NCBI GenBank assembly: GCA_029820295.1
Contig: JALGVA010000034.1
Location: 1 to 38,097, forward strand
Length of the DNA: 38,097 nucleotides
Source: Candidatus Zipacnadia bacterium
Lineage (GTDB): Bacteria; Armatimonadota; Zipacnadia; Zipacnadales; UBA5352
Direction: 5' to 3'
The notes beneath the pieces are model-generated. The model was given only the letters and a program-made list of their open reading frames with translations. It did not search any database and was not told where the DNA came from. How positions within the stretch are numbered: the stretch's first letter is position 1; the number at the start of each line of letters is the position of its first letter. Made by a program: the position numbers and the translations under genes. Of this stretch, positions 1-38,097 are shown in pieces.

Positions 1-2208
1 GCGGATGTGCTGCCGGAGCGTCCGGGGATGGAGGCGGCGGTCTTCGAGCAGTACGGCGAGGAGGGCTGCCTGATCAGCTTCCCGCCCGAGGGCGAGCCGG
101 AGTTCATCTGGCGCGAGACCGTGGTGGTGCCGGGCGAGCACCCCGAGCGCGCCGACCATGGCTGCGACATCCGCATCGACCTGTCGGTGCCCGAGCAGCC
201 GGTCATCTGGAACGTGCGCCACCACCGCTGCCGGGGCTTCGATGCGCGCACCGGCGAGATGCTCAGCTCGCTGGTCTACCGGCTCGGTGGCGCGCATCGG
301 CGCAACTACGGGCCGTGGGCCCTGGGGACCACGCGCGACGGGCAGCCGCTGATCTGCGTGGCCGGCGAGGCCATCCAGCAACATGTCCACGGCATCCTGC
401 TCAGCCGCGACGGCGACAACGAGCTGGCCTGGCAGCACTACTACGGTGAGGTCTACGTGACCCCGGGCGTGGCGCTGGACTGCGTGACCATCGACGACGT
501 GGACGGCGACGGGGCCACCGAGATCGTGTACAACGTGCGCGACCCCGAACGCGACTTCGGGGCGTTCGTGCGCGTGCGCGACGGCGGCACCGGGGAGGTC
601 GAGGTGGAGATCCCGGATGCGACCTGCCGGGCGGCCTTCGCGGGCGTGGGACCGGATCGACTGAGCGGGCTGCTGGTGCGGAGCGAGCGCGATGGGCGGC
701 GCGTGCTGAGCGTGCACGTCTTCCGGGGCTCGGGTGAGCTGGAGGAGATCGCGACGCTCGATGACGCCGACGTGGCCGGGCCGGTGACGGTGCCGGGCGC
801 AGCCGGCGATGATCTGCTGCTCGCGACCGGGGGCGAGCCGGGCATCTACCGCCTGGCGGACGGCCGGCTGGATCGCATCGCCGCGACCGACGCCCTGGGG
901 GGCGCGAGCGTGCGGATGGCGCTGCCGAGGGGCGACGGGCCGCCCGATCTGCTGGTGACCGGTGCGAGCGGCCGGCTCGAGATGGTGAGCTGGCAGGGCG
1001 AGGCGCGCTGGTCGCTGCCGCTGACCGGCGGGCGGCAGGCGACGTTCTCGGCGGCGGACCTGACCGGCGATGGGCGCGCGGAGCTGGTGGCGGCGGTGCC
1101 GGGCGATCGCGTGCGCGTCTACACCGTCGGGGACGATGGCGCGGCGGAGGTGCGGGCCGAGCACGACTTCGCGCGCGGCGGTTGCAGCTACAACCCGCTG
1201 CTGTATGACCTCGAGGGCGACGGGCGGCTGTGCATCGTGGCGCCGGGGGAGACCGAGAGGGGCGAGGTGTGCGTGCGCGCCTTCCGGGCCGACGGCACGC
1301 AGGCGTGGGAGACCGTCTTCGAGGGGGTGCGCGTGGCCGACGGCGCCGCGGTCGTGGCGTGGAACGCCGGGCAGTTCCTGCCCGGGCCGCGCGCGGGCGT
1401 CGCCATCTCGGTGGCCAACGGCGACCGCACCATCGAGGGCACGTATATGCTCGACGGCGCCAACGGGCGCATCCTGTGGTTCCGCGACCGCTACGACCAC
1501 GGCGGCGCGGGGCGGGTGCGCGCCTACCGGCCCATCGGCTACCCCGGCGCCTTCGACGTCGATGGCGACGGCGTCGAGGAAGTGCTCATGGACATGTACA
1601 GCTTCATGGCCTTCCTGCGCGGCGAGGATGGCAGCTTCGTGCGGCTGCACCCGACCATCAACATCAGCCCCGAGGGCGCCATCTACGCCGGGCTCCTCTA
1701 CAACAGCTACTGCCCGCTCTACCGCACGCCCGAGGACACCGAGCCCTACTGGTTCGTGCCCGCCGGGCACGGGCGCTTCGGGCTGATGAACCCCGACCCG
1801 ACCGACGGCATCTGGCGCGAGGAGGTCGGCTACGATGTTCCCGCCAAGGTCGGGCTGATTGACGTCGATGGCGACGGGTCGCTGGAGGCGGGCTACGCGC
1901 TGCGCAACTCGCGCAGCTTCGTCTGCCGCGACCTGTGGACCGGCGAAGTCGAGTGGGAGGTCGAGCTGCCCTCGCCGATCAGCGCGCCGGTGCTGTGCGC
2001 GGATTTCGACGGCGACGGCAGAGGCGAGTTCCTGGCCGGGTGGTGGCTCATCGGCACCGATGCGCAGAGGCAGGGCGAGATTCGCTGGCAGGCGCCGGTC
2101 TATCCACAGTCGGCCATCATCGCCGACTTCGACGGTGACGGCGTCGGCGAGATGGCGGTGGCCGCGCGCGGGGAGATCGTGCTGCTCAAGGCACAGCGGG
2201 AGGACTGA
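1..2208 (+). CDS. FG-GAP/VCBS repeat beta-propeller protein (5' end outside window)
   Basis: The reading frame is open from the first base, so the true start probably lies upstream; the first possible start inside is GTG at 7. About 735 residues are visible. Counting from that GTG, seven calcium-loop motifs of the form D-x-[DTE]-G-D-G occur near residues 163, 352, 401, 517, 619, 667 and 708. These are the hallmark of FG-GAP/VCBS (integrin-alpha-like) beta-propeller blades. Such propellers are usually extracellular and bind or cleave carbohydrate, as in rhamnogalacturonan lyases, but no catalytic motif is recognisable here. A signal peptide cannot be judged because the N-terminus is missing. 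A sialidase-like gene follows 95 bp downstream on the same strand, consistent with glycan-related work. Confidence 0.8.
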   Translation, partial: ADVLPERPGMEAAVFEQYGEEGCLISFPPEGEPEFIWRETVVVPGEHPERADHGCDIRIDLSVPEQPVIWNVRHHRCRGFDARTGEMLSSLVYRLGGAHRRNYGPWALGTTRDGQPLICVAGEAIQQHVHGILLSRDGDNELAWQHYYGEVYVTPGVALDCVTIDDVDGDGATEIVYNVRDPERDFGAFVRVRDGGTGEVEVEIPDATCRAAFAGVGPDRLSGLLVRSERDGRRVLSVHVFRGSGELEEIATLDDADVAGPVTVPGAAGDDLLLATGGEPGIYRLADGRLDRIAATDALGGASVRMALPRGDGPPDLLVTGASGRLEMVSWQGEARWSLPLTGGRQATFSAADLTGDGRAELVAAVPGDRVRVYTVGDDGAAEVRAEHDFARGGCSYNPLLYDLEGDGRLCIVAPGETERGEVCVRAFRADGTQAWETVFEGVRVADGAAVVAWNAGQFLPGPRAGVAISVANGDRTIEGTYMLDGANGRILWFRDRYDHGGAGRVRAYRPIGYPGAFDVDGDGVEEVLMDMYSFMAFLRGEDGSFVRLHPTINISPEGAIYAGLLYNSYCPLYRTPEDTEPYWFVPAGHGRFGLMNPDPTDGIWREEVGYDVPAKVGLIDVDGDGSLEAGYALRNSRSFVCRDLWTGEVEWEVELPSPISAPVLCADFDGDGRGEFLAGWWLIGTDAQRQGEIRWQAPVYPQSAIIADFDGDGVGEMAVAARGEIVLLKAQRED

Positions 2209-2303
2209 CGCGCGCAGGCCCCATCATCCGCAGCAGGTCCGGGCAGTACACGGGCGAAGCCCTCGTGACGAACGTACGTCGCTGAGCGCCAGGAGGTCCC
2301 ATC

Positions 2304-3329
2304 ATGGCCGATGCTCCCGAGTTCCACGATCTCGTCGAGGTGACGCCCGAGAACCCGCGCGCGGGGGAGGGCGGCATGGTCGAGCTGGCGGACGGGCGTA
2401 TCCTGTTCGCCTACACGCGCTTCGAGGGCGGCGAGGACAACGCGCGGGCATCGATCGTGGCCTGCCACTCAAGCGACCTCGGCCGCACCTGGACCGAGCC
2501 GCGGGAGATCATCCCGGCCGACGAGGCGGCCGAGAACGTGATGTCCGCGAGCCTGCTGCGCCTGCAGTCGGGCGGCATCGGGCTGTTCTACCTGCGCAAG
2601 GACTCGCGGACGCAGTGTGCGGCCTGGGTGCGGCGCTCCGACGACGAGGGCGCGACCTGGGGCGAGGCGGTCTGCTGCACGCCGGAGCCGGGCTACTGGG
2701 GCGCGGTGAATGACTGCGCGGTGCAACTCGCCGACGGCCGCATCATCCTCCCGAACGAGATGTGCGCCGAGGTGTGGGTGGAGGACGAGCACATCGAAGC
2801 CGGCTGCGCCTTCTCCGATGACGACGGCGCCACGTGGCGCCAGAGCAACCTGGTCTTCGTGCCCAGACGCGGGGTGATGGAGCCGCGCGTGGTCGAGCTG
2901 CGCGACGGGCGGCTGTGGATGCTCATGCGCACCGACCGCGGCGAGATCTGGCAGACGTTCTCGAGCGACCGCGGTGCGACCTGGGAGGAGCCGACGCCCT
3001 CGGGCATCGAGTCACCGCAGGCGCCCTTCGTGTTCACGCGCATCCCCGCGACCGGCGACCTGCTGCTCATCCGCAACCCGATCGCGCAGCTCGACCAGGG
3101 GACCCACCAGGGCCCGCGCACGCCGCTGCGCGCGAGTATCTCAAGGGACGAGGGCGCGACGTGGATCAACGAGCGCGATCTCGAGCCGGACACCACGCAC
3201 ACCTACTGCTACCTGAGCGAGCTGTTCGTGGGCGAGATGGGCCTGTTCAGCTACTACGTGGGGACGCTGGACGTCCCGCTGCAGGCCCTGCGCATCGCGC
3301 GCGTGCCGGTGAGCTGGTTCTACGAGTGA
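2304..3329 (+). CDS. BNR/Asp-box sialidase-family protein (copy 1)
   Basis: This 341-residue protein carries five Asp-boxes of the form S-x-D-x-G-x-[TS]-W (SSDLGRTW, SDDEGATW, SDDDGATW, SSDRGATW, SRDEGATW), which mark a six-bladed sialidase-type beta-propeller. The start is fixed by a strong AGGAGGT at 2291-2297 ahead of the ATG. There is no evident signal peptide. The usual Arg-Ile-Pro motif of true GH33 sialidases is not visible, so exo-sialidase activity should not be assumed; many such proteins act on other glycans or have no known substrate. A paralogue lies at 11731-12765 on the same strand, and both end in a W-F-Y motif. The gene is convergent with the oxidoreductase at 3349-4335. Confidence 0.85.
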   Translation: MADAPEFHDLVEVTPENPRAGEGGMVELADGRILFAYTRFEGGEDNARASIVACHSSDLGRTWTEPREIIPADEAAENVMSASLLRLQSGGIGLFYLRKDSRTQCAAWVRRSDDEGATWGEAVCCTPEPGYWGAVNDCAVQLADGRIILPNEMCAEVWVEDEHIEAGCAFSDDDGATWRQSNLVFVPRRGVMEPRVVELRDGRLWMLMRTDRGEIWQTFSSDRGATWEEPTPSGIESPQAPFVFTRIPATGDLLLIRNPIAQLDQGTHQGPRTPLRASISRDEGATWINERDLEPDTTHTYCYLSELFVGEMGLFSYYVGTLDVPLQALRIARVPVSWFYE

Positions 3330-3348
3330 GCGGGGGCCGCGCGCGCCC

Positions 3349-4335
3349 TCAGCCCATGACCTCGTCGAGGCGCACACGCCGGCCCCTCTGCTGTGCCACG
3401 CGCCCGGCCTCGGCGATGGCGATGCACTCGAGCGTCTCGTCATACGAGGCCTGCGGCTCGCCGGTGCGCACCATCTCCTGGATCATGCGCAGGATCTCCG
3501 CCGCGCCCCACGGGAACTCGAAATCGCCGATCTGCCCCGAGTGAATGGCGCCCTGCGCGCTGAAGGCGCTGACGTAGAGCGAGCAGTGGTACGTGGGCCC
3601 GGAGTGGCAGTTGAGCATGACGCCCGCCTCGGGCCGATCCTCGCGCCCGCCGAAGTCGAGGTGCAGGTAGGCGAGTTCGGTCGGGCCCATGCAGTCCACG
3701 GCCTGCACCCCCGCGCCGAAGACGTGCTGGGCGAGGCTGATGGTGTGGATCGAGCCCGCCAGCGTCTGCCCCGCGCCCTTGATCGAGCCGAAGCCGACGG
3801 GCGCGATCTCCTGCAGCCGGTCGCGGAAGTGCGCGGCGTGCGGGACCGCGCGCAGCATCGACAGCGACATCATCGGCGTGCCGGTCGCCTGCGCCAGATC
3901 GACGACGGCGCGCGCCTCGTCGAGCGTGTTGGCGAGCGGCTTGTCCACGAAGGTGGGCACCCGCCGCTCCAGGCCCGGCGTCGCCAGCTCCAGGTGCCCC
4001 GAGCCGTCGCCGTTGCAGTCGGGAATGAAGACGAGGTCCACGTCCAGTGAGCAGTCTTCGAAGTCGTCGCAAATCTCGGCGCCGAAGATGGTCGCGGCGT
4101 CCTCGGCGAGGGCGCGGTCGGCGTCCCAGACCTTCACGATGTCAAAGCCGCCGACGAAGGGCGCGGTCATCGTGGTCGGGCTGGCGTAGTGCAGGTACAT
4201 GTAGAAGAACGCCGACTGGCCGCGCCCGGTGTCGCGCAGCACCAGCGGGTCATGCTCCTGCATCAGCGCCCCGTAGTAGAGCATGTGCAGGTCGCAGCCG
4301 ATCATGCCCACGCGGATCGGGTCCACGGCGCTCAC
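3349..4335 (-). CDS. Gfo/Idh/MocA-family oxidoreductase-like protein (tandem copy B)
   Basis: This 328-residue protein has the layout of the Gfo/Idh/MocA family: an N-terminal Rossmann domain followed by an alpha/beta C-terminal domain. The conserved lysine motif appears as FVDKPLA (DKP at residues 131-133), in place of the usual EKP. The normal GxGxxG nucleotide motif is replaced by G-C-D-L-H near residues 13-17. It starts at a GTG just 6 bp after the stop of its upstream neighbour, with GAGGGAG as ribosome site overlapping that stop, so translation is probably coupled. The two neighbours are clearly paralogues, sharing IRVG, the altered Rossmann loop, GGF, HLELA and DKP. The substrate is unknown. 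Confidence 0.85.
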   Translation of the reverse strand: MSAVDPIRVGMIGCDLHMLYYGALMQEHDPLVLRDTGRGQSAFFYMYLHYASPTTMTAPFVGGFDIVKVWDADRALAEDAATIFGAEICDDFEDCSLDVDLVFIPDCNGDGSGHLELATPGLERRVPTFVDKPLANTLDEARAVVDLAQATGTPMMSLSMLRAVPHAAHFRDRLQEIAPVGFGSIKGAGQTLAGSIHTISLAQHVFGAGVQAVDCMGPTELAYLHLDFGGREDRPEAGVMLNCHSGPTYHCSLYVSAFSAQGAIHSGQIGDFEFPWGAAEILRMIQEMVRTGEPQASYDETLECIAIAEAGRVAQQRGRRVRLDEVMG

Positions 4336-4341
4336 GCTCCC

Positions 4342-5397
4342 TCAGTCGAGCTTGACCCTGCCCTTGAGCACATGATCGACGCGGACCGCGCGCCCGGTGC
4401 GCTGGGCGATCTGCCCGGCCTCGACGATGGCGATGTGGAAGATCATGTCATCGTAGGGGCGGGGCAGCTTGCCGGTGCGGACCATCTGCTTGAAGTTAAG
4501 CAGGATCTTCTGGCCGCCGTAGATGAACTCGAAGTCGCCGATGGGGCGCGAGGTGACTGCGCCGCCCGCGCTGTAGCCCGCGGCGTAGAAGTTGCAGCGC
4601 TCGGGGAAGTGCTCGACCGAGGTGTTGAGGATCATCACCTCGCGGCCGGACGCGGTGTGCAGGTGCATGTACTCCAACGGCAGCGTGCCCATGGCCTCGA
4701 CGTGCTCGACGTCGCTGCCGAAGAGGTTGGTGGCCAGCGCGACGCCGTGGATGATGTAGGCCAGCCGGTCCTCAAGGCCGCCCAGGGCGTCGCGGTCGCC
4801 CAGGTTCTCCTGCGAGAACGCGCCCCCGACGCCCTTGACCACGCCGACGGTGGCGTCGCCGATCTCGGCGAAGCGGCGGCGGAACAGATCGGCGGCCGGG
4901 ACCACGCTGAGGATCGACTCGTTGTACATGGGCGTCCCGTGCTTCTTCGCGAGACGCACCAGCGCCCGTGCGTCCCGGAGCGTCGAGGCAAAGGGCTTGT
5001 CCACGAAGCTGGGGATGCCCGCGGTCAGGAAGGGCCGGGCGAGTTCGAGGTGGTCTCCCCCGCCCCCGTCGCAGTCGGAGATGAAGACCGCGTCGATGCC
5101 CTCGGTCATCTCCGCAACGGTGTCGCACACCCTCGGGTGGCCGCCGAAGGTCTCGGAGAAGCTCTCGGCGGCCGCGCGGTCGTGGTCATAGCAGGCGACG
5201 ATCTCGAAGCCGCCGACCCTGGGGAGTTTCTCCAGGTGGCACGGGTCGTAAATGTCCTGGTAATAGTGGGCGCAGATGTAGTTGTGCTCGACCAGCTTCT
5301 CGGGCACGAGGTGCCTGGGGTCCATCTGGGCGCCGAAGTAGTAGGCGTGGGTGTCGCAGCGGATGACGCCGACGCGGATGGGCTTGCGGCTTGGCAT
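4342..5397 (-). CDS. Gfo/Idh/MocA-family oxidoreductase-like protein (tandem copy A)
   Basis: The frame is open much further upstream. The ATG at 5397 is chosen because AAAGGAG (5404-5410) precedes it and the protein then begins directly with the Rossmann strand, IRVGVIRCDTH. The product is 351 residues. As in the downstream paralogue, the GxGxxG motif is absent (R-C-D-T-H instead) and the lysine motif reads FVDKPFA (DKP at residues 133-135). Known family members are NAD(P)-dependent sugar or inositol dehydrogenases; the altered dinucleotide loop leaves cofactor use open. It sits in a tight operon after the cyclase-like gene (23 bp gap). Confidence 0.85.
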   Translation of the reverse strand: MPSRKPIRVGVIRCDTHAYYFGAQMDPRHLVPEKLVEHNYICAHYYQDIYDPCHLEKLPRVGGFEIVACYDHDRAAAESFSETFGGHPRVCDTVAEMTEGIDAVFISDCDGGGGDHLELARPFLTAGIPSFVDKPFASTLRDARALVRLAKKHGTPMYNESILSVVPAADLFRRRFAEIGDATVGVVKGVGGAFSQENLGDRDALGGLEDRLAYIIHGVALATNLFGSDVEHVEAMGTLPLEYMHLHTASGREVMILNTSVEHFPERCNFYAAGYSAGGAVTSRPIGDFEFIYGGQKILLNFKQMVRTGKLPRPYDDMIFHIAIVEAGQIAQRTGRAVRVDHVLKGRVKLD

Positions 5398-5420
5398 GGT
5401 GGGCTCCTTTGCGCATGTGG

Positions 5421-6062
5421 TCACCACGCGAGCGCCCGGCACGGGGCGGCGTTGGCGCCCGTGAGCTTGAGCGGCGCCGCGCACAGCATGACGGTCGCGG
5501 GCAGGCGGCTCAGCCCCACCAGCGGGCACAGGATCAGGCCCCCCTGCCGGAAGAACGCGTTGACGAAGGGCATGCTCTCGCCCGCGGGGTCGTCGAAGGA
5601 CAGCACGTCGCTGCCGAGGATCGCCGGGCGGTGGCGCAGCAGCCACTCCCGCAGGTCCTCGGCGAAGTACGGGCTGGCGTGGTAGTAGTCGGGCGCGTGC
5701 AGGTGCGCGTCCCAGCCGCAGTGCAGCAGGATGGCATCCTCGCCCGCGCGGAAGCCGTCGAGGTCACGCTCGGGCGCGTGCAGCAGCCGGCCATCGAGTG
5801 GCGTCTCGGCCACGAAGGCACGGGTGATCAGCCGCTCGGGCGCGAGGTCATCGAGGGTCATGCCGCCCTCGATCACGTGGCCCGCCGCTTCGAGATAGGT
5901 GCAGCCGTTGAGCACCATCAGCGCCAGCTCGTGCGACAGCCAGCCCTCGTCCGCGAGGGAGCCCACGTCGCGCAGGCGCACCGGGATGCAGCCCGCCTCG
6001 CGGTACCAGTCCACTCCGTCGAAGGTCGGCACGCTCAGGTCGTAGACGGTCATCAGCTTCAC
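5421..6062 (-). CDS. Cyclase / kynurenine-formamidase-like protein with degraded metal motif
   Basis: This 213-residue protein resembles the putative-cyclase (PF04199) family in length and in conserved landmarks: a GW segment after a hydrophobic strand, the S-P-Y-F-x-E-D-x-x-x-W-L helix, and the GSDVLSFDDP segment. In active members the metal is held by HxGTHxDxPxH. Here the aligned stretch at residues 52-62 reads NGCTYLEAAGH, so two histidines are replaced by Asn and Tyr and the Asp by Glu, with only the last His kept. It may be inactive, use another mechanism or bind another metal. The start is GTG at 6062; an in-frame ATG at 6053 is the alternative. It lies 8 bp after the aminotransferase stop. 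Confidence 0.75.
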   Translation of the reverse strand: MKLMTVYDLSVPTFDGVDWYREAGCIPVRLRDVGSLADEGWLSHELALMVLNGCTYLEAAGHVIEGGMTLDDLAPERLITRAFVAETPLDGRLLHAPERDLDGFRAGEDAILLHCGWDAHLHAPDYYHASPYFAEDLREWLLRHRPAILGSDVLSFDDPAGESMPFVNAFFRQGGLILCPLVGLSRLPATVMLCAAPLKLTGANAAPCRALAW

Positions 6063-6070
6063 GCTCGCGC

Positions 6071-7471
6071 TCAGGCCAGGTGGAAGTGCTCCACGGCGGC
6101 GGCGATGCCCGCGTCCATGGTGTCCACGACCTCGTCGATCTGCTCACGCGTGATCACAAACGGCGGCGCCAGCACCAGGATGTCGCCGTTGTTGCGGATG
6201 ATCATGCCGTTGCGGTAGGCGAAGTCGCGCACGAAGCCGCCGACGTCCAGGTCGCTGCTGAGCTTCTCGCGCGTCTCCCTGTCCGCCACCATCTCGACCG
6301 CCTGCAGCATGCCGAGGCCGCGCACATCGCCGACGATCGGGTGGCGGTAGAGGCCTTCGAGGCGCCGGCGCAGGTACGCGCCCATCTCGGCGGCGCGCTG
6401 CACCAGCCCCTCGCGCTCGAAGATGTCGAGCACCGCCAGCACCGCCGCCGCCGAGACCGGGTGGCCGGCGAAGGTGTGGCCGTGGCGGAAGTCGTGGCCG
6501 GGCTGCTGGAATACGCCGGCGATCTGGCGGGTGGTGATCACCGCGCTCATGGGGGCGAAGCCCGCCGAGAAGCCCTTGCCCACACACAGGAAATGCGGCA
6601 CGACGTCCCAGTGCTCGCAGCAGAACCAGCGGCCGGTCTTGCCGAGCCCGACCTGGATCTCATCGTAGATGGTCAGGATGCCGTGCCGGTCGCACAGCGC
6701 CTTCAGCTCGGGCAGGTAGAAGTCGGGCGGCACCGGGAAGCCGGTGTTGGAGCCGGGCACCGGGTCGAGGATGATCGCCGCGATGCTGTGCGGGCCCTCC
6801 CAGTTGATGACCGCCTCGGTATTGCGCAGCGCCATGCGCGCCGATTGCTCGGGGTCCAGGTCCAGCTCGCAGCGGTAGGGGTTGGGCGCCATGACCTGCA
6901 CGAAGCCCGGCGCGGTGGGCGGCTGCACCTCGCGGAACCACTGCAGGCCGGTGGCGGCCATCGCCCCCATCGACGCCCCGTGGTAGCTGTTGCGGCGGTA
7001 CAGGATCTTGTAGCGCCCGGGCTCGCCGATCTCGTAGAAGTACTGCCGCGCCATCTTGATCGCCGACTCGGTGGCGTCAGAGCCGTCGCTGACCAGGTAG
7101 CTGACCTCCAGGTCGCCGGGGGCGAGGGCGGCCAGGCGCTTCGCCAGCTCGATGACCACCGGCGTCAGGCAGTCGTGGTAGACCGGATAGAACTCTATGC
7201 GGCGCATTTGCTCCAGCATCGCCTGATGGAGCTCAGGGCGATGGTGGCCGCAGACACTGGTGAGCAGCGAGGCGAAGGTGTCGAGGTAGCGGCGGCCGTC
7301 GGCGTCGAAGACATAGCAGCCTTCCCCGCGCTCGATGATCTTGATGCCGCTGCGCTCGACGTCCTCGTAGTGGCTGAGGCTGATGAGCACGTGACGCATC
7401 GCGTCCTCCTGCATTGCGCGGGTGCGCTCGGAGTACTCGATCTCGCGACCGTGGCCGTCGGGGATGTCCAT
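6071..7471 (-). CDS. Class III (omega-type) PLP-dependent aminotransferase
   Basis: This 466-residue protein is a fold-type I class III aminotransferase. It has the phosphate-binding segment SDGSDATES (residues 128-136), the YHG motif (163-165), the cofactor-ring Asp270 in IYDEIQVG, and the Schiff-base Lys299 in CVGKGFSAG. This family moves terminal or side-chain amino groups (omega-amino acids, diamines, taurine, beta-alanine) to a 2-oxo acid. The exact donor cannot be read from sequence. GGAGGT at 7481-7486 sets the ATG start. It sits between the MttB-like gene and the cyclase-like gene in one minus-strand unit, which suggests it deaminates an intermediate of that pathway. Confidence 0.9.
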   Translation of the reverse strand: MDIPDGHGREIEYSERTRAMQEDAMRHVLISLSHYEDVERSGIKIIERGEGCYVFDADGRRYLDTFASLLTSVCGHHRPELHQAMLEQMRRIEFYPVYHDCLTPVVIELAKRLAALAPGDLEVSYLVSDGSDATESAIKMARQYFYEIGEPGRYKILYRRNSYHGASMGAMAATGLQWFREVQPPTAPGFVQVMAPNPYRCELDLDPEQSARMALRNTEAVINWEGPHSIAAIILDPVPGSNTGFPVPPDFYLPELKALCDRHGILTIYDEIQVGLGKTGRWFCCEHWDVVPHFLCVGKGFSAGFAPMSAVITTRQIAGVFQQPGHDFRHGHTFAGHPVSAAAVLAVLDIFEREGLVQRAAEMGAYLRRRLEGLYRHPIVGDVRGLGMLQAVEMVADRETREKLSSDLDVGGFVRDFAYRNGMIIRNNGDILVLAPPFVITREQIDEVVDTMDAGIAAAVEHFHLA

Positions 7472-7549
7472 GGTGACGGGACCTCCTTCGTGACGAGACC
7501 GGGCCTCTCCCCCCCACGGGCGCCGACTGCTCTGGAGAAGCCGGCCGCG

Positions 7550-9031
7550 CTACAGCAGCTCTTCGTTCGCGCGGGCGACGACGTCGTCGAGCGCGCGCAG
7601 GGTGTCGGCGGGCAGGTCGGGCGGCTCCCAGCGCGCCACGTTCTCGCGCCAGCGCTCCTCGCACAGGTCGAGCACGCGCTTCTCGTCGCCGATCTCGCCC
7701 GCGATCTCGGGCGGGCTGAGCGGGAACAGGTCGGAGTTCCACAGCTTGCGGAAGTGCTCGAGCGTGTGCTCGCTGGCGAGGAAGCTGCCGTCGGACTGCA
7801 CGACCTCGGCGATCGTGTCGAAGGCGATGCTCTCCTCGCTGGTGTCGATCTCGTCCCTGAGCGCCCACTGGCTCCTGCGGATCTCCATGTCGAGCATGAG
7901 TTGCGTCGGCGAGCCCAGGCCGCCATTGTCGAGCGTGCCCATGCCCGGGTAGGGCCAGTCGGGGCGCCCGGCCAGCCGCGCCATGCCCGTGCCCGAGAAC
8001 CAGTTCTGATAGACCGCCTGCAGGCCCGGGTGGGTGGTCGAGGGGCTGAAGTAGACCTCGCACCACAGGTTGCCGCCGAAGTGATCGTTGAAGAGCCGCT
8101 TGACGCCCAGTGTGGTCATCACAGCCTCGGGCCCGGCGGAGGCCGCGTCGGCGGTGCGCATATCGCCGACGGTCGAGATCATGCGCCCGGTGATGTCGCC
8201 CTCGGGCGCCAGGCAGAAGCCCGCGGCCATACAGCCGAGGATCTCGGCGGCGGCGATGACGATGGTGCCCGCGACCGTGACCGGCGAGGAGACGCCGATG
8301 GTGGGCATCGACGCGGCGTGGTAACGGTGGATGCCCAGGCGCGCGCGCTCGAGCATGTCGATGCAGGCCCACTCATCGAGGATCAGCGGGGAGATGAGGC
8401 ACTGCGAGCCGGCCAGGTAGGGCGCGGCCTGGCGCGGGTAGCCCATGATCTCGCCGATCTCGAGCAGGTACTTGATGGCGCCCGCGTTCATCGACTCGAT
8501 GCCATCGACCTTCGAGGTGTACTGCAGCGCCAGCACCAGTGAGGCGATGCGCTCGGTGGGCTGGGGGACGTCCTGCCGGTACCAGGTGCTGATGTAGCCG
8601 ATCTCGGGCGTGGCCTCGGCGAGCTTCTTCATCTCGATGAACACATCGGTGTTCACCGGGCCGCGTGCGCCCGCGCGATAGTCGTAGTACTGCGTGGGCC
8701 CGCAGTCGAAGGCCTGCATCAGGAACTCGCGGCGCATGCGCTCGCGCATCTCCCGCTTGCGGCCTGTCCAGATGATCCAGTGCGACCAGTCCGGCCCGCA
8801 CCAGGGGACCAGCTCCTGGTCGTCATCGTCCTCCGCGCGCCTCATCTCCAGGTGCGCGACAAGCTCGGCGATCAGCTCGCCGGGGATGCGGATGCGGCCC
8901 GAGGGCGCGCGCGAGCAGCCGCGGTCGAGCATGATGCGCGCCAGCTCATCGTGCTCGACCTTCAGCCCGGTGTCGGCCAGCAGTTCGAGGGTGCGGTCGC
9001 GCAGCGGGGCGGTGTCGAGCTGGATTGCCAT
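7550..9031 (-). CDS. Trimethylamine methyltransferase (MttB)-superfamily protein, non-pyrrolysine
   Basis: This 493-residue protein shows the landmarks of the MttB superfamily: the GVSSPVTVAGTIVIAAAEIL segment in the barrel and EHTLEHFRK near the C-terminus. Characterised members transfer a methyl group from trimethylamine (with pyrrolysine) or from quaternary amines such as glycine betaine (without pyrrolysine) to a corrinoid protein. No in-frame amber codon interrupts this gene, so it belongs to the non-pyrrolysine type. It is divergent enough that the substrate is open. The ATG at 9031 is preferred, with a GAGGAGAGG ribosome site; the frame is open further upstream. No corrinoid protein gene is in the window. 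The aminotransferase gene follows after 78 bp. Confidence 0.8.
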   Translation of the reverse strand: MAIQLDTAPLRDRTLELLADTGLKVEHDELARIMLDRGCSRAPSGRIRIPGELIAELVAHLEMRRAEDDDDQELVPWCGPDWSHWIIWTGRKREMRERMRREFLMQAFDCGPTQYYDYRAGARGPVNTDVFIEMKKLAEATPEIGYISTWYRQDVPQPTERIASLVLALQYTSKVDGIESMNAGAIKYLLEIGEIMGYPRQAAPYLAGSQCLISPLILDEWACIDMLERARLGIHRYHAASMPTIGVSSPVTVAGTIVIAAAEILGCMAAGFCLAPEGDITGRMISTVGDMRTADAASAGPEAVMTTLGVKRLFNDHFGGNLWCEVYFSPSTTHPGLQAVYQNWFSGTGMARLAGRPDWPYPGMGTLDNGGLGSPTQLMLDMEIRRSQWALRDEIDTSEESIAFDTIAEVVQSDGSFLASEHTLEHFRKLWNSDLFPLSPPEIAGEIGDEKRVLDLCEERWRENVARWEPPDLPADTLRALDDVVARANEELL

Positions 9032-9185
9032 CGCCGACCATCCTCTCCTCGGTCCGTGAGCGCTACCGTGGGCGCCGTGGACAGGTTCGTGCACGAGCGC
9101 CGCAGACCTGCCGCGTGCACGCCCCCAACCGTTGCCGTCGCCGTGGCCTTGCCTGCGACCGGCGACTGGTGACCGGCGATCGCCG

Positions 9186-10211
9186 TCAGGCTATGGTCTC
9201 GAAGCGATCCATGGGCACGGCGCCCTCGACCGGCCGGCCCGCGAAGCAGTCCATCAGCGCCTGCACGGTGGTGTCGCCGATCTCGTAGTAGCCGTAGAAG
9301 CCCGCGCCCGAGCAGTGTGGGGTGATGATCACGTTGTCGAGCCCGCGCAGGGCGTGATCGGGCGGCAGCGGCTCGGGCGTGGTCACGTCGAGGCAGACGT
9401 TGATGCGCCGCGCGCGCGCCTCGGCCACCAGCGCAGCGTGGTCGATGACCGAGCCGCGCGAGGTGTTCACCAGCGTGGCGCCGTCGCGCAGCAGCGCAAG
9501 CTGGGTCGCGCCGATCATCCCCTCGGTCTCGGGTGTGCTGGGCGCGTGCACGGTCACGTGATCGGCGCGCTCGAACAGCTCGTCGAGACCGACGCTCTCC
9601 ACGCCCATCTGTGCCGCGTCCTCGGCGCTCAGGTAGGGGTCGTAGACCAGGATGGTGACGTCCCACGGCTCCAGCAGCCGGATGACCTCACGCCCGACCT
9701 TCGACGCCGACACCACGCCCACGGTGCTGCCCTGCAGGAACTGCCCGTTAGGGTCGTAGAGCGGGTTGCGCCAGTGGCCGGTCTCGTGGTACCAGTTGCT
9801 GAACTGCACCCAGTGGCGCATGGTCATCAGCAGCATCCCCACCGCCGACTCGGCGACGTTGCGCGCGATGGCGTTGTTGGCCGAGAACACGGTGATACCG
9901 CGCGGGATGACGAACTGCGCCGCGATCTCGTCGGGGATCAGGTGATGCACCGACCCCGCCGAGTGGGCGATGATCTGCAGGTCGGGCGCCGCCTCGAAGA
10001 CCGCGCGGATCATCGGCGGCGCGCCCCAGCCGGTGACGATGGCATCCATCCCGCCGGCGCGCTCGGCGACCTCCTCGGAGGACCAGTTCGCGGCCCCGTT
10101 GTTGGCGGTCACGTCGAACCGCTCGCACATCTCCTCGTACTTGCCCGGGCGGAAGACGCGCCGGGTGTGGCCGGCGGTGCAGACGTAGAGGACCTTCTTC
10201 GTGTCGCTCAT
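9186..10211 (-). CDS. D-2-hydroxyacid dehydrogenase family protein
   Basis: This 341-residue protein has the catalytic triad of D-isomer-specific 2-hydroxyacid dehydrogenases: Arg252 in NTSRGS, Glu280 in PEPLP and His299 in TPHCSG. The family reduces 2-oxo acids to D-2-hydroxy acids, or the reverse, with NAD(P). The dinucleotide loop, normally GxGxxG, reads SASKVG at residues 168-173, keeping only the last Gly; the Asp191-Pro192 after the next strand suggests NAD preference if it binds at all. GAGGGAG precedes the ATG. It is first in the minus-strand run that continues with the MttB-like gene after 154 bp, and it diverges from the C45-family gene. Confidence 0.88.
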   Translation of the reverse strand: MSDTKKVLYVCTAGHTRRVFRPGKYEEMCERFDVTANNGAANWSSEEVAERAGGMDAIVTGWGAPPMIRAVFEAAPDLQIIAHSAGSVHHLIPDEIAAQFVIPRGITVFSANNAIARNVAESAVGMLLMTMRHWVQFSNWYHETGHWRNPLYDPNGQFLQGSTVGVVSASKVGREVIRLLEPWDVTILVYDPYLSAEDAAQMGVESVGLDELFERADHVTVHAPSTPETEGMIGATQLALLRDGATLVNTSRGSVIDHAALVAEARARRINVCLDVTTPEPLPPDHALRGLDNVIITPHCSGAGFYGYYEIGDTTVQALMDCFAGRPVEGAVPMDRFETIA

Positions 10212-10375
10212 GACCGACTCCCTCGGCGGTCAGGTGGCTGCGCGCGTGCAGGTTCGCTGGCCGGGCTGGAGGACCTCCGGCCTGGCCCGGCGAAGCGGGG
10301 GCGCGGTCGGCGTGGCGGATGGCGGGAGTCGTGCCGGACCGCACCGTGATCGAGACGCGGGAGGAGAGGGCCGAC
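10212..10375. promoter_or_regulatory. Divergent intergenic region with inverted repeat
   Basis: These 164 bp lie between two divergently transcribed genes and must hold promoters for both. No clear -35/-10 pair stands out in this GC-rich stretch. An inverted repeat with 7-bp arms (GCCGGGC at 10260-10266, GCCCGGC at 10285-10291) sits near the middle and could be an operator. Evidence beyond position is weak. Confidence 0.35.
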
Positions 10376-11437
10376 ATGGAGATCATCACGCTGGCCGGAA
10401 CGCCAGAGGAGATGGCGCGCGGGCATGCCGAGGCGTGCTACGACTCGGCACGCGCGATGGTACGCGCGCGCTGCGAGCTGGCGCTCAAGCGCGGGCGCGA
10501 GCTGCAGGACGAGCTGACCATGGAGCGCTGCCTGGCGCTCGCCGCCGAGCACCTGCCTGCGCATGAGGGATACTCGCCGCCGGTCTACGCGGAGTTCATG
10601 GCGCTGGCCGAGGCGCTGGACGTGGGGGCCGACGAGCTGCTCATCGGCAACGGCTACACCGACTTCATCGACGTGCTGCGCGCCGAGCTGGCGGGCGAGG
10701 GTTGCACCTCGTTCATCGCCACCGGCGCCGCGACCGCCGATGGGCTCACCTACGTCGGTCAGACCTGGGACATGAACGCCTTCGCCGAACCGCACCTGCG
10801 CGTCTTCCGGCGCGAGCCCGCCGACGGCACGGCGTGGGTGACGCTCACCACCGCGGGCTGCCTGTCGCTGATCGGGCTCAGCGACCGGCAGATCGCGGTC
10901 GGCAACACCAACGTGGCGCCCACCGACGCGCGCCCGGGAGTGATCTACCTGGCGATGATCCATGAGGCGCTGCGCTCGCCCGACTACGCCGGCGCACGCG
11001 CGGCCATCGCCTGGGCGCCGCGGGCCTCGGGGCACTACTACTACGTGGCCGCCGAGTCGGGCTCGGCCACGGGCCTGGAGACCACCGCGACGAAGCACAC
11101 GGCGCTCTCCATGCCCGACGGCCTGCTGGTGCACGCCAACCACTATCACGACGCGGCGCTGGCCGGGCTGGCGCGCGAGCCCTCGGGCGTCAACTCGCTG
11201 GCGCGGGAGGCGCTGCTCGACGGCTTCCTGCGCGAGCGCGCGGGCGAGCTGGCGCTTGAGCACTTCATCGAGGGCCTGCGCCTGCGCGAGGGCGAGCACC
11301 CGGTGTGCCGCGCGCCGGTAGATGACCCGGACGAGGGCACCACCTGCGCGGCGGCGATCATCTGCCCGCAGCGCCGGGTGATGTGGGTCGCGCCCGGCAA
11401 CCCGGCGACGACCGAGTTCGAGGAAGTGCGCGTGTGA
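10376..11437 (+). CDS. C45-family (acyl-CoA:6-APA acyltransferase-like) Ntn hydrolase
   Basis: This 353-residue protein resembles peptidase family C45. After an N-terminal helical part, the stretch GEGCTSFIATG with Cys110 matches the site where C45 members self-cleave to expose an N-terminal nucleophilic Cys, and YVGQTWDM follows as expected. C45 enzymes hydrolyse or transfer acyl groups on amides. The ATG at 10376 is chosen because GGAGGAGAGG lies just upstream; an earlier in-frame start at 10319 would add 19 residues without a good ribosome site. It diverges from the hydroxyacid-dehydrogenase/MttB operon, so a shared role in releasing an amine or amino acid from an amide is plausible but unproven. 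Confidence 0.82.
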   Translation: MEIITLAGTPEEMARGHAEACYDSARAMVRARCELALKRGRELQDELTMERCLALAAEHLPAHEGYSPPVYAEFMALAEALDVGADELLIGNGYTDFIDVLRAELAGEGCTSFIATGAATADGLTYVGQTWDMNAFAEPHLRVFRREPADGTAWVTLTTAGCLSLIGLSDRQIAVGNTNVAPTDARPGVIYLAMIHEALRSPDYAGARAAIAWAPRASGHYYYVAAESGSATGLETTATKHTALSMPDGLLVHANHYHDAALAGLAREPSGVNSLAREALLDGFLRERAGELALEHFIEGLRLREGEHPVCRAPVDDPDEGTTCAAAIICPQRRVMWVAPGNPATTEFEEVRV

Positions 11438-11488
11438 CGGCAACGGCGCCTCCCCCGGTCCGATCCTGCCGGGGAGCGGGATCGGCCG

Positions 11489-11547
11489 ACCCCCTCCTTT
11501 TCGTCGCGTTCCGCCGGGGGCGGGACGCGACGAGAGCAGGAGGGGGT
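11489..11547. repeat. Long imperfect palindrome (element A)
   Basis: The left arm begins ACCCCCTCCT (11489-11498) and continues with TCGTCGCGT (11501-11509). The right arm has ACGCGACGA (11525-11533) and AGGAGGGGGT (11538-11547). These pair almost completely around a short G-rich loop. It lies downstream of the C45-family gene and the tag ACGGCAACGG, as in elements B and C. It may act as a terminator or be a mobile palindromic repeat. Confidence 0.7.
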
Positions 11548-11610
11548 GAAGGGCGACGGAAGTCGTGAGCCGTACGCAGGGGCCGCTTCGAGCGCCGCAG
11601 GCGCGAGAAG

Positions 11611-11643
11611 TGACGCCTGCGCGGCCGTGACGCGCAGGCGTCA
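11611..11643. repeat. Perfect 12-bp inverted repeat
   Basis: TGACGCCTGCGC (11611-11622) and GCGCAGGCGTCA (11632-11643) pair perfectly around a 9-nt loop, about 90 bp before the second sialidase-like gene. No T-run follows, so a classical terminator is doubtful; an operator or RNA hairpin in the leader is possible. Confidence 0.6.
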
Positions 11644-11730
11644 GGTTCCATCCCGGCCCACGCATCAGAACGACACAGGCGGGAACGGGGTCCCGCCGCC
11701 CCATGGCTCCCGGGCATCGGAGGCCTGTCG

Positions 11731-12765
11731 ATGACCGACGACTTCAGCTTCATCGTCGCGCCGGCGACGGCGCAGAACCCGCGCAACACCGAGGGCGACA
11801 TCGTGGTGCTGCGCGACGGGCGGCTGCTGCTGGCGTGGTCGGACTTCTACGCCGGCGAGATGCCCGACGCCGCGCCCGCGCGCATCTCCGCCATGATCTC
11901 CGACGACGGCGGCCGCACCTGGGGCGAGCGCTTCACGCTGCAGGAGAACATCGGCGGCCAGAACGTCATGTCGGTGAGCTTCCTGCGCCTGCAGTCCGGC
12001 GACATCCTGTTCTTCTTCCTGCAGAAGAACTCCGACACCGACCTGCAGGCGCTCATGCGCCGCTCCGGCGATGACGGGCGCACCTGGAGCGAGCCGGTGA
12101 TGTGCACCGACGGGGCGGGCTACTACGTGGTGAACAACGCGCGCGTGGTCCAGCTCGCCTCGGGGCGGCTGGTGCTGCCCGCCTCGCGCCACGCGGACAT
12201 CCACGGCGAGGGTGGGGGCGCGGTCTCGCAGGCGTGGCTCTCTGACGATGAGGGGCGCACCTGGCGGCGCAGCGAATCCGGCATCCGCCTGCCGCTGCGT
12301 GGCGCGATGGAGCCGGGCGTGGTCGAGCTGCGCGACGGGCGCATCCTGATGATCATCCGCACGCAACTGGGGCAGATCTACCGCGCCTTCTCCGCCGATC
12401 AGGGCGCGACCTGGAGCGAGGCCGAGCCGATGGGCGTGCGCGCACCGGTGGCGCCCTCGACCATCACGCGCATCCCGAGCACCGGTGACCTGCTGCTGAT
12501 CTGGAACGACAACTGGGACCCCGAGCACGCGGGCGGCGGCATCCGCACGCCGCTGGTGGCGGCGCTCTCCAGTGACGAGGGCGAGAGCTGGCCGCGGCGG
12601 CGGGTGCTCGAGGACGCGCCCGAGCGGGGCTTCGCCTATACCAGCGTGACCTTCGACGGCGACCGCGTGCTGCTGACCTACTGGGTGCACGAGCCGACTG
12701 AGGCGGGCCATCGGCTGCACCTGAAGTTCCGCAGCCTGGCGGTGGGCTGGTTCTACGGGGAGTGA
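11731..12765 (+). CDS. BNR/Asp-box sialidase-family protein (copy 2)
   Basis: This 344-residue protein has five Asp-boxes (SDDGGRTW, SGDDGRTW, SDDEGRTW, SADQGATW, SSDEGESW), the signature of a sialidase-type propeller. It is a paralogue of the protein at 2304-3329: both share N-P-R near the N-terminus, the block M-E-P-x-V-V-E-L-R-D-G-R in the middle and W-F-Y at the end. No signal peptide is visible, so it may act on imported glycan fragments. GGAGG about 8 bp upstream supports the ATG. The substrate is unknown; the canonical R-I-P motif of true sialidases is not seen. Confidence 0.85.
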   Translation: MTDDFSFIVAPATAQNPRNTEGDIVVLRDGRLLLAWSDFYAGEMPDAAPARISAMISDDGGRTWGERFTLQENIGGQNVMSVSFLRLQSGDILFFFLQKNSDTDLQALMRRSGDDGRTWSEPVMCTDGAGYYVVNNARVVQLASGRLVLPASRHADIHGEGGGAVSQAWLSDDEGRTWRRSESGIRLPLRGAMEPGVVELRDGRILMIIRTQLGQIYRAFSADQGATWSEAEPMGVRAPVAPSTITRIPSTGDLLLIWNDNWDPEHAGGGIRTPLVAALSSDEGESWPRRRVLEDAPERGFAYTSVTFDGDRVLLTYWVHEPTEAGHRLHLKFRSLAVGWFYGE

Positions 12766-13182
12766 AGGGCAGGGCGGCGGGGGATCACGGCAACGGCCTC
12801 CTCACCCCCGCCCGAGCAAGCTCGGGCGCCCCCTCTCCCTGGCGTCCCTGCCTGCCGGCGGATGCGCAAGCGGGAGAGGGGGGACGGCAAACGTCAACGA
12901 CCCGACGGCTTTCCGCAGCCGTATCGCAGCGGAATCCGGCCTCGGCGGGCGTGACGCCGCTGCCGCGTTCGCGCCCCGAGGGGGCGCCCGTAGGACAGGC
13001 ACCCTGCGTGTCAATGCCGTTGAGGGTGCCGTTGGCGGCAGAGCAGGACGAACGGCGGACAGGTCGCGCCCCTGGGGCGGAATCCTGCGAACGGCACCGC
13101 AACGGCCGAGGGCCGCGATGGGCGTCGTGAGGACGCCTGCCGTTCCGGGGGGGTAGGCCCGTGCAGGCGGCGCGCAAGGTCG
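12766..13182. other. Convergent intergenic region, no gene seen
   Basis: These 417 bp separate the second sialidase-like gene (+) from the UroD-family gene (-), whose 3' ends face each other. Frames open here look like GC-rich noise. The stretch holds the tag ACGGCAACGGC (12787-12797), a perfect hairpin at 12810-12827 (GCCCGAGC/GCTCGGGC), palindrome B (12829-12882), and a hairpin at 12971-12987 (GCGCCCC/GGGGCGC). These could terminate both operons. Confidence 0.6.
12829..12882. repeat. Palindrome with CCCCCTCTCCC arms (element B)
   Basis: CCCCCTCTCCC (12829-12839) pairs with GGGAGAGGGGG (12872-12882) across a 32-nt centre. It follows a small perfect hairpin at 12810-12827 and the tag ACGGCAACGG. 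The arrangement matches elements A and C in position (between genes) and in C-rich arms. Confidence 0.6.
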
Positions 13183-14211
13183 TCAGTACTCCCCGAACCG
13201 CTTCGCCGTCTGCACCATCGTCTCGACCACCCCCGGATCGGTCTGCCGGGGGATGCCCTCGCCGGTGTTGAAGATGTAGCCGCCGCCGGGCTTGCCCGCC
13301 TCGACGATGCGCCGCGTCTCCGCCTCGACCTCGGCCAGGTCCCGGCAGTTCATCAGCCCAATCGGGTGCGCGTTGCCGGACAGGCACACGCGGTCGCCGA
13401 TCGCGGCCTTAATCTCGGCGAGGTCGCAGCCCTCGCCCACGTTGATGACCTCGAAGTGCGGCGCCTGCAGCTCCAGGTGCTCGCGCGAGTCGTCGCCGCC
13501 GTGGTAGATGACCACGCCGCCGTGCGCGCGCAGGGCGTCGCTGACGATGGCTGCGGGCTCGAGCGCGAAGTCGGCGTGTTGCTGCGGGGACAGGAAGCCC
13601 GAGGCTGCCACGCAGTCGCCCAGCCAGATGGCGTCGGCCCCGGCGTCGAGCTGCGCGATGCCCCACGCGGTCATCAGCTCGACGAAGAAGTCGGCGGTGT
13701 CACGGAAGAGATCAGGGTCGTCGTAGATCAGCACCAGCCCGTCGCTGATGCCGTAGAGCAGCGCCACGGCGCTGAAGGGGGCGGCGACGCGGCCCGCGAC
13801 CACCAGGCTGTCGCCGTGCGCCTGCTTGATGCCGGCGAGCGCCTCCAGGTGCGCGGGCATGCGCCCCTCGCGCCAGGTGTCCGGCACGCGCAGGTGGCGC
13901 AGCGTCTCGCGGGTCGCGGGCACGGTGCGGATCGCCGCCGGGGGCATGCGCTGGTCGGCGATGGTGTCCACGCCCAGCGGTTCCAGCTCGATGTAGTCGT
14001 CGGGATGGAGCAGGATCCAGTCGTAGTCGAAGCGCTCGACGGCCGCGAGCTGGCACCGCACCATCAGCTCGGGGCTCCGGATGTACTCGCGGTAGTCCAC
14101 GCCGAACATCTCGACGTCGAACTCCTCGCCCAGCGCGAACACAGGCACGCGCGAGGGTACGCCCAGCCGCGCGCAGATGCGCAGGTCATCGACCACTCCG
14201 GGGTAGGCCAC
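13183..14211 (-). CDS. Uroporphyrinogen decarboxylase (UroD)-family protein
   Basis: This 342-residue protein is a (beta/alpha)8 UroD-superfamily member, recognised mainly from its C-terminal part: D-A-I-W-L-G-D, then strand-ending VIYHGG, and the closing GGGYIFNTGEGIPRQT segment near the end. The family includes haem-pathway UroD and the methylcobamide:CoM methyltransferases (MtaA/MtbA). The latter bind zinc through an HxC motif, but here the site reads H-G-G-D, so zinc-dependent methyl transfer is doubtful. Haem UroD is also unlikely in this context. The start is GTG at 14211 with GGAGG about 10 bp upstream, 25 bp after the E1-beta stop. The function is unknown. Confidence 0.75.
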   Translation of the reverse strand: MAYPGVVDDLRICARLGVPSRVPVFALGEEFDVEMFGVDYREYIRSPELMVRCQLAAVERFDYDWILLHPDDYIELEPLGVDTIADQRMPPAAIRTVPATRETLRHLRVPDTWREGRMPAHLEALAGIKQAHGDSLVVAGRVAAPFSAVALLYGISDGLVLIYDDPDLFRDTADFFVELMTAWGIAQLDAGADAIWLGDCVAASGFLSPQQHADFALEPAAIVSDALRAHGGVVIYHGGDDSREHLELQAPHFEVINVGEGCDLAEIKAAIGDRVCLSGNAHPIGLMNCRDLAEVEAETRRIVEAGKPGGGYIFNTGEGIPRQTDPGVVETMVQTAKRFGEY

Positions 14212-14236
14212 CGCGTCCCGCCTCCGTTCCCGCCCG

Positions 14237-15208
14237 CTACGCCGCCACGGCGCTGATCGCCGCGATGATCTCCTCCTCGCCCGCCAGCACCGCCGCCTCC
14301 AGCGCCGGGCTGAAGGGCATGGGCACACTCGCCGAGCCCACGACACGGGGCGGCGCGCTCAGCGCGTCGAAGCATTCGTCGCAGACCCGTCGCAGGATCT
14401 CGCCCGCGAAGCCGCCGGCTAGGCAGGCCTCCTGCGCGATCACCAGCCGCCCGGTCTTGCGCACCGAGGTCGCGATGGCCTCGAAGTCCAGCGGCACCAG
14501 CGTGCGCGGGTCGATCACCTCGACGCTGACCTCGTCCTCCAGCGCCTGCGCCGCGTCCAGCGCCTTGCCCACCATCAGCGACCATGCGACCACGGTGACG
14601 TCGCCGCCCTCACGCTTCACCTCCGCCTCACCCAGCGGCACCAGGAACTCCTCGCGCGGGATGTCGCCCTTCTCCTCGTAGAGCAGCTTGTGCTCGAGGA
14701 AGATCACCGGGTTGTCATCGCGGATCGCGCTCTTGAGCAGCCCCTTAGCGTCGTAGGGCGTGGCCGGGATCGCGACCTTCAGCCCGGGCACGTGGGCGAA
14801 GATCGCCTCCAGGCACTGCGAGTGCTGTGCTGCCTCGCAGGTCCCACCGCCCTGCTGGGTGCGCATCACCAGCGGCACCGTGACCTGCCCGCCGGACATG
14901 TAGCGCAGCTTCGCCGCCTGGTTGAGGATCTGATCCATGCAGGTAGTGGCGAAGTCCACGTACATGATCTCGCAGATCGGCCGCAGGCCCGCCATGGCCG
15001 CGCCGACCGCCAGCCCCGTGAAGGCCGCCTCGGAGATCGGCGTCTGCCGGACGCGCTCGCGCCCGAAGCGCTTCGCCATCCCGGCGGTCACGCCGAACAC
15101 GCCGCCGCAGTCGGCCACGTCCTCGCCGATGACGAAGACCGACTCGTCGCGCGCCATCTCCTCGGCGATCGCCTCGTTCAGCGCCCGGACCATCGTCACA
15201 TTGCGCAT
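14237..15208 (-). CDS. 2-oxo acid/acetoin dehydrogenase E1 component, beta subunit
   Basis: This 323-residue protein matches E1-beta (transketolase-like) subunits of pyruvate, branched-chain or acetoin dehydrogenases. Landmarks are the N-terminal R-A-L-N-E-A, IGEDVADCGGVFGVT, the T-P-I-S-E-A-A-F substrate/TPP region, and VEVIDPRTLVPLD before the C-terminal domain. With E1-alpha it binds thiamine diphosphate and decarboxylates the oxo acid (or cleaves acetoin), passing the acyl group to a lipoyl E2. The ATG at 15208 has GGAGGAA upstream and follows the E1-alpha stop by 19 bp. No E2 or E3 gene is in the window. Acetoin-type assignment is a lean, not a certainty. Confidence 0.9.
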   Translation of the reverse strand: MRNVTMVRALNEAIAEEMARDESVFVIGEDVADCGGVFGVTAGMAKRFGRERVRQTPISEAAFTGLAVGAAMAGLRPICEIMYVDFATTCMDQILNQAAKLRYMSGGQVTVPLVMRTQQGGGTCEAAQHSQCLEAIFAHVPGLKVAIPATPYDAKGLLKSAIRDDNPVIFLEHKLLYEEKGDIPREEFLVPLGEAEVKREGGDVTVVAWSLMVGKALDAAQALEDEVSVEVIDPRTLVPLDFEAIATSVRKTGRLVIAQEACLAGGFAGEILRRVCDECFDALSAPPRVVGSASVPMPFSPALEAAVLAGEEEIIAAISAVAA

Positions 15209-15227
15209 GATGCGTTCCTCCGTGGTC

Positions 15228-16196
15228 CTACGCCCACATGTACTGCGCGAAGTGGGCGGGATCGGGCAGCGGGCTCTGCCGCGCGAAGTCGGCCGCCGCG
15301 TCCAGCTCCGCCTCGACTTCGGTGTGCAGGTCCGCCAGCTCCACGTCGCTGATCGCGCCCTGCTCCAGCAGCCACGCCTCGAAGCGCGGGATCGGGTCGA
15401 GCGCCTCCCATTGCGCGCGCTCGTCCTCGGGCCGGTGTTCGGGGATGACCATGCAGTGCGGGCGGTGGCGGTAGGTCTTGGCCTCGATGAGCGTCGGACC
15501 GTCCCCGGCGCGCGCCCGGCCCACGGCCTCGCCCGCCGCCTCGTGCACCGCGAGCAGATCGTTGCCATCGACGGTCATGCCAGGCATGCCGAAGCTCTCG
15601 GCGCGCGGCGCCAGGTCCGGCACCGGCCAGGCGTCGCAGATCGGGGTGGTCGCGGCCCAGAGGTTGTTCTCGCAGACGTAGATGACCGGCAGCCGCCACA
15701 GCGACGCGAGGTTGAGCGACTCGTGGAAGACCCCCTGCGACGCCGCGCCCTCGCCGAAGAAGCAGACCGTCACCTGGTCGGTGCCGCGATACTGCGCGGC
15801 GAACGCCGGCCCCAGCGCCAGCGGCGTGCCGCCACCCACGATGCCGTTGCCGCCCATCAGGCCGATCTCGGGCGCGAACATGTGCATCGACCCGCCACGC
15901 CCGCGGCTGATGCCCGTAGACTTGCCCAGCAGTTCGGCCATCATGGCGCGCACATCCGCGCCCTTGGCGATGGCGTGACCGTGGCCGCGGTGGCTGCTGA
16001 AGACGTAGTCATCGTCGCGCAGATGCGCACACACGCCGACCGCAATCGCCTCCTCGCCCTCGTAGGAGTGCAGAGCGCCGAGGAACTCGCCGACCGCGAG
16101 CCCCTCGCGGAACAGCTCCTGGGCCCTCAACTCGAAGCGCCTGATGGTGGCCATCAGCCGCAGCATCTCGCGCAGCCTCTCGGGTGCGAGGTCCAT
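15228..16196 (-). CDS. 2-oxo acid/acetoin dehydrogenase E1 component, alpha subunit
   Basis: This 322-residue protein is a TPP-binding E1-alpha subunit. It shows the S-H-R-G-H-G-H-A-I-A-K-G motif (68-79), G-R-G-G-S-M-H-M (99-106) and the TPP motif beginning GEG at 148-150 and ending NN at 177-178; the usual first triplet is GDG. The block around SHRGHGH is typical of acetoin/pyruvate-type E1. The ATG at 16196 is preferred because GAGAGGTG lies upstream; the frame extends to 16253 without a ribosome site. It heads a three-gene operon with E1-beta and the UroD-family gene. Confidence 0.9.
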   Translation of the reverse strand: MDLAPERLREMLRLMATIRRFELRAQELFREGLAVGEFLGALHSYEGEEAIAVGVCAHLRDDDYVFSSHRGHGHAIAKGADVRAMMAELLGKSTGISRGRGGSMHMFAPEIGLMGGNGIVGGGTPLALGPAFAAQYRGTDQVTVCFFGEGAASQGVFHESLNLASLWRLPVIYVCENNLWAATTPICDAWPVPDLAPRAESFGMPGMTVDGNDLLAVHEAAGEAVGRARAGDGPTLIEAKTYRHRPHCMVIPEHRPEDERAQWEALDPIPRFEAWLLEQGAISDVELADLHTEVEAELDAAADFARQSPLPDPAHFAQYMWA

Positions 16197-16532
16197 GGGC
16201 AGCACCTCTCTCAACGGGACGCCGGGACGCGCTGCGCCCGGCACGGCGAACACAGGAGATGTTCGCGACCGAGGCGAGCGTTCCCTTCGGAGCGAGGCGA
16301 TACGTGATCGCAGGCCATGGCCGCAGTCGTCATCGGCCGCGAAGATCCCGGCCGGCCACGAGGCCCATGCCGTCCGGCTGGTTGCGCGCGAGCAGCCTCA
16401 CGCCTCACCGCGACGCTCCCGCGCGCAGGCTCAAGTTCTGTGAGGAGGGGGAGAGCGCGAAGCGCTCGAGGGAGGGGCTTTCTTCCAGGGAAGCCCCTCC
16501 CCCACGCCGTTGCCGTTGCTTTGCCGTTGCCT
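16197..16532. other. Intergenic region upstream of E1-alpha, no gene seen
   Basis: These 336 bp lie between the start of the E1-alpha gene and the stop of the ECF ATPase gene, both on the minus strand. They should contain the E1 operon promoter, but no convincing -35/-10 pair is visible. The right-hand part is occupied by palindromic element C and two GCCGTTGCC tags. Open frames here have no ribosome sites or recognisable protein features. Confidence 0.55.
16453..16531. repeat. Palindromic element C with duplicated GCCGTTGCC tag
   Basis: Two hairpins lie side by side: GAGCGC/GCGCTC around GAA (16453-16467), and GGGAGGGGCTT (16470-16480) pairing with AAGCCCCTCCC (16491-16501). They are followed by GCCGTTGCC at 16506-16514 and 16523-16531, which is the complement of the tag seen in elements A and B. 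It ends one base before the ecfA stop codon (16533-16535 on the + strand) and may terminate that operon. Confidence 0.65.
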
Positions 16533-17258
16533 TCAGCCGCCGCCCGGGCTGGCGGGCATGCGCAGGCCGTGGGCGCGCAGCAGCGCGTCATCCGCGAGCA
16601 GTTCGCGCGCGGGGCCGTGCGCATGCACGCGCCCGCCGTCCAGGATCGCGACGTCGTCGCACAGCGCCAGCACCATCTCCAGGTCGTGGCTGGCGATGAT
16701 CTTCGTCTGCGGCAGGCCTGCCAGCAGCGCAATGACCTCCTCGCGCCCCTCAGGGTCGAGCGCCATGACCGGTTCGTCGATGACCAGCACACGGGGCTGC
16801 ATGGCCAGCACCGTCGCGAGCGCCACCCGCCGCATCTGTCCCGTCGAGAGGTGGTGCGGCGCGCGGCCCGCCAGCCCCGCCGCGCCGACGCTTGCCAGCG
16901 CCGCCAGCGCCCGGTCGCGCGCTGCGTCCGGCGCCAGCCCCTGGTTCAGCGGGCCGAAGCACACGTCCTCGAGCACCGTCGGCATGAAGAGCTGGTCCTC
17001 GGGGTCCTCGAAGACCAGCCCGACGGTCGCGCGCAGCTCGTCCGCGGGCCAGTCCTCGACGGGGCGGCCCTGCACGCGCACCGCGCCGGAGCCGTGGAGG
17101 ATGCCGTTGAGGTGCAGCAGCAGCGTGGACTTGCCCGCGCCGTTGCGGCCGATCAGGCCCAGCGAGCGGCCTTCCTCGACCGTCAGCGACACGCCCGCGA
17201 GCGCCGGGGTGCCATCCGGCCAGGTGAAGCGCAGGTCGTGGATCGCGATCAGGCTCAC
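16533..17258 (-). CDS. ECF transporter energy-coupling ATPase (EcfA/CbiO-like)
   Basis: This 241-residue ABC ATPase has Walker A GRNGAGKST (37-45), a signature reading LSTGQ, Walker B VLVIDEP and the switch histidine in ASHDLE. The block F-x-D-P-E-D-Q-L-F-M-P-T-V followed by D-V-C-F-G-P-L-N is characteristic of ECF/cobalt-type ATPases. The Q-loop residue of that block is Glu instead of the usual Gln. The GTG start at 17258 overlaps the stop of the EcfT gene (GTGA), which shows translational coupling. Only one ATPase gene is present, so it should work as a homodimer. It powers uptake by the S component encoded two genes upstream. Confidence 0.92.
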   Translation of the reverse strand: MSLIAIHDLRFTWPDGTPALAGVSLTVEEGRSLGLIGRNGAGKSTLLLHLNGILHGSGAVRVQGRPVEDWPADELRATVGLVFEDPEDQLFMPTVLEDVCFGPLNQGLAPDAARDRALAALASVGAAGLAGRAPHHLSTGQMRRVALATVLAMQPRVLVIDEPVMALDPEGREEVIALLAGLPQTKIIASHDLEMVLALCDDVAILDGGRVHAHGPARELLADDALLRAHGLRMPASPGGG

Positions 17259-18028
17259 GCGTGCACCCCCAGCCAGAACGTGGCCGCGACCGCGACCACA
17301 AAGGCGGCGGCGCCGGCGATCTGCGTGACGGGAGCGCGCTCGGCAGTGAGGACCGGCATGCGCCCACGGTAGCCGCGCGCGACCATCGCCAGGGCAACCC
17401 GCTCGGCGCGCTCGACGGTCCGCGCCATGAGTGTCGCGAACATGCTGCCGGCCACGCGCAGATTCCGCACAGGGCCGCGCACGCGGCCCCGCGAGCGCCA
17501 CGCGGTGACCATGCGCCCGGCCTCGTCGCCCAGCGCCACCAGGTAGGTGATCGCGAAGCCGGTGAGCGCGGTGAGCGTGCGCGGGACGCCGAGCGCCCCG
17601 GCCGCGCGCAGCAGGTCGGCGGAGGCGGTGGCGCCGGTCAGCAGCGTCGCCGCCAGCAGCGCCAGCAGGCACTTGCCGCCGACGGAGAGCCACACGAGCG
17701 CCGCCTCCCGCGACAGCTCAATCCCCGCAAGCTGCCAGGCGTCGGCGGTCTCCGTCGGCGGCACAAAGACAAGCGCGGTCGCGCCCAGCGCCAGGAAGGG
17801 CGCGAGGATCGCCAGCCGCTTCGCGATCCAGCTCGCGGGCAACCCCGACGCCGCCGCGATCGCCAGCAGCACCCCCGCCCAGGGCGCGAGCAACCACGGC
17901 CGCGCGATCGGCGTTGCCAGGATCGCGACGACCAGCGCCGTCGCGCACACCAGCTTCACCCGCGCGTCGAGCCGGTGCACGGGCGAGCGCAGGTGCGCCC
18001 AGATGTCCAGCAGGTCATGCGCCAGCAT
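17255..18028 (-). CDS. ECF transporter transmembrane component (EcfT/CbiQ-like)
   Basis: This 257-residue membrane protein begins with H-R-L-D-A-R-V-K-L, the usual CbiQ/EcfT start. It has about five to six hydrophobic segments and two coupling-helix motifs, WRSRGR and MVARGYRG, that contact the ATPase. The ATG at 18028 lies inside the end of the S-component gene (14-bp overlap), and its stop overlaps the EcfA start, so S, T and A form one coupled unit. It links ATP hydrolysis in EcfA to toppling of the S component in the membrane. Confidence 0.92.
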   Translation of the reverse strand: MLAHDLLDIWAHLRSPVHRLDARVKLVCATALVVAILATPIARPWLLAPWAGVLLAIAAASGLPASWIAKRLAILAPFLALGATALVFVPPTETADAWQLAGIELSREAALVWLSVGGKCLLALLAATLLTGATASADLLRAAGALGVPRTLTALTGFAITYLVALGDEAGRMVTAWRSRGRVRGPVRNLRVAGSMFATLMARTVERAERVALAMVARGYRGRMPVLTAERAPVTQIAGAAAFVVAVAATFWLGVHA

Positions 18029-18635
18029 GTCGGTCGCTCATCGCCGCGGATGCGGTCGATCGCCGCTCCACGAGCGCCACCACGGCCGGGACCGCGATGA
18101 GCTGCAACACCAGACCGGGCAGCGCGGTCACCGTCGCCACCAGCAGATAGGCCGGCGGCTGGCGCATCGGCGGGGGCAGCGAGGCCAGCACATCGGGCGG
18201 CAGCAGGCTCACCGCGCCGAGGACGCACAGGCCCAGGACCGCACGCCCGACCACCAGCGTGATCGGCGTCGCCAGCAGCGCGGGCAGGTGCGCGCGCCGG
18301 TGCAGCAAGCTCGCGATCGCGCCCATCACACCCAGCTCCGCCATCATCAGCGGCAGCGTCGGCAGCACCGGCGGCATGCCCGTCAGCGCCGAGGACAGCG
18401 CCGGCGTCAGCACGCCCACCGCCGCCGCAATCCCCGGCGAGACCAGCATCCCACACACCAACACCGGCAGGTACATCGGCAGGAAGACCGGGCCCAGCCG
18501 CCCGCCGCCCAGCACGTGGAAGGCGATGGGGATCACGACTCCCAGCGCGATGAACAGCCCGCCCAGGCTCAACTCGCGCGCCCACGCGAACTCCGCGGCG
18601 ATGGTCGGCGGTCCCGCGTCGCGCCGCTCACTCAT
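18015..18635 (-). CDS. ECF transporter substrate-binding S component, substrate uncertain
   Basis: This 206-residue protein is strongly hydrophobic with about six membrane segments. It has S-component-like features: L-F-I-A-L-G near the start, [12 protein letters not shown], and T-G-M-P-P between helices. Nickel and cobalt S components (NikM/CbiM) begin with Met-His-Ile whose His binds metal, and that is missing. The F-H and P-M-Y-L-P segments recall S components predicted for corrinoid precursors such as CblT, a comparison from memory. The ATG at 18635 overlaps the stop of the pseudopilin gene (ATGA). A nearby nikR with shared upstream boxes points to nickel instead. The substrate is open. 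Confidence 0.75.
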
Positions 18636-19300
18636 GACGCCTCGTACTCCGTGTCCCAGTATGTGCGCCAGACGCTCTCGGCGACCGGCTGCGCGCCCGC
18701 GGGCACCGGACTGCCCGCATCGTCCACGTGCTCCATGTCGGAGTGGTAGACCGACGGGGACAGCCATTTCACGTGGCCGTCGCCGAAGAGCAGGTTCGAG
18801 CCGCCGTTGTGCACACGCGTGCACGCCCAGTAGCAGGTGGCGCCGCCATCGTAGAGGCCGGGCGCGCCGCACGGCGGGCCGGAGTTGCAGCGGTCCCACT
18901 CCGCCACCAGGATCTTCGCCGAGGGCGACCTGATCATGGCCTCCGCGCGGCCCACGAAGCCCGCCGCCACCGCCGAGCCGCGCCCCGCAGGTACCCCGCA
19001 GTTGTAGCCGTGCCCGTAGTACCAGGGCAGTGAGCGCCGGCTCGGGCAGTGGTTGATCTGCGTGTTCCTGATGTAGGGTTGCAGCTTGGTCTTCCACCGC
19101 GGGTTCGTGACGAAGGTCTCGTCGTAATCGGAGTTGTACATCAGGAACGCCAGGCCCATCTGCTTGAGGTTGCTCGCGCACGTGATCTGCCGCGCCTTCT
19201 CCCGTGCCCGAGCGAACACCGGGAAGAGGATCGCGGCGAGGATCGCGATGATGGCGATGACGACCAGCAACTCGATCAGCGTGAAACCTCCGCGCGTCAT
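18632..19300 (-). CDS. DUF1559-type pseudopilin with H-X9-DG motif
   Basis: This 222-residue protein has a prepilin leader M-T-R-G-G followed by FTLIE (residues 6-10), so a prepilin peptidase should cut after Gly5, then a 20-residue hydrophobic helix. The segment [12 protein letters not shown] follows, and a C-terminal H-X9-DG motif runs from His164 to Asp174-Gly175. These features define the large pseudopilin families of Planctomycetes, Armatimonadota and relatives; their roles are mostly unknown. GGAGGGTG precedes the ATG. The stop overlaps the start of the ECF S-component gene by ATGA, so it is translationally coupled to a transporter, an odd partner. Several Cys residues are in the globular part. 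Confidence 0.88.
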
Positions 19301-19315
19301 TGGGCACCCTCCACG

Positions 19316-19344
19316 CGTGCTATTCCTTCGAAAAACGTGCTACC
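19316..19344. promoter_or_regulatory. Paired GTGCTAY boxes upstream of the pseudopilin/ECF operon
   Basis: GTGCTAT (19317-19323) and GTGCTAC (19337-19343) are direct repeats whose starts are 20 bp apart, two DNA turns. They lie 17-43 bp before the pseudopilin start. The same pair with the same spacing lies upstream of nikR. I infer a regulator site, most simply for NikR. Confidence 0.6.
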
Positions 19345-19364
19345 GCCGGGCAAATACAGACCCC

Positions 19365-19775
19365 CTACGGCTGTGCGGCGCTGCAGGTCAGCTCCCCGTG
19401 CTTGACGCCGCGGGCGGCCAGCATCCGGTCGGCCAGGCGCCGAATCTCGCCCGCTTCCCCGCGCACGACGACCACTTCAGCGCAGTTGTGGTGGTCGAGG
19501 TGCACGTGCGTGGTGCAGATGACCGTGGCCGCGGCATCGTGCTGCATCTGCGTCAGGCGGCTGCTCAGCCCGGGCACGTGGTGGTCGTAGATGAGCGTGA
19601 TCGTGCCCACCACCTCGCCCTCGGCCGTCTCCCAGCGGCGCTCGACGAGGTAGCGGCGCACGAGGTCGCGCATCGCCTCCGACCGGTTGGCGTAGCCGGC
19701 ATCCTCGATGGCCCGGTCGAACTGCGCGAGCAGGTCGGCGGGCATCGAGACACCGAAGCGCTCCAGCTCACTCAT
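19365..19775 (-). CDS. nikR: Nickel-responsive regulator NikR
   Basis: This 136-residue protein has an N-terminal ribbon-helix-helix DNA-binding domain (about residues 1-48, beginning with the strand ERFGVSMP) and a C-terminal ACT-like nickel-sensing domain. The four ligands of the high-affinity nickel site are all present with the spacing known from E. coli NikR (His76, His87, His89, Cys95): here His79, His90, His92 and Cys98 in the T-H-V-H-L-D-H-H-N-C region. NikR represses nickel uptake genes when nickel is plentiful. GAGGTG supports the ATG at 19775. The gene is 64 bp upstream of the pseudopilin/ECF operon on the same strand. Confidence 0.95.
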   Translation of the reverse strand: MSELERFGVSMPADLLAQFDRAIEDAGYANRSEAMRDLVRRYLVERRWETAEGEVVGTITLIYDHHVPGLSSRLTQMQHDAAATVICTTHVHLDHHNCAEVVVVRGEAGEIRRLADRMLAARGVKHGELTCSAAQP

Positions 19776-19784
19776 CACGCACCT

Positions 19785-19813
19785 CGTAGCACGACTCGTC
19801 GAAGCGTAGCACA
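19785..19813. promoter_or_regulatory. Paired GTAGCAC boxes upstream of nikR
   Basis: GTAGCAC occurs at 19786-19792 and 19806-19812 (GTGCTAC read on the gene strand), 20 bp from start to start, 10-37 bp before the nikR start codon. Each box extends to CGTAGCAC[GA], whose ends CGT and ACG are themselves symmetric. The position would allow autorepression. It resembles the half-site GTGTTAC reported for Geobacter NikR, but there the halves are inverted. Confidence 0.6.
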
Positions 19814-19835
19814 CGCGCCGGGGGCCGGTCAAGCC

Positions 19836-20549
19836 TCAGCGGACGAAGTGGTTGGTCAGCACGACGTAGACGGTCGCGAGGGCGATGCGCAGGTCGAGGC
19901 CCAGCGACAGGTCGCGCACGTACTGCAGGTCATAGCGCAGTTTCTCGGCGACGTCCGCGACGGAGCGGTCGGAGGGCCGATGCACCTGGGCCCAGCCGCT
20001 GATGCCCGGGCGCACGCTCAGGCGCTCGTCATAGCGCGGCAGCTCGGCGCGCAGGCGGCGGACGAAATACGGGCGCTCGGGGCGCGGACCGATGAGGCTC
20101 ATGTCGCCGCGCAGCACGCACCACAACTGCGGCAGTTCGTCGATGCGCAGGCGTCGCAGCACGCGGCCGACGGGGGTGATGCGCGGGTCATCGGGGGCCG
20201 CCCACACGGGCCCGGTCTCACGCTCGGCGCCGTCGAGCATGGTGCGCAGCTTGACGAAGGTGAACTCGCGCCCTGCCAGCCCCACGCGCGGCTGCACGTA
20301 GAGCGCCGGGCCGCGTGAGGTCAGCCGGACGGCGATGACCGCCAGCCCCAGCAGCACCAACGCGCCGGGGAGCAGGAGCAGCGCGCCGAGGATATCGAGC
20401 AGGCGCTTGGGCGCGCCGGCATAGGGCGTGCGCGCTCCGACCACGGTGACGGCCCGGGGCTTGTGGGCGCTCGCGGGACGGTCGGTGGTCGCCGAACTGC
20501 CGATGGGGCTCACGCTCCCCCGCCGAGCCTGCACACTGCGGCGGCCCAT
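19836..20549 (-). CDS. Bacterial sugar transferase (polyprenyl-phosphate sugar-1-phosphate transferase)
   Basis: This 237-residue protein is a short, single-domain (PglC/EpsL-like) phosphoglycosyl transferase. It has one hydrophobic segment at about 49-76 (probably a re-entrant helix), the K-L-R-T-M motif near 100-104, the catalytic Asp137-Glu138 in LRIDELPQL, and SLIGPRPERP after it. Such enzymes move a sugar phosphate from a UDP-sugar to undecaprenyl phosphate at the inner face of the membrane, the first step of an exopolysaccharide or glycan. The ATG at 20549 has a weak ribosome site; GTG at 20513 is an alternative that keeps all motifs. No other glycosyltransferase is adjacent. Confidence 0.88.
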   Translation of the reverse strand: MGRRSVQARRGSVSPIGSSATTDRPASAHKPRAVTVVGARTPYAGAPKRLLDILGALLLLPGALVLLGLAVIAVRLTSRGPALYVQPRVGLAGREFTFVKLRTMLDGAERETGPVWAAPDDPRITPVGRVLRRLRIDELPQLWCVLRGDMSLIGPRPERPYFVRRLRAELPRYDERLSVRPGISGWAQVHRPSDRSVADVAEKLRYDLQYVRDLSLGLDLRIALATVYVVLTNHFVR

Positions 20550-20658
20550 GCGCCGCCGGTCGCCCGGCCCTTCCTCGCATGGGCCGCCGGGTCCTGCCTG
20601 TGCCCGGCCCGGCTGTTCCGGGACTGGGACGGCCGGCGCCTCACCCGCCGCCTGCGAG

Positions 20659-21717
20659 CTACGGGATGGTGACCGCCTGCCCGCTCGCCGCCGACGCGTA
20701 GATCGCGTCGGTGATCTGCGCGATGACCAGCGAGTTCTCCAGCGTCGTGATCGGTTCGCCCTCGCCGCGGACCGCGCGCGCGAACGCCGCGATCACCTGC
20801 GGGTTGCCGCCCCCGGCGCGGTCATCGCCCTGCCAGAGCGTACGCGTGACCGTGCCCTCCTCGGGGTTCGAGCCGTCGTCGTGGATGATCTCACGCTCCC
20901 CCGTCGCCAGCATGGTCAGGCGCAGCGCGCCGGCGGTGCCGATGATCTCCCAGGCCGAGCGCGAAGCCGTCGCCGCGAACTCGCCGCGCTCGAGTGTGAG
21001 CGCCACGCCGCCGTCACCGACCACGAAGCCCGCGTAGTGCGCATCGGCGTCGGACTCGGGCGCGACGTGATGGCGGAACTGCGGCGCGCACGGCCAGATG
21101 CAGCCCAGCGCCACCCGCGGCCGGAAGCTCCAGCCCGCCACGCCCAGGATGTAATCGAGATCGTAGCAGCTCCAGTTGGTCAGGATACCCCCGGCGTTCA
21201 TCGAGAACGACTCGCGCCAGGGCGGGGGCTCCTTGCCGGTCGGCGGGCCCGCGGCGATGAACGCCCGCAGGTGCAGCTCGCGCAGCGCGCCGAGGGCGCC
21301 GGAGGCCACGAACTCCGTCGCCACGCGCGCCGATTCGTAGCCCCGGTAGCGGCCCGAGAAGCAGGCCCCCACCAGGTCGCCGCGCGCTGCGATCATCGTC
21401 TCGACCTCGCGCGCATTCATCGCCACCGGCTTCTCCACCAGCACATGCTTGCCGCGCGCAAACGCGCGCAGGGCCATCGCAGCGCGCGCCGCCGCCGGGA
21501 AGGCGATGATGACCGCCTCCACCTCCTCGTCCTGGTCGAGCAGGTCGCGACCGTCCTCGTAGATGCGCGGCACGCCCTGCTCGGCCGCCCACTCGCGCCG
21601 CTCCACGCGCAGGTCCGCCGCCGCCACCACCTCGGTGAACTCACCCGCCTGCGCGTCCTGCAGGTTGCGGCTGCCGATCACGCCGCAGCCGATGACACCC
21701 ACCTTCACGGGATCCAT
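20659..21717 (-). CDS. Gfo/Idh/MocA-family oxidoreductase (canonical motifs)
   Basis: This 352-residue protein has a normal Rossmann motif GCGVIG (10-15) and the catalytic lysine in VEKPVA (Glu95-Lys96-Pro97). It therefore looks like a working NAD(P)-dependent dehydrogenase of a sugar or inositol-like substrate. The region W-R-E-S-F-S-M-N-A-G-G in the C-terminal domain is typical of the substrate-binding half. It differs from the pair at 3349-5397, which lack the dinucleotide motif. GGGAGGAG upstream supports the ATG at 21717. It lies 306 bp after the phosphodiesterase gene and 109 bp before the sugar transferase gene. Confidence 0.9.
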   Translation of the reverse strand: MDPVKVGVIGCGVIGSRNLQDAQAGEFTEVVAAADLRVERREWAAEQGVPRIYEDGRDLLDQDEEVEAVIIAFPAAARAAMALRAFARGKHVLVEKPVAMNAREVETMIAARGDLVGACFSGRYRGYESARVATEFVASGALGALRELHLRAFIAAGPPTGKEPPPWRESFSMNAGGILTNWSCYDLDYILGVAGWSFRPRVALGCIWPCAPQFRHHVAPESDADAHYAGFVVGDGGVALTLERGEFAATASRSAWEIIGTAGALRLTMLATGEREIIHDDGSNPEEGTVTRTLWQGDDRAGGGNPQVIAAFARAVRGEGEPITTLENSLVIAQITDAIYASAASGQAVTIP

Positions 21718-22023
21718 GACATGGCTCCTCCCTCTCGGGACCGACTGTGCCGCCCGACAGCGGGAAGTTCGACGCCGGTGCGCGGAACGCCTTGCCGGGG
21801 CGTCCAGCGCTCGGCCAACCCCGCCGGCGCGTAGAGGACACCGGCGCCACGGTTTCGCGCGCGCCGTCCCCCGCGCGAGAAGATGCCCGGCTCAACGCTG
21901 CCCCGCCGCGCGCAGATGACAGTTCCTTGCGGGAGGGGTGCGGGGAGGGCGGTTTCTTTCGAAGAAAGAGCCCTCCCCGCGGTCTTACCGCTCGCGTTGC
22001 CCCGCCTCAGCCCTGTGCGCTCA
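21718..22023. other. Intergenic region with palindrome D, no gene seen
   Basis: These 306 bp lie between the phosphodiesterase stop and the oxidoreductase start, both on the minus strand. The right end holds hairpin D (21940-21980), probably a terminator or repeat. The rest should include the oxidoreductase promoter, but no good match is visible. I see no supported gene. Confidence 0.55.
21940..21980. repeat. Near-perfect hairpin (element D)
   Basis: GCGGGGAGGGC (21940-21950) pairs with GCCCTCCCCGC (21970-21980), and inside them TTTCTT (21953-21958) pairs with AAGAAA (21962-21967) around a 3-nt loop, with only one two-base mismatch. It lies 43 bp downstream of the phosphodiesterase stop and could terminate the sat operon. 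Its arms and the A-rich centre resemble element C. Confidence 0.7.
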
Positions 22024-23370
22024 TCACACCATCGCGCGTCCGTCGAAGTGCCCGGGCAGCTCCTCGCCCAGCAGCGAGAGCACGGTCGCTGCGCCGTCCT
22101 CGACGCGCGGGGTGCCCTCGGCGAACTGCCGCCCGCGGATCAGCCAGAACGCATCGCCGAAGGTGTGCATGCCCGTGATCGGGCTGGAGGTGAACAGGTC
22201 GTCGCCGGAGAGGGCGCTCTTGAGGTCGTAGCCGTCGCGCGGGATGGCCAGCAGGTCCGGCGCGAGTTCCAGGGCCTCGCCATGCCAGATCTCCTCGCGC
22301 CCGACCACGCCGTCCATGATCGGCTCGCCGCTGTCGGGATCGGTCAGCTTCATGAGGCCATCGGCGATCTCGTTGCGCAGCGCCTCGTACTCCGCGCCGG
22401 GCTCGACGCTCCCACGTGGCTCGCGCCCGCGCAGGTTCACGAAGATGCGTCCGGGGGTCATCGAGAAGGCACGCGTGCTCTCGTCCACCTGCGCCAGCTT
22501 CGCCTCCTCGCTTGCCGACACGCCCAGGTAGCCGTGCGCACGCAGCCACGCGTCGATGTTGACCTCGTGCAGCGTCCTCGTGAAGCCGTGGTCGCTGAGC
22601 AGCAGCAGCTCGACGTCATCGCCCACCGCCGGCGCGATCTCCCCCACCGCCGCGTCCACCTGCGCGTAGTAGTCCACGAAGCGGGGGGCGTAGTCCGGGT
22701 CGTCGGCGGCCCACTTGGCCCACATGAAGTGATTGATGCGATCGGTGCCCATGACATGCACCATCGCGTACGACCATGGCTCGGTCGTGAGCAGCTCCGT
22801 CGCGCCCGCGACCCTGCCCTTGAGCGTCGCGGCGAGGTCGTCGAGCAGCAGGTCGAGCGACTGCCGCGCCTGCCAGGGGTCGATGTCGATGCGGTAGCCG
22901 AGACGCTGCAGGCGTGCCGCCAGCTCGGGCGGGTGGGTGGCGCCCTCGAGCTTGGGCGCCAGGAAGCCGCTGACCAGCAGGCCGTTGATCTCCGGCGGCG
23001 GCGAGGTCACGGGCACGTTCATGATGATGACGCGGCGCCCGCGCTCGCCCAGGATGCGCCAGACCTGCGGCGCCCGCACGTAGCGCGTGCCGGTGATGTA
23101 CTGCTGGTAGCCGCCGGGCTCGCGGTCCACGAAGCCGAAAACCCCGTGCGTGCCCGGGTTCACGCCGGTGACGAACGAGGTCCACGCCGCGCACGACACC
23201 GTGGGCTGCGTGGACTCGGCCGGGCGGAGGTCACCGGAGGCGGCGATCTCGGCCAGGTTCGGCATGGCGCCGCGATCCATCAGCTCCGTCAGCAGCGAGT
23301 GCGGCACACCGTCGAGGCCGATGACCAGGACGCGTGTCTGAGGCTGCCGACGGCGGAAGAGCCCGAGCAC
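22024..23370 (-). CDS. Alkaline-phosphatase-superfamily phosphodiesterase/nucleotide pyrophosphatase-like enzyme
   Basis: This 448-residue protein has the metal and nucleophile landmarks of the type I phosphodiesterase/nucleotide pyrophosphatase family: Asp20 in V-I-G-L-D-G, the nucleophile region T-Q-P-T-V-S (Thr57 or Ser59), Asp210/His214 in GTDRINH, Asp260-His261 in SDHGF, and a late His in TGMHT. Such enzymes bind two zinc ions and cleave phosphodiesters or, in relatives, sulfate esters. The GTG start at 23370 is 2 bp after the cysC stop with GGGGGAG over that stop, so it is coupled to PAPS synthesis. No signal peptide is seen; it probably acts in the cytoplasm. The substrate is unknown. 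Confidence 0.85.
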   Translation of the reverse strand: MLGLFRRRQPQTRVLVIGLDGVPHSLLTELMDRGAMPNLAEIAASGDLRPAESTQPTVSCAAWTSFVTGVNPGTHGVFGFVDREPGGYQQYITGTRYVRAPQVWRILGERGRRVIIMNVPVTSPPPEINGLLVSGFLAPKLEGATHPPELAARLQRLGYRIDIDPWQARQSLDLLLDDLAATLKGRVAGATELLTTEPWSYAMVHVMGTDRINHFMWAKWAADDPDYAPRFVDYYAQVDAAVGEIAPAVGDDVELLLLSDHGFTRTLHEVNIDAWLRAHGYLGVSASEEAKLAQVDESTRAFSMTPGRIFVNLRGREPRGSVEPGAEYEALRNEIADGLMKLTDPDSGEPIMDGVVGREEIWHGEALELAPDLLAIPRDGYDLKSALSGDDLFTSSPITGMHTFGDAFWLIRGRQFAEGTPRVEDGAATVLSLLGEELPGHFDGRAMV

Positions 23371-23372
23371 GG

Positions 23373-23930
23373 CTACTCCCCCGCCTGCCTGAGCGCGAGT
23401 TCAGGCTGCAGATAGCCCAGCTCCACCAGCTTGGCCATGACCGCGTCCGTGCACTCCTCGATCGAGCACTCGTTGGTCTTCACGTGCACCTCCGGGTTCA
23501 CCGGCGCCTCGTAGGGCTGGTGCATGCCGGCGATGTCGTTGACCTCGCCGCGCGCGGCACGTGCATAGAGGCCCTTGGGGTCGCGCTGCTGACAGACCTC
23601 CAGGGGGGCATCCACGAACGCCTCGACGAACTTCTCGCACCATTCGCGCCCGCGCTCGCGGTAGGCCTGCTTGGGCGCCACCGCCGCAATCATCACGTTC
23701 GCGCCGTAGCCCGAGAGCTTCTGCGCGAACCACGCCAGGCGCTTGGTGTTCTCGTCGCGCGCCTCCTCGGTGTAACCCAGGTTCGGGCTGAGATTCGCGC
23801 GCACTTCGTCGGCGTCCAGGTTCTCGACCGGGAGGCCCATCGCCTCCAGCCGCTGCTGCACCGCCGCCGCCAGCGTGGATTTGCCCGATGCGGGAACTCC
23901 GGTGAACCAGATGACAATGCCAGGCTCCAT
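23373..23930 (-). CDS. cysC: Adenylyl-sulfate (APS) kinase
   Basis: This 185-residue protein has P-loop GVPASGKST (11-19), the segment NLDADEVR, and FVDAPLEVCQQRDPKGLY with YEAP after it, all standard for APS kinase. It phosphorylates adenylyl sulfate at the 3' hydroxyl to give PAPS, the sulfate donor. Its length equals that of stand-alone CysC. GGAG upstream supports the ATG at 23930. It follows sat by 32 bp and precedes the phosphodiesterase gene by 2 bp. No PAPS reductase is present nearby, so sulfation of a metabolite or polymer is as likely as assimilation. Confidence 0.95.
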   Translation of the reverse strand: MEPGIVIWFTGVPASGKSTLAAAVQQRLEAMGLPVENLDADEVRANLSPNLGYTEEARDENTKRLAWFAQKLSGYGANVMIAAVAPKQAYRERGREWCEKFVEAFVDAPLEVCQQRDPKGLYARAARGEVNDIAGMHQPYEAPVNPEVHVKTNECSIEECTDAVMAKLVELGYLQPELALRQAGE

Positions 23931-23962
23931 GGTGATCTCCTCGTGGGGGGTCTGTGCGTGCG

Positions 23963-25117
23963 TCACGGGACGAACGGGTCGCCGAGCTGCTGGATGATCT
24001 CGAAGACTTCGGGTCGCATGATCTCCGGTCGCGGCGCGGTGCCGCTGTGGATCATCGCCCGGATCTCGGTGCCCGAGAAGGGCAGGCACATCTCGCCCTC
24101 GTGCGGGCAGGTGCGGTTGCTGGCCACGCGCCCGCAGGTGCAGCAGTACCAGAAGTCGCCGCGGATGGTGATGGGCTGGATCTCCAGCTCCCCCGCCATC
24201 GCCTCGAACTTCTCGATGGCCTCCTCCTCGCCGTAGAAGCTGCCCACCCCGGCGTGGTCGCGGCCGATGATGATGTGCGTGCACCCATAGTTCTTGCGCA
24301 TGATCCCGTGCAGGATCGCTTCCTTCGGCCCCGCGTAGCGCATCTCGGTGGGCAGGATGTTGAGGAACACGCGGTCGGGGTGGAAGTAGTGGGCGATGAG
24401 CGTCTCGTAGGACGCGATGATGATCTCGTCGCGGAAGTCGCCCGACTTCTTCTTGCCGATGATGGGCTGGATCATCAGCGCGTCCACCAGGCCGAGTACC
24501 GTCTTCTGCAGGTCCTCGTGCCCGGCGTGCGGGACATTGCGCGTCTGGAAGGCGCACACCGTGCGCCAGCCGCGCTCGGCGAACACCTCGCGCGTCTCCG
24601 CCGGGAACAGGTTGTGCTTCGCGTGCACCCCGCGGTCGTTGTCGATCAGGTCCACGGTGCCGCCCACCGCCCAGTCGCCGCGGGCGTGATAGCCCGCCAC
24701 GCCCGGATGGGCGGTGTCGCCCGTGCCGAATACCGACTCCGCCGCCGCGGCCTTATCCCACTCGTAGACCTCGCTCACCGTGAGCAGTGCCACGGGCGTC
24801 TCCGGCGCCGACCTCGCGACCAGCACGACCTCCTGGCCCTCGGCGACCGCGTCGGGGTCGTCCACGGTCAGGAAGATCGGGATGGTGAAGATGGTGCCAT
24901 CGGGCAGGCGCTCGTTGTTGACGATCCCGGCGAACTGCGCGCTCGTGACGAACCCCTCGAGGGGGCTGAACACGCCGCGCGCGATGTTGCGCGCGTCCCC
25001 GGCGATCTCATCGGGCACCACGAGCGTGGGTATGTCGGCCAGGCGCTTCATCAGGTCCTCGCGGGCCTCGCCCACCAGAATCCGATCAACCAGCTTGCCA
25101 CCATGCGGGGCGATCAT
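23963..25117 (-). CDS. sat: Sulfate adenylyltransferase (ATP sulfurylase)
   Basis: This 384-residue protein is a monofunctional Sat. It has the N-terminal P-H-G-G-K-L-V, the ATP-site motif QTRNVPHAGHE (HxxH kept, with the usual P-L-H changed to V-P-H), GRDHAG and FSGTEIR. A CCTCG...CPH cluster near the C-terminus may bind zinc. It makes adenylyl sulfate from ATP and sulfate, which CysC then phosphorylates. The ATG at 25117 is chosen because the family normally begins close to PHGG and AAGGAG lies 13 bp upstream; the ATG at 25144 would add nine residues. An AT-rich palindrome with TATAAT lies just upstream. Confidence 0.93.
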   Translation of the reverse strand: MIAPHGGKLVDRILVGEAREDLMKRLADIPTLVVPDEIAGDARNIARGVFSPLEGFVTSAQFAGIVNNERLPDGTIFTIPIFLTVDDPDAVAEGQEVVLVARSAPETPVALLTVSEVYEWDKAAAAESVFGTGDTAHPGVAGYHARGDWAVGGTVDLIDNDRGVHAKHNLFPAETREVFAERGWRTVCAFQTRNVPHAGHEDLQKTVLGLVDALMIQPIIGKKKSGDFRDEIIIASYETLIAHYFHPDRVFLNILPTEMRYAGPKEAILHGIMRKNYGCTHIIIGRDHAGVGSFYGEEEAIEKFEAMAGELEIQPITIRGDFWYCCTCGRVASNRTCPHEGEMCLPFSGTEIRAMIHSGTAPRPEIMRPEVFEIIQQLGDPFVP

Positions 25118-25167
25118 CTCTGCACACAGACTCCTTCCGTGCATCCGAGCGAAACGGTCCGCATGAG

Positions 25168-25191
25168 CTTACACTATTATAAGAGTGCAAG
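25168..25191. promoter_or_regulatory. AT-rich 24-bp palindrome over the sat promoter region
   Basis: The sequence from 25168 to 25191 is a dyad with 10 of 12 base pairs matched. Its outer parts are CTTxCACT and AGTGxAAG around the centre TTATAA. On the minus strand it contains TATAAT (25181 to 25176), a likely -10 element for sat. It stands out in a GC-rich genome. It is probably an operator; I cannot name the regulator. Confidence 0.6.
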
Positions 25192-25279
25192 TCAAGTGAG
25201 CTTCGGGACTCGTGAGCAGGCTGTGAGGCAGGGCAGGCCGGATCGACGGATGCTTCCTCGAACACACATTCGTGTCGAC

Positions 25280-25308
25280 TTGACTCGCCCCGCGATGCCG
25301 GATATGAT
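25280..25308 (+). promoter_or_regulatory. Strong sigma-70-type promoter
   Basis: TTGACT (25280-25285) and TATGAT (25303-25308) are separated by exactly 17 bp, each one base from the consensus. Transcription should start near 25315, about 30 bp before the ribosome site of the 46-residue membrane protein gene. Confidence 0.8.
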
Positions 25309-25309
25309 A

Positions 25310-25323
25310 CGAACTGTAGTTCG
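25310..25323. promoter_or_regulatory. LexA-type SOS box (GAAC-N4-GTTC)
   Basis: CGAACTGTAGTTCG is a 14-bp palindrome (12 of 14 bases symmetric) that fits the GAAC-N4-GTTC operator of Gram-positive-type LexA. It begins one base after the -10 element and covers the predicted transcription start, the place where a repressor would block the promoter. lexA itself is not in the window, so LexA binding is inference. Confidence 0.65.
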
Positions 25324-25343
25324 AATAGAGAGGAGTCAGGCGC

Positions 25344-25484
25344 ATGGAGCATCTGCTGACGCACATAACCGGCCTCGATCTTGCACTCGGGCTGGTGCTG
25401 CTGGTCGTCTACCTGTGGCAGGAGCCCGACGAGCGTGCCACCGACAGACCGCAAAGGGGGCTGGACACGAGCGCCGCAGACTGA
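25344..25484 (+). CDS. Small single-pass membrane protein, candidate SOS-induced
   Basis: This gene of 46 codons plus stop encodes a protein with a short N-terminus, one hydrophobic segment at about residues 8-25 (including GLVLLVVYLW) and a polar, charged tail ending in D-T-S-A-A-D. GAGAGGAG lies 8 bp before the ATG, and a near-consensus promoter overlapping a LexA-type box lies upstream. I recognise no family. By analogy, small SOS-induced membrane proteins such as SidA or TisB stop division or depolarise the membrane, but there is no sequence match to claim. It diverges from sat and is followed after 83 bp by a lipoprotein gene on the same strand. Confidence 0.75.
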   Translation: MEHLLTHITGLDLALGLVLLVVYLWQEPDERATDRPQRGLDTSAAD

Positions 25485-25567
25485 TAGGATAGCATGGAGG
25501 AATCGCGGGCGCGACCGGCGAACCCGCATGTACTGCTCGAACCCACCGGGACAAGGGGAGAAGCGTC

Positions 25568-25795
25568 TTGAAGGCTGTCTACCTGGCTGTCGCGCTCATG
25601 ATGCTGTTCATCATCGTGCTCTCGGCGTGTGAGGGCGGCAGTCTGCCCTTCCGGGGGGACGGCAACGGAGATGGCAATGGCACGTCACCCCCCGACGGCA
25701 ACGGTGACGGCGGCAACGGTGGCACTACGCCACCTCAGCCGCCCCCCATCGATGGCGGGGATGGCCTCACGCCGCCCGATCCGCCCGTGATCTAG
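25568..25795 (+). CDS. Small lipoprotein with Gly/Asn/Asp- and Pro-rich tail
   Basis: This 75-residue protein has a signal peptide with a hydrophobic core and the lipobox L-S-A-C, so Cys21 should carry the lipid anchor. The mature part is low-complexity: G-D-G-N repeats, then Pro-rich. The start is TTG at 25568, with GGGGAG 8 bp upstream; other codons give no better site. A 25-codon frame from the ATG at 25494 ends in a TGA that overlaps this TTG, which may couple translation, but its ribosome site is weak and I do not call it. The gene probably shares the transcript of the upstream small membrane protein and ends at the terminator at 25822-25850. Confidence 0.7.
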   Translation: MKAVYLAVALMMLFIIVLSACEGGSLPFRGDGNGDGNGTSPPDGNGDGGNGGTTPPQPPPIDGGDGLTPPDPPVI

Positions 25796-25821
25796 CGCGC
25801 AGCGCGGGCCCGCGAATCGAG

Positions 25822-25850
25822 GAGCACGCCCGGCGACGGGCGTGCTCTTT
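25822..25850 (+). terminator. Intrinsic terminator
   Basis: GAGCACGCCC (25822-25831) and GGGCGTGCTC (25838-25847) form a perfect 10-bp stem with a 6-nt loop, followed by TTTCG. It lies 27 bp after the lipoprotein stop and 20 bp before the 3' end of the convergent secreted-protein gene, so it may serve both strands. Confidence 0.85.
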
Positions 25851-25869
25851 CGCGTCACGGCATCGGCCG

Positions 25870-27813
25870 CTACCCGCCGGTCGCCGCCGGCAGCTCCCCT
25901 CCCACGCTCAGGTTGAGCGCCGGTGACGCCCACAGGTAGTCGGCCGGTAGCTCCACCGGCAGCGTGCGCGTTTCCACGTAGTTGCGCAGCAGCTCCTCGG
26001 TCAGACCCAGCGGCAGTGCCTCATCAACCAGCGTCATGGTGTGCCGCAGGTAGTTGGCGAAGCGCATCTCGCCCACCGCGGTGATCTCGTGGCGCCCCGG
26101 GATCTGGCGCTCATCGAGCTGATCCACGCGCACCCGCGACTGCGCCACCTCCTGCCTCACCCGCCGGTCGCCCACGTGCTCGGCGAACTCCTCCAGGCTG
26201 CCGAACTCAGACGCCGGCCCGACCTCGACCAGCAGCGTCACGCGCACGTCGAACAGCGGCTCGGACAGCCGGTAGGTCTCGCGCCGTCCGTAGACCGTCA
26301 GCATCAGCGAGTCCATGTTCCCCTCGGCGTACCACGTGAGCACGCCGGGCTTGACCTCCGTCCGCGGCGTAGTGCCGACCGCGACATCGAGGATCTTCAC
26401 GCCCAGGTAGGAGCTGCCCCGCCGCACCGCGATGGTCCCGTTCTGCCCGACCGCCTCGGGCTCGCCAATCCACTCGTGCCGCCCGACGATGACCCGGTCG
26501 ATCTGATCGCGCCGGCCCAGTACGCCGCGCACCGCCGCCTGCGGCCGCAGGCCGACGCCGATCCCGTCGAAGTTGAAGCTGCACAGCGCCAGCGAGCCGC
26601 TCTGCGCGCTCTGCACCGTCGCCGGACCGCCCAGCACGTAGAAGTAGCTGGTCGGCCGCTCGGGCAGGTCGCAGGTGGCCAGCACCGGGATCGACGAGCC
26701 CTCCACCCCGCCGCTCATCGTCCCCAGTGACATCCCCGGCGCGACCCACGTGCAGGTACTGCTGGCCTCGGCGCCCGCATGCTCGTCGGCGGGCGTGCGC
26801 GTGCGCACCTCCGCGGCCGGACGCGGCTCCTCGGCCAGCGCCAGCAGATCGGCCGGCGGCGCGTAGTCCGACAGCGCGAAGTACATCGCCAGCGGGGCCG
26901 CCTCCCGGCACTCGGCCACCGCCGACGGCAGGTCGCACGCCAACAGGTAGCGGCCGACGCCGGTCTGGGCAAGGTAGTCGGCGGGGTAGGCCGAGCCGAT
27001 GGCGCCCGTGACCATCACCGACTCCGGATCGTAGCGCTGCAGCATGTCCGCGTAGTAGACGCGCAGCGCGGTGTCCGCCCGGGCGCGCGCCTGGTCATCG
27101 CCGGCGTACTGCCACGCCCAGCGCAGGCCGCCGATACGCAGCGCATCGAAGGTCGGACTGTGCACCCCATCGGGGCCGCGCGAGCGCAGCCGGCTCACGA
27201 TCGTGCCGACCGCCTCAGCGCCGGCGGCCTGCGCGTCGGCGTCCTCCACCACCGCCGCCAGGCTGCACACCGCCCCGGCCCACATCGCCAGGCCGAAGCC
27301 CTCCGACGGCCGGTCGGGCGCAGCCAGCAGCCCGTCCAGCGCCAGACGCACCGACTGCCGCAGGCGGGCCTGCACGATCGGGTCCTCGGCGCTGCGCGCG
27401 GCGTAGGCAAGTGCGGGGGCGAGGTAGGTGGTGGCGGTCGCATCGGGCGCATCCGGCTCATCGCCCATCCAGGGGAACAGCCCGCGCGTCGGCGAGCCTT
27501 CGGCGGTGTCCTGATGGGCCAGCGCTGCGTCGATCACCTGCCAGACGCGCTCGGTCTGCTCGCCGGTGGCAAGCAGCGCCGCCGCGTAGTTCACGCTGCT
27601 CTCCGCGACATTCAGCCGCCCGTTCTGATCACGCACCAGGTGGCTGGCCTCGTCGTAGTAGGGGATCTCGTCCCGGCGGTCGAACAGCTCATCGCCGTAG
27701 CTCGCGGCCAGAGCCGCCAGGTGCATGCCGTATTCGGCCGCCGATCCCGGCGCGGCAACCAGTCCGGCCACGGCCAGCACCGCGACGACCCGGTGCAACC
27801 AGCCCATCCTCAT
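25870..27813 (-). CDS. Large secreted protein of unknown function
   Basis: This 647-residue protein begins with a signal peptide (M-R-M-G-W-L-H-R, hydrophobic core, then P-G-S-A-A at about residues 22-26). The first half is rich in Ala/Leu helices with regularly spaced Trp and Gly (A-L-D-G-L-L, F-G-L-A-M-W-A-G, L-R-W-A-W-Q-Y-A), which looks like an alpha/alpha toroid as in many glycan-active enzymes. The second half is beta-strand-rich. I recognise no family or catalytic motif. AAGGAG lies 4 bp before the ATG at 27813; an ATG two codons later is an alternative. It follows the ribosomal operon terminator. Confidence 0.7.
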   Translation of the reverse strand: MRMGWLHRVVAVLAVAGLVAAPGSAAEYGMHLAALAASYGDELFDRRDEIPYYDEASHLVRDQNGRLNVAESSVNYAAALLATGEQTERVWQVIDAALAHQDTAEGSPTRGLFPWMGDEPDAPDATATTYLAPALAYAARSAEDPIVQARLRQSVRLALDGLLAAPDRPSEGFGLAMWAGAVCSLAAVVEDADAQAAGAEAVGTIVSRLRSRGPDGVHSPTFDALRIGGLRWAWQYAGDDQARARADTALRVYYADMLQRYDPESVMVTGAIGSAYPADYLAQTGVGRYLLACDLPSAVAECREAAPLAMYFALSDYAPPADLLALAEEPRPAAEVRTRTPADEHAGAEASSTCTWVAPGMSLGTMSGGVEGSSIPVLATCDLPERPTSYFYVLGGPATVQSAQSGSLALCSFNFDGIGVGLRPQAAVRGVLGRRDQIDRVIVGRHEWIGEPEAVGQNGTIAVRRGSSYLGVKILDVAVGTTPRTEVKPGVLTWYAEGNMDSLMLTVYGRRETYRLSEPLFDVRVTLLVEVGPASEFGSLEEFAEHVGDRRVRQEVAQSRVRVDQLDERQIPGRHEITAVGEMRFANYLRHTMTLVDEALPLGLTEELLRNYVETRTLPVELPADYLWASPALNLSVGGELPAATGG

Positions 27814-27910
27814 CAGGCTCCTTCCCGTGCGCACAGGCCCCATGCCCATCCGCCTCTGCGTCTGCGACAATAGACCCCCCGCGGCCCTCCGATGTTTCGC
27901 GCCCCGAACA

Positions 27911-27944
27911 CGAAAGGGCCGCCATGGAGGTGCCATGGCGGCCC
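27911..27944 (-). terminator. Intrinsic terminator of the ribosomal protein operon
   Basis: Read on the minus strand, GGGCCGCCATGG and CCATGGCGGCCC form a perfect 12-bp stem with a 5-nt loop (27916-27944), followed by TTTCG. It lies 51 bp after the rpsI stop and 100 bp before the start of the secreted-protein gene. Confidence 0.88.
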
Positions 27945-27994
27945 ATGCCTGCGCCATCAGGCGTGCACCCGCGGCTGCCGGTGCGGAGCGCCGC

Positions 27995-28390
27995 CTAGCG
28001 CTTGGAGAACTGCTTGCCGCGCCGCGCCTTGCGGAAGCCGGCGTGTTTGCGCTCCTTGACCCGCGGGTCGCGCGTGAGCAGACCCACCGGCCCGAGCACC
28101 GCGCGGTTGTCGGGGTTGGCGTCCACCAGCGCCTTGGCGATCCCGTGCCGCACCGCGCCCGCCTGCCCGGACAGGCCGCCGCCGAGCACCACGCACCGCA
28201 CATCATAGCGGTCCTCGGTCTCGGTCGCCACCAGCGGCTCACGCACCAGCACCGCCAGCCGGTCGCGCTTGAGGTACTCGCGCGCGGGCTGCTCGTTGAT
28301 CGTCACCTGGCCCGATCCGCCCGGGATCAGCCAGACCTTCGCGACGGCGGACTTGCGCCGCCCGGTTCCGTAGCCTTCGTAGTTCGGCAT
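27995..28390 (-). CDS. rpsI: 30S ribosomal protein S9
   Basis: This 131-residue protein carries the S9 landmarks: GTGRRKSAVAKV at the N-terminus, GGGLSGQAGAVRHGIAKAL in the middle, and the basic end KARRGKQFSKR whose tail reaches the P-site tRNA. It follows rplM by 35 bp and is the last gene before the operon terminator. The ATG at 28390 has an AGGAGGA site upstream. Confidence 0.97.
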   Translation of the reverse strand: MPNYEGYGTGRRKSAVAKVWLIPGGSGQVTINEQPAREYLKRDRLAVLVREPLVATETEDRYDVRCVVLGGGLSGQAGAVRHGIAKALVDANPDNRAVLGPVGLLTRDPRVKERKHAGFRKARRGKQFSKR

Positions 28391-28425
28391 GCTGTCCTCC
28401 TGCGTCCTGTCGCTGTGCGCCGCGC

Positions 28426-28863
28426 CTACGCCTCCGGCAGCGGCTGCGGCTGCTGCGCCGAATGCGGGTGCTCCGACCCCGCGTAGACCTTCAACTTCTT
28501 GAGCATCTGCCGGCCCAGCGAGTTGTGCGGCAGCATCCCGCGCACCGCCTGCCGGATGACCTCCTCGGGCCGGCTGGCGATCAGGTCGCCGTAGGAGCGC
28601 GACCGCAGGTGCCCGGGGTAGCCGGTGTGCCAGTAGCGGATCTTGCCCTCGGGCTTGTTGCCCGTCAGCTCGATCCCGGCGGCATCGACCACGATGACGT
28701 GGTCGCCGCAGTCCACATGCGGGGTGTAGCAGGGCTTGTGCTTGCCGCGCAGCACCGCCGCGATCTGCGTCGCCAGCCGGCCCAGCACCCGGCCCTGCGC
28801 GCTCACGATATACCACTCGCGCTGGACCTCGCCGGGCCTGGCCGAGACTGTCTTGTTGTTCAT
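28426..28863 (-). CDS. rplM: 50S ribosomal protein L13
   Basis: This 145-residue L13 has [15 protein letters not shown] near the start and Y-T-P-H-V-D-C-G-D, then [12 protein letters not shown] before the C-terminus, as in other L13 proteins. The last 15 residues (Ser, Gln and Pro rich) vary between lineages. It is usually paired with rpsI, as here. GGAGGAAGG precedes the ATG. Confidence 0.97.
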
Positions 28864-28904
28864 GCGCCCTTCCTCCTAAGCAGCGAAGGCGGCCGTGCCT
28901 CGCC

Positions 28905-29639
28905 TCAGTAGATCACCTTGATCAGCGACAGCCCCTGCGGCGGCGCCACCAGCGGCACCCGCCGGCGGTCGCGTCCGGCCAGGATCATCCCGACCTCCTC
29001 GACCGCCAGCCGCCCGCGCCCTACCTCCACCAGCGTCCCCACCATGCGCCGCACCATCATGTAGAGGAACCCGCCGGCCTCGGCGCGTATCTCCACCAGC
29101 TCGCCCTGGCGCTCCACGTCGAGCCGGCGCAGCTCGCGCACCGTGTCCGCCACCGAGCCCCCCGATGAGCTGTAGGCCACGAAGTCGTGCGTGCCCAGCA
29201 GGTGCTCGGCGCCGGCCCGCATCAGCTCCACGTCCAGCGGCTCGGTCACGTGCCAGGCGTAGCGGCCGATGAACGGCGACGGCAGCTCGCGGTTGAGTAT
29301 CCGGTAGGCGTAGAGCTTGCCCACCGCGTCGTAGCGCGGATGGAAGTCCGCCGGCACCTCGGTCGCGCTGACCACGCTCACCGCATCGGGGAGCAGGCAG
29401 GTCAGCGCGCCGGCGATACGCTCGGTCGGTATCGGCCTGTCGGTCTCAAAGGTCGCGGTCTGTCCCAGGGCATGGACGCCGGCGTCGGTGCGCCCGGCGC
29501 CCGTGATGGTCACGTGTTCGCCCAGAAGCTCCCCGAGCGCGTGCTCCAGCTCCTGCTGGATGGTCGGCAGCCCGGGTTGGCGCTGGAAGCCATGGTAGTC
29601 GGTGCCGTCGTACTGCACCACGAGCAGCACCCGTCGCAT
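28905..29639 (-). CDS. truA: tRNA pseudouridine synthase A
   Basis: This 244-residue protein is TruA, which makes pseudouridine at positions 38-40 of many tRNAs. The catalytic Asp52 lies in G-A-G-R-T-D-A-G-V-H-A. Other landmarks are QYDGTDYHGFQRQ at the N-terminus and FLYMMVRRMVGTLVEVGRG in the C-terminal half. It lies 19 bp after rplQ and 41 bp before rplM, the common rplQ-truA-rplM-rpsI order, but without the ecf genes that many Firmicutes carry here. Confidence 0.97.
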   Translation of the reverse strand: MRRVLLVVQYDGTDYHGFQRQPGLPTIQQELEHALGELLGEHVTITGAGRTDAGVHALGQTATFETDRPIPTERIAGALTCLLPDAVSVVSATEVPADFHPRYDAVGKLYAYRILNRELPSPFIGRYAWHVTEPLDVELMRAGAEHLLGTHDFVAYSSSGGSVADTVRELRRLDVERQGELVEIRAEAGGFLYMMVRRMVGTLVEVGRGRLAVEEVGMILAGRDRRRVPLVAPPQGLSLIKVIY

Positions 29640-29658
29640 GGCGCCTCCGTCGCGAACG

Positions 29659-30012
29659 TCAGTCGGTCAGCTCGAGGATCGCCATCTGGGCGTTGTCGCC
29701 GGCGCGCCGCCCCGCGCGGATCACGCGCGTGTAGCCGCCGTCGCGGTCGGCGTAGCGCGGCGCGATCTCCTCGAACAGATGGGCCACGAGTTCCCGATCG
29801 CGCACCTTGCGCAGCACCCGCCGCCGCGCGTGCAGGTCGCCGCGCCGCGCGGTGGTGATCAGCCGCTCGGCGATGCGCTGGGTCTCCTTGGCCTTCTGGA
29901 CGGTCGTCTTCACCCGGTTGTGGCGGAACAGCGCGTCCACCTGGCTGAGCAGCATGGCCATGCGCTGGTCGGCCGGCCGGCCGAGCTTCCGGTGGTCATT
30001 GCGATGTCGCAT
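29659..30012 (-). CDS. rplQ: 50S ribosomal protein L17
   Basis: This 117-residue protein starts M-R-H-R and has K-L-G-R-P-A-D-Q-R, T-T-V-Q-K-A-K-E, and Y-A-D-R-D-G-G-Y-T-R-V near the end, as in bacterial L17. The ATG at 30012 gives the family-typical start; the frame extends 8 codons upstream. It follows rpoA by 42 bp. Confidence 0.96.
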   Translation of the reverse strand: MRHRNDHRKLGRPADQRMAMLLSQVDALFRHNRVKTTVQKAKETQRIAERLITTARRGDLHARRRVLRKVRDRELVAHLFEEIAPRYADRDGGYTRVIRAGRRAGDNAQMAILELTD

Positions 30013-30054
30013 CGTTTCGTCCCTCGCAAGCGGCACGCGTCGCCGCGGTCTGGT

Positions 30055-31047
30055 CTAGCCGTCCTCTTCCTCCACCAGCTCCTCGGCGGCAGCCGGCTCA
30101 CGGAGGCTCAGTCCCAGGGCGGCGAGCTTCTCGATGACCTCTTCGAGTGACCGCTTGCCGAAGTTACGGATGCCCAGCAGGTCATCCTCGGTCTTCTCCA
30201 GCAACTCACCGACCGTGTCAATGTTCTCCTTCTTGAGGCAATTGAAGGTGCGCACCGAGAACTCCATCTCCTCGATGGGGTAGGCGAGGACCTGGTTGCG
30301 GACCTCCTCCTCCTCGGCGACCTCCTCCTCCTCTTCCACCTCGGGCAGCTCGATCTCGCTGAAGATCGTGATGTAGCGCACCAGGATCTCGGCCGCCTTG
30401 CGCACCGCGTCGTCGGGCATGATGGTGCCGTCGCCCCACACCTCGAGCATCAGGCGGTCGAGGTCGGTGCGCGCGCCCTTGCGCGTCGCCTCGACGCGGT
30501 AGGTGCAACGCGCGATCGGCGAGAACAGCGCATCGAGCGCGATCACGTCGCCGGGCCGCTTCTCGCGCCCGGGCTCCTCGACCGGCCGGTAGCCGGTCGA
30601 GCGCTCGATCCACAGGTCGATGAGCAGCACCGAGTCGTCCTCGGTCAGGGTGGCGATGTGAATCTCGGGGTTGATGATCTCCACGCCCGGCGGGCACGTG
30701 ATGTCGCCCGCCAGCACCTCGCCCTTGCCCTCGGCCTCGATGTGCGCGACCAGCTCCTCCTCGTCGTCCTCCGCACCCTCATCGTGCACCTTGATGGCGA
30801 GTTCCTTGATGTTCAGGCACAGCTCGGTGGCGTCCTCGTAGACGCCGTCGATGGTCGTGAAGGCGTGCGGAACGCCTTCGATGCGCACATCCGTGACTGC
30901 TGCGCCCGGGATGTGCGCCAGCAGCACGCGCCGGAACGCATTCCCCAGCGTATGACCAAAGCCACGCTCCAGCGGCTCGATGGCGAACTTCCCGTACTTG
31001 TCGGAAAGCTCGAGTGCCACCATGCTGGGGGCGAGCTCTTCTATCAT
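30055..31047 (-). CDS. rpoA: RNA polymerase alpha subunit
   Basis: This 330-residue protein has the N-terminal assembly domain (Y-G-K-F-A-I-E-P-L-E-R-G-F-G-H-T-L-G-N-A near residues 18-37) and the C-terminal DNA- and regulator-contacting domain (LLGIRNFGKRSLEEV). The linker between them is strongly acidic, with E-E-E-E-E and E-E-E-E runs near residue 240, and the tail ends E-E-E-D-G. GGAGGAG precedes the ATG at 31047. It lies between rpsD and rplQ, the usual alpha-operon place. Confidence 0.97.
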   Translation of the reverse strand: MIEELAPSMVALELSDKYGKFAIEPLERGFGHTLGNAFRRVLLAHIPGAAVTDVRIEGVPHAFTTIDGVYEDATELCLNIKELAIKVHDEGAEDDEEELVAHIEAEGKGEVLAGDITCPPGVEIINPEIHIATLTEDDSVLLIDLWIERSTGYRPVEEPGREKRPGDVIALDALFSPIARCTYRVEATRKGARTDLDRLMLEVWGDGTIMPDDAVRKAAEILVRYITIFSEIELPEVEEEEEVAEEEEVRNQVLAYPIEEMEFSVRTFNCLKKENIDTVGELLEKTEDDLLGIRNFGKRSLEEVIEKLAALGLSLREPAAAEELVEEEDG

Positions 31048-31096
31048 GGTTTGCTCTCCTCCGCCCTGCTGTGTGACGCGACGCCGGTGCCGGCCA

Positions 31097-31726
31097 CTAG
31101 CGCGAGTAGAATTCGACGACCTGCTGTTCGTCCACGTCCACGTTGATGTCGTCCGGCTCGGGCAGCCGGCGGACGGTGATGGTCTGGTTGGCGGCATCGA
31201 CCTCCAGCCAGTCCGGCACCTCATAGCCGCGCGCGAGCGACTGCACGATCGACTGCAGTTCGCGACTGCCCTCGCGCACCTCGATGACATCGCCCTCGCG
31301 CACCTCGCGCGACGGGATGTCGCACACGCGGCCGTTGACCGCGATGTGCCGATGGCGCACCACCTGGCGCGCCTGCGCCTGGCTGGACGCCAGGCCCGCG
31401 CGGCGCAGCACGCTGTCGAGCCGGCGCTCGAGCAGCGACAGCAGCATGAAGCCGGTCACGCCCTTGGCGTGCAGGGCGCGCGCCACATAGCGGCGGAAGG
31501 GCCGCTCGAGCACGCCGTAGATGGCGCGCAGCTTCTGCTTCTCGCGAAGCTGCATCGCGTAGTCGGACGGGCGCCGCCGGCCGCGGCGCTGGTTGCCGTG
31601 CTCCCCGGGCGGATAGCTCTTGCGCTCCATCGCGCACTTGGGGCCGTGACAGCGCTCGCCCTTGAGGAACAGCTTCTGCCCCTCGCGCCGACAGAGTCTG
31701 CAGACTGGTCCGGTGTATCGCGCCAT
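31097..31726 (-). CDS. rpsD: 30S ribosomal protein S4 (zinc-type)
   Basis: This 209-residue protein begins MARYTGPVCRLCRREG and has two further Cys in CHGPKC, forming the four-Cys zinc site of the C+ type S4. The S4 RNA-binding domain follows, with RLDSVLRRAGLA and the R-Q-V-V-R-H-R-H-I-A-V-N-G segment. S4 starts 30S assembly and in many bacteria represses its own operon. GGAGG lies 12 bp before the ATG. Confidence 0.97.
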   Translation of the reverse strand: MARYTGPVCRLCRREGQKLFLKGERCHGPKCAMERKSYPPGEHGNQRRGRRRPSDYAMQLREKQKLRAIYGVLERPFRRYVARALHAKGVTGFMLLSLLERRLDSVLRRAGLASSQAQARQVVRHRHIAVNGRVCDIPSREVREGDVIEVREGSRELQSIVQSLARGYEVPDWLEVDAANQTITVRRLPEPDDINVDVDEQQVVEFYSR

Positions 31727-31776
31727 GAGTGCCTTCACCTCCGCAGGGCCGGCGGCATGCCGCCGGGCGCCTGCCG

Positions 31777-32259
31777 TTACATGCGTCGCCTCTTCTTGGG
31801 TCGGCAGCCGTTGTGCGGGTGGGGCGTGACGTCCTGGATGTTGCCTACCTCGATGCCCACCGCCTGCATCGCACGAATCGCCGTCTCCCGCCCTGAGCCC
31901 GGTCCCCTGGTGAACACGTCGATGCGGCGCAGGCCCAGGTCGAGCGCCCGCCGTGCGGCGTTCTCGGCCGCGAGCTGGGCCGCGAACGGCGTGCCCTTGC
32001 GCGTGCCCTTGAAGCCCACCGTGCCGCCGCTGGCCCACGTGACCACGTTGCCGCGCTGGTCGGTGATGCTGATGATCGTGTTGTTGAACGTGGACTTGAT
32101 GTACGCCCGGCCCTGCGCCGCGCGCGTCGGCGGCCGCCGGGGCGGACCGCCGCACTCGTCGCGGGCCTCGCGCGGCTGCTCCGGGGCCTGCGCCTGCGCC
32201 TGCTCCTCCGGCTGCTCCTCGCCCTCGGGCTGCACGGCGTCCTCGCGCTCCTGTGCCAT
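31777..32259 (-). CDS. rpsK: 30S ribosomal protein S11 with acidic N-terminal extension
   Basis: The core ([16 protein letters not shown] through [20 protein letters not shown]) is standard S11, which lines the 30S platform. Before it lie about 50 residues rich in Glu, Gln and Pro, roughly 30 more than in E. coli S11, whose short N-terminus is basic. The whole protein is 160 residues against about 129 usually. The ATG at 32259 has GGCAGGAAG upstream, and no later ATG would give a normal start, so the extension seems real. Confidence 0.95.
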
Positions 32260-32310
32260 CTTCCTGCCTCCTGTCGGCTGCGGCGGCGCCCGTCGCCGCC
32301 CTGCGCGCCG

Positions 32311-32700
32311 CTACTTCTTGGCGGTCGCCCGCTTCTTCCCGGCCACGGTCTTGCGCTTGCCCTTGCGCGTGCGCGCGTTGGTGCGCGTGCGCTGGCCGCG
32401 CACGGGCAGGCCGCGCCGGTGCCGCATGCCGCGATAGGTCCCGATCTCAATCAGACGCTGGATGTTGCTCGCCACCTCGCGGCGCTTGTCGCCCTCGATG
32501 GTGTAGTCGCGGTCGATGATCTCGCGCACGCGCGCCGCCTCGTCCTCGGTCAGGTCGCGCATCTTGGTCAGCGGATCGATCTGCGCCTGCTCGCGGATCT
32601 TCTTCGCGGTCGAGCGCCCGATCCCGTAGATGTAGGTCAGCGCGATCTCGACCCGCTTGTTGGCCGGCAGGTCTACGCCAGCTATCCTGGGCACCTGCAT
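32311..32700 (-). CDS. rpsM: 30S ribosomal protein S13
   Basis: This 129-residue protein has M[11 protein letters not shown] at the start, [10 protein letters not shown], and [20 protein letters not shown], all standard for S13, followed by a Lys-rich tail that reaches tRNA in the P site. GGAGGAGGA directly precedes the ATG. rpmJ lies 45 bp upstream. Confidence 0.97.
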
Positions 32701-32745
32701 TCCTCCTCCGTCAAAGCTCGCTACGGCCGCCCTCGGGCGTGCCGC

Positions 32746-32859
32746 TTACCCCTGGCGCTGCTTGTGCCGCGGGTTGCTGCACACCACGCGCACAACGCCC
32801 TTGCGCCGGATGATCTTGCACTTGTCGCACCGCTTCTTCACTGACGCCTGCACCTTCAT
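32746..32859 (-). CDS. rpmJ: 50S ribosomal protein L36 (zinc-type)
   Basis: Thirty-seven residues beginning [20 protein letters not shown] form the zinc ribbon of L36, with Cys11, Cys14, Cys27 and His32 as ligands. The length and sequence match the C+ type L36. It lies between infA and rpsM, its usual place. Confidence 0.96.
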
Positions 32860-32934
32860 CTGTATCACTCCCCGGGCACCGGCACGCCGGCCGGCTCCGC
32901 CTCGCTACGTCCCCTCCGACGCGTCGGTCGCCCG

Positions 32935-33180
32935 CTACTTGTGCAACCACACGATCCGTCCGCGCGACAGGTCATACGGCGAGATCTCCACCGTGACCGA
33001 GTCGCCCGGCATGATCCGGATGTACCGCATGCGAATCTTGCCGCACACGTGAGCCAGAAGTTCGTGCCCGTTCTCAAGCTCGACCTTGAAGACCGCGTCC
33101 GGCAGCTTCTCGGCCACCGTGCCGAGAACCCGGATCATCTTGGGCTCTTTCTTCGGCTTCGTCGTCGGCTTCTTCGCCAT
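32935..33180 (-). CDS. infA: Translation initiation factor IF-1
   Basis: This 81-residue protein is a single OB fold with the IF-1 landmarks [28 protein letters not shown] and [10 protein letters not shown]. Before the usual start of the fold there are about 8 extra, Lys-rich residues. The ATG at 33180 has no clear ribosome site. A GTG at 33222 overlapping the map stop (GTGA) is an alternative that would add 14 residues and allow coupling. Confidence 0.93.
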
Positions 33181-33218
33181 CGCGCTATCGTGCCCCAATC
33201 GCCGTGTCGCTCGCGCCC

Positions 33219-34001
33219 TCACGGGGCGGTCAGTATCCAGCAGCCGTCGTCGGTGACGGCGACCGTGTGCTCGAAGTGCGCCGAGCGGCTGCCGTCGCGC
33301 GTGTGCACCTTCCAGCCGTCGGCGTCCTGCGCCACCTCAAAGCCGCCCGCGTTCACCATCGGCTCGATGGCCAGCGTCATCCCCGGCGCCAGCTCCACCC
33401 CGTAGGGCCCGGCGCCGTCCACGAAGTTCGGCACCTGCGGCGGCTCGTGCAACTCCGAGCCGATGCCGTGGCCCACCAGCGCGCGCACCACGCTGAACCC
33501 CGCCGCCTCCACGTGCCCCTGTACCGCCGCGGCGATGTCCCGGATGGTGTTGCCGGGCCGCACCTGCTCGATCGCCGCCGCCAGCGACTCGCGCGTCACG
33601 TCGATCAGCCGCTGCCCCTCAGCGTCGATCTCCCCCACGCCCACGGTGAACGCCCCGTCGGCGTGGTAGCCGCCCCAGATCACGCCCAGGTCAACGGCGA
33701 ACACGTCGCCCTCGGCCAGCACCTCATCCTCGGACGGGATGCCGTGCACCACGACATCGTTGACGCCCGCGCAGATGGTCGCCGGATAGCCGTGGTAGCC
33801 CTTGAACGAGGGCTCGCCATCAGCCGCGCGGATCGTCTCCTCAGCGATCCGGTCCAGCGCCGCCGTGCTCACCCCCGGAGCGATGGCTTCGATCAGCGCC
33901 GCCACCGTGCGCGCGTGTATCCTGCCCGCGTGGCGCATCGTCTCCAGCTCGGCCTGGCTCTTGATGCGGATGGCCTCGCCCCGCACGCGCGGACCGGACA
34001 T
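33219..34001 (-). CDS. map: Methionine aminopeptidase, type I
   Basis: This 260-residue protein has the five metal ligands of type I MetAP: Asp in F-A-V-D-L-G, Asp in H-A-D-G-A, His in V-G-H-G-I-G, Glu in I-E-P-M and Glu in F-E-H-T. The conserved His of V-V-H-G-I-P is also there. It removes the initiator Met from new proteins. It follows adk by 3 bp, in the usual secY-adk-map-infA order. Confidence 0.96.
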
Positions 34002-34004
34002 CGC

Positions 34005-34676
34005 TCAGCCCCGCCCGCGGACGGCCGCCAGCACCGCCGCGGCGATCTCTTCGGGGCCGCCCATGCCGGACACGTTCACCAGCAGGCCACGCTCCCCGTA
34101 GTAGTCGATCAGCGGCTGGGTCTGGCGACGATAGACCTGCAGGCGCTCGCGGATCGCCTCGGGCCGGTCGTCGCTGCGCTGGTAGAGTTCGCCGTCGCAG
34201 TCGGGGTCGGGGCACTCGCCGCCGTCCTCGACGCCCTCGTCGTCGATGTGAAAGATCCCCTCACAGCCGCGGCACAGCCGCCGGCCTGACAGCCGCCGCA
34301 CGATCTCGTCCTCGTCCACGGTCAGGTTGACAGCGATCAGCGGGTCGCGCTCCAGCTCGTCCATGACCTCGCCCAGCGCCTCGGCCTGCGCCACCGTGCG
34401 CGGGAAGCCGTCGAGCACGAAGCCCTGCGCGCAGTCGCGTTGGGCGAGCCGTTCGCGGGCGATGGCGATGACCAGCTCGTCGGGCACCAGCTCGCCGCGG
34501 TCCATGTAGCCCCTGGCCTGCGCGCCCAGCTCGGTCCCCGCCGCGACTGCGCCGCGCAGGATGTCGCCGGTCGAGATGTGCGGCACGGTCAGCTCGTTGC
34601 TGAGCATCTTCGCCTGCGTGCCCTTGCCCGCCCCGGGCGCGCCCAGCAGCACCACATTGTGCTCGCGGTCCGGCAT
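34005..34676 (-). CDS. adk: Adenylate kinase (zinc-LID type)
   Basis: This 223-residue protein has P-loop GAPGAGKGT (12-20), S-T-G-D-I-L-R, and G-F-V-L-D-G-F-P-R-T. The LID carries two Cys pairs (CRGC and CPDPDC), the four-Cys zinc site found in many Gram-positive-type kinases. It interconverts ATP + AMP and 2 ADP. The ATG at 34676 has GAGGAG 7 bp upstream; ATG at 34679 and a GTG at 34691 overlapping the secY stop are alternatives. Confidence 0.96.
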   Translation of the reverse strand: MPDREHNVVLLGAPGAGKGTQAKMLSNELTVPHISTGDILRGAVAAGTELGAQARGYMDRGELVPDELVIAIARERLAQRDCAQGFVLDGFPRTVAQAEALGEVMDELERDPLIAVNLTVDEDEIVRRLSGRRLCRGCEGIFHIDDEGVEDGGECPDPDCDGELYQRSDDRPEAIRERLQVYRRQTQPLIDYYGERGLLVNVSGMGGPEEIAAAVLAAVRGRG

Positions 34677-34687
34677 CATCCCGCTCC

Positions 34688-36022
34688 TCACTTCAAGAAG
34701 CCGCTGTAATGGCGCATGAGCAACTGCGCCTCGATCTGCTGCATGGTATCGAGCGCCACGCCCACCACGATCAGCAGCGACGTGCCGCCCACCAGGGTGA
34801 AGGTCGTGACCCCGGTGATGTCACCCACGTAGTACTGCATCAGCGCGATCATGCCCAGGAACAGCGCGCCCGCGAGCGTGATGCGGTAGAGGATGCGGTC
34901 GAGATAGTCGCGCGTGCTCGCGCCCGGACGGATGCCCGGCACCGCGCCGCCGTTCTTCTGCAGGTTCTCCGAGATCTGCTCGGGGTTGAAGGTCACCGCC
35001 GTGTAGAAGTACGTGAACAGGATCACCAGCAGGAAGTACAGGAAGGACGCGAAGTGGTTCTCGCCCGGTGTTGTGAAGGTGCGGATGGCCAGCATGGCGC
35101 TGGCCACGGACTGCTCGCTGACGTGGAACAGGCCGGCCATCTTGGCCATGGTGCTCGGGCTCATGAGCGCCTGGGCGATCTGGCCCGGGAACAGCGCCAC
35201 CGAGATGGCGAAAATGATGGGCATCACGCCCGCCTGGTTCACGCGCAGCGGCAGGTAGCTGGACTGGCCGCCGTAGACCCGATGGCCGCGCACGCGCCGC
35301 GCGTATTGCACCGGGATCTTGCGCTGCGCCTGCTGGAACTTCACGATCAGGTAGACCGTCCCGACCATGATCGCGGCCAGGAAGGCGATGTTGGCGCCGG
35401 TGACCTCGCCGGTGCGCCAGAGCTGCAGTGTGCGCGCCACGTCCTGCGGCATGCGCGTCATGATGCCGGCGAAGATGATGATGGAGACCCCCTGACCGAT
35501 ACCGTGCTCGGTGATCATGTCCGCGATCCACATCAGGAAGGCGGTGCCGCCGACCATCATGAGCACGGTGTAGAACAGCAGCGTGAGGTCACCGATGAAG
35601 GCGCCGCCGCTGCGCAGGTAGGCGATCATGCCGAAGGCCTGCAGGGTCGCCACGCCGACGGTCAGGTACTTGGTCCAGGCGTTGATCTTACGGCGCCCGT
35701 ACTCGCCCTCCTTCTGCAGCTCCTCCAGGGCCGGGATGGCCATGGTCAGAAGCTGCAGGATAATGGAGGCGCTGATGTAGGGCATGATGCCCAGCGCCAG
35801 CACCGAGAAGCGCTTGAGCGAGCCGCCGGCGAAGGCGTCGAGCATCTCGCCCAGCCCGCCCGCGCCGCGGAAGAGCCGCTCGAGCTGGCCCTTGTCGATG
35901 CCCGGCAGGGGCACGTGCGCGCAGCCTACGTAGACCGCAAGCATCGTGAACAGGAACAGGATGCGCTTGCGGATGTCCGGCACGCGCATGGCCTGGCCGA
36001 GCGCGGCGAGCCGCTCCCTCAT
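34688..36022 (-). CDS. secY: Protein translocase subunit SecY
   Basis: This 444-residue protein has ten predicted membrane helices. Landmarks are H-V-P-L-P-G-I-D after the first helix, the helix-2 plug region [20 protein letters not shown], and [13 protein letters not shown]. It forms the protein-conducting channel with SecE and SecG. Its ATG overlaps the rplO stop (ATGA), so the two are translationally coupled. Confidence 0.97.
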
Positions 36023-36483
36023 TCCTCAATCACCTCGACGCTGCCCCCGCTGTCCTCGATCTTCGCACGCGCCGACGCGCTGAAGGCGTGCGCCCTGACC
36101 TTCAGCGGCCTGTCGATCTCGCCGCCGCCGAGCACCTTGAGCCCGTCGAGCAGCTTGCCGATGATGCCCAGCGCCAGCAGGCGCTCGGGCGTGATCTCGT
36201 CATTGGCCTCGAAGCGCTCGGACAGCGTGCCCACGTTCACCACGGCGAACTGCGTGCCGAACAAGCCGCGGTTGTGCGCCGCGCTGCCCTTGCCCGGAAG
36301 CTGCGGGACGCGCCGGTACAGCGGCGTCTGCCCGCCCTCGAAGCCCGGCGACACCTTGGAGCGGTGCGTCTGGCCCTTCTCGCCCCGGCCGGCGGTCTTG
36401 CCCCGGCCGCTGCCCGGACCCCGACCCACGCGCCTGCGCTGCCGGGTCGCCTTCGGATGTGGCCGCAGGTTGCTCAGATCCAT
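36019..36483 (-). CDS. rplO: 50S ribosomal protein L15
   Basis: This 154-residue protein starts M-D-L-S-N-L-R-P and has the Gly/Arg-rich [17 protein letters not shown]-x-K-G-Q and F-E-G-G-Q-T-P-L, typical for L15. It follows rpmD by 11 bp and overlaps the secY start. Confidence 0.97.
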
Positions 36484-36494
36484 CGCCTATGCCC

Positions 36495-36689
36495 CTACTT
36501 CTGCCCCTTGACGGGCTCATGCTCGATGAGGTGGGTCACCGCGCGCAGCATCCCGCGCGTCGCGTCGTTGTCGGGCAGCACGTTACTGGTGCCGATGCCG
36601 CGCAGGCCCAGCGCCCGCAGCGTGCCGCGGTGCTTGGGCTTGGCGCCGATAGCGCTGCCGCGTTGCGTCACCTTGATCATGTCGGCCAT
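36495..36689 (-). CDS. rpmD: 50S ribosomal protein L30
   Basis: This 64-residue protein has the L30 pattern: I-K-V-T-Q-R-G-S-A-I-G at the start, T-L-R-A-L-G-L-R-G-I, then M-L-R-A-V-T-H-L-I. Its upstream neighbour is rplR at 12 bp, whereas rpsE normally lies between. GAGAGG lies upstream of the ATG. Confidence 0.95.
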   Translation of the reverse strand: MADMIKVTQRGSAIGAKPKHRGTLRALGLRGIGTSNVLPDNDATRGMLRAVTHLIEHEPVKGQK

Positions 36690-36701
36690 GATGATCGCCT
36701 C

Positions 36702-37073
36702 TCAGAACTGCAGGCCGGCCTCGCGCGCCGCCTCGGCGAGCGCCTTCACGCGCCCGTGGTACTTGCGCCCGCCGCAGTCGAAGCAGACCTGCTCGATGCC
36801 CTCGGCCAGCGCGCGCTCGGCGATGATGCGCCCCACCACGCTCGCGGCCGCGATGTTCCCGGTAGCGCCCTCGCACTCGCCCGCCACCTCGTCCTCGACG
36901 GTGGCCGCCGCGACCAGCGTATGCGCCTCCCAGTCGTTGATGATCTGGGCGGAGATGTGCTTGAGGCTGCAGAACACCGCCAGCCGCGGACGCTCGTCGG
37001 TGCCGATGAGCCTGCGTCGGGCGCGCATGTGCCGCTTGTGCCGCTGCTTTTTCCGATCGACCTCTGCCTTCAC
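36702..37073 (-). CDS. rplR: 50S ribosomal protein L18
   Basis: This 123-residue protein has [18 protein letters not shown]-type strand region H-I-S-A-Q-I-I-N-D, and the complete end [19 protein letters not shown]. It binds 5S rRNA. GTG at 37073 is chosen because GAGGTG lies 6 bp upstream; GTG at 37082 overlaps that site. The next gene is rpmD, with rpsE missing. Confidence 0.96.
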
Positions 37074-37120
37074 TGATGACACCTCGAATGTCGCCGCCGC
37101 AGCGTCGGGCGCGACCTCTC

Positions 37121-37675
37121 TTACATCTCCCCGCCGACCTTGGCGGCCTTGCCGGCCTTGCGGCGGATGTGCTCGCCCTCGTAGCGCACGCCCTTCCCCT
37201 TGTAGGGCTCGGCCGGGCGCGACATGCGGATCTCGGCGGCGAGCTGCCCGACCGCCTGCTTGTCGGCGCCGCGCACGATGACGCGGGTGTTCTCCTCCAC
37301 GACCAGCTCGACGCCCTCCGGCGGATCGAACACCACCGGGTGGGAGTAGCCCAGCCGCATGATGAGCCGCCGGCCCTGGGTCTCGGCGCGGTAGCCCACG
37401 CCTTGGATCTCCAGGCGCTTCTCGAAGCCCTCGGTCACGCCGTGCACCATGTTGGCCAGCAGCGACCGGGTCAGGCCGTGCAGCGAGCGGTGCTCACGTG
37501 AGTCGCTCGGGCGGCTCACGGTGATGGTGTTGTCCTCGATCTCGATCCGCATCTGTGGGGCGAGCTGCTGCTGCAGTTCGCCGCCGGGGCCGGTCACGGT
37601 GGCGAGGTTGTCGTCCTCGAGGCGCACGGTGACCCCGGCCGGGATCTCGATGGGCATGTTGCCTACTCTCGACAT
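37121..37675 (-). CDS. rplF: 50S ribosomal protein L6
   Basis: This 184-residue protein begins [12 protein letters not shown] and ends with [10 protein letters not shown] and R-R-K-A-G-K, the standard L6 features. It lies between rpsH (26 bp) and rplR (47 bp). Confidence 0.97.
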
Positions 37676-37701
37676 TGTCCTGTCTCCCTGTCGGCCCGGC
37701 G

Positions 37702-38097
37702 CTACCAGACCTGGCCGATGACCTCGCCGCCGATGCCGCGCTTGCGCGCGTCGCGGTCGGTCATCACGCCCTGGCTGGTGCTGATGATCGCCACGCCCAG
37801 TCCGCTGAGCACGCGCGGGAGCTTGTCCTTGCCCGCGTACACCCGGCGTCCGGGCTTGCTGATGCGCTTGAGGCCCTGGATCACGGGCTCACGATGCTCA
37901 TCGTAGCGCAGCCGGATGCGCACCGTCCGGCCGCGGTTGATGAGCTGATAGCCGCGGATGTAGCCCTCGCGGTGGAGGATCTTGGCGATCTCCAGGTGGA
38001 TCTTGGAGACCGGCACATCCACGTCGAGATGTCGTGCCAGTGCCGCGTTGCGCACACGGGTCAACATGTCTGCAATCGGGTCTGTCAAGACAGCCAT
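37702..38097 (-). CDS. rpsH: 30S ribosomal protein S8
   Basis: This 131-residue protein starts with the ATG at the last three bases of the window and has [23 protein letters not shown], and the end [11 protein letters not shown], complete for S8. In E. coli S8 represses the spc operon. Its ribosome site and the upstream genes lie outside the window. Confidence 0.96.

What the first reader, a model, noticed from the sequence alone, without database searches (positions are those of the whole stretch)
25280..25484. Candidate SOS-induced small membrane protein with its LexA-controlled promoter
TTGACT-N17-TATGAT is followed at once by the palindrome CGAACTGTAGTTCG, a GAAC-N4-GTTC box covering the predicted transcription start. 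Downstream, after a good ribosome site, is a 46-residue protein with one membrane helix that automated gene callers may miss. Known SOS regulons in distant phyla contain small membrane proteins that stop cell division (SidA, YneA) or depolarise the membrane (TisB). This protein looks like none of them in sequence, so it could be a new, independent case.
Basis: partly seen in the sequence, partly recalled or inferred. Interest (0 to 1): 0.76.

Follow-up and report, generated by a model that had tools for sequence, protein, structure and literature searches.

The report
SOS-controlled tiny membrane protein gene
In an uncultured group of bacteria, a gene for a very small membrane protein sits under the DNA-damage switch (LexA) in eight related species, so it is probably a previously unrecognised damage-response protein, most likely one that pauses cell division.

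Summary
TTGACT-N17-TATGAT, the palindrome CGAACTGTAGTTCG and a 46-codon ORF with one hydrophobic helix are at the stated coordinates. The host is an Armatimonadota bacterium (Zipacnadia/WS1 lineage). First, lexA carries CGAAC-N4-GTTTG over its own -35 in 10/10 genomes of the family, and the same box precedes a DUF6504 gene (9 genomes), a Hel308-like helicase (7) and dinB (3). Second, the small gene is found in 7 family genomes by sequence, plus a 24-codon positional version in an eighth, always with the box on or just after the -10. The ninth genome with the locus has lost gene and box together while keeping the downstream lipoprotein gene and its promoter. The reading frame is under protein-level selection. 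The C-terminal 'GLDT..AD' motif is mostly an overlapping promoter for the next gene, so the functional part is about 27 residues. No Pfam or NCBIfam family matches. LexA control is about 95% likely. The mechanism is inferred: a SidA-like division inhibitor acting through its transmembrane helix (about 50%). A TisB/DinQ-like depolarising peptide is less likely, because no antisense promoter and no long or unusually structured leader was found.

The parts
25280..25308 (+). sigma-70-type promoter TTGACT-N17-TATGAT of the small gene
   Evidence: same architecture in the relatives
25310..25323 (.). LexA box CGAACTGTAGTTCG, directly 3' of the -10, over the predicted transcription start
   Evidence: the same motif is in the lexA promoter of 10/10 family genomes
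25259..25272 (.). second LexA-like site CGAACACACATTCG (1 mismatch), 51 bp upstream of the main box
   Evidence: same spacing in G001 (51), 53 in G004; not seen as a near-perfect site in the other genomes
25330..25335 (+). ribosome-binding site GAGGAG
   Evidence: G/A-rich site present before all relatives' start codons
25344..25484 (+). 46-aa single-helix membrane protein; conserved core is residues 1-27
25462..25490 (+). promoter TGGACA-N17-TAGGAT (TG before the -10) of the next gene, overlapping the last codons and stop of the small ORF
   Evidence: still present in G008, which has no small ORF
25568..25795 (+). small lipoprotein-like gene (75 aa, signal peptide with LSAC lipobox, proline/glycine-rich); neighbour, not thought to be part of the SOS unit

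Best explanation
The ORF is a real gene for a minimal (about 27-residue core) inner-membrane protein. LexA represses it by sitting on the transcription start; after DNA damage LexA cleaves itself and the protein is made in a burst from a short leader. Most likely the helix inserts in the membrane and binds a late division protein (FtsW/FtsI type), holding up septation until repair is done, as SidA does in Caulobacter. Shown by sequence: conserved gene under protein-level selection, conserved LexA box, gene and box kept and lost together, a single LexA per genome with self-cleavage residues. Inferred: repression and induction themselves, membrane insertion, division target. LexA control alone is about 0.95 likely; the figure below is for the whole statement including division arrest.
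For: (1) One LexA in each of 10 family genomes, above the NCBIfam equivalog cut-off in the host, with the Ala-Gly cleavage site in all 10 and the Ser and Lys of the catalytic pair wherever the sequence is complete. (2) CGAAC-N4-GTTTG overlaps the -35 of lexA in 10/10; perfect boxes precede DUF6504 (9 genomes), the helicase (7) and dinB (3). (3) Seven genomes carry the small gene by profile (E 4e-24 to 2e-19); all have a box just before it, perfect in six and 1 mismatch in G003. (4) An eighth (G006) has TTGACA-N17-TATACT-CGAACAGTTGTTCG, then a 24-codon ORF MDGIHVLACALMVVLYVCRDAFIG, then the same lipoprotein gene, although the upstream neighbour differs. (5) G008 kept lipoprotein and promoter 2 but lost ORF and box, so the box serves the small ORF and not its neighbours. 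(6) In the core, pairwise substitutions in five close relatives fall 51/19/116 on codon positions 1/2/3, with no shuffle of 20,000 as extreme; pN/pS is 0.24 for the closest pair. (7) One helix, residues 3-25, tail disordered. (8) Among all distinct boxes in the loci fetched, a small hydrophobic ORF with a ribosome site follows only in this gene family and in one case in G017. (9) No SulA-like or LysM gene was seen among the conserved boxed genes, so this is the only checkpoint candidate found.
Against: No experiment in this lineage: induction, location and target are all untested. Confined to one family (7 of 41 order genomes by profile, plus G006), and missing from G008. The protein has no conserved positive charge and no domain beyond the helix. 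In YneA of B. subtilis the helix alone binds FtsW but does not block division (PMC13396833), so a bare helix need not inhibit. recA has no box within 1.5 kb. All relatives are metagenome assemblies.
Confidence: 0.5

Rival explanations
1. SOS-induced membrane-depolarising peptide like TisB or DinQ: the helix oligomerises, lowers membrane potential and ATP, and slows growth during repair.
For: Similar size (core about 27 aa, 24 aa in G006; DinQ is 27 aa) and LexA control; single hydrophobic helix.
Against: DinQ and TisB are type I toxins held back by an antisense RNA. Here the predicted leader is short, the mRNA start is not unusually structured (z +1.0), and no antisense sigma-70 promoter or Rfam family is found. 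Fixed residues G10, D12, L15, L20, Y23 in all seven relatives point to specific contacts.
Confidence: 0.15
2. SOS-controlled membrane regulator of some other partner (protease, transporter, envelope enzyme), not the divisome.
For: Small single-helix proteins often modulate larger membrane proteins (general knowledge); nothing in the sequence names FtsW.
Against: Known LexA-controlled small membrane proteins in distant groups mostly act late in division (PMC13396833, PMC4211646); no other checkpoint candidate was found among the boxed genes.
Confidence: 0.25
3. The box controls the downstream lipoprotein or the divergent sat gene, and the small ORF is only a leader or chance ORF.
For: The lipoprotein gene follows after 83 nt and sat is divergent.
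Against: The lipoprotein has its own promoter and G008 keeps it without box or ORF. The upstream neighbour in G006 is a Kelch-like gene, not sat, yet box and ORF persist. Codon-position bias shows selection on the protein.
Confidence: 0.04
4. GAAC-N4-GTTC here is a chance palindrome.
For: Genome-wide counts equal the reversed control.
Against: Conserved at the same promoter position in eight genomes; the composite pattern has no control hits in the order.
Confidence: 0.02

Closest known systems
SidA (Caulobacter crescentus), SOS-induced division inhibitor acting on FtsW/FtsN
   Same: LexA-controlled, tiny inner-membrane protein (29 aa, PMC4211646), essentially one helix
   Different: No sequence relation shown (no family match, and SidA's sequence was not aligned directly); different LexA box (C. 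crescentus GTTC-N7-GTTC, PMC9578287); target unknown here
YneA (Bacillus) / SosA (Staphylococcus) / ChiZ (Mycobacterium)
   Same: DNA-damage-induced single-pass proteins that stop late division; B. subtilis and S. aureus use the same box CGAAC-N4-GTTCG (PMC9578287)
   Different: YneA and ChiZ carry a LysM domain (PMC13396833), which is absent here
TisB and DinQ (E. coli), SOS-induced depolarising peptides
   Same: LexA control, single helix, under 50 aa (PMC3567139); dinQ too has two LexA operators over its promoter
   Different: They have regulated leaders and antisense RNAs; no sign of these here
Footprinted LexA regulon of this family: lexA, DUF6504, Hel308-like helicase, dinB
   Same: Same box; the small gene is a further member
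   Different: In the DUF6504 and helicase promoters the box lies between -35 and -10, in lexA over the -35; in the small gene just 3' of the -10

Membership tests
LexA (SOS) regulon | Operator motif identical to that of the host's own lexA promoter | tested here: met
   CGAAC-N4-GTTYG in lexA promoters 10/10 and at this gene
LexA (SOS) regulon | Operator placed so that it blocks the promoter and conserved in relatives | tested here: met
   Box on or directly after the -10 in 8 genomes
LexA (SOS) regulon | Self-cleaving LexA present | tested here: met
   Ala-Gly site in 10/10, Ser and Lys in all complete copies
LexA (SOS) regulon | Induction by DNA damage, loss of repression in a lexA mutant | not testable with these tools
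   needs RNA from cultured cells or a reporter
SidA-type SOS division inhibitors (works like) | Very small single-pass membrane protein | tested here: met
   24-51 aa, one hydrophobic stretch, helix 3-25 (pLDDT 89 in residues 11-20); membrane insertion itself is predicted only
SidA-type SOS division inhibitors (works like) | Blocks division, binds FtsW/FtsN, suppressors in ftsW/ftsI | not testable with these tools
   none
SidA-type SOS division inhibitors (works like) | Sequence homology to SidA | not tested
   SidA itself was not aligned; only Pfam/NCBIfam were searched, no match
YneA/ChiZ | Extracellular LysM domain | tested here: not met
   no Pfam match; about 20 disordered residues after the helix
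TisB/DinQ type I toxins | Antisense RNA and structured leader | tested here: inconclusive
   no antisense sigma-70 promoter, no Rfam hit, no unusual structure; an RNA from another promoter type would be missed
TisB/DinQ type I toxins | Membrane depolarisation on expression | not testable with these tools
   none

The most novel reading that the evidence does not exclude
A new, independently evolved family of LexA-controlled minimal membrane checkpoint proteins in an uncultured Armatimonadota lineage. A second, sequence-unrelated small membrane protein (65 aa, G017) carries the same promoter-box geometry in another family of the order, suggesting that such proteins arise and are replaced repeatedly under the same LexA-controlled promoter design.
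Probability: 0.4. Interest if true: 0.72.

Novelty: new member of a known kind. Interest (0 to 1): 0.6.

Why it matters
In the open-access library searched, no paper describes a LexA regulon in Armatimonadota. This gives a footprinted LexA box and core regulon for one family and a new small-protein family in it. If it stops division, it would be one more unrelated solution to the same checkpoint problem and a very small natural probe of FtsW/FtsI. It also shows how a conserved C-terminus can be a promoter in disguise, a caution for small-ORF conservation screens.

Tried and rejected
Homologues in plasmid records: none. Profile search in the order: only the family. Control of sat or the lipoprotein by the box: rejected by G006 and G008. 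A LexA box at recA: none within 1.5 kb in 9 recA loci from 8 genomes (searches are failed or partial script attempts at the same question); recA follows thpR and, where read, a cinA-like gene. G017 65-aa protein as a distant homologue: not supported (hhalign probability 1.7; no relative in the order). Fold search of a single helix was judged meaningless and not run.

Full report
What is there. By itself the palindrome is not remarkable: the genome has 8 perfect CGAAC-N4-GTTCG sites and 7 of the reversed control. The case rests on conservation.

Host. The window is contig C6 of a 5.6-Mb assembly. The closest named records with the gene are Candidatus Zipacnadia and candidate division WS1 metagenome assemblies; Zipacnadia is described within Armatimonadota in PMC10290634.

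Is the box the LexA box here? Each of ten family genomes has one LexA, with the self-cleavage Ala-Gly site and, in all complete copies, the Ser and Lys. In all ten the lexA promoter carries CGAAC-N4-GTTTG overlapping the -35. Boxes also precede a DUF6504 protein (nine genomes), a Hel308-like DEAD/DEAH helicase (seven) and DNA polymerase IV (three). recA lacks a box within 1.5 kb.

Is the small gene real and is the box tied to it? tblastn and a profile find it in seven family genomes and in no other genome of the order. All have a box before the ORF, perfect in six and with one mismatch in G003. In five genomes the spacing is exactly that of the window, once per genome with no control hit; with looser spacing G005 and G006 join. 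In G006 the promoter and box are followed by a 24-codon ORF with the same kind of helix and then the same lipoprotein gene, although the gene on the other side differs. G006's ORF is called an ortholog from position and an ungapped resemblance (Gly, Cys, Leu-Tyr), not from a significant score. In G008 the lipoprotein and its promoter remain, but ORF and box are both gone. The box therefore follows the small ORF, not its neighbours. Pairwise substitutions in the 27-codon core of five close relatives fall 51/19/116 on codon positions 1/2/3, and none of 20,000 shuffles was as extreme; pN/pS is 0.24 for the closest pair, 0.53 pooled with saturated synonymous sites.

A misleading motif. The C-terminal 'GLDT..AD-stop' looks conserved, but TGGACA-N17-TAGGAT, a promoter with TG before the -10, is written across those codons. 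G008 keeps that promoter without any ORF and G006's protein ends before it. The functional protein is thus probably residues 1-27: helix 3-25 in the model, with a low-confidence tail (overall pLDDT only 68 from seven sequences). Fixed residues in the seven aligned proteins are M1, G10, D12, L15, L20, Y23 and the last Asp, the last being part of the promoter overlap; in G006 the position of D12 is His.

How it probably works. LexA covers the start site; damage removes LexA; a short-leader mRNA makes the helix protein. Among known LexA-controlled small membrane proteins, SidA (29 aa, PMC4211646) is nearest in anatomy and acts on FtsW/FtsN; YneA, SosA and ChiZ also act late in division (PMC13396833), whereas TisB and DinQ are depolarising peptides under antisense RNA control (PMC3567139). 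The short, not unusually structured leader, the absence of a detectable antisense promoter and the fixed helix residues favour a protein-contact role. No other checkpoint candidate appears among the conserved boxed genes. I put division arrest at about 0.5, another membrane partner at 0.25 and depolarisation at 0.15. None of this was tested.

Beyond the family. Across the loci fetched, scanning every box for a following small hydrophobic ORF with a ribosome site returned only this family, the G006 version and one ORF in G017. The G017 protein (65 aa) has the same promoter-box geometry, no detectable homology and no relatives in the order. It may be an independent second case, but one genome is thin evidence.

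Limits. All relatives are metagenome assemblies; the LexA box is inferred by footprinting, not binding; the literature check covers only open-licence papers; SidA, YneA and TisB sequences were not aligned directly.

Noticed in passing
L154:1470-1745 (G017): A 65-aa single-helix protein follows TTGACA-N18-TACACT-G-CGAACTTGTGTTCG, the same geometry as in the window, with no detectable homology to the window protein.
   Followed up: partly
window 25168-25200: Upstream of the divergent sat gene (ATP sulfurylase), an inverted repeat TTACACT-ATTATAAG-AGTGCAA lies at its promoter; similar sequence is visible upstream of the small gene in G003, G004, G007 and G009. Possibly an operator of a sulfur regulator.
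   Followed up: no
window 25462-25490: Promoter of the lipoprotein gene is embedded in the last codons and stop of the small ORF and is conserved.
   Followed up: yes
L008, L071, L074, L080, L086, L089, L104, L107, L115; also L181, L182: The DUF6504 protein is preceded by a LexA box in nine family genomes and, in other families of the phylum, similar small ORFs follow boxes too: a likely core SOS gene of unknown function; no paper in the library mentions it.
   Followed up: partly
L005, L070, L081, L085, L097, L106, L110; L155: A Hel308-like helicase is LexA-boxed in seven family genomes and in G022 of another family.
   Followed up: partly
L043-L051: recA has no LexA box within 1.5 kb in 9 loci from 8 genomes; it follows thpR. 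G005 has two full recA genes, which may be contamination (8%).
   Followed up: partly
L190, L192 (G289): Two copies of a DNA adenine methylase-like gene in one genome each follow a promoter with a LexA box, possibly prophage genes under host LexA; named from the protein sequence by eye only.
   Followed up: no
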